A stretch of 64,000 nucleotides of DNA from Acidobacteriota bacterium. Lineage in GTDB: Bacteria > Acidobacteriota > Vicinamibacteria > Fen-336. Of this stretch, positions 1 to 64,000 are shown piece after piece. A model generated the notes under the pieces. The model worked only from the letters and a program-made list of their open reading frames with translations. It did no database searches and was not told where the DNA came from. The translations under genes were made by a program, and so were the position numbers. The stretch lies in the NCBI GenBank assembly GCA_022340585.1, contig JAJDNS010000041.1, positions 1-64,000 of the forward strand. Direction: 5' to 3'. How positions within the stretch are numbered: position 1 is the first letter of the stretch; the number at the start of each line of letters is the position of its first letter.

Positions 1-16
1 GGTCTATCGTCGCCCG

Positions 17-703
17 ATGAGCGGTCTGCGGCCTCCCGCAACGGGAGCGGAGCTTCGACGCGTCTACCGTCGACTGCGCCGCCACTTCGGTCACGCCGGC
101 TGGTGGCCTGGCGAGACGCCGTTCGAGGTGTGCGTGGGGGCCATCCTCACCCAGAACACCTCGTGGAGCAACGTCGAGAAGGCGCTGGGTGTCCTGCGGC
201 GCCGGGGTCGGCTCTCCTACCAGGGCCTGCGCGGCCTGCCGCCCTCGAGGATCGCGCCGATGATCCGATCCTCCGGGTACTTCAACGTGAAGGCCCGGAG
301 GGTGAAGGCCTTCCTGGACTTCCTGGGGGCGGAGTACGGGGGGCGAGTGGAGCCGATGGCGGGGGAGGACCCCCGGATCCTCCGCTCGAAGCTCCTCGCC
401 GTGGACGGCATCGGCCGCGAGACGGCGGACTCGATCGTGCTCTACGCCGCCGGTCTTCCCCTGTTCGTCGTCGACGCCTACACCCGCCGTGTCTTCGGGC
501 GTCTGGGACTCCTGAGGGGAGACGAGGCCTACGACGAGATCCAGGACTTCGTCATGACGCGCCTCCCTCCGCACGTGGAGCTGTACAACGACTACCACGC
601 CCAGATCGTGAAGCTCGGCAAGGACGTCTGCCGACCCCGCCCCCGGTGCGGGCTCTGTCCCGTTCACAATCTTTGTCCTCGTCGCGGGGTGCCAATCCCG
701 TAG
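17..703 (+). CDS. Endonuclease III-like HhH-GPD DNA glycosylase with C-terminal 4Fe-4S cluster
   Basis: LLAVDGIGRETADSIVLYA (HhH), FVVDAYTRR, C-terminal CRPRPRCGLCPVHNLC cysteine cluster. Confidence 0.88.
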   Translation: MSGLRPPATGAELRRVYRRLRRHFGHAGWWPGETPFEVCVGAILTQNTSWSNVEKALGVLRRRGRLSYQGLRGLPPSRIAPMIRSSGYFNVKARRVKAFLDFLGAEYGGRVEPMAGEDPRILRSKLLAVDGIGRETADSIVLYAAGLPLFVVDAYTRRVFGRLGLLRGDEAYDEIQDFVMTRLPPHVELYNDYHAQIVKLGKDVCRPRPRCGLCPVHNLCPRRGVPIP

Positions 704-757
704 CTCCGTTCGTCTCATACTGGTATGGGTCGTCACGAGGAACGAGGGGTCAGGATG

Positions 758-1639
758 CGTCTTGCGGTCTGGATGGTGTCGCTTATTCTGGCCGCTCCCG
801 CCAGCGCCCAGGATTTCTGGAAGCACTGGGGAGACGGGCGGGCCGAGGTGAACGGGTACCGTCTCGCCCAGCCGCGGTACGGCGTGGCCCGCTCGGGGAC
901 CGCGGTCCTCATCTTCGTGACAGAGGACTTCTCGGACCGTCTCCGGGTCAAGGCCGATCCGGGGCGGCACCCCCGGGAGGACACCTACCCGGTCCTGAAG
1001 CTCAACGCGGTCCGAGACTTCCGGACCGGGGTGTACGACTACCACGTCATGACCTCGACCTTCCTCCGGGTCGGCGACGGCTGGCCGGTGGCGAAGGTGA
1101 GCTTCTCCAGCCAGGAGTGGTGCGGCCACGTCTGGCACCAGCTGGTCCCTCGAGGCGACCGCGTTCATGGGTTGTGGCACAGCTACTTCGACGGCGAGGC
1201 GGACGGGGAGGAGAGCCTGGAGCGCCACCACGGCGGCCTCTTCGAGGACGCCCTCCCGGTCGTCCTCCGGGGCTGGCGTGGTGAGTACCTCGCGGCCGGA
1301 GAGAGTCGCACCGTCCCGCTCCTGCCCAGCCTGCTCCAGGCGCGCTTGCGGCACCAGCCTCTCGAGTGGGGGTCGGCGACCCTCTCGCGGGCCGCGGCAC
1401 CGACGACCCTCGAGGTTCCGGCGGGGAGGTTCGAGGTCACCGTGTACACCGTGAAGGTGAGCGATGGCCGCACCCTGACCCTCTCCTTCGAGACCGCGCC
1501 CCCCTTCCGGCTGATCCGACAGACCGGGTCCGCGGGGGAGGAGCTGGCCCTGGTCGGATCCCAGCGGATGGCGTACTGGAAGCTCAACGCCCCCGGCGGG
1601 GAGAGCCACCTGAAGGCCATTGGCCTGGGTGGGGAGTGA
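758..1639 (+). CDS. Secreted hypothetical protein
   Basis: ORF 725..1639; signal peptide MRLAVWMVSLILAAPASAQ from the internal ATG suggests start near 755-758. Confidence 0.6.
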   Translation, partial: RLAVWMVSLILAAPASAQDFWKHWGDGRAEVNGYRLAQPRYGVARSGTAVLIFVTEDFSDRLRVKADPGRHPREDTYPVLKLNAVRDFRTGVYDYHVMTSTFLRVGDGWPVAKVSFSSQEWCGHVWHQLVPRGDRVHGLWHSYFDGEADGEESLERHHGGLFEDALPVVLRGWRGEYLAAGESRTVPLLPSLLQARLRHQPLEWGSATLSRAAAPTTLEVPAGRFEVTVYTVKVSDGRTLTLSFETAPPFRLIRQTGSAGEELALVGSQRMAYWKLNAPGGESHLKAIGLGGE

Positions 1640-1738
1640 GACCCCGATGGCACGAAGGGCGCGACCCCCGGCCCCGCTGTGCCGAAGCCGGGCGGGCGGC
1701 CACGCCTGGGCCGATGCCCGTGCTAGACTGCCGTTAGT

Positions 1739-2100
1739 GGGGGCGTCACGGTTTCGACGGGAACAGCGACCCCGAGAGGAGCAGGCCGAGCGTGCCTACC
1801 GACTCGTAAATCCGGTGGGAAAACCACAAATGCCAACGACAACTTGGCACTGGCTGCCTAACTAAACCCTAGGCAACCCGCCCTGCCGGGGCCCCGCCCA
1901 CGGGATCTGGACAGGGCGTCATAAAGGTGGGCTGGCTGGAAGCTCTCGGTCCGGGGGTGACCAGCGAGATCAATCGGACTAGTCCTCGCCGGTTTTGTCC
2001 GGCCTTCACGGTGGGGGCGAAACACCAGGTCGGACTAAGCTTGTAGGGCCTCTCGCAGGCGCGTTTTCGGACGCGGGTTCGACTCCCGCCGCCTCCACCA
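1739..2100 (+). ncRNA. ssrA: tmRNA; proteolysis tag ANDNLALAA*
   Basis: 5' GGGGGCG pairs with 3' CGCCTCC-ACCA; tag ORF GCC AAC GAC AAC TTG GCA CTG GCT GCC TAA at 1832..1861; T-arm GCGGG-TTCGACT-CCCGC; encoded CCA. Confidence 0.93.
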
Positions 2101-2163
2101 ACCCGTGCCAAGCGCGGGTTGGATGGAGTCGCCGGTCCCCGTTCGCCCATCGCTTCGCGACCG

Positions 2164-2189
2164 GGGTCCGACTCCCGCCGCCTCCACTA
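2164..2189 (+). repeat. Degenerate duplicate of ssrA 3' end (att-like direct repeat)
   Basis: gggtccgactcccgccgcctccacta matches 2075..2100 gggttcgactcccgccgcctccacca at 24/26 positions. Confidence 0.75.
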
Positions 2190-2204
2190 ACGCATAAAGA
2201 TTCC

Positions 2205-2427
2205 CGCTTCTGCACCGTGGTCTGCGCGCCGGTCTACTCACGCCGGGACGCCCTCGCGACCCAGGTCGAGGTGGAGCCCGACGAGGGGCTCACTTATGAA
2301 TCCAGTCCACTGCGACGCGCTGGTCAGCGTCCAGAAGGCACTCCTCAGGCATTTCGTCGGGGCCCTGGACTCGGAGCGGGAGCAGAGGCTGGATCAGGCG
2401 CTGCGCGTCGCCCTCCCCCTGGCCTGA
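2205..2427 (+). pseudogene. MazF/PemK-family toxin remnant (5' truncated, frameshifted)
   Basis: Frame 0: FCTVVCAPVYSRRDALATQVEVEPDEGLTYES; then frame 1: NPVHCDALVSVQKALLRHFVGALDSEREQRLDQALRVALPLA*; together resembles the MazF C-terminal half. Confidence 0.65.
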
Positions 2428-2571
2428 CCTCCGCCCGCGGCCGCGCGTCGTTGACCGGCGGCCGGCACGGTTGGTAGCGTCCGGCCACACCGCGGACGCG
2501 CCGGCGCGGGTGGGGGCCTGGCCATTGTCCGACCAGCATGAGATGTAGGGGCCGGGCACGGGCACGAGCCG

Positions 2572-3150
2572 GTGACGAGCCCGTTCCGCCGGTGGGCCCT
2601 CGTGGTCTCGTGGAGCCTGGTCCTGCCGGTGCTGCTGACCCTCGAGACGGGCGCCCCCTTCACTCTCCTGGAGCCGCTCCATGTCGAGCAGGGCCTCGCC
2701 CTCGCGCTCTACCTCGCGACCAGCGCGTTCTGGCTCCCGCGCTGGCGGACGCGCGGCGTCGTGTATGCGCACCTGCTCGTCGTCGTCCTGGTGCTGGTCC
2801 TGCATCCGCTCACGACGACTCTGGAGCGGGATGGCGCCTTCGCGGTGACCGCGCTGCACCTCGGCCTGACCGTCTGCTGGCTCACGGGGTGGAGGGCCGA
2901 GTACAAGCTCCTCGTGCTCTCGATCGTGGTGGGTCTGGCCCTGGTCGAAACGATCCTCTCGGCGGTGGGGGAGGGCCCCCCTGGCTGGTCCGGGGATCTG
3001 GCCGACTACGGCGACCTGATGGGTCCTACGGAGAGGGGGGCTTTCTCCGGCCCAACCTCGACCGCAAGGTCGTCGGTCCCCACGGCGCGGTGGACTTCAT
3101 CACGAACTCCCGGGGCTTCCGCAACCGCCAGGAGGTCGACGAGGGCCACG
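2572..3150 (+). pseudogene. Frameshifted/truncated membrane protein with SGNH/GDSL-hydrolase-like linker remnant
   Basis: Hydrophobic frame-1 ORF from 2572 continues in frame 0 near 3020 as YGEGGFLRPNLDRKVVGPHGAVDFITNSRGFRNRQEVD; no downstream catalytic domain. Confidence 0.5.
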
Positions 3151-3311
3151 AGGGTCGAGATCCATCCCCTGCCTTGACGTTCGAGGGGGCGGCCCCTTTC
3201 GGCGGGGCCGCCTCCCGTGCCGCCGCCCGGAGCATCGCCTGGCGCGCCGGCCCTCTTCCGGCTCCCGGAGGCTGCTACGCTTGTGAGAAGTCGGAAAGGC
3301 GAGGAGGTGCA

Positions 3312-3725
3312 ATGAGGCGCAGCATGTGCGTGCTCGCGACCCTGGCGATGGCGACGGCCGCCTGGGCGCAGCGGTCGGCGACGGCCAGGGAGACCGCGGC
3401 CGATGAGCTCAAGGCGAAGCTCGATCGGGGCGAGAAGGTGCTCGTGATCGACGTACGCACCGACGAGGAGGTGAAGAGCGGCTCGATCCCCGGTGCCATC
3501 CACATCCCGACCGACCAGCTCGAGGCGCGGATGAAGGACGTCCCCCGGGACGTGGCGCTCGTCTTCACCTGAAACGGCGGTGGCCGGAGCTCCCGTGCGG
3601 CGGAGCTCTTTGAGAAGAAAGGCTATACGACGGCGACGTTCTGCCCGCTGAACGACTGGAAGGCGAAGGGATACGAGACCGCCGCGCCGAGGGAGGTGCC
3701 CGAGGGACCGCTGGCGCCGGAGTGA
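3312..3725 (+). CDS. Rhodanese-domain protein, candidate selenoprotein (UGA = Sec at 3570..3572)
   Basis: Strong SD gaggaggtgc; MRRSMCVLATLAMATAAWAQ...VLVIDVRTDEEVKSGSIPGAIHIP...DVALVFT-U-NGGGRSSRAAELFEKKGYTTATFCPLNDWKAKGYETAAPREVPEGPLAPE*; TGA replaces catalytic Cys of CxxGxRS. Confidence 0.75.
3586..3609 (+). promoter_or_regulatory. SECIS-like hairpin downstream of UGA
   Basis: GAGCTCC(3587-3593)/GGAGCTC(3602-3608) stem, loop CGTGCGGC with G at second position; loop begins 21 nt after the TGA. Confidence 0.55.
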
Positions 3726-3866
3726 TCGGGGCCCGCCCACCGCGATCCAGGTCCGCGGGGTCGGCCGGTCATCGCACCCCATCACGACGATGGTGCGGGT
3801 CCCGGCCGTGGAGTGGAGCAGCCACAATCGACTCCGCGAGCATTGCGACTCCCCGGCAGTTGGACA

Positions 3867-4664
3867 ATGATCGGGCGGGAGCGACCGATCATGAAGGTCC
3901 TGGCCCTCTACAACATCAAGGGAGGGGTCGGGAAGACGGCGGCGGCCGTCAACCTCGCCCACCTGGCCTCCGAGGCGGGGCATTCGACCCTCCTCTGGGA
4001 CCTCGACCCCCAGGGGGCGGCCAGCTTCTACTTCCGCGTCAAGCCCCAGGTCGAGGGCGGGGGACAGCGGCTTCTCAAGCGGCGGGAGCTCGACGACCAC
4101 GTCCGCGCCACCGACTTTCCCGGCCTCGACCTGCTGCCCGCCGACTTCTCCTACCGTCACCTGGACCTGGACCTGAGCGAGTACAAGAAGCCCACCCGGC
4201 GAATCCGGAAGCTGCTGACCGAGGTGGCCATGGACTACGACTACGTGGTGCTCGACTGCGCCCCGAGCATCTCTCTCGTCTCGGAGAGCGTCTTCGCCGC
4301 GGCTGACGCCCTGGTGGTCCCCACCATACCCACGCTGCTGTCGCTCCGGACCCTGGGGCAGATCGTCCGCTTCTTCCGGGAGGCCGGGCTCGAGCACGTG
4401 AAGCTCCTCCCCTTCTACTCCATGGTCGACAGTCGCAAGACGCTGCACCGCGCGATCGTGTCCGACTCGAGCGGGCTCGAGTGCCGCATGCTCCTCACCT
4501 GCATCCCCTACGCGGCCGACGTGGAGCGGATGGGTCTCCGTCGCGCCCCCCTGACGAGCTACTCGAGAGCCTCGGCCGCGGCACAGGCCTTCCGCGACCT
4601 CTGGGGGGAGATCCAGGCCGGTCTCGAGGACACTCCCGCCGTGGCGCCCAGCGACTCCGGGTGA
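3867..4664 (+). CDS. ParA/Soj family ATPase (orphan)
   Basis: KGGVGKTAAAVNLA deviant Walker A, LLWDLDPQGAAS, YDYVVLDCAPS. Confidence 0.88.
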   Translation: MIGRERPIMKVLALYNIKGGVGKTAAAVNLAHLASEAGHSTLLWDLDPQGAASFYFRVKPQVEGGGQRLLKRRELDDHVRATDFPGLDLLPADFSYRHLDLDLSEYKKPTRRIRKLLTEVAMDYDYVVLDCAPSISLVSESVFAAADALVVPTIPTLLSLRTLGQIVRFFREAGLEHVKLLPFYSMVDSRKTLHRAIVSDSSGLECRMLLTCIPYAADVERMGLRRAPLTSYSRASAAAQAFRDLWGEIQAGLEDTPAVAPSDSG

Positions 4665-4766
4665 GCGGCGACACCCGGCGCGGGGACGGTCAACGGCGGG
4701 ATCGACTGCGCCTGCCCCTCGACGAGTCTACAGAATGGACCCTCTCGGTGTGGGGGCGGCTGCTGG

Positions 4767-5390
4767 TCACGTCAGCCCGAGGGTCCGTTTGATCTCGCGG
4801 ACGGTCATGCCGGTGTTCCAGACCGGCGAGCCGAAGTCGAGGCGACCGCTCTCGGCGAGCCTCCCGATGCGGACCGGCTCGAGGCCCGCGTCTCGCACGA
4901 GCTGCTCGGCGAGGGCGAGCGCTCGCTCGTCGTTGCCGGCGAGGGGGACACCCACCTTCTCGCCCTCACGGTGGGCCTCACCGGCGATCGTCTTGAAGTA
5001 GACGGTGTTGAAGGCCTTCACCACGTGCGCGCCGGGGAGATAGCCCGCGACCCACGAGCCGGAGCCGTTTTGCACCGCCTCGGCGGCCACGGGGCCGTCG
5101 CGACGGGGAATGGCGTTGCCGGCATCGAGCACCGGCTTGCCCCGGGCGCCGGCGGAGATGGCCGCTCCGACCTCCGGCGTCGCGTGGAGGGGGATCGCGA
5201 GCAGGAGCGCCTCGCCCCACTCGGCGGTCGCGGCGAGGTCGGAAACCCCGGCTCGGGCGTCGATCGACCTCGCCTTGCGCCGGGTCCGCTCGGGGTCTCG
5301 AGCCCCGAAACGCACCTCGTGTCCGGCCCCGAGCCAGAGCCGGGCCAGGGTGCCTCCGATCATCCCGCTGCCGAAGATCCCGATGCGCAT
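4767..5390 (-). CDS. NAD(P)-binding oxidoreductase, F420-dependent NADP reductase-like
   Basis: MRIGIFGSGMIGGTLARLWLGAGHEVRFGARDPERTRRK; VVKAFNTVYF. Confidence 0.8.
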   Translation of the reverse strand: MRIGIFGSGMIGGTLARLWLGAGHEVRFGARDPERTRRKARSIDARAGVSDLAATAEWGEALLLAIPLHATPEVGAAISAGARGKPVLDAGNAIPRRDGPVAAEAVQNGSGSWVAGYLPGAHVVKAFNTVYFKTIAGEAHREGEKVGVPLAGNDERALALAEQLVRDAGLEPVRIGRLAESGRLDFGSPVWNTGMTVREIKRTLGLT

Positions 5391-5435
5391 CGACGTCACT
5401 CCCACCCCCTCGTCCCTTCCTGTGCCTGGATTCTA

Positions 5436-5463
5436 TTGCCGTTCCCTTCCGGGACGCTACAAT
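5436..5463 (+). promoter_or_regulatory. Sigma70-like promoter for RND operon
   Basis: TTGCCG-16 nt-TACAAT, 49 nt upstream of ATG at 5512. Confidence 0.45.
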
Positions 5464-5511
5464 GGCGCCGGCCGGGCTCGGCCCGGCTCTTGATCCAGAG
5501 AAGCGGAGCCC

Positions 5512-6684
5512 ATGAGCCACGAATCGCCACCGTCGTGTCGTCGACCCGAGTTCTTCCGTCACCGCCGGGGGGTCGCGTCGCTGCTCGCGGCCACGGTCGT
5601 CGCGGCCGGTTGCAGCGGCAAGCCCGCGGGGACGGGCGGCGGCCCACCCGCGATGCCGGTCGAGGTGGTGACGCTCGCCGAGCGGCCCGTCGAGCGCACC
5701 AGCGAGTTCATCGCGAGCGTGAGGTCCAGGCGCTCGACGAGGGTGAGGCCCGAGGTCGAGGGCTCCATCACGCGGATTCTGGTTCGCTCCGGTGACACCG
5801 TCGAGCCCGGGAGGACCCTGCTGGTGATCGACCACCGCATGCAGGAGGCGCTGGTGGCGCGCCTCGAAGCGGAGCTCCTCGCCCGCCGAGCCGACCTGCA
5901 GCAGGCCCGGCAGGAGGCGGCGCGCACGGAGACGCTGGTCGAGGCGGGGGCCGCCAGCCAGGCCGAGCTGGAGCAGGCCACGACGACGCTGCAGACGGGC
6001 GAAGCCCAGCTGAACGCCACCGAGGCCCAGCTCCGCGAGCAGCGCGTGGCCCTCTCCTATCACACGGTGACCGCTCCCACTGCCGGGATCGTGGGCGACA
6101 TCCCGGTGCGGGTCGGCGACCGGGTGACGAAGTCGACGCTTCTCACCACCATCGACCAGACCTCGGACCTCGAGCTGTACATCAACGTGCCGGTGCAGGA
6201 GGCGCCGAGCCTGAGGCTCGGGCTGCCCGTCCACCTGCTCGACGACGACGGCTCGATTCTCGCCACCGAGAAGCTGTCGTTCATCTCGCCCTCGGTCGAG
6301 GGCGAGACGCAGTCCGTGCTGGCCAAGGCCACCCTCGAGAGCGCGGTGGGGCTGCGGACCGAGCAGTTCGTCCGCGTGCGCGTCGTCTGGAGCGAAGCGC
6401 CGGCCCTCGTGGCTCCGGTCATCGCCCTCGACCGTGTCGGCGGCCAGCACTTTGCCTACGTGGCCGAGGATGGCGAAGGGGGAGTGACGGTGGCCCGTCA
6501 GCGAGTCGTCGAGCCCGGAGCGGTCGTCGGGAACGACTACGTCATCAAGTCCGGCCTCGCTCCGGGCGACCGGCTGATCGTCTCGGGGCTGCAGAGGATC
6601 GGCGACGGCGCCCCGGTCACGATCGTGCCGGCGAAGGCCGAGGCGCCCGAGACCGTCCCCGCGCCGCGCGGCGGAGGGGACTAG
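5512..6684 (+). CDS. RND efflux periplasmic adaptor subunit (lipoprotein-like N-terminus)
   Basis: VVAAGCSGKPA, RPEVEGSITRILVRSGDTVEPGRTLLVIDHR, coiled-coil hairpin, VTAPTAGIVGDIPVRVGD. Confidence 0.92.
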   Translation: MSHESPPSCRRPEFFRHRRGVASLLAATVVAAGCSGKPAGTGGGPPAMPVEVVTLAERPVERTSEFIASVRSRRSTRVRPEVEGSITRILVRSGDTVEPGRTLLVIDHRMQEALVARLEAELLARRADLQQARQEAARTETLVEAGAASQAELEQATTTLQTGEAQLNATEAQLREQRVALSYHTVTAPTAGIVGDIPVRVGDRVTKSTLLTTIDQTSDLELYINVPVQEAPSLRLGLPVHLLDDDGSILATEKLSFISPSVEGETQSVLAKATLESAVGLRTEQFVRVRVVWSEAPALVAPVIALDRVGGQHFAYVAEDGEGGVTVARQRVVEPGAVVGNDYVIKSGLAPGDRLIVSGLQRIGDGAPVTIVPAKAEAPETVPAPRGGGD

Positions 6685-6685
6685 C

Positions 6686-9600
6686 TTGTCCTCCGAAATC
6701 TTCATCCGCCGGCCGATCCTCGCCACCGTCTGCTCGCTGATCATCATCCTCGCCGGTGCGATCTGCATCCCCCTGCTGCCGATTGCCCGCTACCCCGAGC
6801 TCACGCCGCCGGTGGTGACGATCACGTCGTTCTACACCGGGGCCAACGCGCAGGCCGTCGAGAGCGCGGTGACGACTCCTATCGAGCAGGTCGTGAACGG
6901 GGTCGAGGGCATGATGTACATGCAGTCCTCGAGCACCAACAGCGGGGTCTCCACGATCAACGTCTACTTCGAGGTCGGGCGCGATCCCGACCTCGCCGCG
7001 GTCGACGTGCAGAACCGGCTGAACCAGGTGATGGGTCGCCTGCCCACCGACGTGCGGACCAGCGGGGTCACGGTGATGAAGCGAAGCTCGGGCTTCATGG
7101 GCGGCCTCGGCTTCTTCTCGCGCGACAACCGGTACAGCGCGCAGTTCATCAGCAACTATCTCGACACGAACGTCCGCGACGCCATCAAGCGCGTGCCCGG
7201 GGTGGGAGACGTGCTCATCTTCGGGGAGCGCAAGTACGCGATGCGCCTGTGGCTCGACCCCGCCCGCCTCGCCGCCCGCGGCGTCACTGCCGGCGACGTC
7301 GTGGGCGCGCTCAGGGAGCAGAACCTGCAGGTCGCGGCCGGCGCGCTGGGCGATGCCCCCGCCGCCACCGACCAGGCCTACAACCTCAGCATCCGCGTGA
7401 GGGGCCGGCTCACCGAGCCGGCCCAGTTCGAGGAGGTCGTGGTGAAGGCGGGCGAGGGTGGGGACCTGGTGCGCGTTCGCGACGTCGGCCGCGTCGAGCT
7501 CGGGGCCGAGACCTACTCGTCCAACCTCCGCTTCGTCGGGCTCGAGGCGTCCGGGATGGGCATCCAGCTCCTTCCCACGGCGAATGCGCTGGAGGTCTAC
7601 CAGGGCGTGATGGAGGAGATGGCGAGGCTAGAGAAGGCCTTTCCCCCGGGGCTCGAGTGGCGGCTCGCCTTCGACAACGTCAGCGTCGTCCGCGAGTCGA
7701 TCAAGGAGGTGCTGTTCACGCTGGTGGAGGCGATCCTCCTCGTGATCCTGGTGATCTTCCTGTTCCTCCAGAACTGGCGCAGCACCCTGATCCCGGCCAT
7801 CACGATCCCGGTCTCGCTGGTCGGCACGTTCGCCTTCGTCAAGGCGTTTGGATTCTCGATCAACACCCTCACCCTCTTCGGCATCGTGCTCGCGACCGGC
7901 ATCGTGGTGGACGACGCGATCGTCGTCATCGAGAACATCGAGCGTCACATGCGGGAGGAGAAGAAGCGCGCCTTCGAAGCCGCCATCGACGCGATGCGCG
8001 AGGTGCTGGGGGCGGTGGTCGTGATCGGGATCGTGCTGGTATCGGTGTTCGTGCCGGTCGCCTTCTTCCCGGGCACGACCGGGCGGCTCTACCAGCAGTT
8101 CTCGCTCACGATCGCCTTCGCGGTGGTGCTGTCGGTCTTCAACGCGGTGACCTTCACCCCGGCGCTGTCGGCGGTGCTCCTCGACAAGGAGAGCCATACC
8201 CACGGACGCTTCTTCACCTTCGTCAACCGCCTGATCGAGAGCGGCACCACCGGCTACGTCCGCGTCCTGAAGCGCGCCCTCGGGCTGCGCCCGCTGATGC
8301 TGGCTCTCTTCGGCCTGGGTCTGCTCGGGGTGTGGTGGCTGGTGAGGACGGTGCCCTCCGCCTTCGTGCCCGAGGAGGACGAGGGCTACTTCATCGGTGT
8401 GATCCAGGCGCCCGCCGGGGCCTCGCTCGGCTACACGACCGAGCTCGCCAGGGAGGCCGAGGCGATACTCTTCGAGGACCCCGACATTCTCTCGGCCTTC
8501 TCCGTCGTGGGCTTCAGCTTCAACGGCGCCGCGCCCAACACCGGGATGATCTTCACCCGGCTCAAGGGCTACGACGAGCGGACGGGGAGGGACCATTCGC
8601 TCCAGGCGGTACTCGGCCGGGTCCGCGGGCCGCTCATGGGCCTCCCGGGGGGAATGGTGATTCCCTTCGCCCCGCCCGGCATCCAGGGCCTGTCTGTCTT
8701 CGGCGGCTTCCAGTACGAGCTGCTCGACCAGACCGGCGGGGACATCTCGGACCTGGCCGAGACCCTGGGCTCCCTGATCACCGCCGGCAACGCGAGCGGC
8801 GAGGTGGTGGGGCTGTACTCCGGCTTTCGCGCGAGCGACCCGCAGCTGGTGGTCGACATCGACCGCGACCAGGCGCGCAGCCTGGACGTGCCGGTGCGCG
8901 AGGTGACCGACGCCCTGCAGGTGTTCCTCGGCTCGGCCTACGTGAACGACTTCGACTTCAACAACCGCGCCTACCGCGTGTACGTTCAGGCCGACCAGCA
9001 GTACCGCGCCAACCCCGACAGCCTGCGCCAGCTCTACGCCCGCTCCACGAGCGGGGCGATGGTGCCGCTCGCCACCGTGGTGAACGCCCACGAGACCAGC
9101 GCGCCCCAGGTGATCAGCCACTTCAACCTGTTCCGCTCGGCCGAGATCAACGGCGCACCCGCCCCGGGGACGAGCTCGGGGCAGGCGCTCCAGGCGATGG
9201 AGCGGATCTCGCGCGAGACCCTTCCGCCGGGATTCGATTTCGCCTGGGCCGGGCAGTCGCTGGAGGAGAGGAAGTCGGGGGCCACGGCCGTCTACCTCTT
9301 CGCGCTCAGCCTGGTCCTGGTGTACCTGGTGCTCGCGGCGCAGTACGAGAGCTGGGTGCTGCCGTTCATCATCCTGCTCGGGGTTCCGCTGGCCGTCATC
9401 GGGGGGCTCGGCGCCCAGTTCCTGCGTGGCCTCTCCAACGACGTCTTCTGCCAGGTGGGCCTGGTGCTTCTCATCGGACTGGCCGCCAAGAACTCGATCC
9501 TGATCGTCGAGTTCGCCGAGCAGCTGCGCGAGCGGGGTTTCTCGATCCTCGACGCCGCGGTCGAGGCCAGCCGTATCCGGCTCCGGCCGATCCTGATGAC

Positions 9601-9838
9601 CTCCATGGCGTTCGTCCTCGGGGTGCTTCCACTGGCCCTCGCCACCGGCGCCGGCGCCGGGGCGCGCAACTCCGTCGGCACCTCGGTGGCCGGCGGCATG
9701 CTCGCCTCGACCGTCCTATCGATCTTCTTCATCCCCGTGCTGTACGTCGTGATCCGCTCCCGGGCGCCGGGCACGGGGCGCCGCCGGGCCGGGACGGACG
9801 CGGTCGCCGCCCCCGGCGTGGAGACCGGCCATGAGTAG
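6686..9838 (+). CDS. RND efflux permease, HAE1/AcrB family
   Basis: 1050 aa; IFIRRPILATVCSLIIILAG, GIVVDDAIVVIENIERHM, GLAAKNSILIVEFA; TTG start. Confidence 0.95.
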   Translation: MSSEIFIRRPILATVCSLIIILAGAICIPLLPIARYPELTPPVVTITSFYTGANAQAVESAVTTPIEQVVNGVEGMMYMQSSSTNSGVSTINVYFEVGRDPDLAAVDVQNRLNQVMGRLPTDVRTSGVTVMKRSSGFMGGLGFFSRDNRYSAQFISNYLDTNVRDAIKRVPGVGDVLIFGERKYAMRLWLDPARLAARGVTAGDVVGALREQNLQVAAGALGDAPAATDQAYNLSIRVRGRLTEPAQFEEVVVKAGEGGDLVRVRDVGRVELGAETYSSNLRFVGLEASGMGIQLLPTANALEVYQGVMEEMARLEKAFPPGLEWRLAFDNVSVVRESIKEVLFTLVEAILLVILVIFLFLQNWRSTLIPAITIPVSLVGTFAFVKAFGFSINTLTLFGIVLATGIVVDDAIVVIENIERHMREEKKRAFEAAIDAMREVLGAVVVIGIVLVSVFVPVAFFPGTTGRLYQQFSLTIAFAVVLSVFNAVTFTPALSAVLLDKESHTHGRFFTFVNRLIESGTTGYVRVLKRALGLRPLMLALFGLGLLGVWWLVRTVPSAFVPEEDEGYFIGVIQAPAGASLGYTTELAREAEAILFEDPDILSAFSVVGFSFNGAAPNTGMIFTRLKGYDERTGRDHSLQAVLGRVRGPLMGLPGGMVIPFAPPGIQGLSVFGGFQYELLDQTGGDISDLAETLGSLITAGNASGEVVGLYSGFRASDPQLVVDIDRDQARSLDVPVREVTDALQVFLGSAYVNDFDFNNRAYRVYVQADQQYRANPDSLRQLYARSTSGAMVPLATVVNAHETSAPQVISHFNLFRSAEINGAPAPGTSSGQALQAMERISRETLPPGFDFAWAGQSLEERKSGATAVYLFALSLVLVYLVLAAQYESWVLPFIILLGVPLAVIGGLGAQFLRGLSNDVFCQVGLVLLIGLAAKNSILIVEFAEQLRERGFSILDAAVEASRIRLRPILMTSMAFVLGVLPLALATGAGAGARNSVGTSVAGGMLASTVLSIFFIPVLYVVIRSRAPGTGRRRAGTDAVAAPGVETGHE

Positions 9839-11117
9839 GCGCGGCGGCGTCCTCGGCCTTGCTCTCGGGTGCCTCGGCCTCGCGTCCGCGGTCGCGGCGC
9901 AGCAGGAGGTTCCTCCGGACGCCCTCGGCTTCGAGCAGGTGACCTTCGACGAGGCGGTGAGCCGCGCCCTGGCCAGGAACCCGAGCGTCGGCGAGGCCGC
10001 ACAGGCCATCCTCCGGGCCGAGGCGTTCCTGAGTGCGGCGCGCTCCGTGTTCCTGCCGTACGCCTACGGCAACGTGGGAACGACGGTGCTCGACGAGGCG
10101 CGGGGCTTCGACGGCAACATCGTCCAGCCGCGGACCCAGACGGCTTTCAGCGCGACGGTGGCCTACCCGGTGCTCGCCGCCTCGCGCTGGGCCGAGAAGA
10201 ACCAGGCCGAGGACCGCGTGGAAACCGCGCAGGCGGCAGCGGAGGAGACGCGCAGCCGGGTGGCGGTGACCGCGGCCCAGGCCTACCTGGCGGTAATCCT
10301 GGCGCAGCGGCAGCGCGAGGTCACGGTGCGCAACCGCGACACGGCCAAGGCTCTCGAGGACTACGCCCGCACCCGCTTCGACGCCGGCCAGGGCAGCCGG
10401 CTGAACCACGTGCGGTCCGTGCAGCAGCTGGCGAGCGCCGAGGCCCTGATCGAGGCGGCAGAGCTGGCACTGCGCCAGGCCCAGGAAGCGCTGGGCGTGG
10501 CCGTGTTCGCCCCGGGGCCGCTCGACGCGCGCGGCGAGCCTGCGCTGCCCCCCGTGGTGTTGCCGGCGGACGACGCGTGGCTCGCCGGGCGGCCGGACGT
10601 GAGGCTCTTCTCGACGGAGCTCCAGGGCGCCGATCGCATCGCCTCCGACTCGTGGAAGTCATGGCTCCCGACCCTGACCGCCTCCTTCACGCCACGCTAC
10701 GTCACTCCCGCCGGCCTGTTCGAGCCGTCGAAGTCATGGCGCGCGTTCTTCCAGCTCGAGATCCCGATCTTCGACGGCACCCTGGCGCCCGAGAAGCGTG
10801 CCCGGATCGCCGACCGCGAGGCCGCTCGGCTGCGGCTGGACGCGCGGACGAACGAGGCCCGCTCCGAGCTGCGCGTGGCGCAGGAGAGGGTGGAGCGCAA
10901 CGAGCGGATCGTCACCGCCATTCGCCAGGCGGCCGAGAGCGCGGCCGAGGCGCTCCGCATCACCGAGGTCGCCTATCGTGCCGGCGCCACCACGAACATC
11001 GAGGTGGTCCAGGCCCAGCAGTCCGCCCGCAACGCCGCGATCGAGGCGGCGCTCGCCGAGGATCGCCTGCGCCAGGCCCGCCTCGACCTCCTGGTGGCCC
11101 TCGGCCAGTTTCCCTAG
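9831..11117 (+). CDS. TolC family outer membrane efflux protein
   Basis: Signal peptide, long helical repeats, overlaps permease stop; RND tripartite operon order. Confidence 0.9.
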   Translation: MSRRGGVLGLALGCLGLASAVAAQQEVPPDALGFEQVTFDEAVSRALARNPSVGEAAQAILRAEAFLSAARSVFLPYAYGNVGTTVLDEARGFDGNIVQPRTQTAFSATVAYPVLAASRWAEKNQAEDRVETAQAAAEETRSRVAVTAAQAYLAVILAQRQREVTVRNRDTAKALEDYARTRFDAGQGSRLNHVRSVQQLASAEALIEAAELALRQAQEALGVAVFAPGPLDARGEPALPPVVLPADDAWLAGRPDVRLFSTELQGADRIASDSWKSWLPTLTASFTPRYVTPAGLFEPSKSWRAFFQLEIPIFDGTLAPEKRARIADREAARLRLDARTNEARSELRVAQERVERNERIVTAIRQAAESAAEALRITEVAYRAGATTNIEVVQAQQSARNAAIEAALAEDRLRQARLDLLVALGQFP

Positions 11118-11123
11118 GCTAGG

Positions 11124-12755
11124 CTAGGGTTTCGGCTCGGCCCCCTCCTCCTGCCCGCGGATCCGCACCGAGGTGGGGTGGTCGCGGCCGCCCCCGAGAG
11201 AGGCCGGCGGATCCTGATCCGGGACCTGGTACTGCTCCCGGAGCCGGGCCAGCTCGGCGAGCAGCCTCTCCTGGACGTCGGTGTACCGCGGGTCGCCGTA
11301 GACGCTGGACATCTCCCGGGGATCGGCCTCGAGGTCGTAGAGCTCCCACTCGTCGACATCGGGCTCGTAGAAGTGGATCAGCTTGTGCCGGCCGTCGGTG
11401 ACGCCGTAGTGCCGCCGCACGTCGTGCCAGCCGGGGAACTCGTAGTAGTGGTAGTAGAAGGACTTTCGCCAATCGGCGGGCGTCTCGCCACGCAGCACGG
11501 GCACGAGGCTCCGGCCCTGCATGTCGCCGGGGATCTCGGCGCCCGCGACGTCGAGGAACGTCTCCGCGAAGTCGAGGGGTGAGACGATGTCGCGGTTGAG
11601 GCTGCCCGGCTCCACGACTCCGGGCCAGCGCACGATCAGCGGCGTGCGGAGCGACTCCTCGTAGATCCAGCGCTTGTCGAACCAGCCGTGCTCTCCGAGG
11701 TAGAAGCCCTGGTCGGAGCTGTAGATGACGATGGTGTTCTCGGCGAGACCGGTCTCGTCGAGATAGTCGAGAACCCGGCCCAGGTTGTCGTCTACGGAAG
11801 CCACGCAGCGCAGGTAGTCCTTGACGTAGCGCTGGTACTTCCAGTGGACCAGCGCCTCACCCTCCAGGTTCGCCTCGCGAAAGGCCGTGTTCTTGGGCTC
11901 GTAGGCGGCGTTCCACACCTCGAGCTGCTCGGCGTTCAGATCGCGCTGGGGGGCGAGCTTCAAATCGTAGGGGGTCATCGTCTTCGCGATGGTCATGTCC
12001 TGGGTGTGGGCCGGGGTTCCCCGTCCCGCGTAGTCGTCGAACAGCGTCTCGGGCTCGGGGATCGTGACGTCGTCGTACAGGTGCAGGTGGTTCGGCCCGG
12101 GCTGCCAGTTCCGGTGCGGCGCCTTGTGCTGGTACATGAGCAGGAAGGGGCGGTTGGGATCGCGGTCCTCCTTCAGCCACCCCAGGGCCAGGTCGGTGAT
12201 GATGTCCGTCGTATAGCCCTCGTGCTCGACCCGCTCCCCGTTCCTGAGCATCGCCGGGTTGTAGTACGGCCCCTGGCCGATCAGCACCTCCGAGTAGTCG
12301 AAGCCCTGGGGCGCCATGTGCTCGCCCAGGTGCCACTTGCCGATCACGGCGGTCTGGTAGCCGATCTGCTGCAGCAGCTTGGGAAAGGTCTGCTGGGTGC
12401 CGTCGAACTGGTTGCCGTTGACGAGGAACCCGTTCAGGTGAGAGTACTTTCCGGTCTGGATCACGGCGCGCATGGGACCGCAGATGCTGTTGGTGACGTA
12501 GGCACGTTGGAAGAGCATCCCCTCCCGGGCGAGCCGGTCGATGCTCGGCGTCTGGTTGATCCGGGATCCGTAGGCGCCGATGGCCTGGTAGGCGTGGTCG
12601 TCGGCGAAGACGAAGAGGATGTTGGGTCGGCGAGCCGGGGCCGCCTGCGGCGACCTGGGAGCCGCTCGACCGGCTGATGGGCCGAGCGCCGCCGCGAGCA
12701 GAACGCTCGCCGAGCCGACGCCGATCAGGACGCTTCGGTGGATCCGTGAAATCAT
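11124..12755 (-). CDS. Sulfatase
   Basis: [24 protein letters not shown] formylglycine motif, [26 protein letters not shown]. Confidence 0.92.
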
Positions 12756-12855
12756 CTGCACTCCTCGGGCGCGGGTACCGCAGGCCGACCAGCACGCGCG
12801 AAAGAGACTGCTGGACGTTATCAACCCACCCTGGTTTTGTCTACGACACGGACCC

Positions 12856-13405
12856 TCAGACCTTGAGGTAGATCCCGCGGCGATCCATTGCGTAAGCGAC
12901 GAAGTAGAAGATGATCACCACCATCACCGCGAAGGCCAGCGAGGCGAGCTCGCACGGCAGCCAGCTCGCGTAGAACGTCTGGAAGAGCCACTCCCACAGG
13001 GTGGTCTCCACCCCGCCCGGGCCCGTCCATCGGATCAGGTAGAGGGTGTCGGCGAGAAGGCTCGCGCCCACGTAGACGGCGATGGCGTTCTTCCCGTAGG
13101 TGACGAACGGCTGGGCCCAGGCCTTCCACCCGGCGACGTCGACCACCCAGTAGATCAGGCCGAAGAGTGCGGCGGCCAGGCCTCCGGTCAACAGCACGAA
13201 GGACGACGTCCACAGGCCCTTGTTGATGGGAAAGAGGAGCCACTCCGGCGCCGCCTGCCCCCAGAGGACACCGAGGGCCGTCAGGCCGCCGAGCAGCAGC
13301 CCTCGAGTCGTCGAGAACGGGCCCCTCCCGGACCGGACCCACGCGCCCGCGAGAAGGCCGAGCACGGTGGTGGCGATCGCCGTGTCGTTCGGCAGCTACA
13401 CGAGG
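12856..13405 (-). pseudogene. C-terminal remnant of DUF5009/HGSNAT-like membrane acyltransferase
   Basis: LPNDTAIATTVLGLLAGAWVRSGRG...FPINKGLWTSSFVLLTGG...YWVVDVAGWKAWAQPFVTYGKNAIAVYV; in-frame TAG just upstream and N-terminal half absent. Confidence 0.6.
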
Positions 13406-13602
13406 AACGTCATGGTCGCCGACGGTGTGCCGGGAATCGAGCCACTGCACCCCGAGAGCTGGTGAGCCGTCGTCTGTTGGCTACCACACGACGCGACCTG
13501 GTGGAAAGTGGTTGACTCCTCTCCGGACTGTGGTGAGCGGCGGCCTGCGGCCGGGCGTGGGCTCTACCGTTCCTTGATCCTCTCGAGGGTGTGGACGTCG
13601 AG

Positions 13603-14667
13603 TCAACCCAGGTACCGCGCTTCGAGGCGCATCCGGACCTCGTCGTCCTCGTCGCGCAGGTCCAGCGTGTCGCCGACGACTCGATACGACGTGGTGGCCT
13701 CCAGGGCGCGGAGGAAGCGCGTTTCGGTCTCCCCCGCGGGCGAGGGACACGCCTTCCGCGTGACGGCCAGGGGCCCGAGGCGGAGGCGGGTGTCCGTATG
13801 CTGCACCGTGCCGCGGAAGCCGTTGCATCCGGTGAACCCACGCGCCTCGTCGCCGTCGCCCTCGATGAGCAGGTGGGGCTCCCGTTGACCCTCGGCAACG
13901 GTGACGGGCGTGCCGTCGATCTCGACCGGACGCCAGTAGGTATTGCGGAGGCTGGCCATGGCCATGGCCTCCCGGGCGCAGGTCTCGCCCGGCCAGAAGC
14001 GTCCCAGCTCCTCGATCACGAGGTGGTCCGTGTCCGGACCTTCCATCGCCGGCCGCTCGTCGAACCTCCCGGTGAGGCTCACGAGGACCGGGGCCCCCGC
14101 CGAGGGCGCCACCTCCAGGTAAGCGCGCTCGACCTCGGTCTGGGCGCCCTCGAAGGCCACGGGAAAACGCCGTCCGGTGGAGCACTCGTTGAACGTGGCC
14201 GCGTCGGCGAGGTACGCGTACATTCCCCGGAGGGGCATCGGACCGGGCACGGGATCCACGACTCCCTGTCGCGCGAGCTCGTAGGTCCGCCCGGGGCCGA
14301 CCGCGCGCAGCGTTCCCGGGTCCACGAGGCGGAGCTCCCGGGGCTCCCTCGTCCCAGAGCGCAGCACGAGGCGGTCGCCGTCGCGGCGCTCCCAGCGCCC
14401 GAGCTCGTAGGCCCCCCGAGACCCGCCGTCCCGGGCCTCGGGGTCGGTTCGGCGCAGGCGGAACGTGGAATCCGGGAAGAGAGTCAGGGTGAGGTGCTGG
14501 CTCGAGCCGCCGGCCGACGCGATGGCGCCGGCCCAGGTCGTGGTCTCCATCCCGTCCTCCGGGTCGAGGGTCTCCCACACCAGCGGGCTCACCGGGCCGG
14601 CCCCCCCGAGGATGGCGAGGACGGCCACGGCGGTCCGGGCGAGGGGCCGACTCCCCCGCGATGTCAC
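13603..14667 (-). CDS. META-domain protein with NlpE-like middle region
   Basis: GMYAYLADAATFNECSTGRRFPVA; LRNTYWRPVEIDGTPV...GFTGCNGFRGTVQ; GTG start overlaps upstream stop (GTGA). Confidence 0.7.
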   Translation of the reverse strand: MTSRGSRPLARTAVAVLAILGGAGPVSPLVWETLDPEDGMETTTWAGAIASAGGSSQHLTLTLFPDSTFRLRRTDPEARDGGSRGAYELGRWERRDGDRLVLRSGTREPRELRLVDPGTLRAVGPGRTYELARQGVVDPVPGPMPLRGMYAYLADAATFNECSTGRRFPVAFEGAQTEVERAYLEVAPSAGAPVLVSLTGRFDERPAMEGPDTDHLVIEELGRFWPGETCAREAMAMASLRNTYWRPVEIDGTPVTVAEGQREPHLLIEGDGDEARGFTGCNGFRGTVQHTDTRLRLGPLAVTRKACPSPAGETETRFLRALEATTSYRVVGDTLDLRDEDDEVRMRLEARYLG

Positions 14668-15449
14668 GGGGCCGCGGTCGCCTCGAGGCGCGCCACGACG
14701 GCCCCGGCCTCGTCCCGGAGCTCGAGGCTCTGCCCCTCGATGGCGAAGGTGCGTGTCTTCTCCAGCGCGGCGTGGAAGCCGGCCTCGATGTCCATGCCGT
14801 CGACGCACGCCCTCATCGTGGTGGCCAACGCTCCAAAGTGGAGACGGTCGTCCTCGAGCTCGTACTTTCCGGAGAGACGGTTGCACCCGCCGTAGCCGCC
14901 GACCTGGAGCGGCTCGGCCTGCAGGATCAGGTGGGGCTCGCGTTTCGGGTCGGCAACCTCGACGGCCTGGTCACCCAGGTGGACGAGCTTCCAACGCGTG
15001 CCCTGGAGAGGGACGGCCGAGGCCGCGGGCCGACGCCCGCGCGCCCGGACGAGCAGCAGCTTCACCTCGGTGCCCGCGCCGCGGGTGAGGACCGGATAGG
15101 TCTGGTCGGTCGTGAACATCAGCCGGTCGCCGACGAGGATCCTGCCCCGGACCGCGTAGCTCAGGCGCTCGTCGATCTTCGCGGGGTCGTACGGGATCTC
15201 GAAGCGGATGGGGGTCTTCGCCCCCTCCACGCGAACGCTCCCCAGGGACACGGCGGGCACGTCCATGCGCGACACGTCCTCGAGCGTCGCCTCGAAGACG
15301 GCCTCCGGGGGGAGCGCGATGCGCTCCCGGTACGCGGCCTCTCCCTTGATCACCGACTGGGCCTTGGCCGCGGCCGGCAGAGCCAGCAGCGACGCGGCGA
15401 GGGTGAGGGCCAGCGTGTCTCCCATCGCGATCTGCAGATTGCCATTCAT
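14664..15449 (-). CDS. YbaY-type lipoprotein domain + META domain protein
   Basis: ALPPEAVFEATLEDVSR...VRGRILVGDRLMFTTDQTYPVLTRG; LQGTRWKLVHLGDQAV...GGYGGCNRLSGKYEL. Confidence 0.72.
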   Translation of the reverse strand: MNGNLQIAMGDTLALTLAASLLALPAAAKAQSVIKGEAAYRERIALPPEAVFEATLEDVSRMDVPAVSLGSVRVEGAKTPIRFEIPYDPAKIDERLSYAVRGRILVGDRLMFTTDQTYPVLTRGAGTEVKLLLVRARGRRPAASAVPLQGTRWKLVHLGDQAVEVADPKREPHLILQAEPLQVGGYGGCNRLSGKYELEDDRLHFGALATTMRACVDGMDIEAGFHAALEKTRTFAIEGQSLELRDEAGAVVARLEATAAP

Positions 15450-15560
15450 TTGGACAGCTCCTCGTTGATAGTCCTGCGGGCCGAGGTGGCCGCGGCCCAC
15501 CACCCTGAGCACAGCGGTGAGCCCGGCCGTGAGGACGAAGACCTGCAGGCTGCCCTGGTC

Positions 15561-15764
15561 TCAGTCCTTGATGACGAAGGTCACCCGCATGGTCACGCGG
15601 TACTCGGCGATCTTCCCCTTGTCCACCTTCACCTGCTGCTCGGCGATCCAGGCCCCACGGACGTTGGACAGCGTCTTGTTGGCGCGCTCGATGCCCTTCT
15701 CGACGGCATCCTCGAAGCTCTTCTTCGAGGACGAGATGATCTCCGTGACCTTGGCAACGGACAT
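15561..15764 (-). CDS. Dodecin family flavoprotein
   Basis: MSVAKVTEIISSSKKSFEDAVEKGIERANKTLSNVRGAWIAEQQVKVDKGKIAEYRVTMRVTFVIKD. Confidence 0.92.
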   Translation of the reverse strand: MSVAKVTEIISSSKKSFEDAVEKGIERANKTLSNVRGAWIAEQQVKVDKGKIAEYRVTMRVTFVIKD

Positions 15765-15894
15765 TGTCTCCTCCTTTCGCCCCCTGTTCCGCGAGAGCCC
15801 ACGCGTCGGGCACGGCCGAGGTCGAGCCCGGCCGGCCCCATGGGTCGCCTCCACGCTCACCGTGGTGGCCCTCGCGTTTCTGGCTGTTAGACAG

Positions 15895-15923
15895 AGGCTA
15901 GTTTCGCCGCCTCCGGGAGGCAA
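15895..15923 (-). promoter_or_regulatory. Possible dodecin promoter
   Basis: TTGCCT-17 nt-TAGCCT on minus strand. Confidence 0.3.
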
Positions 15924-15977
15924 CTGTCCTTATTGACAGGGTGTGCCCTGGGTGCAGCACCTCTCTGTCGCTCGGGG

Positions 15978-17387
15978 CTAGCTTCGGCAGGAAGCCCCCT
16001 GGCATCGGAGGAGCTCCCGGAGCCGCTGGTGCAGCTCCTCGAGGAGGGCCGGATCCGCGTCCCAGTGGAGGCTCTCGGTCTCCCAAGGATCGCTCTTCAT
16101 GTCGTAGAGCTCGACCTCCCCCGTCTGGTCCTCGATGTAGGCCCACTCCGGTGTCCGCAGCGTCGCGGTCAGGGCCGCAGCGTAGTACTCGACGATGATC
16201 TCGTTGGGCCACGACTCCGGGGTCGTCCCCCGCAGCACGGAGGCGAAGGAGCGTCCGTCCACACTGGCCGGGATCGGCGCCCCGGCCAGGTCGAGGAAGG
16301 TGGGGGCGAGGTCGATGAAGCTCACCATCGCGTCCGCCGTTCCTGCCGGTACGCCTGGGCCTCGCACGACGAGGGGGACCCGGATGGCCTCCTCGTAACA
16401 GCTGCGCTTGTTGGCGATGATCCGGTGCTGGCCCATGAGAAGGCCGTTGTCGGACGTGAAGAAGAGGAAGGTGTTCCCGAGACGGCCCGTCTCGGCCAGG
16501 GCCTGGATGACGCCGTTGATCAGCTCCTCCACCGGCCGCATGGACCTCAGCCGCCATCGCTGGAGGGTGTCGAGCCAGTCGATCTCCGCGGGCGTCATGG
16601 GCCGAAGGCGGACCCCGTAGGGCTTGTCGCTGATGTCGGGCTCGTTGAAGGAGGGGACGCGGGGCGCGACGGCACCGCGGAACTCGCTTCCGTGCCGTGC
16701 TGCGTACGTTGCCGGCCGGTGGGGCGCCTCCGTCGCGATGTAGAGAAACAGCGGCTCGGTTCGATCCGCCGACTCGCGAATGATCTCGACGGAGCGCCGG
16801 GCCACGTCGTCGGTGCTGTAGTCCTCGGGATCGGCCCCGTGCCAGACGACCGTCCCATTGTCGTTGATGTAGTAGTTGTAGAACTTGTCGTCCTCGAAAG
16901 CGGCGAGGTGCCCGTACCACTCGTCCCAGCCGGGTGGGATGTACTGGGCCGCGGCCTCGTGGGGGTAGTCGTTCATGTACTTGCCGACGAGGGCGGTGCG
17001 GTATCCGGCGTCGTGGAGCCAGGTCGCGATCGTCGCGCTCTCGTGACGGCGGAAGTAGGTGAAGCCGCCGTAGGGGTGGGCGTTGGCGATCACGCCGTGG
17101 TTGTGCCCGTACTGTCCCGTGAACAGGGACGCGCGGGAGGGCCCGCAGATAGGCAGCGCGACGAAGGCCCGGGTGAAGCTGAGGCCCCGGTCGGCCATGA
17201 GCTGCCCGATCCGGGGCAGCTCCCCGGTTGTGGGCACGTCCAGGTCGTCGGTCATGACGACGACGATGTTCGGGGGCGGGAGAGCGGGGGTCGGCGCGGC
17301 CTCGGGAGAGGACGGTGTGGAGGGAGAGGCGCATCCCGCCAGCGCCACGGCGACGATCACTGCCCCCCACGCCCTCGGTTGCTTCAC
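15978..17387 (-). CDS. Sulfatase (lipoprotein-like N-terminus)
   Basis: ALAGCASPS; NIVVVMTDDLDVPT, CGPSRASLFTGQYGHNHG, GKYMNDYP, FFTSDNGLLMGQHR; GTG start inferred. Confidence 0.9.
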   Translation of the reverse strand: MKQPRAWGAVIVAVALAGCASPSTPSSPEAAPTPALPPPNIVVVMTDDLDVPTTGELPRIGQLMADRGLSFTRAFVALPICGPSRASLFTGQYGHNHGVIANAHPYGGFTYFRRHESATIATWLHDAGYRTALVGKYMNDYPHEAAAQYIPPGWDEWYGHLAAFEDDKFYNYYINDNGTVVWHGADPEDYSTDDVARRSVEIIRESADRTEPLFLYIATEAPHRPATYAARHGSEFRGAVAPRVPSFNEPDISDKPYGVRLRPMTPAEIDWLDTLQRWRLRSMRPVEELINGVIQALAETGRLGNTFLFFTSDNGLLMGQHRIIANKRSCYEEAIRVPLVVRGPGVPAGTADAMVSFIDLAPTFLDLAGAPIPASVDGRSFASVLRGTTPESWPNEIIVEYYAAALTATLRTPEWAYIEDQTGEVELYDMKSDPWETESLHWDADPALLEELHQRLRELLRCQGASCRS

Positions 17388-17496
17388 TCCTCGCCCCCCG
17401 GAGGATCGAAACTGGCGGCGAGATTGTAACCCCGGGACCGGTGGAGGAGACTGTCCGGCGTGAGACCGAAGCCGGAGCCCGTCGAGTGAGCCCGAC

Positions 17497-18441
17497 TTGG
17501 CCGTCCTGATCGCCATCGTCGTCGGGGCGACCATGGCCTTCCTGGTGCCGCAGTCGGTGCTCTGGATGCGCCCCGCCCTCCAGCCCGCCTTCGCCCTGAC
17601 CATGCTCGCCGTCGGGACGCTGGTCCGGCCCGAGCAGGTGCGGGTCTTCGCCCGGACCCCGCTCCGGCCCCTGGCCGGTCTCGCCGGCCAGTACACCATC
17701 ATGCCCCTCACCGCGGCCGCGATCTCGCTCCTCTTCGACGACGCGCAGGTCCGAACCGGCATCGTGCTCGTGGGGTGCATGCCCGGGGCCATGGCCTCGA
17801 ACGTCATGACGGTGCTCCTGCGGGGCGACCTGATCCTGTCGGTCACGATGACGACGCTGGCGACGCTGGCCACCCCGCTGGTCATCGCGGTCTGGCTCCC
17901 CGTCCTCGCCGACACGCGGATGGACGTGCCGGTGGGGGCCATGGCCTGGAACGCCACCTGGATGGTGGTCCTCCCCGTCGCCGGGGGCGTCGCCTTCCGC
18001 GCCTGGCGCCACGAGCTGTCGAACCGGTGGGACCGGACGGCCACCGTCATCGCCTCCGTGGCCATCGTCCTCATCATCCTCGTGGTGGTCGCGGCGAACC
18101 GGGACCGGCTGGCCACGCTGGGCCCGAAGCTGGCCCTCGGCATGCTGGGCCTGAATCTGGCCGCCTACGGCCTGGCCTTCCTCCTCGCCACCGTGATGCG
18201 GTGGCCGCCGGTGCAGCGTCGGACGCTCGTGATCGAGGTCGGGATGCAGAACGCGGGGCTGGGCTCGGTCCTCGCCCTGGCCCACCTGGGGGAGGCCGGC
18301 GCGGTTCCGAGCGCCTTCTACACGGCGCTGTGCGTCGTGACGGCCGCCGGCGCTCTGCCCTTCAGTGCGAGATTCGTGGGGGCCACGGCGGACGCGGGAC
18401 AGCGTGAGGTGCGTGAAGCGGCCGAGCGGGCGGGGCTTTGA
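17497..18441 (+). CDS. Bile acid:sodium symporter (BASS) family transporter
   Basis: Multi-[41 protein letters not shown]. Confidence 0.88.
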
Positions 18442-18467
18442 CACCATGCCGATGGGGCGGCTACCCT
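18438..18467 (+). promoter_or_regulatory. Promoter candidate for Gfo/Idh gene
   Basis: Perfect TTGACA-18 nt-TACCCT, 29 nt upstream of ATG. Confidence 0.4.
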
Positions 18468-18496
18468 CCGGTCGAATCCAGAAGGAGCGCACGATC

Positions 18497-19930
18497 ATGC
18501 AGAAACGACCACTGGAGGAGACCTCCATGAAGGACCCCCGCAGTTCCGATCCCCAGGCCCCCGACTCCGTCCCCCGGAGGAGCTTCCTGGCCGGAGCCGG
18601 TGCCGCCGCGGCCGGCTTCACCATCGTGCCGCGGCACGTGCTGGGTGGCCAGGGGACGACCGCCCCCAGCGACAAGCTCAACATCGCCGGCGTGGGCATC
18701 GCCGGAATGGGAAGGAACAACCTGGAGAGGTGCGAGACCGAGAACATCGTGGCCCTGTGTGACGTCGACTTCGACAAGGCGGCGGAGATCTTCGAGAAGT
18801 ACCCGGACGCCAAGCAGTACAAGGATTTCCGCGTCATGCTGGACGAGCAGGACGACATCGACGCGGTCATCGTCGCCACCCCGGACCACACCCACGCCGT
18901 CGTCGCCATGGCGGCCATGGAGCGGAAGAAGCACGTGTACGTGCAGAAGCCGCTGACTCACTCCGTCTCCGAGGCCCGGCTCCTGACCGAGACCGCCCGC
19001 AAGCACGGCGTGGTGACCCAGATGGGCAACCAGGGGCACTCGGGGGAGGGTGTCCGGATCCTGTGCGAGATGGTGTGGGACGGCGCCATCGGTCCCGTCC
19101 GGGAGGCGCACGCCTGGACCAACCGGCCGGTGTGGCCGTCGGGCGTCGAGGTGGGCCGACCCGAGGAGACGCCCGAGGTGCCCCCCAACCTCGATTGGGA
19201 CCTGTGGCTGGGCCCGGCGGCGACGCGGCCGTACCACCCCGCCTACCACCCCGCCAAGTGGCGGGCCTGGTGGGACTTCGGGACGGGCTCGCTGGGCGAC
19301 ATGGGGTGCCACATCGTCGATCCGCTCTTCTGGTCCTTGAAGCTCCGGTACCCGGTCAGCGTGGAGGCGAACACCTCGCAGTTCTGGCCGGCCTTCTTCG
19401 AGAGGGCGGAGCCGAAGAACGAGATGTTCCCCCGGTCCACCATCGTGCGCTTCGGGTTCCCGGCTCGGGAGGAGATGCCCGAGGTCAGCATGACGTGGTG
19501 GGACGGCGGCCTGATGCCCGCGCGGCCCGCGGGACTGGGACCGACCCGGCGCATGGGCGACCTCGACGGCGGCATCCTGCTCATCGGGGACGAGGGCGCC
19601 ATCCTGGGCAACTGCTACGGCGAGTCACCCCGGATCGTCCCCGAGTCGTTGATGAGGAAGTACGGGCGACCTCCCCGGAGCCTGGAGCGGATCCCGGAAG
19701 GCCCCGACGGCCACGAGCAGGACTGGATCCGGGCCGTCAAGGGAGGACAGCCGGCCTGCTCCAACTTCGAGTACTCCGGCCCGCTGTCGGAGACGGTGCT
19801 GATGGGCAACCTCGCGGTCCGGTTCCCGGGCCAGCCCCTGCTCTGGGACGGCGAGGCGATGGCGGTGACCAACAACGAGGAGGCCAACGCCTACGTCCGG
19901 CGCGAGTACCGGGAAGGGTGGGAGCTCTAG
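18497..19930 (+). CDS. Gfo/Idh/MocA family oxidoreductase with Tat-type signal
   Basis: [15 protein letters not shown] Tat motif; [38 protein letters not shown]. Confidence 0.93.
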
Positions 19931-19963
19931 AAGTCCCGTCTCCTGATCGCCGCGACGTTCGTC

Positions 19964-20034
19964 TCGGCCAAGGGCACGATCGCCATGGCGGGGTAGTGTC
20001 CTTGGCCGAGGTAGCCGGCCGCAGGCCGGTTCGG
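19964..20034 (+). repeat. REP/MITE-like inverted element, copy A
   Basis: CTCGGCCAAGGGCAC/GTGTCCTTGGCCGAG stem plus CCGGCC-GCA-GGCCGG hairpin; 39-nt core matches copy B inverted at 36/39. Confidence 0.65.
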
Positions 20035-20085
20035 CTCCCCGAGTGATCTCCCCCGGGACCGCAGCCCGGCCCCGGGGGCGGGGCG

Positions 20086-20949
20086 CTACGGGGTCATTCC
20101 CTCCGGGACTCCGTTCGGGTAGACCTTGTGGATCGCCTCCTCGATGGTCTGGATCCGGTTGCCGGTGCTCGGGTGGGTGCTGAAGAACTCCGGAGGGGCC
20201 GCGCCGCCCGAGGAGGAAGCGAGGATCTCCTGCACGCCGATCATGGCGCGGGGGTCGTAGCCCGCCTCGGACATGAACAGGACGCCGAGGGAGTCGGACT
20301 GCAGCTCGTCCTCGCGGCCGTAGCTCATGTTGACCATCTGGCCGACCATCGCTGCCACCCGGGCGCCGTCGGCGCTGCCGCTCGACACCATGACCGCTCC
20401 GGTGAGCCCCTGGGTGAGCTGCTGCTTGGCGATTCGCTGGGCCGAGTGCCGGGCCACCACGTGGCCGATCTCGTGCCCGAGCACCCCCGCCAGCTGCCCC
20501 TCGGTCTCGAAGCGCTCGAAGAGCGCGTAGGTCACGAAGACCTGGCCCCCGGGAAGGGCGAAGGCGTTGACCACCCGGGGATCGCGCAGCAGGTGGAAGT
20601 CGAAGGCCCACTCGGTCGAGCCCGCCTTGCTCTCGCTGACGATCTTCTGACCGACCCGGTCCACGAAGGCCTGGAGCTCCGGGTCCGGATGGAGGCCCCC
20701 GTGCTGCTGGGCCATCTCGGGGACGGCCTGCAGCCCCATGGCGATCTCCTGCTGCGGCGTGAGCGCTATGTGCTGCTCCTCGCCCGTGACCGGGTTGTAC
20801 TCGGTGGAGCACTGGTAGGACATGAAGGCGAACAGCGCGAGCCCGAGGCCGAGCCAGAGACGCGCGTGGCCGCCGCGCCGCTTCTGGGGTCGAGTCCGCA
20901 CGGGCTGGCGGGGCCGGCGGCTGTAGGGGTAGGTGGCTCTTCGACGCAT
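20086..20949 (-). CDS. M48 family metallopeptidase
   Basis: VLGHEIGHVVARHSAQR (HExxH), NAFALPGGQVFVTYALF. Confidence 0.94.
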   Translation of the reverse strand: MRRRATYPYSRRPRQPVRTRPQKRRGGHARLWLGLGLALFAFMSYQCSTEYNPVTGEEQHIALTPQQEIAMGLQAVPEMAQQHGGLHPDPELQAFVDRVGQKIVSESKAGSTEWAFDFHLLRDPRVVNAFALPGGQVFVTYALFERFETEGQLAGVLGHEIGHVVARHSAQRIAKQQLTQGLTGAVMVSSGSADGARVAAMVGQMVNMSYGREDELQSDSLGVLFMSEAGYDPRAMIGVQEILASSSGGAAPPEFFSTHPSTGNRIQTIEEAIHKVYPNGVPEGMTP

Positions 20950-20976
20950 GATCGGGATCTCCTCTCTGGCTCGGGG

Positions 20977-21507
20977 TCAGGCCTCTCGCTGGACGACGGT
21001 GCCGTCTTCCAGCTCCCACTCCTCGACTTCGAGCACCTCGTAGACGCCGCCGGCGAAGGCTCCGAAGAGGACGTGGGACAGGGCCATCACCCAGCCCCCC
21101 AGGGCGTAGAACCAGGGGAAGAAGTAGGTGAATGTGTAGATGTTGATCGCGTAGAAGGCCAGCCCCAGGACGGCGCCGCCCAGGATGCCGACCCACAGGC
21201 CCCAGCGGTGGAGCACGAAGGCGATCGTCAGGGTCAGGATCATCGACACCCCGTACTGCACCACCGCCGCGGCCGCCAGGGCCCCCGCGTTGAACGTGGC
21301 CGGAGGCGCCAGGATGTCCGACCCGAGGATGGGAGAGGCGAGCAGGCGGATCCAGACCCACACGTTCCCGCCGTAGGCCATGGGGCCGAGGATCAGGTTC
21401 ACGAACAGAAACACCGTGCCGGCGATCAAGCCGGCCTGGAAAGCGGCGCTCCAGTCGACCATCAGCCTGCCGGCGCTTTCGACGTCCGGCGTGGACTTCT
21501 CGCTCAT
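20977..21507 (-). CDS. Membrane protein of unknown function
   Basis: Four or more hydrophobic segments; MSEKSTPDVESAGRLMVDWSAAFQAGLIAGTVFLFVNLILGPMAYGG. Confidence 0.7.
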   Translation of the reverse strand: MSEKSTPDVESAGRLMVDWSAAFQAGLIAGTVFLFVNLILGPMAYGGNVWVWIRLLASPILGSDILAPPATFNAGALAAAAVVQYGVSMILTLTIAFVLHRWGLWVGILGGAVLGLAFYAINIYTFTYFFPWFYALGGWVMALSHVLFGAFAGGVYEVLEVEEWELEDGTVVQREA

Positions 21508-21695
21508 TTCTGGATTCCTCTGCACTAGAGACGGTTGAGGGGTGACCAGCAGAGCGACGGCCTCGGGCTGGCCCCGGCTCGACCGCGGTGTCTCGATGTT
21601 GGGCGCATATTAATTCAAAATGCCCTCGATCGAACCCGGCAATCCCGGGGGTGGCGGGGGGGCGTGTCCGGTAGGGGCCACCCGGCCTCCAGGGA

Positions 21696-21766
21696 CCGAA
21701 CCGGCCTGCGGCCGGATGCCTTGGCCAAGGACACGAATACGCCGTGGATCGCGTCCGTGGCAGGTG
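21696..21766 (-). repeat. REP/MITE-like inverted element, copy B
   Basis: Inverse of copy A; core 21696..21734. Confidence 0.6.
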
Positions 21767-21777
21767 CGGAGTCGCGA

Positions 21778-22749
21778 ATGAAGCACGGAGTGCACGACCG
21801 AGGAGCGACGCTGGAGGCCTGTGGTCACGCCCTGGCCCACAACCTCGGCCTGGTGGCGGGTGAGTCGGTGCTCGTCGTCACCGATGCCGACATGCTGTCG
21901 ATGGGCGAGGCCTTTGCCGAGGCGGCCCGGGCCCTCACCCCGGTCGTGGACACCGACGTGATTCCGGTGGGTGAGCGCAGTGGGACGGAGCCGCCGCCGG
22001 GAACCGCCCGGAGGATGGCCGCGGCCGATGTGGCGTTGCTGGTCACCGCGACCTCTCTGTCCTGGACGAACGCCCGGAGGACGGCCACCGACGGCGGGAC
22101 CCGGGTGGCGTCGATGCCGCGTCTGAACGAGTCGACTCTCCGTCGGACGCTGACCGTCGACTACGAGCCCGTGCGCGAGCGCGTCAACCGGGTCTGCGAC
22201 CGCCTCGACCGCGCGGCCCGGGTCCGGGTGGCCTCGCCTTCGGGAACCGACCTCACCTTCAGCATCGAGGGGCGCCTCGCCCACGGGCGGAAGGGCGGCC
22301 TGTACCGGGAGGCGGGGCAGTGGGGCAACCTCCCGTGCGGCGAGGCCTTCGTGGCGCCGGTGGAGGGCAGCGCCCGGGGGGTGTACGTGGTCGACGCGTC
22401 CCACGGGGGCGTCGGCACGGTCGAGGTCCCGATCCGCATCGGTGTCGAGGAGGGTCGGGCCGTGCGGATCGAGGGCGGCCCGGAGGCCGCGCGCCTCCGG
22501 GACCTGCTGGAGTCGGTCGGCGAGCCGGAGGCGTTTTGCCTGGCCGAGTTCGGGATCGGGTGCAACCACGCCGCCCGCGTGTGCGGGATCACCCTGGAGG
22601 ACGAGAAGGTCCTGGGAACCTGCCACCTGGCCCTCGGACGGAACGATCTGTTCGGCGGCACCGTCCGGGCCAGCGTGCACGTCGACGGCGTTCTGAGAGG
22701 GCCCCGCGTCCTGCTCGACGGCGAGGCGCTGTCCCTGGACGAGGGGTGA
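21778..22749 (+). CDS. M29-type (thermophilic) aminopeptidase-like protein
   Basis: LLVTATSLSWTNARRTATDGGTRVASMPR; GNLPCGEAFVAPVEGSARGVYVVD; LAEFGIGCNHAA; GGTVRASVHVDGV. Confidence 0.8.
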   Translation: MKHGVHDRGATLEACGHALAHNLGLVAGESVLVVTDADMLSMGEAFAEAARALTPVVDTDVIPVGERSGTEPPPGTARRMAAADVALLVTATSLSWTNARRTATDGGTRVASMPRLNESTLRRTLTVDYEPVRERVNRVCDRLDRAARVRVASPSGTDLTFSIEGRLAHGRKGGLYREAGQWGNLPCGEAFVAPVEGSARGVYVVDASHGGVGTVEVPIRIGVEEGRAVRIEGGPEAARLRDLLESVGEPEAFCLAEFGIGCNHAARVCGITLEDEKVLGTCHLALGRNDLFGGTVRASVHVDGVLRGPRVLLDGEALSLDEG

Positions 22750-22791
22750 TGAATCGCCCTCTTCGCGACCGGCGGGCCCCGTCGGGAGCGG

Positions 22792-24684
22792 TCAGGCGCT
22801 GGCGCGGAGCAGGACGGTGAGGACCTGCTCTTCGGCATCCGGACGGGGTCGGAGAAGACGCCCCCCGTTGGCCTCGATGAGCTTCTCGGCCGCCGCGAGA
22901 TCGGTCCGGCGGAAGCCCCGAGCGCTGCCCGCATCGGACCCGGGGGGGGAGCCCGGGTCGCCGACGGGCGCGCCCGGAGAGAAGATCTCGATGCGGGCGG
23001 CCGGACCGGGGCGTCCTCCCCGCACGCCCGCGTCCTCGGTCCGGGAGACCCGCACCCGGACCTCGCGGGGAGCTCCGCCCCGGTCGAGGGTGGTCGCCAG
23101 GAGCGAGGTGAGGGCCTCGCTCGCCTGGACGCGGTCGAGCAGGACCTCGGGCACGTCGTCCTCGGCCTCGAAGCGGACGAAGGCCCCGTCCTCCTCGCCC
23201 CGCACGGCGGCCAGCTGCTTGATCACCGTTCGCACCAGCTCCGGGGGCTGGGTGTAGCGGAGATTGAGGAGGACCCGGTGGCGGGCGGCGTGAAGGTCGC
23301 CCGCCGCGGGTCCGACCTGGTCTCCAGGTGCCGCGTCGGGCAGGACCTCTTCGTGGGCCGCTTCGTCCCCGGCCTCGCCCGCCCCGCGTCGGCGCGAGGG
23401 ACCCTCCGCTCCCGGATCCCCCTCCTCCTCGTCCAGCCCGGCCAGCCGGGGGTCGTCCTCGTCGAGGATCGTCTCGGCGAGGTTCCGGAACTGGAAGATG
23501 AGGCTCACCTCCTCGCGGAACTCGGCCGGCGCCTGCATGATCGACACCCCGACGTAGATGCGCGCGCCGCCGGGGGTGGTCATGGGGAAGTCCAGACGGT
23601 GCTCCGGAGAGACGGCGCTCAGGCCCGCCACGACCGCGGCCACGCCCTCGTTGTGGGCGAACAGGTCCACGACCGACCGTCCCACGCACTCGGACATGCT
23701 CGTCCCCAGCGTGCGGAGCGCCCCCAGGTTGGCGAAGGTGACGGCGCCGGTGCCGTCGGTCGTGAGGATGGCCGAGGCCTGGCTGTTGAGGATCGTCTCC
23801 GCGAACCGGCGTTGCTTCTCGACGCCGCTCAGGGCGGACTCCAGCTCCCGGGTGCGGTCGAGGACCGCCTCTTCGATGGCGCGGGCCGCCTGCCGGGCCG
23901 GGGCCTCCACCAGGGCGGTGACGTCGTTCTGGACGGCCACGAAGTGGGTGAGGCGTCCCTCGTCGTCCAGGACGGGAGCGGTGGTCAGGTCGTTCCAGAA
24001 GGGCTCGCCGTCCTTGCGGTAGTTCTTGAGCAGCACCCGCGACCGACGTCCCGCGGCCAGGGCGAGGCGGAGCTCGGTCATGGCGGCCACGTCGGTGTCG
24101 GGGCCGGTCAGGAGCCGCAGGTTGCGTCCCCGGATCTCGTCGGAGGAGTAGCCGGTGATCTCGCGAAAGGCCGGGTTGGTCTGGGTGACGGAGTACTCCG
24201 AGGACCGCGCGTCGAGCAGGGTCACCCCGACCGGGGCCTCCTCCACCGCCCGCTCCATGAGGCGTCGGCGTCGCTCCCGGTGGCGGCGGGTCAGGAGGGC
24301 GCGGGTGCGACCCCGGATCCGGGCCGGGTTGAGGGGCTTCGACAGGGTCTCGTCGGCGCCCACCGACAGCGCGAGCTCGACGGCCCGCTCGGAGATCAGC
24401 CCCACCATCAGGATGGGAGGCTGGTCGATCTCGGGCAGGGCGCGGATGCGGCCGCAGACCGAGATGCCGTCCATCACCGACAGGAACGCGTCGAGGACGA
24501 TCAGGTCGAGGTCGAGGCTCCGGGCCAGGGCCAGCGCCTCCACCCCGTCGACGGCGTCGGTGACGTCCACGGCCCTGACGTGGAGGATCTGGCGGAGGAG
24601 GTTGCGGGTGGCGGAGTCGCTCGTCGCGACGAGGATGGACGATCGCCGCGAGCCTGCCGGGGCTGGCCGTGACTCGGCGCTCAC
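22792..24684 (-). CDS. Response regulator receiver - LOV/PAS - PAS - degenerate HATPase-like protein
   Basis: LIVLDAFLSVMDGISVCGRIR receiver; ITGYSSDEIRGRNLRLLTGPDTD...NYRKDGEPFWNDLTTAPVLDDEGRLTHFVAVQNDVT LOV-like; C-terminal LAAAEKLIEANGGRLL. Confidence 0.82.
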   Translation of the reverse strand: MSAESRPAPAGSRRSSILVATSDSATRNLLRQILHVRAVDVTDAVDGVEALALARSLDLDLIVLDAFLSVMDGISVCGRIRALPEIDQPPILMVGLISERAVELALSVGADETLSKPLNPARIRGRTRALLTRRHRERRRRLMERAVEEAPVGVTLLDARSSEYSVTQTNPAFREITGYSSDEIRGRNLRLLTGPDTDVAAMTELRLALAAGRRSRVLLKNYRKDGEPFWNDLTTAPVLDDEGRLTHFVAVQNDVTALVEAPARQAARAIEEAVLDRTRELESALSGVEKQRRFAETILNSQASAILTTDGTGAVTFANLGALRTLGTSMSECVGRSVVDLFAHNEGVAAVVAGLSAVSPEHRLDFPMTTPGGARIYVGVSIMQAPAEFREEVSLIFQFRNLAETILDEDDPRLAGLDEEEGDPGAEGPSRRRGAGEAGDEAAHEEVLPDAAPGDQVGPAAGDLHAARHRVLLNLRYTQPPELVRTVIKQLAAVRGEEDGAFVRFEAEDDVPEVLLDRVQASEALTSLLATTLDRGGAPREVRVRVSRTEDAGVRGGRPGPAARIEIFSPGAPVGDPGSPPGSDAGSARGFRRTDLAAAEKLIEANGGRLLRPRPDAEEQVLTVLLRASA

Positions 24685-24744
24685 GGGCTCATCTTCGACG
24701 TTCGCCCGGCCCGGGTCAACTGTCTCTCGGGCCCACTGCCGGCT

Positions 24745-26373
24745 TCACCGGGGCCCTTCCCCCGCGGGAGCGCCGCCGTCGGGAGGGGAGGAGAAGGCGC
24801 GGGCCATCATTCGCTCGATCCCGGCGGCGTCGGTGGGGATGCCGCCGGTGATGAGCTCGCAGCCGTCTTCGTGAACGACGTAGGCGTTCTCGATCCGGAG
24901 ACCGATGCCCTCGTCCTCGATGTAGATGCCGGGCTCGATCATGACCACCATTCCGGCCTCGAGGGGCTCTCGCCGAGGGAACACGTCGTGGGCGAAGAGC
25001 CCGATGGGGTGACCGATCCCGTGTCCGAAATCGGAGGGGGCCCCGTGGGACTCGAGGACCTCGCGGGCGAGGGTGTCGAGGCTCTTCGAGCCGTCGGGCG
25101 TCTCCTTGCCCCGCAGGTACACGCCCGCCCGACACGCCGCGGCCGCGGCCCGGTGGGCCGCGTCCAGGGCGTCGTAGAGCTCCCGGACGCGCGGGGAGAA
25201 ACGGCCACCCACGGGAAGGGTGCGGGTGTAGTCGGAGGCGTAGTGCTGGACGTAGCAGCCGATGTCGGTGATGACCGCCTCGCCGGCGACGAGGGGGTCG
25301 CCGTTCTTCATGTAGTGGAAGTCGAGGGCGTTGGCGCCGGAGGCGACGATGGGCGGGAAGCTGTTCCCGTCGCAGCCGAGCTGGCCGAAGTGGTAGTGGA
25401 CGGCTTCGGCGATGGCGCCCTCGTAGCCTCCGTCCCGGTACAGGTGCAGGCTGCGCCGGAGGGCCTCGACGGTGGCGTGAGAGGCGCGCTTCAGAAGGTC
25501 GATCTCGTGCGCGTCCTTGAGCGCGCGCATGCGGTGGATGGGGCCGTTCAGGGCGAACCGGCCCCGCGCCGGGGAGCTGCCCGGCAGCTGGACGAGGCCG
25601 GCGTCGGCCCGGTCGCCGAGATACAGGGCGTCGAGGTTCTCGAAGGCCGGGAAGTCGGTGTCGCCCCAGATGAGGGCCTCCGAGGGCAGGGGCCAGACGA
25701 GGCCGCCGTGGAGCACCTCGGTCTGCAGACGCGCTCGCCGCTCGGCTCCGGGGCCGTCGGTGGGCGTGAGGGCGCGGGCGGTCAGGGGAAGCGCCGCCAG
25801 CGAGACGGCCAGCACCGCCGCCACCCACAGGCTAGCGCGGAGGCAGCTCGCCCAGGGCGGGCCGGAATCGGCCCCGCGCCGGGTGTGCAGCAGGAGCCCG
25901 CCGAGGACGAGGTATGCGGCCAGGGTCACGGCCCAGGGGCCGATCCCCGCCACCAGGGGGCCGGCGCCCCAGGCGAGGCACGCGCCGATCGTGGCGCAGG
26001 CCATGAGGACGCCCCACCGAGGCTTCGCCGTCCCCACGATCAGGAGCACGGCGGCCACCCCGATGGCCGGCAGGCGTGCCTCGGAACGCCCGCCGGTGAG
26101 GGTGGGAACGGCAAGAGCCAGGGCCGTGCCCAGCATGAGCAGCGCGCCCGCGCGGGGCAGCCATCGGGTGAGGAGCAGGGTCCCGAGGGCGAGAAGGGGC
26201 AGGAGGGCGACGACCATCCAGACCTCGGCCCCGTGAAAGACGAGGACGCCGGCTCCCCCGACCACCGTCAGAAGAGCCGCGAAGACCATGGCGGTGACGT
26301 GGGGGTAGCGTGGGGCGAGGATGCCGATGAGGGCCCCGGCCCCGGCCAAGACCAGCCGCACGGTGGTGTCCAC
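24745..26373 (-). CDS. Integral-membrane N-terminal domain fused to M24 metallopeptidase (Xaa-Pro aminopeptidase-like)
   Basis: About 7 hydrophobic segments then ITDIGCYVQHYASDYTRTLPV (D,D), FGHGIGHPIGL (H), MIEPGIYI (E), LRIENAYVV (E); GTG start inferred. Confidence 0.85.
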   Translation of the reverse strand: MDTTVRLVLAGAGALIGILAPRYPHVTAMVFAALLTVVGGAGVLVFHGAEVWMVVALLPLLALGTLLLTRWLPRAGALLMLGTALALAVPTLTGGRSEARLPAIGVAAVLLIVGTAKPRWGVLMACATIGACLAWGAGPLVAGIGPWAVTLAAYLVLGGLLLHTRRGADSGPPWASCLRASLWVAAVLAVSLAALPLTARALTPTDGPGAERRARLQTEVLHGGLVWPLPSEALIWGDTDFPAFENLDALYLGDRADAGLVQLPGSSPARGRFALNGPIHRMRALKDAHEIDLLKRASHATVEALRRSLHLYRDGGYEGAIAEAVHYHFGQLGCDGNSFPPIVASGANALDFHYMKNGDPLVAGEAVITDIGCYVQHYASDYTRTLPVGGRFSPRVRELYDALDAAHRAAAAACRAGVYLRGKETPDGSKSLDTLAREVLESHGAPSDFGHGIGHPIGLFAHDVFPRREPLEAGMVVMIEPGIYIEDEGIGLRIENAYVVHEDGCELITGGIPTDAAGIERMMARAFSSPPDGGAPAGEGPR

Positions 26374-26525
26374 GTGTCCTCCTCTTCGAGCCTCCGGGCC
26401 AACGCCGGCATCTCGGGGCGCCGGTCCGTGCCGGAATGATAGCGCCGGGACGGGCCCCCACCGCCAGGCGAGCGAGGTGGCCGGCGTCTGTGGCACGATG
26501 AGGTTCTCAAGGGGAGGTGCCGCTC

Positions 26526-26999
26526 ATGGGTCCGGAAGACCGGGAACTGCTGAGGAGCTTGCTCGTCGACGAACGCCTGCTCACCCTGGGCCTCGTGGCC
26601 GGGGGGGAGCCGCTGGCCGGCCTGCTGCCTTTCGCCGTGGCCGACGATTTCTCGGCGCTCTACGTCCAGGCCTCGCAGCTGGCGCGCCACTCGCGGGGGC
26701 TGACCCCCGGAGCGCGCTTCAGCGCCGTCGTCCACCGGCCCGACGGGCCCGGTGCCGACCCGCTCCAGATACCCCGGGCGATCCTCGAGGGAGTGGTCGA
26801 TCCCCTGGGGAGCGAGCACCCGCAGCGCGAGCCGGCGACCCGCGCCTTCGTGGGGCGCTTCCCGTCGGCGGCCATGACCCTGGCCCTGCCGGACTTCTCC
26901 CTGTACCGGCTGGAGATCGAGGCCGGGCGGCTGGTCGCGGGCTTCGGGAGCGCCTCTCGTCTTTCGACTGCGGATTTTCGGGATCTGGCCGGGGAGTGA
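26526..26999 (+). CDS. Pyridoxamine 5'-phosphate oxidase/HugZ-like flavin-binding family protein
   Basis: LLTLGLVAGGEPLAGLLPFAVADDFSALYVQASQLARHSRGL; LEGVVDPL. Confidence 0.7.
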   Translation: MGPEDRELLRSLLVDERLLTLGLVAGGEPLAGLLPFAVADDFSALYVQASQLARHSRGLTPGARFSAVVHRPDGPGADPLQIPRAILEGVVDPLGSEHPQREPATRAFVGRFPSAAMTLALPDFSLYRLEIEAGRLVAGFGSASRLSTADFRDLAGE

Positions 27000-27005
27000 G
27001 GGCCG

Positions 27006-27034
27006 TATAATCCCCCTGCCGCGAACCGCGGCAG
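27006..27034 (+). promoter_or_regulatory. TATAAT -10 box followed by 8-bp palindrome (operator candidate)
   Basis: TATAAT 27006-27011; CTGCCGCG-AAC-CGCGGCAG 27016-27034. Confidence 0.45.
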
Positions 27035-27071
27035 GCCACGTGTGTCCGGCCTCGGGCGAACGGGGGCAGCA

Positions 27072-29171
27072 ATGGGAAGACCACTCAAAGTCGTGGTCGT
27101 GGGCGACTCGCGGAACCGGGCCCTCCGGGTCGCCGCGGACCTCGAGCAGGCGGGCTACGCCCCATCCTTCTCCGCGGTCTCCTCGGAGGCCGAGCTCGCC
27201 GCCGCCGCCGGGGCGGACCCCGACCTGGTGGTGGCCTGGCGGTCGACTCCGTCCCTGCCGGCCGAGACCGCGCTGAAGGTCCTGCGGTCCACCGGTCGGC
27301 CCGTCCCGCTCTTCGTCTACGCAGAGACCTACACCGAGGAGGAGATCGTCGGTCTCGTGCGCGGTGGGGCCACGGACTGTCTCCGGAAGGGGGATCTGCC
27401 CCGCCTGCGGGCGGCAGTGGAGCGCGAGCTGGAGACTCGCGCCGCTCGTGGACGGCCGGGGGTCCTCGACGCCGCCGCCGTCGAGGACCGCTACCGGGCC
27501 CTGATCGAGGAGATACCGGCCCTGACCTACGTGGCCTGGGCGGACGAGAACGCGAGTCGCGCCTACGTGAGCCCCCAGCTGCAGGCCATGACCGGCTATA
27601 CCCCCGCCCAGTGGCTCTCGGAGCCCGACATGTGGGTGCGCCGCCTTCACCCCGGGGATCGCGAGCGCGTGCTCCGCCAGTTCCGCGAGGCGTGCGCCTC
27701 GAAGGGGCGGTTCGCCTCGGAGTACCGCATCCTGGACCACGAGGGCCGGGTCCTCTGGTGGCGCGACGAGGGCCGCCCCCTGGCCGGGCCCGACGGCTCG
27801 ACGCGCTTCATGCGGGGCTTCGTGCTGGACCTGACCGAGCAGAAGCTGGCGGAGGAGTCGCTCCGGCGCATGAGGTTCTACGACCAGCTCACCGGGCTGC
27901 CGAACCGCGTGCTCCTTCTCAACCGCCTCGGGAGGGGGCTGGCCGAAGCGGCCCGCACCGGGCAGCCCCTGGCCCTGCTCATCCTGGCTCTCGACCGGTT
28001 CCGGGAGATCGGCAACACGCTCGGCCACCACAACGCGGACCTGATCGTGCGCGATCTGGCGGCGCGGCTCGGCGACGTGCTCGGCACCTCCGACCGGGTG
28101 GCGCGGCTGCGAGGGGACGAGTTCGGGGTGCTGCTGCCGGACGCCGACGCCAGCGTCGCCGGTCAGATGGCGGCCCAGACTCTGAACGTGCTCGAGAAGC
28201 CGTTCCTGGTGCAGGAGCTGCCCATCGAGATCTCGGCCAGCGTCGGCATGGCCATCGCCCCGGAGCACGGGGCGGAGGCGGAGCTGCTGCTCCGTCGCGC
28301 CGACGTGGCCGTGCAGGCGGCCCGGAAGCTCGGGGGCGGGGCGTCGGTGGTGTACTCGAAGGAGCACGAGCCGCACGATCCTTCCCAGCTGGCCCTCCTC
28401 GGCGAGCTGAGGAGGGCACTCGAGAGGAACGAGCTGCTGCTCCACTATCAACCCAAGGTCGATCTGAAGAAGCGCACGGTGATCGGGGCGGAGGCGCTCC
28501 TGCGGTGGCCCCATCCGAGGCGGGGTCTGATACCGCCGACCGAGTTCATTCCCCTGGCCGAGCAGACCGGCCTCATGCGTCCGCTGACCCGGTGGGTGCT
28601 CCATCGGGCGATGGGGGAGACGAGGTCCTTCCAGCGGGACGGACGCGCCCTGCCGGTGGCGGTCAACGTCTCCGCCCGCAACCTCTACGACACCGAGATC
28701 CTCGACGACGTGGCCGACGCGCTCCTGACCAACGGCATGGCCGCCGATCGCCTCCAGCTCGAGGTGACGGAGCACGCGGTGATGGCCGACGCCGGCCGCG
28801 CGGCGGCGGTGCTGGGGGGATTGACGCGTCGGGGGGTTGGCGTGTCCATCGACGACTTCGGGACCGGGAACTCGTCGCTGCGGCTTCTCCGCCGCCTCCC
28901 GGTCGGGGAGCTGAAGATCGACCAGTCCTTCGTCGGTGGGATGATGGGGGAGGGCGGCGAGGACGCCGCCATCGTCCGGTCGACGGCCGACCTGGGCCAC
29001 AACCTCGGCATGACGGTAGTGGCGGAGGGGGTCGAGGACCAGTGGACCCTCGATGCCCTGACCGGGCTGGGCTGTGACTCCGCCCAGGGCTTCTACATCG
29101 CCCGTCCCATGGCCCCGGGGGACCTCGTCCGCTGGCTCGGGCAGTCACCCTGGCGCATGGTCGAGAGCTGA
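27072..29171 (+). CDS. Receiver-like/PAS/GGDEF(RGDEF)/EAL c-di-GMP signalling protein
   Basis: RLRGDEFGVLLPD; GAEALLRWPHPRRGLIPPTEFIPLAEQTGL; DDFGTGNSSLRLLRRLPVGELKIDQSFV. Confidence 0.93.
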   Translation: MGRPLKVVVVGDSRNRALRVAADLEQAGYAPSFSAVSSEAELAAAAGADPDLVVAWRSTPSLPAETALKVLRSTGRPVPLFVYAETYTEEEIVGLVRGGATDCLRKGDLPRLRAAVERELETRAARGRPGVLDAAAVEDRYRALIEEIPALTYVAWADENASRAYVSPQLQAMTGYTPAQWLSEPDMWVRRLHPGDRERVLRQFREACASKGRFASEYRILDHEGRVLWWRDEGRPLAGPDGSTRFMRGFVLDLTEQKLAEESLRRMRFYDQLTGLPNRVLLLNRLGRGLAEAARTGQPLALLILALDRFREIGNTLGHHNADLIVRDLAARLGDVLGTSDRVARLRGDEFGVLLPDADASVAGQMAAQTLNVLEKPFLVQELPIEISASVGMAIAPEHGAEAELLLRRADVAVQAARKLGGGASVVYSKEHEPHDPSQLALLGELRRALERNELLLHYQPKVDLKKRTVIGAEALLRWPHPRRGLIPPTEFIPLAEQTGLMRPLTRWVLHRAMGETRSFQRDGRALPVAVNVSARNLYDTEILDDVADALLTNGMAADRLQLEVTEHAVMADAGRAAAVLGGLTRRGVGVSIDDFGTGNSSLRLLRRLPVGELKIDQSFVGGMMGEGGEDAAIVRSTADLGHNLGMTVVAEGVEDQWTLDALTGLGCDSAQGFYIARPMAPGDLVRWLGQSPWRMVES

Positions 29172-29251
29172 GCCCCGTCCAGCCCCGGGGGCGACCCCGC
29201 CCCGACCGGCGGCCACGGTGACATACTCGGGCACGTGAGGAGACGAACGAC

Positions 29252-30706
<1,455 letters not shown>

Positions 30707-30709
30707 CCC

Positions 30710-31231
30710 CTACTGGCCCACGGGCTCGTCCTCGTAGTCCTCCGGATTGGCCTCGGACTCGGGGGGCAGGTTCCGGAGCGCCTCCCGCACCAGCGTCTGG
30801 TGCAGGACCTCCTCGTCGCGCAGCTCCTCGAACAGGTGCCGGACGTCGTCGTCGGTGATGTGGGGGAGGGCCTTGACGAAGAACTCCTGGGCCTTGGTCT
30901 CGGCGCGGAGAGCCACCGCCATGGCCTGCCGTGCCGACATGAAGGCCCGGGTCTCGTCGTAGTCGGGGGCCTCGACGTCCCAGAGCATGGCCCGAGTGAC
31001 CCGGCGAGGGGCGTCGGCGAAGAGGGCTCGGCGTCGCTCTCGGAGCTCGGCCCCGTGCTTCTCCTCGTTGGCGGCCATGGCCCGGAAGAACTCCGCGGCC
31101 TCGGGGGTGTGGTGCTGCTCCATCTGGCCCACGAACTCGAGGTAGCGCTCCTGGGCCTCCTCTTCGACGAGGATCGCGAGGTCGAGGGCATCCTGCAGAT
31201 CGAGGGACGTGAAGTCGATTGTCTCGGCCAT
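30710..31231 (-). CDS. Ferritin-like/rubrerythrin-type diiron protein
   Basis: AILVEEEAQERYLEFV, MAANEEKHGAEL, RAETKAQEFF, LRDEEVLHQTLV (ExxH pairs). Confidence 0.85.
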   Translation of the reverse strand: MAETIDFTSLDLQDALDLAILVEEEAQERYLEFVGQMEQHHTPEAAEFFRAMAANEEKHGAELRERRRALFADAPRRVTRAMLWDVEAPDYDETRAFMSARQAMAVALRAETKAQEFFVKALPHITDDDVRHLFEELRDEEVLHQTLVREALRNLPPESEANPEDYEDEPVGQ

Positions 31232-31267
31232 GATGCCGCCAGTCTATCAGGCCGGTGGGGGCCCCGG

Positions 31268-32176
31268 TCAGCCCTGGCCGGGGCGGAGGTCGGCCGGGTC
31301 GGGGAAGGGAGTGGCGTGCAGGGTGATGACCGCGTCCGGGAGGCCCTGGCCCGACAGCGCGCGACCGACGATCTCCACCGCGGGTCCGCTGGAGCGAGGC
31401 AGGACGACGGTGGCTGCCATCTCCCCCTGCTTCACCATGGCCTGGCCAACCGAGGGAGTCCCGTCGCAGCCGACGATCGGCACCGCGGTGAGCTCCGGCT
31501 TCGCCAGGTCGCGAGCGACGTCGGCGAGGGCACGGCGGGCGCCCCGGGCGAGGAGGTCGTTGTGGCAGGCGACGACGTCGAAACGCATGTTGGCCTGCAC
31601 CGCGACCCGCAACCAGCCCAGGAGGGCGTTGTATCCCTCCTCCTCGCTCCAACCCGCCTCGAGGGGAACGAGCTTGAAGCGGCTGGAGTCCAGGGCCTCG
31701 GTCGTCCCCGCGGTGCGGTCGCGGGCGGCCACGCTGCGCATCGAGCCCTGGACGTGGAGGACCTTGCCTCCTCCAGGAAGCAGCGCACTGACGAGCGCGC
31801 CCTGGACGCGACCGGTCTCGACCTCGTCGGGGTAGACCTGGCAGATGGCGAGTGCGGGGTGCTGCACGCGGAGGCTCTGGATGTTGTCCTCGGACCGGTT
31901 GAGAAAGATCCAGTGGATGCCGGCCCGCGCGGCATGCTCGGCGATGCGGCCGAGGCCCTGGTCACGCACGGCCATGATGAGGATGGCGCTGGGGGGGGTG
32001 GGGGAGTCCACGAGCTCCCGGACCTGGGCGAGCTGGGCCGAGAGCTTGGGCCCGCTCCAGTGGGTCTCGATCTCGAGGCCGGCCTGGCGCGCCGCCGTCT
32101 CCGCGTCCTTCCGCACGACCTGCTGAAACTCGTTTTCCGCGTCGACGAGACAGACCGTCACCCGCCCCGAACCCAT
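31268..32176 (-). CDS. Type-1 periplasmic-binding-fold sugar-binding protein lacking a signal peptide
   Basis: VRKDAETAARQAGLEIE, WIFLNRSEDN, VACHNDLLARGARRALAD, VPIVGCDGTPSVGQAM. Confidence 0.75.
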   Translation of the reverse strand: MGSGRVTVCLVDAENEFQQVVRKDAETAARQAGLEIETHWSGPKLSAQLAQVRELVDSPTPPSAILIMAVRDQGLGRIAEHAARAGIHWIFLNRSEDNIQSLRVQHPALAICQVYPDEVETGRVQGALVSALLPGGGKVLHVQGSMRSVAARDRTAGTTEALDSSRFKLVPLEAGWSEEEGYNALLGWLRVAVQANMRFDVVACHNDLLARGARRALADVARDLAKPELTAVPIVGCDGTPSVGQAMVKQGEMAATVVLPRSSGPAVEIVGRALSGQGLPDAVITLHATPFPDPADLRPGQG

Positions 32177-32343
32177 GCTCCCTCCACTGGTCGAGCAGCC
32201 CTCCCTCAGGGCCGTCCCAGCAAACAGGTTATCTCATCGACCGCACGCGCAGGTGGTCCCCGAATCTCCCAGGACGGGGTGCGGGATCCGAAAGCCGGGG
32301 TCGCCCGCCTTGCGAGGAGGGACGGTTCCCACTTAAACTACCG

Positions 32344-33894
32344 ATGTTGAAGGGTTTCGGCAGACAGCGAACCTCCACTCTCGCCCGAGGGCTCGCGGCC
32401 CTGGCTCTGGTCGCGGCGCCCGTGGCGGCGCAGCCGGCGTCGTCTCCTCTCACCGTCCTCACGACCGCGGCCCGCCGAGAGGTCTCCACCGTCGTCCGCG
32501 ACGGCGCCGAGATGGTGGCCATCGAGGACGTGGCGGTGGGCTTCGGGATGACGGTGACGAGCGACGCGCGCGGCGGCGCGGCGACGCTGAGCGTCGGGTC
32601 CCACGAGGTGGGGCTGTACGAAGGCAAGAGCCTGGCCTCGGTCGACGGCGACCTGCGCCTTCTGTCGGCACCCGTGCGCCACGAGAGCCGGCGCTGGCTC
32701 GTCCCCGTCGACGGGGTGCCCCGCCTGCTGGAGCCGTTGCTGGGGCAGCCCGTGGAGTGGCGGGCGGGCCCCCGGGTGCTCGTCGTCGGCCGTGTCCCGG
32801 TGCCCCGCGTTTCGGTGAGCACCTTCGCGTCCGCCGACGTCGTGAGGGTCGTCTTCGACGCCAGTGAGAGCGTCCCCTTCCGCGTCGAGCAGGGGAGCGA
32901 TCGCATCACGGTGGCGATCGATCGTGAACTCGTCGACGCCACGGTAGCTCCGGGCCGTCCGGCGGGCGGGATCGTCGAGTCGGTGGAGTTCGCAGGGGGC
33001 ACCGAGAACACCTTCACCGTCCGCCTCGGCCCGCTCTTCCGCGAGGTCCGGGCCAGCGAGCAGGAATCGCCGCCCCGCCTCGTCCTCGAGCTCCAGGGAG
33101 AGGTGGCCCGCGCCGACGCCGCTGCCCCGGAGGAGCCGGCCCCGGCCCCCCGGCCCCGCCCCCGCCCGGCCCAGGAGCCCGCGGCCGACGTGATCCAGAC
33201 CATCGTCATCGACCCGGGACACGGCGGAGAGGAGGTGGGAGCGCGGGGCCCCGGGGGCACCCTGGAGAAGAATGTGGCCCTGGCCATCGCCCGACGCCTC
33301 CGGGACGAGGTTGTGAACACCCTCGGGGTCCAGGTCTTCCTGACCCGCACCCGCGACGTCGAGATGGAGCTCGATGACCGGACCGCCATCGCGAACAACT
33401 ACAAGGCGGACCTCTTCGTGTCGATCCACGCGAACGCGGTGAGGGCCCGGGGAGCGAAGGGCAGCGAGGTGTATTTCCTGTCCTACCAGGCGAGCGACGA
33501 GGAGTCGCGGCGCATGGCGCAGATGGAAGGGGCCGCGGAGCCCCTGGGCTCCGTCGAGCCGGGGTCGGATCTCGCGGTGATCCTGTGGGACATGGCCCAG
33601 GCCGAGCACCTCGAGGAGTCCTCGGCCCTGGCCACCCGGATCCAGGAGGAGCTGGCGGCCGTGACCGGCTCCGAGAGCCGAGGCGTCAAGCAGGCGCCCT
33701 TCCGGGTGCTGGTGGGCGCGGCGATGCCGGCGGTGCTGGTGGAGGTGGCCTTCATCTCCAACCCCGAGGAGGAGAAGCTCCTGGGCTCGGGGGCCTATCA
33801 GGCGAAGATCGCCCGGGCCCTGATGCGGGGGATCGCCCGGTATCGCCGCGAGCGCGCGGCCCGGCTCGGGCCGGGGACGGCGGGCCGGCCGTAG
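32344..33894 (+). CDS. N-acetylmuramoyl-L-alanine amidase (Amidase_3) with N-terminal AMIN-like region
   Basis: IVIDPGHGGEEVGARGPGGTLEKNVALAIARRL; DLFVSIHANA; VLVEVAFISNPEEE. Confidence 0.93.
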   Translation: MLKGFGRQRTSTLARGLAALALVAAPVAAQPASSPLTVLTTAARREVSTVVRDGAEMVAIEDVAVGFGMTVTSDARGGAATLSVGSHEVGLYEGKSLASVDGDLRLLSAPVRHESRRWLVPVDGVPRLLEPLLGQPVEWRAGPRVLVVGRVPVPRVSVSTFASADVVRVVFDASESVPFRVEQGSDRITVAIDRELVDATVAPGRPAGGIVESVEFAGGTENTFTVRLGPLFREVRASEQESPPRLVLELQGEVARADAAAPEEPAPAPRPRPRPAQEPAADVIQTIVIDPGHGGEEVGARGPGGTLEKNVALAIARRLRDEVVNTLGVQVFLTRTRDVEMELDDRTAIANNYKADLFVSIHANAVRARGAKGSEVYFLSYQASDEESRRMAQMEGAAEPLGSVEPGSDLAVILWDMAQAEHLEESSALATRIQEELAAVTGSESRGVKQAPFRVLVGAAMPAVLVEVAFISNPEEEKLLGSGAYQAKIARALMRGIARYRRERAARLGPGTAGRP

Positions 33895-33902
33895 GCGGGG
33901 CG

Positions 33903-34592
33903 ATGACACCACGGCGGGCGAACGTCCTCACCGCGATCGGGCTGGTCGCCCTCCTGGCCGTGGCGGCCCTGACCGCACCCCGCTGGTCGGGTCTTCTCCG
34001 CGAGCCCCTGGCCGTCTTCGAGGGCGGAGACGGCGGACCCGGGGATCCGGCGGAGCCTTCGCTTCCGGGGGCGGACGCCCGGGCCGAGCGGCGCATCAAC
34101 GTGCGTCTCTACTTCGAGACGGAGGAGAGCGAAGGGCTGCTCGCCGAGGAGCGGACGATCGTCTTCTCCGACGACCTCGCCCGGCAGATCCGGACGCTCG
34201 TCGAGGAGCTGGTCCGGGGCCCGGCGACCGGGCTGCTGCCGACGTTGCCCCCGGAGACGAAGGTCCTCGAGGTCTTCGTGACCTCCAGTGGCGTGGCCTA
34301 CGTGAACCTGTCCGGGGAGGCCACGGCTCTTCCCGGGGGTTCGCGGTCGGAGCTGCACACCGTGTACTCGGTGGTGAACAGCGTGGTGGCCAACTTCCCG
34401 GCGGTGCGACGGGTTCAGATCCTCGTGGAGGACCGCATGGTGCCGTCCCTCGCTGGGCACGTCGATCTGTCGCGGCCACTCCCCGCCGACATGACGCTGA
34501 TCGCGCTGCCTCCGGCCCCGTCCGACGAGGAGTCCCCGGCAGGAGCGACTCCCGACTTCACGCCCTCGGAACCTGCCGGGGGCACGGGCTGA
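33903..34592 (+). CDS. GerMN-domain protein
   Basis: VRLYFETEES...LVEELVRGPATGLLPTLPPETKVLEVFVTSSGVAYVNLSGEA...LHTVYSVVNSVVANFPAVRRVQILVE. Confidence 0.85.
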   Translation: MTPRRANVLTAIGLVALLAVAALTAPRWSGLLREPLAVFEGGDGGPGDPAEPSLPGADARAERRINVRLYFETEESEGLLAEERTIVFSDDLARQIRTLVEELVRGPATGLLPTLPPETKVLEVFVTSSGVAYVNLSGEATALPGGSRSELHTVYSVVNSVVANFPAVRRVQILVEDRMVPSLAGHVDLSRPLPADMTLIALPPAPSDEESPAGATPDFTPSEPAGGTG

Positions 34593-34603
34593 GAGGCGAT
34601 CCC

Positions 34604-35959
34604 ATGCGTTCCGCGCTGGTCCTCCTGCTGATGGTGGCGGTCTCGTCCGTGGTCTCGGCCGAGGAGGGCTCCGCCGTCATCGCCGAGGCGGAGCGCCTGG
34701 CCGTCGAGGCGAGAGCCCAGGCGGCCCGGGACCCGGTGGCCGCGCTCGAGCAGGCGCTCCGGGCCCTGGCCCTCACGAACGAGTTCAACCCCACCGTCTT
34801 CGTCGAGATGGGGCGGAAGGGTGAGGTCGTGGAGGACGAGTTCCAGGCCGCTCGTGTCGCCTACGGAGAGCACCGGGCTCATCTCTACGAGGCCGTGGGG
34901 GCCATCCTGGTGGGACAGGGTCGGGCGCTGCCGGGCAGCCGGTACCTCCGTCGCGCGTTCCTTCTCGACCCCACCCCGGCCCGGGGAGTGGCCCTGGCCC
35001 GGGCCGAGACCTCCCTCGGACGGGGGCGCGAGGCCCTCGACGCCATCCAGAGGGCCATCGCCGGGCTCACCTCTCTCAGCCCCGAGGTGGCGGCGGCGGT
35101 GGCCGAGGCCGCGGACGCGGCGCACCTCCCCAGCGCCCAGGCGGAGATCGACCGCGGCCGCCTGAAGGCCACGTTGAAGGACGCCGTCACGCTGCGCGAC
35201 GGGCCGGTGGTCCTTCCGTCCGGGACGCGGCTGTCCACCCAACCGTCCTTCCGCCTCGAGGACGCGCCCCTGAGCCTCATCTACGCGGCCGAGGAGTCGT
35301 GCCGGAGCTGCTCGGCCGATCTCAGCGCACTCCAGCGCGTGGTGCCGGAGGGGGTGCGCGTGCTCGCCCTCCCCGCCAACGCCGAGGCCGACGTGGCCTT
35401 GCGCCAGGTGCTCGACATCTACGGCTACCCGTGGCCGCTGCTCCTGGGGCCGAACCTGGCCGACGAGCTGGCCCTGGAGCCGCGCAGCGTGCTCGTGGTG
35501 GCGCGGGGGGGGTGGAGCGCCGCCGTGTTCGGTCCACCCTTCGGACCGACGCTGGCCACGGGGCTGGCCGCCTTCCAGCGAGAGGATGTCAGGGAGACGG
35601 TGCCCCGTCCTCGCTGGAACCGCCGTCCCCCGGATCGGCGTCCACTGCCCCCGCCCCCGGCCCTTCTCGAGGACGGCCTCGCGCCCGGAGAGGACGAGCC
35701 CTTTCCCCCCGAGTTCACGACCGCGGTGGAGGCGTATCGAGACGGCCGCTACGCCGAGGCCCTGGAGGGCTTCGACGCCCTGGAGGCGGTGGGCGATGGC
35801 TGGCTGCTGCCTCCCGAGGCGCGGCTCAACCGCGCTCTCTGCATGGCGGGGCTGGGCCGGCACCGGGAGGCCCGGCGGATTCTTCTCCGGACCGGCGACA
35901 GCCGCTTCGAGGAGGCCATCGACGCGACCCTGGAGCGAGTGGCGCCGCCGACCCGGTAG
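34604..35959 (+). CDS. Secreted TPR-like protein with internal thioredoxin-like CxxC domain
   Basis: Signal MRSALVLLLMVAVSSVVSA; helical repeats; LSLIYAAEESCRSCSADLSALQRV. Confidence 0.6.
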   Translation: MRSALVLLLMVAVSSVVSAEEGSAVIAEAERLAVEARAQAARDPVAALEQALRALALTNEFNPTVFVEMGRKGEVVEDEFQAARVAYGEHRAHLYEAVGAILVGQGRALPGSRYLRRAFLLDPTPARGVALARAETSLGRGREALDAIQRAIAGLTSLSPEVAAAVAEAADAAHLPSAQAEIDRGRLKATLKDAVTLRDGPVVLPSGTRLSTQPSFRLEDAPLSLIYAAEESCRSCSADLSALQRVVPEGVRVLALPANAEADVALRQVLDIYGYPWPLLLGPNLADELALEPRSVLVVARGGWSAAVFGPPFGPTLATGLAAFQREDVRETVPRPRWNRRPPDRRPLPPPPALLEDGLAPGEDEPFPPEFTTAVEAYRDGRYAEALEGFDALEAVGDGWLLPPEARLNRALCMAGLGRHREARRILLRTGDSRFEEAIDATLERVAPPTR

Positions 35960-36021
35960 CCGATTCGCTTTCGAAGACACCGTCGGGTAGATTGGCTGGA
36001 TCAAGGACGAGGAGGTTCGCG

Positions 36022-36522
36022 ATGGCGGAGACGGCCCATGTGGTCATCGAGACGAACAAGGGAGAGATCGAGGTCGAGTTCCTCCCGGACAAGGCACCCG
36101 GTCACGTGAAGAACTTCCTCAAGCTCGCCGGCGAGGGCTTCTACGACGGGACGACCTTCCACCGGGTCATCCCCGGCTTCATGATCCAGGGGGGTTGCCC
36201 GAACACGAAGGACCCGGGCGGCGCCAGCGGTCCGGCCGGCACCGGCGGGCCCGGCTACAACATCGACGCCGAGTTCAACGACACCACCCACGCCCGCGGC
36301 GTCGTGTCCATGGCCCGGTCCCAGGACCCGAACAGCGCCGGCTCGCAGTTCTTCATCTGCGTGTCCGACTCGAACTTCCTCGATGGGCAGTACAGCGCCT
36401 TCGGGCGGGTGGTGCGGGGGATGGAGGTGGCCGACGCCATCGTGAACTCGCCCCGCGACCCTCGTGACAACCCGAACGAGCGCGTCGAGATGAAGGTCCG
36501 CGTGGTCGAGCCCGGCGGCTGA
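36022..36522 (+). CDS. Cyclophilin-type peptidyl-prolyl cis-trans isomerase
   Basis: GFYDGTTFHRVIPGFMIQGGCP, GVVSMARSQDPNSAGSQFFI, YSAFGRVVRGMEV. Confidence 0.96.
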   Translation: MAETAHVVIETNKGEIEVEFLPDKAPGHVKNFLKLAGEGFYDGTTFHRVIPGFMIQGGCPNTKDPGGASGPAGTGGPGYNIDAEFNDTTHARGVVSMARSQDPNSAGSQFFICVSDSNFLDGQYSAFGRVVRGMEVADAIVNSPRDPRDNPNERVEMKVRVVEPGG

Positions 36523-36528
36523 TCGTGG

Positions 36529-37071
36529 ATGGCTGAGCCCACCGAGACCGAGGTCAAGCTCCGGGTCGCGGACCTGGAAGGGCCCCGGGAGAGGCTGGCC
36601 CGTCTCGGCGCCCGGCGGGTGGGAGAGCGCCACTTCGAGGACAACGTCCTCTTCGACGACGAGGCCGGGTCCCTGGCCGCGGCCGGGGCGGTCCTCCGGC
36701 TGCGCCGCACGCCGCAAAGGAGCGTCCTGACCTACAAGGGGCCGAAGAGAGTCGTGGACGGGATCAAGGTCCGGGAGGAGCAGGAGACCGTCGTCGAGGA
36801 TCCCGACTCCGTCCACGCGATCTTCACCACCCTGGGCTACCGCGCCACCTTCCGGTACCAGAAGTACCGAGAAACCTGGAGCCACCGCGGCCAGGAGGTG
36901 GTCCTCGACGAGACCCCGGTCGGCACCTTCCTCGAGATCGAAGGGGACCCCGACGGCATCCGGGCCGTCACCGCCGACCTCGGCTTCGACCCCTCCGAGT
37001 ACATGGTCGACTCCTACGTCGACCTCTTCTTCGCCCAGGGCGGTGAGGGGGACATGGTCTTCGACCAATGA
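36529..37071 (+). CDS. CYTH/class IV adenylate cyclase-like protein
   Basis: TETEVKLRVADLEG (ExExK), LRLRRTPQRSVLTYKGP, FLEIEGD. Confidence 0.9.
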   Translation: MAEPTETEVKLRVADLEGPRERLARLGARRVGERHFEDNVLFDDEAGSLAAAGAVLRLRRTPQRSVLTYKGPKRVVDGIKVREEQETVVEDPDSVHAIFTTLGYRATFRYQKYRETWSHRGQEVVLDETPVGTFLEIEGDPDGIRAVTADLGFDPSEYMVDSYVDLFFAQGGEGDMVFDQ

Positions 37072-38081
37072 GGGCCATGGTCCTCGCCGCGGGTCTGGGT
37101 CAGCGGGCGCGCCCCCTGACGCTCCTGCGGGCGAAGCCGGTCCTGCCCGTCCTCAACCGACCGCTCCTGCACTGGACGCTCGAGCACCTGGCCCGCCACG
37201 GCGTGGACGACGTGGTGGTGAACCTGCACCACCTGCCCGACACCGTGAGCGAGGTGCTCGGCGACGGGCGCCGGTTCGGAGTGAGGCTGCGCTACTCCCG
37301 GGAGGACAAGATCCTCGGGACCGCGGGCGGCCCCCGAGCGGTCCGTGACCTCTTCGGCAGCGAGCCCCTGCTCCTCGTGAACGGCGACATGTTCTTCGAG
37401 TTCGACCTCGGGCGGCTGGTCCAGCGGCACCGGGCCTCGGGGGCCTGCGCCACCCTGGCCCTTCTCCCCAACCCCGACCCCAGGCGCTACTCGCCGGTGG
37501 TCACCGACGCGAGCGGTCGGGTGCTCTCCCTCGCGGGCCGGCCGCGGCGGGCCCGGGGGACCCGTTCGCTCTTCACCGGCGTGCACGTGCTGGACCCGGC
37601 CCTGCTGGAGCGACTGCCGGCGGGGCCCTCGGACAGCGTGCGCGACCTCTACATCCCCCTGGTGGCGGAGGGAGAGAGGCTGCAGGGGGTGCGCTTGCGA
37701 GGTGCGTGGTACGATCTCGGCAGCCCCTCGTTGTACCGCGACGCACAGCTTCGGCTGGTGCCGGGGCAAGGTCGCGACCGTGTGCTCCTCCATCCCGACG
37801 CCCAGGTGAGCCCGAGCGCTCGTCTGCGGAGGGCGGTGGTGGGCCAGGGGGCGAGGGTCGGCACCGACGCGCTCGTCCAGCGCTCGATCCTCTGGGACGG
37901 GGCCACGGTGGAGAACGGGGCCCAGGTGGACCGAGCGATCGTGGTCTCCGGGGCCCGGGTCCGGGCGGACGAGCGGGCGCGGGAGGTCGTGGTCCTGCCC
38001 GAGCGGGCGCTCAAGAGCGACGGCCTGGCCGGGGGACTGGTGGAGCATCGGGACGGAATGGCGTGGGTGGCGTTGAGTTGA
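37068..38081 (+). CDS. NDP-sugar nucleotidyltransferase with hexapeptide-repeat C-terminus
   Basis: MRAMVLAAGLGQRARPLTLLRAKPVLPV; LLLVNGDMFFEFD; LbetaH-like VVGQGARVGTDALVQRSILWDGATVENGAQV. Confidence 0.88.
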   Translation: MRAMVLAAGLGQRARPLTLLRAKPVLPVLNRPLLHWTLEHLARHGVDDVVVNLHHLPDTVSEVLGDGRRFGVRLRYSREDKILGTAGGPRAVRDLFGSEPLLLVNGDMFFEFDLGRLVQRHRASGACATLALLPNPDPRRYSPVVTDASGRVLSLAGRPRRARGTRSLFTGVHVLDPALLERLPAGPSDSVRDLYIPLVAEGERLQGVRLRGAWYDLGSPSLYRDAQLRLVPGQGRDRVLLHPDAQVSPSARLRRAVVGQGARVGTDALVQRSILWDGATVENGAQVDRAIVVSGARVRADERAREVVVLPERALKSDGLAGGLVEHRDGMAWVALS

Positions 38082-39049
38082 TCCAGGAGTACCTGGCCGA
38101 TCGGAGGCGGGCGGGGGCGCGGGTGACGCCGCTGTCGGGGGACGCCTCGACGCGACGCTACTTTCGGATCGCGCACGAGGGGGCGACCTTCGTGCTGGCC
38201 CTCTATCCGGAGCCCTTCGTGCCGGAGGAGCTTGCGTTCCTCGGAATGCGCGATCTCCTGGACGGCTACGGGCTGGCCGTCCCGGCGATCGTGGACGTGG
38301 ACGGACCCCGGGGCGTGGTCCTGCAGGAGGACCTGGGGGACCGCACCCTCCAGGAGGCGCTGAAGGAGGTCAGCGCCTCCCGTCACGAGGAGCTCTACCG
38401 GGAGGCCATCGACGACGTGGCCAACCTCCAGCGCCAGGCCCAGGAGAGGTCGCAGGGAGCCGACTGCTTCCGCGTCGCCTTCGACATCGAGAAGCTGACC
38501 TGGGAGCTCCACTACTTCCTGATGCACTTCGTGGAGGGACACCGGCAGTGCGACCTGACGGTGGAGGACCGGGCGAGCCTGTCGGAGGCCTTCCACCTTC
38601 TGTGTCAGGAGATCGCGTCCTGGCCCCGGGTGCTGTGCCACCGGGACTTCCACAGCCGAAACCTCATGCTGCACCAGGACCGGCTCTTCTGGATCGACTT
38701 CCAGGACGCGCGGATGGGGCCGGCAACCTACGACCTGGCCTCGCTCCTGCGAGACGCGTACGTCGACGTGCCCGAGGAGATGAGCGAGGAGCTGACCGAG
38801 CGCTTCCGGCAGCGGGCGGTGCCCGGTGAGTCTCGCGAGCAGTTCCGTCGGCGGTTCGAGCTGATGGCGGTCCAGCGCACGCTGAAGGCGCTGGGCACGT
38901 TCGGCTACATGGCCACCGTCCGGGACAACCCGGTGTACCTGCCCTACATGCCTCGGACCCTGAGCCACGCGCGGCACACGCTCTCCCGCTACCCGGAGCT
39001 CGAGCGGCTCTGGCACACCCTGGCCCGGCACATCGAGGAGCTGGCCTGA
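38063..39049 (+). CDS. APH-family phosphotransferase, AmgK-like sugar kinase
   Basis: [57 protein letters not shown]; exact start (GTG 38063 or TTG 38078) uncertain. Confidence 0.82.
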
Positions 39050-39063
39050 CGGAAAGGAATGCG

Positions 39064-40359
39064 ATGGACACGGTGAGGATCGGAGACTTCGGCCGCCACG
39101 TGGACGAGGAGGTTGTCGTCCGGGGCTGGCTCCACAACAAGCGCTCGAGCGGCAAGCTCCGGTTCCTGATCGTCCGCGACGGATCGGGGTACGCGCAGGC
39201 GGTGGTCTTCAAGAAGGCGGTCTCACCCGAGGAATGGGAGGCGGTGGACGGCGCAGGACAGGAGTCGGCCCTGCAGCTGAAGGGGCTGGTGAAGAAGGAC
39301 GACCGGGCGCCGGGCGGATACGAGGTCGACGTCCGGTCCATCGAGGTGCTCCAGAGCGTCCACGACTTCCCCATCACCCCGAAGGAGCACGGCACGGCCT
39401 TCCTGATGGAGAACCGGCACCTGTGGCTGCGCTCCACGCGCCAGCACGCCATCGCCCGAGTGCGGCACACGGTGATCAAGGCGACCCGGGACTTCCTCGA
39501 CGACCAGGGGTACATCCTGGCCGACACTCCCATCTTCACCCCGGCCGCCTGCGAGGGGACCACGACCCTCTTCGCCGTGCCCTACTTCGACGAAGGCACG
39601 GCCTATCTGACCCAGAGCGGCCAGCTCTACAACGAGGCCACCGTCGCCGCCCACGGGAAGGTGTACTGCTTCGGCCCCACCTTCCGGGCCGAGAAGTCCA
39701 AGACCCGGCGACACCTCACCGAGTTCTGGATGGTCGAGCCCGAGATCGCCTTCGCCGGTCTCGACGACGCGGTGGACCTGGCCGAGGGGCTGGTGTGCGC
39801 GGTGGTGGAGCAGTGCCTCGAGAGGCGCGCGGAGGAGCTGAAGGTCCTGGGGCGGGACACGACGACCCTGGAGAACGTGACGCGCCCCTTCCCCCGGCTG
39901 CACTACGACGACGCCATCAAGCTCATCCAGGAGAAGGGCTCGGAGACGCAGTGGGGGAGCGACTTCGGCGGGACCGACGAGACGGTGATCGCCGAGGCCC
40001 ACGAGAAGCCGGTCGTCGTGCACCGGTTTCCGGCCGAGACCAAGGCGTTCTACATGGCCTCGGACCCCGAGCGACCGGAGCTCAGCCTCTCCGCCGATAT
40101 CCTGGCCCCCGAGGGGTACGGCGAGATCGTGGGCGGGGGCGAGCGCCTCGCCGACCACGACCTCCTCCTCGAGAAGATCCAGGAGCACGACCTGCCCCAG
40201 GAGGCCTTCCAGTGGTACCTGGACCTCCGGAAGTACGGCGCCGTACAGCACGCCGGCTTCGGCATGGGCATCGAGCGGGTGGTGACCTGGATCTGCGGGA
40301 TCGACCACCTTCGGGAGACGATCGCGTTCCCGCGGATGCTGTACCGGATCTACCCGTAG
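39064..40359 (+). CDS. asnS: Asparaginyl-tRNA synthetase
   Basis: [84 protein letters not shown]. Confidence 0.9.
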
Positions 40360-40456
40360 AAAGGCTCTTCGCCGGTCCCTGGCGACCGAGACTGCTTCGA
40401 AAGCGAACGGGCGGTCCCCGCCACCCGCCGGTGATCGGGACCTTCGCCGAGGGCGT

Positions 40457-41920
40457 TCAGACCTTCTCGAGCATCCTCCGCGCCTCGTCCCTCACGTAGG
40501 CGTAGTTGAAGCTCAAGCCGTTGTCCTCGGCCGCCTTCCGGCCGGCCTGCTCCGCGGCCTCGACGTCGCCCTTCGCGGCACAGGCCCGGGCCAGGGCGAG
40601 CTGCACCCGGGGGTCGAGGGGGTTGGCTTCCTGGAGGGCGGCCACCGCCGCGTCGGGGTCCTCCACGGCCAGGGCCAGCAGGCCCTGGAGGTGGTGGCTC
40701 AGGCGCCTCTCGAAGGGCACGGAATGCTCCGCGACCCGGGCGGCGTACTCCTCGGCCTGGGCCTTCGCCGTCTCGAGATCGCCCCGGGCCAGGGCCACGC
40801 GGACGGTGTTGTAGAGGGCGTTGCGGCGGAAGGCCTCGCGGGCGGCGTCCGGAGTGTCGGACGCGTCGCTCACCGCGACTGCCTTCTCGAAGTGGGCCAG
40901 GGCCTCGTCGACCCGACCGGCCTCCAGCAGGATGTTGCCCATCAGGTTCAGGTCGCCAGCCATCGCCGCGCGGTCACCCCGCGCCTCCGAGACCGCGGAC
41001 ATCTCCTTCACCGCGGCCACGGCCTTGTCCGTCTCCTCCTCGAAGACCCAGGACTCGGCGGTGCGCAGGAGCGCGGCCCGCTTCTCGGCGGGGGTACGCG
41101 CCCTCTCGAGGAGGCGCCCGAGGGTCTCCCGGGCCTTCTCCATCTCGCCCATGTACATCTGGTTCAGCCCAATGCCCACGTAGGACGCCACGAAGTGGGG
41201 GTCGTGCTCCAGGGCCTTCTCGTACTGGGCGATGGACTCCTCGAAGCGGCCGGTCTTCATGAGGAGCTCGGCGTAGGAGTCGTACGGGTTCGGGTCGTCG
41301 GGGATGAGGGCGACGTACCTCTTGAAGGCCTCCTCCGCGCCGTCGTAGTCGCCCATGAAGCGGCGGGCATAGCCGAGCTGATTGTACGGGACGCTGAACT
41401 CGGGGGCGAGGGCGAGGGCCTTCTCGTAGGCGGCGATGGCGTCGTCGTACTCCTGGCGGCCGAAGTGGTTCGCCCCGAGCAGGTTCCAGGCTCGCTCGTC
41501 CCCGGGGAAGGCGGCCGTGAGCTGCTCGAGGGAGCGGATCTGGGTCGCCGGGTCGCTGCGGGCGCCGGCGTCGAGGGCGAGGATCATGAGACGCTCCCCC
41601 TCGGAGACCTCGCCGGCCAGAGTCTTCGCCCTGTCCAGCGCTTCCCAGAACTCCTTCGGCGACTGCGCGGAGAGGGCCAGGCCGTACCAGGCCAGGGCGA
41701 AGCCGTCGTCGAGGGCCGTCGCCTTGCGATACACCTCCCGGGCGTCGGCGGCACGCAGCCTCTCGCCGAGGTCCCGCGCCTCGATGTAGAGGGCGCGGGC
41801 CTCTTCCGAGCGGGTCGTGATTGGGATCTTCGTGCCCTCCTGTCCCTGCTCCGTCGGGGCGTTGCAGCCGGCCAGCACGAGCGCGATCACCACCGCGCTC
41901 CAAGAGAGATGTGACCTCAT
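40457..41920 (-). CDS. TPR-repeat lipoprotein
   Basis: LVLAGCNAPTEQG lipobox; YEKALALAPEFSVPYNQLGYARRFMGDYDGAEEAFKRYVALIPDDP. Confidence 0.85.
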   Translation of the reverse strand: MRSHLSWSAVVIALVLAGCNAPTEQGQEGTKIPITTRSEEARALYIEARDLGERLRAADAREVYRKATALDDGFALAWYGLALSAQSPKEFWEALDRAKTLAGEVSEGERLMILALDAGARSDPATQIRSLEQLTAAFPGDERAWNLLGANHFGRQEYDDAIAAYEKALALAPEFSVPYNQLGYARRFMGDYDGAEEAFKRYVALIPDDPNPYDSYAELLMKTGRFEESIAQYEKALEHDPHFVASYVGIGLNQMYMGEMEKARETLGRLLERARTPAEKRAALLRTAESWVFEEETDKAVAAVKEMSAVSEARGDRAAMAGDLNLMGNILLEAGRVDEALAHFEKAVAVSDASDTPDAAREAFRRNALYNTVRVALARGDLETAKAQAEEYAARVAEHSVPFERRLSHHLQGLLALAVEDPDAAVAALQEANPLDPRVQLALARACAAKGDVEAAEQAGRKAAEDNGLSFNYAYVRDEARRMLEKV

Positions 41921-41990
41921 CGTCGACCTCCTTTGGCGGGATCTGCCCCGAGCATACCGTGGCGCGCCCCTTCGCGGCACTCCTTTTCTT

Positions 41991-42010
41991 TACTCCAAGT
42001 TGTTGGAGTA
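41991..42010. promoter_or_regulatory. Dyad-symmetric operator candidate upstream of TPR lipoprotein gene
   Basis: TACTCCAA-GTTG-TTGGAGTA, perfect 8-bp arms. Confidence 0.4.
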
Positions 42011-42085
42011 CAAGGCTTTGGATGTCTTGGGGGCCACTGGAACCCGGGCCTCTGAGCCGCTCCACCAGGACTTCGCGGGCAGGCT

Positions 42086-43597
42086 CTACCGCTGATCTTC
42101 GCGGGCCCGAGCGATGATCTCCTTCGGGTAGCCCAGTCGCTCCAGGAGGCGGATGGCGTTGCGGGTCGTGACCACTCCGGGGCGGAGGCGGTAGTCGAAG
42201 CGCAGGTCGTCACGGGAGAAGTCGTCGGCGAAGAAGTAGCTCTCGTAGCGGTCGCGGAGGGACTGGGTCAGCTCCCGGTCGTGGGTCGCGGCCACCACCA
42301 GGAGACCCCGGTCGGCCAGGTAGTCGAGGATCGCCCGCGACGCGGCGAGGCGTTCGACGGCATTCGTGCCCGAGAGCAACTCGTCGATGAGGCAAAGGGT
42401 GGGCTCGCCGGAGTCGGCCTTCTGGACCAGAGCCAGCAGGCGCTCGGCCTCGGCCAGGTAGCGACTCCGACCGGCGAGGATGTCGTCACCGACCCGCATG
42501 GAGGAGATGATCCCCAGGGGCGAGGCGCGGTACTGGCGGGCCGTGCACGTGAAGACGGTTTGCGCGAACAGGGTGTTGATGCCGAGCGTGCGCAGGAGCG
42601 TCGACTTGCCCGACATGTTGGCCCCAGTGACGAGGCATCCGCGTCCGTCCAGCGACAGGGAGCTGGGCACCGGGTCCACGAGGAGGGGGTGGACGCCGTC
42701 CGTGATCTGGAGGTGGACGGGTCCCGGCTCGAGGTCCGGTCGGCACCACGTGGGCGAGTCCGCGCGCCACTGTCCCACCGAAGCCAGCGCGTCCAGCTCC
42801 CCGATGGTCAGGAAGATCTCTCGGAGGCCGGGGGCGGCTCCCGACCAGTGCCGGACGAGCCACTGATAGGCCTGCAGCTCGAGCAGGAAGAAGATGTTGA
42901 CGTACTCGTAGAGGATGCCCCTGATGTCCCCCGTGGACAGAAGGGTCACGCGCCGCGCGACGGAGGCGGTGTCGTGGAGGGCTGTCGAGAGGCGGCGCTG
43001 GTGCTGGTCCAGTAGCGGCTCCAGGATCGAGACCACCCGGTGTGCGCAGAAACGCAGGCGACCCACGAAACGCAGAGCCTGGATTTCCATCTGCCACCGG
43101 ACTCGGATGCGGAAGTGGACCGCGGTGTTGAGCGCAAAGACGAGCATTGGGACGAAGACAGCCTTGCCACCGACCGAGAGCGCGAGGACCACGGAGACGA
43201 TGGCCAGGAGGGCCAGGAGCCGATAGGTCCAGCCGTGGGGGAGTCCCTCGGGCGGGTGCTCCCAGAGGAGGGACGCCAGGTCCTCGGCGCCGGCGGTGCG
43301 GTCGAGCCGCGTCAGCTCACTCCGCAGGGCCCGCGCCGTCTCTCGCGCTGGTGCCAGGGCCCCGATCAACGCATCCCGCTCGGTGAGCGCCCCCGTCGAG
43401 GGGACGGCTGACCGCAGCATGCGCCGGAGGGCCATGCGGCCCGGGATCGAGACGGTGCGGTCGATGCGGGCACAGACGGCGTCCATGTCCAGATCGTTCC
43501 AGGTGTGATCGTCGACCAGCGGCACAGCGCCGTCGCTCAGGAACGAGGCGTGGTGGGGCATTCGAAAGGATTCGGTCGGAGCGTCCTCCCTCGGCAC
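42086..43597 (-). CDS. Membrane-anchored MutS-family ATPase (MutS domain V only)
   Basis: GCLVTGANMSGKSTLLRTLGINTLFAQ; LCLIDELLSGTNAVERLAASRAIL; VVAATHDREL; hydrophobic LLALLAIVSVVLALSVGGKAVFVPMLVFALNTAV. Confidence 0.88.
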   Translation of the reverse strand: MPREDAPTESFRMPHHASFLSDGAVPLVDDHTWNDLDMDAVCARIDRTVSIPGRMALRRMLRSAVPSTGALTERDALIGALAPARETARALRSELTRLDRTAGAEDLASLLWEHPPEGLPHGWTYRLLALLAIVSVVLALSVGGKAVFVPMLVFALNTAVHFRIRVRWQMEIQALRFVGRLRFCAHRVVSILEPLLDQHQRRLSTALHDTASVARRVTLLSTGDIRGILYEYVNIFFLLELQAYQWLVRHWSGAAPGLREIFLTIGELDALASVGQWRADSPTWCRPDLEPGPVHLQITDGVHPLLVDPVPSSLSLDGRGCLVTGANMSGKSTLLRTLGINTLFAQTVFTCTARQYRASPLGIISSMRVGDDILAGRSRYLAEAERLLALVQKADSGEPTLCLIDELLSGTNAVERLAASRAILDYLADRGLLVVAATHDRELTQSLRDRYESYFFADDFSRDDLRFDYRLRPGVVTTRNAIRLLERLGYPKEIIARAREDQR

Positions 43598-43699
43598 GTG
43601 CCTTCATTCTATCGCCGCGCGATCTCCCGACCGCTCCAGGAGGCCCTCTCTCGCGAGTCCTCTGGGGTCACCGCCGTGGCCGGTTCGCCATGTCCCGGC

Positions 43700-43921
43700 C
43701 ACCCGGGCTCCGACAGCGTCCAGCCCCTGGGCGCACTGGCGGAGGGGGGGCTGGCGACTCTAGCCCTCGAGCCTGGGGTCTGGCGGCTGACCGCTCGCCG
43801 GGACGGCCGGTGGTGCTGGCCTCGGGAGGTGACGATCCCCGCTGGCACGGTCAGGCCCGGTCGGGAGACCCTTGTGCTCTGGCCCCTAGCCTGCGGCCAC
43901 GCCTCCAACGAGTGGGTGTGA
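43700..43921 (+). pseudogene. Possible remnant of a carboxypeptidase-regulatory-like domain protein
   Basis: PLGALAEGGLATLALEPGVWRLTARRDGRWCWPREVTIPAGTVRPGRETLVLWPLA within ORF 43505..43921. Confidence 0.35.
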
Positions 43922-43952
43922 GCGGCGCCCTCCCCGATATACTGCGAACCTC

Positions 43953-45041
43953 ATGATCGCGGTCTACGTCTCCGGCCACGGGTTCGGCCACTCGACGCGC
44001 ACCGCCGAGGTCCTGCGGAAGGTGCGTGAGCGGGCCCCGGGTCTGCCGATCACCGTCATCACGTCGGCGCCATCGTTCCTGTTCGAGGGGGTGGTGACGC
44101 CGCCCCTGGAGACGCGTCGGGTGGAGTGCGACGTGGGCCTTGTGCAGAAGGACGCGCTGGTCATCGACGAGCGGGGGACGTCGGCGCGTTGGCGGGAGTT
44201 CGCGGCGGGGTGGGACGATCTGGTGGCGGCGGAGGCGGAGTGGCTGAGGTCGAGGGCAGCCCGCCTCGTCCTCGGGGACATCCCGCCGCTGGCCTTTGCG
44301 GCGGCGGACGCCGCCGGCGTGCCCTCGGTGGGCCTGGGGAACTTCTCCTGGGACTGGGTCTACGGGCATCTGGCCCCGCGGGAGCCGGCCCTCGGGGAGG
44401 CCGCGGCCCTCGCGAGGGACGCCTACGGGCGGGCCGGGCTTCTCCTGCGGCTGCCTTTCGCCGGGGATCTGGGGGCGTTTCCGCGAGTCGAGGACGTGCC
44501 GCTCGTGGCCCGGCGGCCGGAGCTGTCGAAGGAGGAGGCCCGGCGCCGTCTCGACCTCGGGACCCGGCCCGTGGTCCTGCTGTCCTTCGGGGGGCCCGGG
44601 CTGCCGGGCATCGACCTCGGGGCCTACGGAGGGTTGAACGGGTACCGCTTCCTGCTGACGGGAAGCTCCGGTGACGGGGGGGCTCCCTCGAACCTCCGAA
44701 GGCTGGACGGTGGGGAGCTGGAGGCGGCGGGGCTGGAATACCCCGACCTGGTGGGGGCGGCGGACGTGGTGGTCACCAAGCCGGGCTACGGGATCGTCAC
44801 CGACTGCATCGGGGCGGGGACCCGGATGGTCTACACCGACCGGGGGGACTTCCCGGAGTACCCGATCCTCAGCCGGGAGATGAAGCGGTACATCCCGGCC
44901 GTCCACGCCACGAACGACGACGTCCGGCGGGGGCGGCTCGGCCCGGCCCTGGAGTCCGTGGCCGCGATGCCGATGCCGGAGCGACCGAGGATCGACGGGG
45001 CCGACGTGGCGGCGGACCGGCTGTTGGCAGAATTGGCCTAG
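43953..45041 (+). CDS. Glycosyltransferase-like protein (UDP-glycosyltransferase/GT28-type fold)
   Basis: VYVSGHGFGHSTRTAEVLRKVRER; VVLLSFGGPGLPGIDL; AADVVVTKPGYGIVTDCIGAGTRMVYTDRGDFPEYPIL. Confidence 0.82.
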   Translation: MIAVYVSGHGFGHSTRTAEVLRKVRERAPGLPITVITSAPSFLFEGVVTPPLETRRVECDVGLVQKDALVIDERGTSARWREFAAGWDDLVAAEAEWLRSRAARLVLGDIPPLAFAAADAAGVPSVGLGNFSWDWVYGHLAPREPALGEAAALARDAYGRAGLLLRLPFAGDLGAFPRVEDVPLVARRPELSKEEARRRLDLGTRPVVLLSFGGPGLPGIDLGAYGGLNGYRFLLTGSSGDGGAPSNLRRLDGGELEAAGLEYPDLVGAADVVVTKPGYGIVTDCIGAGTRMVYTDRGDFPEYPILSREMKRYIPAVHATNDDVRRGRLGPALESVAAMPMPERPRIDGADVAADRLLAELA

Positions 45042-45091
45042 GCCCCTCGGCGGGGAGCCGTGGCCAGACGGGGCCTCGACGGCCCGTCCCG

Positions 45092-45877
45092 TCAGAGCCC
45101 GAGAAGCGTCAGCCCGTGCATGGCGTACTTGTCGATCTCGGCCTGGTGCTTGCGGAACAGCTCCAGGTTCTCCGGGGGGACGGTGAGGGCCTCGGCGCCG
45201 CGGGCGCCCATCTTCTCCAGGCCCTGCTCGAGCCCCTTCAAGTCCGACTCCGAGACCCGGTCGGCCCCGGGCAGGCTTTGCTTCTGGGCGGTCTCGAGGG
45301 CGGCCCGCATGACCTCCTGGATCTGCTCGGCGGCCTTGGACATGGCGTCGGCCGGTGCGGTGCCGGTCTCCGCCTCGGTCCTCGAGACTCCGGCCGCCAC
45401 GTAGACGGCGGTCTGAATGGCGTAGTACTCCTGCTCGGACATGCCACTCTCGGCCAGGGCCTTCACCTGGGCGAGGCGAAGGTCTCCGAACATCTGAACG
45501 GCCCGACCGCCCAGGCCGAGGACCTCGGTGGGGGTCAGGGCCCCGGCGTCGCCTTCGGCGCGCTCCCGCAGCTGCTCGAGCTCGGCCTTGTAGGTCGAGT
45601 AGACCTCGTGGACATGGCGGCGGACGTCGAGGAAGGTGGTGAGCCGCTCCTCCGGGATCACGCCGTCCGCGGGACGGTCGTAGGGGTGGGCGTTGGCCTT
45701 CTCCTCCCACTCTTCGATCTCGTTAGTCCGGGCGGTGACCTCCTCGAGGTGGCTCGCCATGTCGCTGGCCTCGTCCTTGAGCCAGAAGAGGCCCAGGCTC
45801 AGCGCGACGGCGGCGGCGATGCCCGCCAGGATGGCCAGGCACCCGCAGCCCGCGAGGATCTTGGTTCCCGTACCCAT
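45092..45877 (-). CDS. Single-TM hypothetical protein, helical ectodomain
   Basis: N-terminal CGCLAILAGIAAAVALSLGLFWL then charged helical sequence; TATACT at 45908-45913 (minus) upstream. Confidence 0.6.
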   Translation of the reverse strand: MGTGTKILAGCGCLAILAGIAAAVALSLGLFWLKDEASDMASHLEEVTARTNEIEEWEEKANAHPYDRPADGVIPEERLTTFLDVRRHVHEVYSTYKAELEQLRERAEGDAGALTPTEVLGLGGRAVQMFGDLRLAQVKALAESGMSEQEYYAIQTAVYVAAGVSRTEAETGTAPADAMSKAAEQIQEVMRAALETAQKQSLPGADRVSESDLKGLEQGLEKMGARGAEALTVPPENLELFRKHQAEIDKYAMHGLTLLGL

Positions 45878-45999
45878 GGCACCTCCTCGGATGTGGTGGG
45901 CGCGGAGAGTATAGCCTTCGGCCGGGGGGCGACCGGAGTCGGGTTATGATGAACATTCCGTTCCCCGGAGCCGGTGGCCGGAAAGGACGAGGAGGATCG

Positions 46000-46269
46000 A
46001 TGGAACCGACGTGGCACGACGGTCTGAGCCGCAAAGCCCTGGTGGAGCTGGTGGAAGCCCTGCTCCTGGCCATGGACAAGTCCGTGCCTCGTCTGGACGC
46101 CATCGCTCACCACCTCGCCCTCATGTCGCAGCAGGGCGAGGAGTTCGAGGTTCTGGGAGGCATCGGGGACCAGATCGCCGACATGGGCGACGAGCTCTAC
46201 TCGGCCAGCGACCGCGACAAGCTGCGGGAGTGGGGCAACGAGATCGACGCCCCCGGCAAGGCCCACTGA
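46000..46269 (+). CDS. Small hypothetical protein
   Basis: SD gacgaggaggatcg before ATG; TATGAT at 45945-45950; MEPTWHDGLSRKALVELVEALLLAMDKSVPRLD. Confidence 0.55.
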   Translation: MEPTWHDGLSRKALVELVEALLLAMDKSVPRLDAIAHHLALMSQQGEEFEVLGGIGDQIADMGDELYSASDRDKLREWGNEIDAPGKAH

Positions 46270-46326
46270 CGACGCCGGGACCCGCCCCGGCGTGAGGGAG
46301 CGGGTCGCGGCCCGACGAGGACAGCT

Positions 46327-47691
<1,365 letters not shown>

Positions 47692-47773
47692 GGCAGGGGC
47701 GGAATCGTTCGTACGTTTCGGTATTCTAGGGACTTGTGGGGACCGGACGAGGCACTGCGCTCGGCCCGAAGGC

Positions 47774-47802
47774 TTGCCTGCGCCGCTGCCGGCTGATACG
47801 AT
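47774..47802 (+). promoter_or_regulatory. Promoter candidate for rimP-nusA-infB operon
   Basis: TTGCCT-17 nt-TACGAT. Confidence 0.45.
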
Positions 47803-47830
47803 ATGCGTTCGGATTCTGGGAGTATCACCA

Positions 47831-47856
47831 GAGTGGGGTCGCCCACTCTTTTTTTT
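47831..47856 (+). terminator. Intrinsic terminator/attenuator in rimP leader
   Basis: GAGTGGG-GTCG-CCCACTC followed by TTTTTTTT, immediately before the rimP SD. Confidence 0.85.
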
Positions 47857-47863
47857 GGAGGGT

Positions 47864-48352
47864 ATGGGACTGACGAAGCAGCAGGGCACGCTCGAACGCG
47901 TTCGGTCCGCGGCTGAGCGCGTCACCGCCGATCGAGGCTTCGAGCTCGTCGACGTCGAGATCCACAAGCCCGGCAAGGGACAGATCGTGCGCCTGCTCGT
48001 GGACAAGCCCGGTGGAATCGGCCTCGACGACCTGCAGTCGGTCTCGGAGGAGGTCTCGGCCATTCTCGACGCCGAGGACCCCATCGCAAGCTCCTACACC
48101 CTCGAGGTTTCATCCCCCGGGCTGGACCGGCCTCTGAAGTCCGAGGCCGACTACCGGCGCTTCGTGGGTCGCCTGGCGAAGCTGTCGAGCTACGAGCGGG
48201 TCGACGGCCGGCGTCACTGGACGGGGCGAATCGCCTCCTGCGAGGACGGGGTGCTGACCCTGACCCTCGAGAAGGAGGGCGAGGACGTCCGCATCCCGTG
48301 CGCCAAGATCGCTCACGGTCACCTCGAAGTGGAGTTCCCGCGGGCGGGATAG
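47864..48352 (+). CDS. rimP: Ribosome maturation factor RimP
   Basis: GFELVDVEIHKPGKGQIVRLLVDKPGGIGLDDLQSVSEEVSAILD; VSSPGLDRPLKSEADYRRFVG; upstream of nusA. Confidence 0.95.
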   Translation: MGLTKQQGTLERVRSAAERVTADRGFELVDVEIHKPGKGQIVRLLVDKPGGIGLDDLQSVSEEVSAILDAEDPIASSYTLEVSSPGLDRPLKSEADYRRFVGRLAKLSSYERVDGRRHWTGRIASCEDGVLTLTLEKEGEDVRIPCAKIAHGHLEVEFPRAG

Positions 48353-48373
48353 CGGGCGAGCGAGCAGGAATTC

Positions 48374-49975
48374 ATGGCCAGTCAGCTGCGTCAACAGATC
48401 GAGCAGATCAGCCGGGAGAAGAACATCAACCCGGACGTGATCATCGCCGCCATCGAGGATGCGATCCTGACCGCCTCGAAGAAGTACTACCAGGAGGAGG
48501 AAGACCTCCGGAGCCGCTTCAACGAGGAGTCGGGCCAGATCGAGGTCTTCGCGGTCAAGCAAGTGGTCGAGGAGGTCGAGATTCCCGAAACCCAGCTCAG
48601 CCTCGAGCAGGCGCAGGAGCTGTTCCCGGGTGCCGAGGTCGAGCTCGGGCAGGAGATCGAGTTTCCCAAGCCCACTGACATCCTCGGGCGGATCGCCGCC
48701 CAGACCGCCAAGCAGGTCATCTTCCAGAAGGTCCGGGAGGCCGAGCGGGACAACGTCTACGCCGAGTACTCGGATCGCGTGGGCGAGGTCGTGAACGGAA
48801 TCATCAAGCGCCAGGAGATGGGCGACTTCATCGTCGACCTCGGCCGGGCCGAGGCCCTGCTGCCCCGCAAGGAGCAGAGCCGGGCCGAGGCGTACCAGAC
48901 CGGCGACCGCGTGCGGGTGGCCATTGTGCGGGTGGCCAAGGCGGCCAAGGGGCCGCAGATCATCGTCAGCCGTACCGATCCGGCTCTCCTGGTGAAGCTG
49001 TTCGAGATGGAGGTCCCGGAGATCTACGACGGGACGGTGGTGATCAAGGGAGCGGTGCGGGAGGCGGGGGAGAGGGCGAAGGTGGCGGTGATCTCCCGCG
49101 AGCGGGACGTGGACCCCGTGGGCGCCTGCGTCGGGATGAAGGGCACCCGCGTCCAGTCCATCATCCGGGAGCTGCGCGGCGAGAAGATCGACATCGTCGA
49201 GTGGAACGACGACGCCACCTCGTTCGTGATCAACGCGCTGTCCCCGGCGAACGTGAGCCGGGTCTCCATCGTCGACGAGGAGCAGCGGATCATGGAGGTG
49301 GTGGTCGAGGACAAGCAGCTGAGCCTCGCCATCGGCAAGAAGGGCCAGAACGTCCGCCTCGCGGCCAAGATCGTGGGCTGGAGAATCGACATCAAGAGCG
49401 AGGAGGAGAAGCGCCGCGAGGTCGAGGCCGAGATGAGCCGGATGGCCCGGATCGTGGACGAGGTGAGGAGCCTGGAGCGGTACGGGATCAGCGAGAAGAT
49501 CGCCCAGAAGCTCGTCGATGCCGGCGTCGCCGGGCTCGCCCACCTGCTGGAGATGACCGACGAGGACATGACCGTGGTCGAGGGAGTCGGGCCCAAGACC
49601 GCGGAGAAGATCCGCGAGGCGGCCATCCAGGCGAAGGTCGAGTGGGACGAGCTCGACGCCGAGGCCGAGCGCCTGGCCGCGGAGCAGGCGGCGGCGGACG
49701 AGGCCGCGGCGGCCGAGGAGGCTGCCGCCCTGGAGCAGGGATCGTTCGACGAAGAGGCCCCGGAGGGCGCTGAGGCCGGTGAGGATGTGGCGGTGGCCAC
49801 GGATTCCGCCGCCGCCGCTGGCGAGGGGGCGGAGGCGGGCGGGGCCGGAGAGGACTCGGGAGAGCCGGCCGCCGACGAGGGAGAGGACGACGATCCCCCG
49901 GAGAAGAAGGCCTCGGCCGACGGCGAGGCCACGGTAGCGGACGGTGAGGAGGGTGAGGCGGATGGCGAACGTTAG
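48374..49975 (+). CDS. nusA: Transcription termination/antitermination protein NusA, with acidic Ala/Glu/Gly-rich tail
   Basis: S1 and KH domains: VDPVGACVGMKGTRVQSIIRELRGEKIDIVEW; AIGKKGQNVRLAAKIVGWRIDI. Confidence 0.97.
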   Translation: MASQLRQQIEQISREKNINPDVIIAAIEDAILTASKKYYQEEEDLRSRFNEESGQIEVFAVKQVVEEVEIPETQLSLEQAQELFPGAEVELGQEIEFPKPTDILGRIAAQTAKQVIFQKVREAERDNVYAEYSDRVGEVVNGIIKRQEMGDFIVDLGRAEALLPRKEQSRAEAYQTGDRVRVAIVRVAKAAKGPQIIVSRTDPALLVKLFEMEVPEIYDGTVVIKGAVREAGERAKVAVISRERDVDPVGACVGMKGTRVQSIIRELRGEKIDIVEWNDDATSFVINALSPANVSRVSIVDEEQRIMEVVVEDKQLSLAIGKKGQNVRLAAKIVGWRIDIKSEEEKRREVEAEMSRMARIVDEVRSLERYGISEKIAQKLVDAGVAGLAHLLEMTDEDMTVVEGVGPKTAEKIREAAIQAKVEWDELDAEAERLAAEQAAADEAAAAEEAAALEQGSFDEEAPEGAEAGEDVAVATDSAAAAGEGAEAGGAGEDSGEPAADEGEDDDPPEKKASADGEATVADGEEGEADGER

Positions 49976-52778
49976 GGTGTTCAGTCTCGCCCGAGACCTG
50001 AACCTCACGAGCCAGGAGGTCATCGCCCGGCTGCACAAGCTCGGTGTGGAGGTGAAGACCGCCTCGAGCTCGGTCGACGAGGACACCGCGGACAAGCTGC
50101 AGCGCGCGCTCAAGATCGACGCCCTCACGAAGAAGCGCAAGCGGATCTACGGCAGCGAAGAGGACGAGGACGACCGCGACAAGCGGGTCCGCGAGCAGGC
50201 GGAGAAGATCGCCGCCGAGCGTGCCGCTCGAGAGAAGGCGGCGGCGGAGGCGAAGGCGGCGCGGGCCGCCCGCAAGGCGGGCCGGGGCAAGAAGCCCAAG
50301 AAGGGCGCCGAGGCCGAGGCCGGCGAGCTGCCGCCGGCGCTGGCCCACGCCCCCGGCGCTCCGCGCCTGGCCCCGAAGTCGGCGAGGCCGCCGCGACCGG
50401 CCGTCGAGGAAGAGGAGACGCCGGAGGCGGTCGCGCCGCCGGCGAGCGTCGAGGAGATCGCTCCCCCGGTCGAGGACGCGGTGCCGGCCGCCGAGGCGGC
50501 TCCCGCCCCCGCGCCGGAGGCGCCGGCGGCCCCGGCAAGACCGAAGCCGAAGGCGCCGGCCGCACCCGGGATGGTGCGCAAGACCGTGACTGCCCCCCGT
50601 CTTGGAGGGCCGGTGAAGCCCATCGCTCCGGCGCCGCACCCGGAGCCCCCCGCCCCGGAAGCGCCGAAGGCGCCCCCGCCCGCGGCCAAGCCGGCCCCGT
50701 CGGCTCCGGCCGCCCGCACGCCGGTCCGGCGGCCGCTGCGTCCCATTGCTCCTCCGCGTCCGGTGAGTCCGCACCCGGTGGCCGGGGCTGGAGCGGGACC
50801 CACGGCCGGGGCGGGCACGCCGCTGCCCCGCTCGCCGCACCCGGTGTCGCCCCGCCCGGGCCTGCCGCGCCCGGTGTCGCCCTATCCGGGTCGCTATCCC
50901 GGCCGTCCGCCGGGGCGTGGGCGTCCGGGGCGTCCGCTGGGGCGTCCGGGAGGGCGCAAGGGAAGGACGCGACCGTCGCCGGCGACGGTGAAGGAGGAGC
51001 GTCCGGTCTACACCGGGCCCCTCCGGAAGATCGCGCTGTCGGAGGGTGTGACGGTCAAGGAGCTGGGCGAGAAGATGGCGGACGTCAAGTCCCGCGACAT
51101 CATCAAGGCCCTGATCGGCCGTGGGGTCATGGCCACGCTCAATCAGAGCGTCGACCCGGAGCTGGCCATCGAGATCAGCAAGGAGTTCGGCTACGAGGCG
51201 TCGATCCAGTCCTTCGAGGAGGAGCTGGTCCAGGTCCAGGAGGTGGACTCGAAGCCCGAGGACCTGGCGCCGCGGGCGCCGGTGATCACCGTCATGGGTC
51301 ACGTCGACCACGGGAAGACCTCGCTGCTCGATGCCATCCGCGAGACCTCGGTGGCCACGGACGAGGCCGGAGGCATCACCCAGCACATCGGGGCGTACCA
51401 CGTGGACGTGGGCGACCGGCAGGTCGTCTTCCTGGACACCCCGGGTCACGAGGCCTTCACCCTCATGCGCGCCCGGGGCGCGCGGGTGACCGACATCGTC
51501 GTCCTCGTCGTCGCCGCCGACGACGGGGTCATGCCCCAGACGCTGGAGGCGGTGGACCACGCCCGGGCCGCCGGAGTCCCGATCGTGGTGGCGGTCAACA
51601 AGATCGACAAGCCCGACGCCCAGCCCGACCGGGTCCGCCAGCAGCTCGGTGACCGCGGTCTCCTGCCGGAGGCGTGGGGAGGCGAGACGGTGTTCGTCGA
51701 CGTGTCGGCCAAGCAGAAGCAGAACCTCGACCAGCTGCTCGAGATGCTGCTCCTGGTGGCGGACATGCAGGAGCTCAAGGCCAACGCGGACAAGCCCGCC
51801 GTCGGGACCGTGCTCGAGGCTCGCCTCGACAAGGGACGGGGGCCGGTGGCCACGGTTCTCGTGCAGGACGGCACCCTCAAGGTGGGGGACACCGTCGTCG
51901 CCGGGGCGGTGTCCGGGAAGATCCGTGCCCTCGTGGACGATCGCGGGAGCCGGCTCCGGGAGGCGGCCCCGGCCACGCCGGTGGAGATCCTCGGCCTGCC
52001 CGCCCTCCCCGAGCCGGGAGACCAGCTCCTGGGCGTGACGGACAGCGTCAAGGCCCAGGAGATCGTCACCTTCCGCCAGCTCAAGCTGCGGGAGAAGGAG
52101 CTCGCCGCGTCCTCGAGGATCAGGCTCGAGGACCTGGGCCGCGCCATCGCCGAGGGCGAGCTGAAGGAGCTGCTGATCGTCCTGAAGGCGGACGTGCAGG
52201 GGTCGCTCGAGGCGGTCGCCGACCAGCTCAGCAAGCTGCCCCAGGAGAAGATCAAGCTCAACGTCATGCGCCAGGGCGTGGGCGCCATCAACGAGGGCGA
52301 CGTCCTCCTCGCGGCCGCCTCCAACGCCGTCGTCATCGGGTTCAACGTCCGTCCGGAGCGCAAGGCGGCCGAGATTGCCGAGCGCGACGAGGTGGAGCTC
52401 AGGCTCTACACCGTGATCTACGACGTCGGCGAGGACATGAAGAAGGCGATGGAGGGGCTCCTCGAGCCGACGATTCGAGAGGTGCGGCTCGGTGCGGCCG
52501 AGGTGCGGGAGATCTTCCGCATCTCCCGTCTCGGCACCGTCGCCGGCTGCTACGTGCAGGACGGCAAGGTCACCCGCTCCGCCCAGGTGCGCCTGCTCCG
52601 GGACAACGTGGTCGTCCACACCGGCAAGGTCGACTCCCTCAAGCGCTTCAAGGACGACGCCACCGAGGTCAAGGCCGGCCTCGAGTGCGGGATCATGATC
52701 GCGGGCTACAACGACGTGAAGCCCGGTGACGTGATCGAGTTCTTCACGACCGAGAAGGTGAAGGACACGCTGGTGTAG
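49962..52778 (+). CDS. infB: Translation initiation factor IF-2
   Basis: [48 protein letters not shown]-terminal [37 protein letters not shown]. Confidence 0.97.
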
Positions 52779-52958
52779 GGTGAGGCGTGGTGGCGGTGAA
52801 GGGGCTCGGCGGCGAGAGCGGGCCCGACGTGAAGAACGGCGTCTTCGTCTCAGCGACCAGGGAACGAGCAAGTGAGGTCCCTCGTGACCTCGGCCGCGGG
52901 CTCTGGCCGTGTGGTGGTCGCCGGGATGCCGGGTCGGGAAACCTGTTAGGCTCCTGAG

Positions 52959-53240
52959 ATGGTCATCGGGCTCCTGACCCTCGAGCTCCACTTCCCGGGG
53001 GCGCGCTCGCTGAAGGACAAGCGGCAGGTGCTGCGGGGGCTCCAGGCCCGCATCCGCAAGCGGTTCAACGTGTCGGTGGCCGAGGTCGAGTTCCAGGACC
53101 TCCGGCAGCGCGCCCGGCTGGCGGTGGTCGCGGTCAACACCGACCAGGTGCACCTGGAGTCCACGCTGCAGGCGGTGGCCGGGGAGGCCGCCACGGCGCG
53201 GGACGCGGAGCTGGTGGACCAGCAGCTGGAGGTCCTGTGA
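52959..53240 (+). CDS. DUF503 (YlxP-like) protein
   Basis: GLLTLELHFPGARSLKDKRQVLRGLQARIRKRFNVSVAEV. Confidence 0.9.
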   Translation: MVIGLLTLELHFPGARSLKDKRQVLRGLQARIRKRFNVSVAEVEFQDLRQRARLAVVAVNTDQVHLESTLQAVAGEAATARDAELVDQQLEVL

Positions 53241-53611
53241 CACGGCGCAATGAGAGGCTGGCCGGGGAGATCCGCGACGAGGTGGCGCGGATGGTGGCGT
53301 CGGAGCTGAAGGACCCCCGGCTGGGGTTCATCACGGTGACCCGGGTCGAGCTGACCCACGACCTGCGCTACGCCCGGGTCTACGTCGGCGTCCTCGGCGA
53401 GGACGCGGGGGGCGAGAGCCTGGCGATCCTGCGGAAGGCGGCGGGGTTCGTCAAACGGGAGATCGGCCGGCGCCTGCGCGTGCGCTTCGCCCCGGAGATC
53501 GACTTCCGCTACGACCGCGGGCTGGAGGCGACCGAACGCGTGGCCCGGGTGCTGGCCGAGGAGCAGGCCCTGGGCCGAGGCCCTGCCGAGAATGAGGAGC
53601 CCGAGGAGTAG
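53237..53611 (+). CDS. rbfA: Ribosome-binding factor A
   Basis: RLAGEIRDEVARMVASELKDPRLGFITVTRVELTHDLRYARVYVGVLG. Confidence 0.93.
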   Translation: MTRRNERLAGEIRDEVARMVASELKDPRLGFITVTRVELTHDLRYARVYVGVLGEDAGGESLAILRKAAGFVKREIGRRLRVRFAPEIDFRYDRGLEATERVARVLAEEQALGRGPAENEEPEE

Positions 53612-54521
53612 GGCCTTGGACGGGGTCCTCGTCGTCGACAAGCCCGCGGGACCGACCTCTCACGACATGGTGGACCGGGCCCGACGGGCCTTCGGGCTCC
53701 GGCGCGTGGGGCACACCGGGACCCTCGACCCCTTCGCCACCGGGGTCCTGCCCCTGTGCCTGGGCCGGGCGACGCGGCTGGCCCGGTTCCTGGGTGAGGG
53801 AGAGAAGGTGTACCGGGCCACGGTCCGCCTCGGCGTCGCCACCTCCACCGACGACCTCACCGGGACCCCTCTCTCCGATCCCCGAGACGTGAGCCTGGAG
53901 GAGAGGGCGGTGCGCCAGGCGCTGGGGCAGCTCGTCGGCACCCTCGACCAGCTGCCCCCGGCCTACTCCGCCCGTCGGGTCGAGGGACGGCGTCTGTACG
54001 AGCTGGCGCGTCGGGGCGAGGCGGTGCCTCGGTCGGCCCGGGCGGTGACCATCCACGGGATCGAGCTCCTGGGGTTCGAGGGCGACCAGGCGGAGATCGA
54101 GGTCCGGTGCTCCCCCGGGACCTACATCCGGGCCCTGGCCCGCGACGTGGGGGAGACCCTGGGGGTGGGCGGGCACCTGACGGCCCTGCGCCGGACCCGC
54201 TCGGGGGATTTCGGGCTGGAGGGGGCCGTGCCCGGGGACGACATCGCCGCCGGCCGGGACCAGGTGGTTCCCCTGGGAGAGCTGCTGCCCGGGGTGCCGG
54301 TGGTGCGGGTGGGTCCCGCCGGTCGGGACCGGGTCCGCCACGGCCGGGACCTGGGGCGAGACGACGTGGTGGCCGGTTTCCCCGAGGGGGTGGTGGAGCG
54401 GGTCAGGATCCTGGACGAGTCGGGGGATCTGCTGGCCCTGGCGGTCCCCCGGCGCTCGGAGGCCTCCGGTGCGCCCGCCGTGGAGCCGGCTCTTCATCCC
54501 GACCTGGTCTTCGTGAGCTGA
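53592..54521 (+). CDS. truB: tRNA pseudouridine(55) synthase
   Basis: LVVDKPAGPTSHDMVDRARRAFGLRRVGHTGTLDPFATGVLPLCLGRATR. Confidence 0.95.
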   Translation: MRSPRSRALDGVLVVDKPAGPTSHDMVDRARRAFGLRRVGHTGTLDPFATGVLPLCLGRATRLARFLGEGEKVYRATVRLGVATSTDDLTGTPLSDPRDVSLEERAVRQALGQLVGTLDQLPPAYSARRVEGRRLYELARRGEAVPRSARAVTIHGIELLGFEGDQAEIEVRCSPGTYIRALARDVGETLGVGGHLTALRRTRSGDFGLEGAVPGDDIAAGRDQVVPLGELLPGVPVVRVGPAGRDRVRHGRDLGRDDVVAGFPEGVVERVRILDESGDLLALAVPRRSEASGAPAVEPALHPDLVFVS

Positions 54522-56385
54522 CCGGCCCGTTCCCGAGCGGGTCGTACCGGATGCGATACAGACGGGCGCCGGGCTCTTCGTGGAGGGGCAGGAGGATCCC
54601 GGAGGTGTCGAAACGCACGCGGTCGTGGTCGTAGAGGGCCACGAAGGACGCTCCCAGCGCGCGCGCGATGTCCAGGGCCTCGTGGCGGTCGTGGGTCCGG
54701 AAGAAGCGGTAGACCTCGAGGTGGCGCGCCTCCAGGTCCTCCCGGGACGCGAACTGGGTCAGGTACGGGATGAAGCGCTCGTAGGGCACCCGGCGCCCGG
54801 CGAGGATGACCGGGGCCGGGGGATAGCGCGCGCCGGGACGCTGGAGCACGACGTCGCCGGGCTGCGACTCCGGAACGAGCACGTCCATGGCGCGCACCAT
54901 GGGCGCGGGAAGCCGCGCCGGGGGCCAGCTCGCCTTCTTGACCGCGTACTGGATCGTGGACGGGGTGGCCAGGACGACCAGGGCCACCGCGGCGAGGATC
55001 CGCCGCAGCGGGGTCGTGGCGAAGCCCACGAGGGCCACGACCGCGAAGAGCCAGAGGAGGGGACCGGACTGCTCGACCAGGTAGGCGGCGTCGTTGACCG
55101 CCTTGTGGCCTTCGAGCACCTCTGGAGCGGAGACCCGGAAGAGGAGACCCAGGGGCCACCCGGTGAGGGCGAGCCCCGCGAGCGTGGAGGCGGCGGCGCG
55201 ACTCCGGAGGGCGCGGACGGCGCGCCCCACCCCGAGGAGCCGCAGGCCCAGCGAGGCGAGAAGCCAGAAGGCGGACCAGCCGAGGAGCCGCGCCCCCTCC
55301 ACCGGGGCGAGGCCGAGGGTCTCGCGGGTGATGCGGGTGAGGTCGAGAGGGGCGAGGACCACCGAGACCGTCTCCCCGCCCTGGCCGAGGGCCAGAAGGG
55401 CGGTGGCGAGGGCGCAGGGGAGGGCCACCGCGAGGAGCACTCGACGCCGGCCACCGCGGGAGAGGACGAAGGCGAGGCCGAGACCCAGGAGGAGGTGCGC
55501 GCCCAGGAAGACCTTGAAGAAGGGGACTGCGGCCGCGAGAAGGGTGGCCAGGGCCAGGTGGCCCCTCTCGCCGGTCTCCTCGTGGCGCGAGAGAGTCACG
55601 AGGGAGCCCAGGGCCAGGGCCAGGGCGGGGACGATGGGGTTGGCGTAGACGAGGGAGAGGAGCAGGTTGCCGCGCAGGAGATCGGTCCACCAGTGGGCCC
55701 GGGGGTTGGTGGCGAAGACGAACGAGAAGTCGGTGAGAAGCAGGGTCCACGGGGCCAGGGTCACCGCTGCCGCCGGGGCGCCGAGGCGTGCGACCAGGGC
55801 CCGGAGGAGGAGGATGAGGGCGAAGGCCCACAGCGTGACGTCGAGGCGGGTGAGGGAGTCCCAGGGGCTCGTCCCGGCCCAGCGCAGGGCGGCGGCGCGG
55901 ACGAGGTCGGTGCCGAGGTGGTAGCCGAGGGGAAAGCCGGCCACCCCCGGGACCTGGGGAGGGTAGCCGGTGACGAGCTCGTGGGTGACCCCCACGTGGA
56001 AGGTGGAGTCGAAGGTGACGAGGGGGTCCAGGAGGAAGTCCCCGGAGGGCCCGACTCTGTTCCAGCCGTAGTGGGTGAGGGTCAGGAGCGCGACCACGGC
56101 GGCCAGCGGCAGGAGGGCTCCGCGCAGGGAGGGTCCGCTGGCCCGGCGCCAGGGGGGCCGCGGGAAGACCAGCCCCACGAAGACGCCGGCGAGGGCGGCG
56201 GGAAACAGCCAGGAGACGCCGCTGGACAGGCTCACCCAGTAGGCGCCGGCGGCGAAGGCGCCGCCGAGAGGAAGGACGAGGGCCGGGTCCACCGGAGTCC
56301 GCGCCAGGCGCTGGAGGGCGACCCCGGGGAGGGCGAGGGCCACGGCGGCAAACACCGCCCAGAAGAGGAGGTCGAGAGGACTCAA
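54403..56385 (-). CDS. Large integral membrane protein (glycosyltransferase C-like topology), function unknown
   Basis: 660 aa, about 12 hydrophobic segments; 3' end overlaps truB antisense. Confidence 0.65.
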
Positions 56386-56403
56386 GCCAGGAACCGGGGA
56401 CAG

Positions 56404-56432
56404 TTTACACGTTCCGCCCCGTATGGTACTGT
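56404..56432 (+). promoter_or_regulatory. Weak promoter candidate upstream of rpsO
   Basis: TTTACA-17 nt-TACTGT. Confidence 0.3.
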
Positions 56433-56480
56433 TTCCCGTTGATTGGAAAAGAGAAAGAGGAGACTAGGGGAGGTCAGTCG

Positions 56481-56750
56481 GTGAGTTTCAACAAGGATCA
56501 AAAGGCATCGGTGATTTCGGGATTCCAGACCCACGAGACGGACACGGGGTCGCCCGAGGTCCAGGTGGCCCTCCTCAGCGAGCGGATCAACTACCTGACC
56601 GAGCACTTCAAGAGCCATCCGAAGGATCATCACTCGCGTCGCGGGCTGTTGCAGCTGGTCGGCCAGCGCCGCCGCCTTTTGGACTATCTGAAGGGCAAGG
56701 ACCTTCAACGGTACCGGGGTCTGATCGACCGGCTCGGCATCCGCAAGTAG
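56481..56750 (+). CDS. rpsO: 30S ribosomal protein uS15
   Basis: [57 protein letters not shown] start. Confidence 0.97.
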
Positions 56751-56874
56751 ACACCCCCCGCAGCAAGGGCCCCAGGCGGCGTCCGACCCGTACCCTTCAG
56801 TGCCCGCCCGCGTGCCCACTCCTCCAGTTCCCGGAACGCCGCTGCGGCGGCGCCCGGCAGTGAACGGAGAGACA

Positions 56875-59151
<2,277 letters not shown>

Positions 59152-59155
59152 GGCG

Positions 59156-59503
59156 GTGAGCGGGGCCGGGACCCGGGTGCTGGCCGTTGCCGCGACGCTC
59201 CTGGCGGCGGTGGCGGCGGCCCGGTCCGGCCCCGACGTCGAGATCCGCGTCTCCGAGGACGGCTTCGACCCGGCGGTGGTGACCCTGCGGAAGGGGGAGA
59301 CGACTCGGATCGTGCTCTCCGCCGACGAGGGAGAGCACTGCTTTGCCGTCGACGCCCTGCGGGTCGAGAAGCGGGTGGTGGCCGGGCGGCCGACGACGTT
59401 CGACCTCATCGCCGATCGGGCGGGTCGCTTCCCCTTCTACTGCTGCGTGGAAACGGGGAAGGCGGCCGAGGTCGAGCGCGGCGAGGTCGTCGTCACCGAG
59501 TAG
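59156..59503 (+). CDS. Cupredoxin-like small secreted protein (atypical metal site)
   Basis: VLAVAATLLAAVAAA signal; VTLRKGETTRIVLSADEGEHCFAVDAL...RAGRFPFYCCVETGKAAEVERGEVVVTE. Confidence 0.6.
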   Translation: MSGAGTRVLAVAATLLAAVAAARSGPDVEIRVSEDGFDPAVVTLRKGETTRIVLSADEGEHCFAVDALRVEKRVVAGRPTTFDLIADRAGRFPFYCCVETGKAAEVERGEVVVTE

Positions 59504-61202
59504 GGGCGGGCTGGACCTGGCCCTGGGGCGCCACCGGCAGGCGAACCACGAAGGCGGTTCCCCGTCCTTCCTCGGTGGTGAAGTGGATCCGTCCGTGATG
59601 CCGCTCGAGGACCATGAGGACCGTCGACAGCCCGAGGCCGGTTCCCTTTCCCTCGGGCTTGGTGGTCACGAAGGGCTCGAACACCTGGCCGCGGATGTTC
59701 TCGGGAACGCCGGGTCCCTCGTCGGAGACGGTGATCTCCACGTCGTCTCTGCTCCGGGCCGAGGTCACGGTGAGCACGCCGCCACGCTCGGCCATGGCGT
59801 GCACGGCGTTGATCACCAGGTTGATGAGGGCCATCTCGAGTTGATTCGAGACGCCGAGGATGGGGGGAAGGTCCGGGGCCAGGTTCTTCACGAGCCGAAG
59901 CCGCCCGCTCGCGATCTGGTACTGGCACAGCTCCAGGCTCCGCTCGATGACGTCGTTGGGAAGGAGGGGGACCATCTCCTCCCGCCCGGGACGGCTGAAG
60001 GCGAGGAGCCGCTGGGCCAGGGTGCGGATGCGGTCGGAGCCCCGGGTGACCGCCTCCAGCATCTCGCCCTGGGACGGGGTGAGGTCCTGGAGCGAGAGGA
60101 GCTCCAGGTTGCCCATGATGTAGGTGAGGGGCGTGTTGAGCTCGTGGGCGATGCCCGCCGCCATCTGCCCGATTGTGGCCAGCTTCTCGGACTGGAGGAG
60201 CCTCTGCTGGGCCTGGCGGAGCTCCTCGATCGTGCCCTGCTCGCGCTCGAAGAGCTGGGCGTTCTCGATGGCCAGAGCGGCGTGCCGGGCCAGGGCCTCG
60301 GCGGCGCGGAGGACGTCCTTGCTGAACGGCTCCGCGGTGGGATCGTTGTCCACGTAGAGGGTGCCCAGGCCGCGGGGAAACCCGCCGGCGCCGTCGGCCC
60401 CGGCCCGGGGTGAGCGCAGGGGCAGGCACAGGATGGTCCGGGCCACCTCGACGGTCGCCGCCGCCGTCGCGTCCGAGCCCACTCCTTCGGCCGTCCCGCC
60501 GAGGAAGGGAGACGAGACGATCTCGCCCGACTCCAGGGCCCGCCGCACCACCGGGACCGAGATCCCGTGGACGTCGCCGGTGTTGGCCGTGCCCCCCCGC
60601 CCCCGGGCGACGCGCAGGCGGAGCCCGGCGACCACGGGGTAGCGTCCGGCGTCAGGGGAGGTGTCGGCCAGGAGCAGGAACCCGCGCTGGGCCGCGGTGA
60701 TGTGCATGATGGCGTCGAGGACCTGCTCGAGCACCTGGTTGAGGACGAGAGTGGAGTTGAGGGTCTGCACCAGGGAGAGCAGCAGCTCCTGCTGCTCGAT
60801 CCAGGGCAGCTTCCGCATCGCACCGGTCGCGCTGTCGACGCCGAGGAGAGAGAACTTCAGGGTGACGTTGCCGAGCTGGATCTGGGCCCCGGGGCTCAGG
60901 GCCGCGCGCCGGACCTTGGCCGCGTTGACGTAGAGGCCGTGCAGGCTGCCGGCGTCCTCGATGAAGAAGCGTCCGTCCCGGTACTCGAGGCGGGCGTGGT
61001 GCTTGGAGATCGACGGCTCGTTGAAGGCGATGTCGTTCTGGCGGGCCCGGCCGAGAGTGTAGGACCGCGACCTCAGGAAGCGGATCTTCTCCGGGAGGTT
61101 TCCCCGGATGACCTCGAGGACGGCCACGGCGAGGCTCGCCCCGCAGGCGGTGCAGCGGGTCTCGGCCTCGGGGTTCTCAGCGGAGCATTTCGGGCACTGC
61201 AT
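59493..61202 (-). CDS. Zinc-ribbon - FHA - GAF - histidine kinase
   Basis: MQCPKCSAENPEAETRCTACGASL; YTLGRARQNDIAFNEPSISKHHARLEYRDGRFFIEDAGSLHGLYVN; MAAGIAHELNTPLTYIMGNLELL; GTGLGLSTVLMVLERH. Confidence 0.93.
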   Translation of the reverse strand: MQCPKCSAENPEAETRCTACGASLAVAVLEVIRGNLPEKIRFLRSRSYTLGRARQNDIAFNEPSISKHHARLEYRDGRFFIEDAGSLHGLYVNAAKVRRAALSPGAQIQLGNVTLKFSLLGVDSATGAMRKLPWIEQQELLLSLVQTLNSTLVLNQVLEQVLDAIMHITAAQRGFLLLADTSPDAGRYPVVAGLRLRVARGRGGTANTGDVHGISVPVVRRALESGEIVSSPFLGGTAEGVGSDATAAATVEVARTILCLPLRSPRAGADGAGGFPRGLGTLYVDNDPTAEPFSKDVLRAAEALARHAALAIENAQLFEREQGTIEELRQAQQRLLQSEKLATIGQMAAGIAHELNTPLTYIMGNLELLSLQDLTPSQGEMLEAVTRGSDRIRTLAQRLLAFSRPGREEMVPLLPNDVIERSLELCQYQIASGRLRLVKNLAPDLPPILGVSNQLEMALINLVINAVHAMAERGGVLTVTSARSRDDVEITVSDEGPGVPENIRGQVFEPFVTTKPEGKGTGLGLSTVLMVLERHHGRIHFTTEEGRGTAFVVRLPVAPQGQVQPAPTR

Positions 61203-61472
61203 GAGCGGGGCAGGATGATGCCCGACGGGGAGAGGGGTCGTCAACGTGCCGGCGCGGGGGCGAGGGCGGATGCGGCGGGCCAGGGGCCACGGAAGCAGGA
61301 CAGCGCGGCCCCGGGCGTGCCTCGCGGGGCCGCGGGCGGCCAGGGATGTGGCCGCTGGCGGGGATGTGGGAGTGCGGGGGCGAGGCGGAAGAGTGGGGGT
61401 GACGCGCCAGGGAACGGAGTGTGAGGAGCCGAGTCTGGGCATGACGGACAGGGGACTCGGCGTATGGGAAGG

Positions 61473-61516
61473 AAAAGATCCCGAGTCCGGCGATCAGACG
61501 ACGGAGACTCGGGATC
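61473..61516 (-). terminator. Intrinsic terminator of lon
   Basis: GATCCCGAGTC/GACTCGGGATC perfect 11-bp arms (61477-61487/61506-61516), followed on minus strand by TTTTCCTT. Confidence 0.75.
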
Positions 61517-61519
61517 TGA

Positions 61520-63964
61520 TCAGTTGGACAGCCGCAGGTGCCAGCGGTCCTTCTCGCTGGCGGGCTCCAGCTCCCCGGGCATGAGGGCGGTCTCGAGAAC
61601 CTCCTCCACCGATGACACCAGGTGGATCTTCAGGTCGGCGCGGACGTTCTCCGGGATGTCCTCCTTGACGGCCTTGTCGTTCCGACGGGGCAGGATCACC
61701 TCCTTCACCCCGAGCCGGTGGGCGGCCAGGACCTTCTCCTTGATCCCTCCGACGGGAAGGACCCGCCCGGCGAGGGTGACCTCACCGGTCATGGCCACGC
61801 GGGGGCGCAGCGGGCGCTGGGTGAGGAGTGAAACGAGAGCGGTGACCAGGGTGATCCCGGCCGAGGGGCCGTCCTTGGGGATGGCTCCCTCGGGGACGTG
61901 GAGGTGGAGATCCACGCGCTCGAAGAACGATTCCTCGATGCCGAGCTGACGGGCGTGGGCCCGGACCCAGGACAGGGCGGCCTGGGCGCTCTCCTTCATC
62001 ACGTCTCCGAGCTGCCCGGTGAGGGTGAGGCCCTTCTTGCCGAACATCTGGGTGGCCTCGATGGAGAGTACGTCTCCGCCGGCCGCGGTCCACGACAGCC
62101 CGGTGGCCACACCGGGGACCAGGGACCGCTCGTCCAGCTCCTCGTCACGGAGGAAGTAGGGGGCGCCGAGGAACTCCTCGACCGTCTCCGGGGTGAGGAC
62201 GACCGTCTCGTGGCTTCCCTCGGCCTTCCGCCGGGCGACCTTGCGGATGATGCTCGCCACCTCCCGCTCGAGGTTGCGCAGACCGGCCTCACGGGTGTAC
62301 TCGCGGATCAGCTTGACCAGCGCGTCGTCCCCGAAGGCGACCTGCTCGGCGTCGAGGCCGTGGTTCTCCAGCTGGCGCGGGATGATGTGTCGGCGCGCGA
62401 TGTGGAGCTTGTCCTCCTCGGTGTATCCGGCGAGGCGGATGACCTCCATGCGGTCCCGCAGGGCCGGGGGGATGGTGTCGAGGATGTTGGCGGTGGTGAT
62501 GAAGAGGGCCTGGGACAGATCGAAGGGCAGGTCGATGTAGTGGTCCTTGAAGGTGTTGTTCTGCTCGGGGTCCAGGACCTCGAGGAGCGCCGCCGAGGGG
62601 TCGCCCCGGAAGTCGGTCCCGATCTTGTCCACCTCGTCGAGGATGATCACCGGGTTCTTGCTCTCGGCCCGGCGCAGGCCCTGAATGATCTGCCCGGGGA
62701 GGGCGCCGATGTACGTGCGCCGGTGCCCGCGGATCTCGGCCTCGTCGCGCATTCCGCCGAGGCTCAGGCGGTGGAACTTCCTTCCCAGGGCACTGGCGAT
62801 GGACTTGCCGAGGCTGGTCTTGCCCACCCCGGGCGGGCCCACGAAGCACAGGATGGGCCCCTTGATGTCGGGCTTCATCTTTCGGACCGCCAGGTACTCG
62901 AGGATCCGGTCCTTGACCTTCTCGAGGTCGTAGTGGTCGTTGTCGAGGACCTCCTTGGCCTTCGCCAGGTCGATCTCGACCTCGGTGCGCTTGTTCCACG
63001 GGAGGGAGACCACCCAGTCCAGGTAGGTCCGGGTGACGGTGTACTCGGCGGCGGCCGGGGACATGCGGGAGAGGCGCTCGAGCTCGCGGAGGACCTCCTT
63101 CTCGGACTCCTCGGGGATCCCCGCCGCTTCGATCTTCTCCCGGAGCTCGTCGATCTCCCGCTGCTGGTCGTCGGTGTCCCCGAGCTCCTTCTGGATGGCC
63201 TTCATCTGCTCGCGGAGGTAGTACTCGCGCTGGTTCTTCTGGAGCTCGCTCTTGACCTGGCTCTGGATCTTGCTGCCGACCTCGAGGACCTCCAGGTCCT
63301 TGACCAGGATGCTGTTGACCCGCTCGAGACGAGTCTTCACGTCGAGGGTCTCGAAGAGCTCCTGCTTCTGGGCGGTGTTCAGGGTCGGGAGGTTCCCGGC
63401 GACGAAGTCGGCGAGGCGCGGCGGCTCCTGGATGTTCGAGGCCAGGGCCCCGAGCTCGTCGGAGAGAGTGGGGGAGAGGTCGACCACCCGCTGGAAGAAG
63501 CCGAGGGCGCTCTGGGCCAGGGCGCGGATCTCGATCTCCTGCTCGGCGGGGATCTCGTCGGCGATGAGCTCGACCTGGGCCTTGAGGAACGGGCGATACC
63601 GGGTGAGCTGGAGAACGCGGAAGCGCTGAACCCCCTGGACCACGAGGCGGAGGGACCCGTCCGGGAACTTGAACATCTTGTGGATGTGGGTGAGCGTCCC
63701 GATCGTGTAGAGGTCGCTCTCTACCGGGTCGTCGACCGCAGGATCTCGCTGGGCGACGACGCCGATGACGCGCCGCTGGCGCACCGCGTCGTTGACCAGG
63801 GCCACCGAGGTCTCCCGGGCCACCGCCAGGGGCAGGATGGCCTGGGGAAAGAGCAGGGTGTCCCGCAGGGGCAGGATCCCCAGCTCGGTCGGCAGGTTGC
63901 TCAGGTCGATTTCGGGCATTCCTTCGCCCTCGAAGTCGGGGGCGTTGTCGTCACGCTCACTCAT
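61520..63964 (-). CDS. lon: ATP-dependent endopeptidase Lon
   Basis: GPPGVGKTSLGKSIASALGRKFHRLSLGGMRDEAEIRGHRRTYIGALPG; KDGPSAGITLVTAL Ser-Lys dyad. Confidence 0.97.
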   Translation of the reverse strand: MSERDDNAPDFEGEGMPEIDLSNLPTELGILPLRDTLLFPQAILPLAVARETSVALVNDAVRQRRVIGVVAQRDPAVDDPVESDLYTIGTLTHIHKMFKFPDGSLRLVVQGVQRFRVLQLTRYRPFLKAQVELIADEIPAEQEIEIRALAQSALGFFQRVVDLSPTLSDELGALASNIQEPPRLADFVAGNLPTLNTAQKQELFETLDVKTRLERVNSILVKDLEVLEVGSKIQSQVKSELQKNQREYYLREQMKAIQKELGDTDDQQREIDELREKIEAAGIPEESEKEVLRELERLSRMSPAAAEYTVTRTYLDWVVSLPWNKRTEVEIDLAKAKEVLDNDHYDLEKVKDRILEYLAVRKMKPDIKGPILCFVGPPGVGKTSLGKSIASALGRKFHRLSLGGMRDEAEIRGHRRTYIGALPGQIIQGLRRAESKNPVIILDEVDKIGTDFRGDPSAALLEVLDPEQNNTFKDHYIDLPFDLSQALFITTANILDTIPPALRDRMEVIRLAGYTEEDKLHIARRHIIPRQLENHGLDAEQVAFGDDALVKLIREYTREAGLRNLEREVASIIRKVARRKAEGSHETVVLTPETVEEFLGAPYFLRDEELDERSLVPGVATGLSWTAAGGDVLSIEATQMFGKKGLTLTGQLGDVMKESAQAALSWVRAHARQLGIEESFFERVDLHLHVPEGAIPKDGPSAGITLVTALVSLLTQRPLRPRVAMTGEVTLAGRVLPVGGIKEKVLAAHRLGVKEVILPRRNDKAVKEDIPENVRADLKIHLVSSVEEVLETALMPGELEPASEKDRWHLRLSN

Positions 63965-64000
63965 GGCCAATCTCAGCGTCGTCCTCCGGTGCGGAGGGTC

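Follow-up and report, generated by a model that had tools for sequence, protein, structure and literature searches.

An Acidobacteriota bacterium, represented here by a stretch of 64,000 nucleotides (the window), and four of its relatives carry a LOV-type domain that lacks the adduct cysteine and keeps the residues that hold the flavin. This domain, called Leu-LOV below, sits in a protein with an atypical receiver at its N-terminus and, behind Leu-LOV, a second PAS domain (PAS2) and a predicted pseudo-HATPase (Table 1). This is the layout proposed by the first-pass annotation: Pfam detects the receiver and the second PAS, and the degenerate ATPase is recognized by homology and fold. Given a lost cysteine, kept flavin residues, and non-canonical receiver and kinase parts, flavin-based redox sensing (or photoreduction) with signaling by contact appears the most likely function. 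The full model, whose chances we put near even, is a soluble, non-catalytic, NifL-like flavin sensor in which Leu-LOV would bind flavin without adduct formation, be switched by reduction, and give its output through protein contact.

Table 1 Features of the Leu-LOV gene in the window. Labels such as N61, F64, Q66, N94, N104, and Q123 follow YtvA numbering; 5/5, all five orthologues.
Feature	Positions	Strand	Basis
Whole gene, 630 aa, GTG start: receiver, Leu-LOV, PAS2, linker, pseudo-HATPase	22792..24684	-	ORF, Pfam, full-length orthologues
Receiver domain, atypical, residues 17-125	24310..24636	-	Pfam Response_reg 1.2e-15
Thr21-Ser22 at the expected acidic pair	24619..24624	-	By-eye alignment with receiver of L015
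Asp65, phospho-acceptor position, kept	24490..24492	-	
Gly95 at the conserved Thr/Ser position; Gly in 5/5	24400..24402	-	By-eye alignment
Lys116, conserved receiver lysine, kept; Lys in 5/5	24337..24339	-	
LOV-like PAS domain (Leu-LOV), residues 142-257	23914..24261; about 23904-24261	-	PAS_9 E 2.9e-26, structure and NCBIfam matches
GRNLRLLT motif, counterpart of GRNCRFLQ	24106..24129	-	Sequence, orthologue alignment
Asn188 (N61), flavin contact, 5/5	24121..24123	-	
Leu189 (CTG) at the adduct-cysteine position; Leu in 5/5	24118..24120	-	
Leu191 at the Phe64 position; Leu in 5/5	24112..24114	-	
Thr193 at the Gln66 position; T, T, R, K, R across the five orthologues	24106..24108	-	
Arg206, helix Arg of the flavin phosphate site, 5/5	24067..24069	-	
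Asn221 (N94), 5/5	24022..24024	-	
Asn231 (N104), 5/5	23992..23994	-	
Gln252 (Q123, signaling glutamine), 5/5	23929..23931	-	
Helical linker 262-300 between Leu-LOV and PAS2	23785..23901	-	Model secondary structure, low confidence
Second PAS (PAS2), residues 301-405	23470..23784	-	PAS_9 5e-8, 1.3e-7
Linker 406-466, poorly conserved, no DHp/H-box seen	23287..23469	-	Orthologue columns; pLDDT below 50
C-terminal GHKL/HATPase-like fold (predicted) without N, G1, F, G2 motifs	22795..23286	-	Homology and fold

In both sequence and fold, Leu-LOV is of the type of the canonical LOV photoreceptors. Its best match of solved structure is MrLOV of Meiothermus ruber (9vf7; phmmer E = 3.9e-36, ungapped over 120 residues), CagFbFP, a LOV of Chloroflexus aggregans, follows at about 1e-26 in the phmmer comparison with LOV structures, and the NCBIfam profiles for the blue-light LOV kinase (4.6e-31) and YtvA (1.6e-28) outscore that for NifL (1e-17). 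The domain model superposes on MrLOV with a TM-score of 0.95 by target and 0.8 Å over 103 columns at 54% identity, and it also superposes on the crystal form of CagFbFP C85A, likewise a LOV without Cys. A generic PAS domain of the GxNPRxLKSG type is ruled out, as trees group Leu-LOV with the LOVs and N104 and Q123 are kept. The LOV identity read in the first-pass annotation, whose quoted peptide is exact, thus stands.

The reported replacement of the adduct cysteine by Leu is borne out by the codon, both read and computed, and the suggested survey of homologues returned Leu in every orthologue; because all five agree, a sequencing error or one recent mutation is ruled out. The description as a single change does not hold, however, since three residues of the motif differ, with F64L and Q66T in addition. 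F64 and Q66 are nearly invariant in Cys-LOVs (55/58 each), whereas the G121 position, Ala in the orthologues (Thr in one), is also Ala in 16 of the 58 Cys-LOVs. The flavin contacts have been retained: none of the five orthologues departs from N61, R63, L65, the helix Arg, N94, N104, or Q123. The flavin-contacting Asn and Gln positions of the earlier reading are thus conserved, and the loss of contacts within the family that would have refuted it is not observed. The five orthologues represent four genera; with 46% of positions invariant across the LOV domain, complete invariance of the seven retained contact or motif residues has a chance of 0.003, with the caveat that kept residues may also matter for folding. 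Among 44 Cys-lacking LOV/PAS domains collected, N61, R63, N94, N104, and Q123 are kept together only in the five Leu-LOVs and in one Ser variant. The latter, in Aneurinibacillus sp. (L046, 6001-6414), is a natural Cys-to-Ser LOV with the motif KNSRFLQG.

Yee et al. defined Cys-less LOVs by the absence of Cys and at least nine of the other ten conserved residues (PMC4682037). Leu-LOV keeps seven of the nine named residues of this filter (G59, N61, R63, F64, L65, Q66, N94, N104, and Q123) and, without F64 and Q66, falls short of it. We found no natural Leu variant at the LOV Cys position in the literature. A structure of CagFbFP Q89E with FMN is, by its title, in the PDB, and position 89 aligns with Q66; by this analogy, changes of Gln66 need not abolish flavin binding. 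Counted against the full model are the bulkier Leu at the flavin C4a face, the changes of F64 and Q66, and the lack of a conserved neighboring gene that could hint at a partner. On the residues present, Leu-LOV likely binds flavin.

The strongest competing explanation, clearly less probable but worth entertaining, is that Leu-LOV no longer binds flavin and serves as a structural PAS module for dimerization or relay, with its polar residues kept for the fold or for another ligand. It fits the change of F64 and Q66 along with Cys, and it gains from a sister family (L014 and L015, REC-LOV-like-HK-REC; L018 and L074, REC-LOV-like) whose LOV-derived domains persist despite the loss of N61, Cys, Q66, the Asn pair, and Q123, which shows that a LOV domain without Cys can degenerate and serve without a ligand. 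The five orthologues, however, keep N61, R63, R206, N94, N104, and Q123 throughout at 51-67% whole-protein identity, whereas the decayed group displays what a lost pocket looks like. These four sister proteins, which also combine a receiver with a LOV-like domain, were considered as members of the same family and rejected, having a different receiver, forming a separate clade, and, in L014 and L015, carrying an intact-looking histidine kinase core behind the decayed domain.

Of 193 genomes in the class, five, the window genome among them, encode a full-length orthologue, and all five belong to one family; whole-protein identities to the window protein are 67% (G001), 58% (G002), 55% (G005), and 51% (G006). 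When 396 genomes of the phylum were searched with a LOV profile, no other Leu-type LOV domain appeared among the matches read. A 96-row tree unites the five Leu-LOVs in a single clade (100/99) within the Cys-LOVs, although monophyly of the Cys-LOVs is not rejected by the AU test (p = 0.257). With a cleaner set of 68 rows, from which the three changed columns were removed, the Cys-LOVs form one clade in none of 200 bootstrap trees and their monophyly is weakly rejected (AU p = 0.037); both alignments are short (112-115 columns). Since the five domains form one clade inside the cysteine LOVs, Cys was probably lost once within the Cys-LOVs and Leu kept thereafter, a single secondary loss being favored, not proven. 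A recurrent Acidobacteriota PAS group (L103, L116, L101, L102, L115, L119, L120, L122, L124, L127, L129, and L131) mostly has (S/T)PRxLQGP in place of NCRFLQGP, with N104 changed and Q123 kept; judged by these residues, it is LOV-like and possibly a further lost-cysteine group.

It is unlikely that the protein is a blue-light receptor proper, acting by photoreduction in a circuit with a canonical LOV-PP2C-like phosphatase of the same genome. Such a role would suit the distribution of canonical Cys-LOV proteins, found in four of the five genomes with Leu-LOV and in none of the nine without it in the 14-genome family (p = 0.005 ignoring ancestry, from small numbers and incomplete genomes), with carriers that do not group together by rpoB (monophyletic in at most 2% of bootstrap trees); Cys-less LOV proteins are, moreover, able to signal in light (PMC4682037). 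However, G006 has Leu-LOV but lacks a canonical LOV, the family yielded no match to rhodopsin or PHY (the rhodopsin control gave no signal), absences that are soft because the genomes are incomplete, and the natural Cys-less LOV of BAT photoreduces poorly (PMC4682037). The canonical Cys-LOVs of the Leu-LOV genomes are L001 (G000:C84), L073, L077, and L076, three of which are by eye fused to a PP2C-like phosphatase. The genes flanking the Leu-LOV gene differ between carriers, and no conserved neighbor or operon partner was found.

The receiver retains the Asp acceptor and the Lys of a phosphorylatable domain and lacks the acidic pair, which is Thr-Ser/Gly across the orthologues, and the Thr/Ser, replaced by Gly (both by-eye alignment). 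The sensor on a receiver protein proposed earlier is thus correct as to the receiver itself, but the receiver is atypical, and the window protein is therefore more than a usual response regulator to which a sensor has been added. Two genes away (27042-29171, plus strand), a PAS-GGDEF-EAL protein, whose GGDEF motif is RGDEF, begins with a receiver-like region that Pfam does not match to a receiver; its acceptor region reads VVAWRS, and the Asp is seemingly absent.

For the C-terminal 164 residues, Pfam gives no match even at E = 10, HATPase_c included. The orthologue profile of this region nevertheless matches the regular HATPase of L026 (E = 1.8e-12), whose ENALD, DQGPGI, FDPFFT, and GTGLGLA motifs face non-motif residues in the window protein, so that the histidine-kinase ATP motifs N, G1, F, and G2 are absent by this comparison; DxGxG and GxGxG are in none of the five orthologues. 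Foldseek assigns the AlphaFold model of the C-terminus (pLDDT 80) to the GHKL fold, with RetS, NtrB, and others at E of about 6e-8 and 270 structures at E up to 0.001, whereas the C-terminal profile gives only weak matches to PDB sequences, ribosomal protein S7 mixed with kinases. Homology and the modeled fold together confirm a predicted histidine-kinase ATPase fold without catalytic motifs. A DHp domain with a phospho-His has no Pfam match in the window protein and is not seen in the linker, and only 1 of the 65 columns of residues 406-470 is invariant across orthologues. That these motifs were misjudged and the protein, though divergent, still functions as a histidine kinase or response regulator is very improbable, Asp65, Lys116, and the clear GHKL character of the C-terminus notwithstanding, as DHp, DxGxG, and GxGxG are missing from all five orthologues and HATPase_c is unmatched.

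In the preferred reading of a contact-acting flavin sensor, the LOV-derived domain would bind FMN or FAD and form no adduct. The flavin would be switched by reduction, chemically by the redox state of the cell, with blue light a possible second input through photoreduction to the neutral semiquinone. Protonation of N5 would be read by the retained Gln252 and relayed via the helical linker and PAS2, altering the docking of the pseudo-HATPase, and perhaps of the receiver, on a partner protein, much as the redox regulator NifL holds NifA. We infer both redox as the main input and the docking on a partner.

The precedent invoked in the first-pass annotation is real and published: Cys-less LOV proteins signal via the neutral semiquinone, a 2015 list comprises about 70 that occur naturally, with Ala, His, Pro, and others at the Cys position, and chemical reduction of the Cys-less LOV of BAT gives a response (PMC4682037). 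In the proposal of Yee et al. 2015, redox-active flavoproteins were the ancestors of LOV photoreceptors (PMC4682037), and the Leu-LOV clade appears to be the reverse of that step, with Cys lost inside the cysteine LOVs and the Cys-less pocket constrained afterwards. More tentatively, the whole protein may be a conserved sensor whose modules are all missing some of the chemistry expected of them (adduct, phosphotransfer, ATP), its secondarily Cys-less LOV having reverted to a contact-acting flavin redox switch. If true, this would be a natural reversal from photoreceptor to redox sensor, with a pocket refitted by Leu and, in many cases, by a basic residue at Q66 (R/K). Together with the decayed sister group and a canonical LOV encoded in the same genome, the Leu-LOV orthologues form a small set for testing the Cys-less LOV pocket.

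Among known systems, NifL of Azotobacter vinelandii is similar in its flavin-type PAS, second PAS, and GHKL domain, and the window protein shares its PAS-PAS-GHKL order. The full-length AlphaFold model is poor (pLDDT 52) and was discarded as a guide to domain packing; it matches NifL of the NifL-NifA complex best and Brucella LOV-PAS-HK next, and given the quality of the model the NifL match reflects domain order only. Unlike NifL, the window protein has an added N-terminal receiver, no DHp-like segment, no ATP motifs, a domain that is LOV rather than NifL PAS by profile, and no NifA partner identified; against the NifL profile (TIGR02938, NCBIfam), it scores 63.9 bits in the LOV/PAS region only, below the cut-off of 242.45. 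The LOV histidine kinases (Brucella LOV-HK and MrLOV) are closest in LOV sequence and share the LOV-PAS-kinase order, but have Cys and kinase motifs. RetS-type regulators, which act by contact with another kinase, match in the GHKL fold and differ in their sensor domains and in having a DHp. Halobacterial BAT (PMC4682037) likewise joins a receiver to a LOV that lacks the adduct Cys and retains most flavin contacts, whereas it has Pro rather than Leu at the Cys position and GAF and HTH outputs rather than PAS2 and a pseudo-HATPase, and the window protein lacks F64 and Q66. Cys-less LOV proteins, one of them (BAT) with a receiver, are thus known already; new here are the pocket of Leu with T/R/K and the largely non-canonical scaffold.
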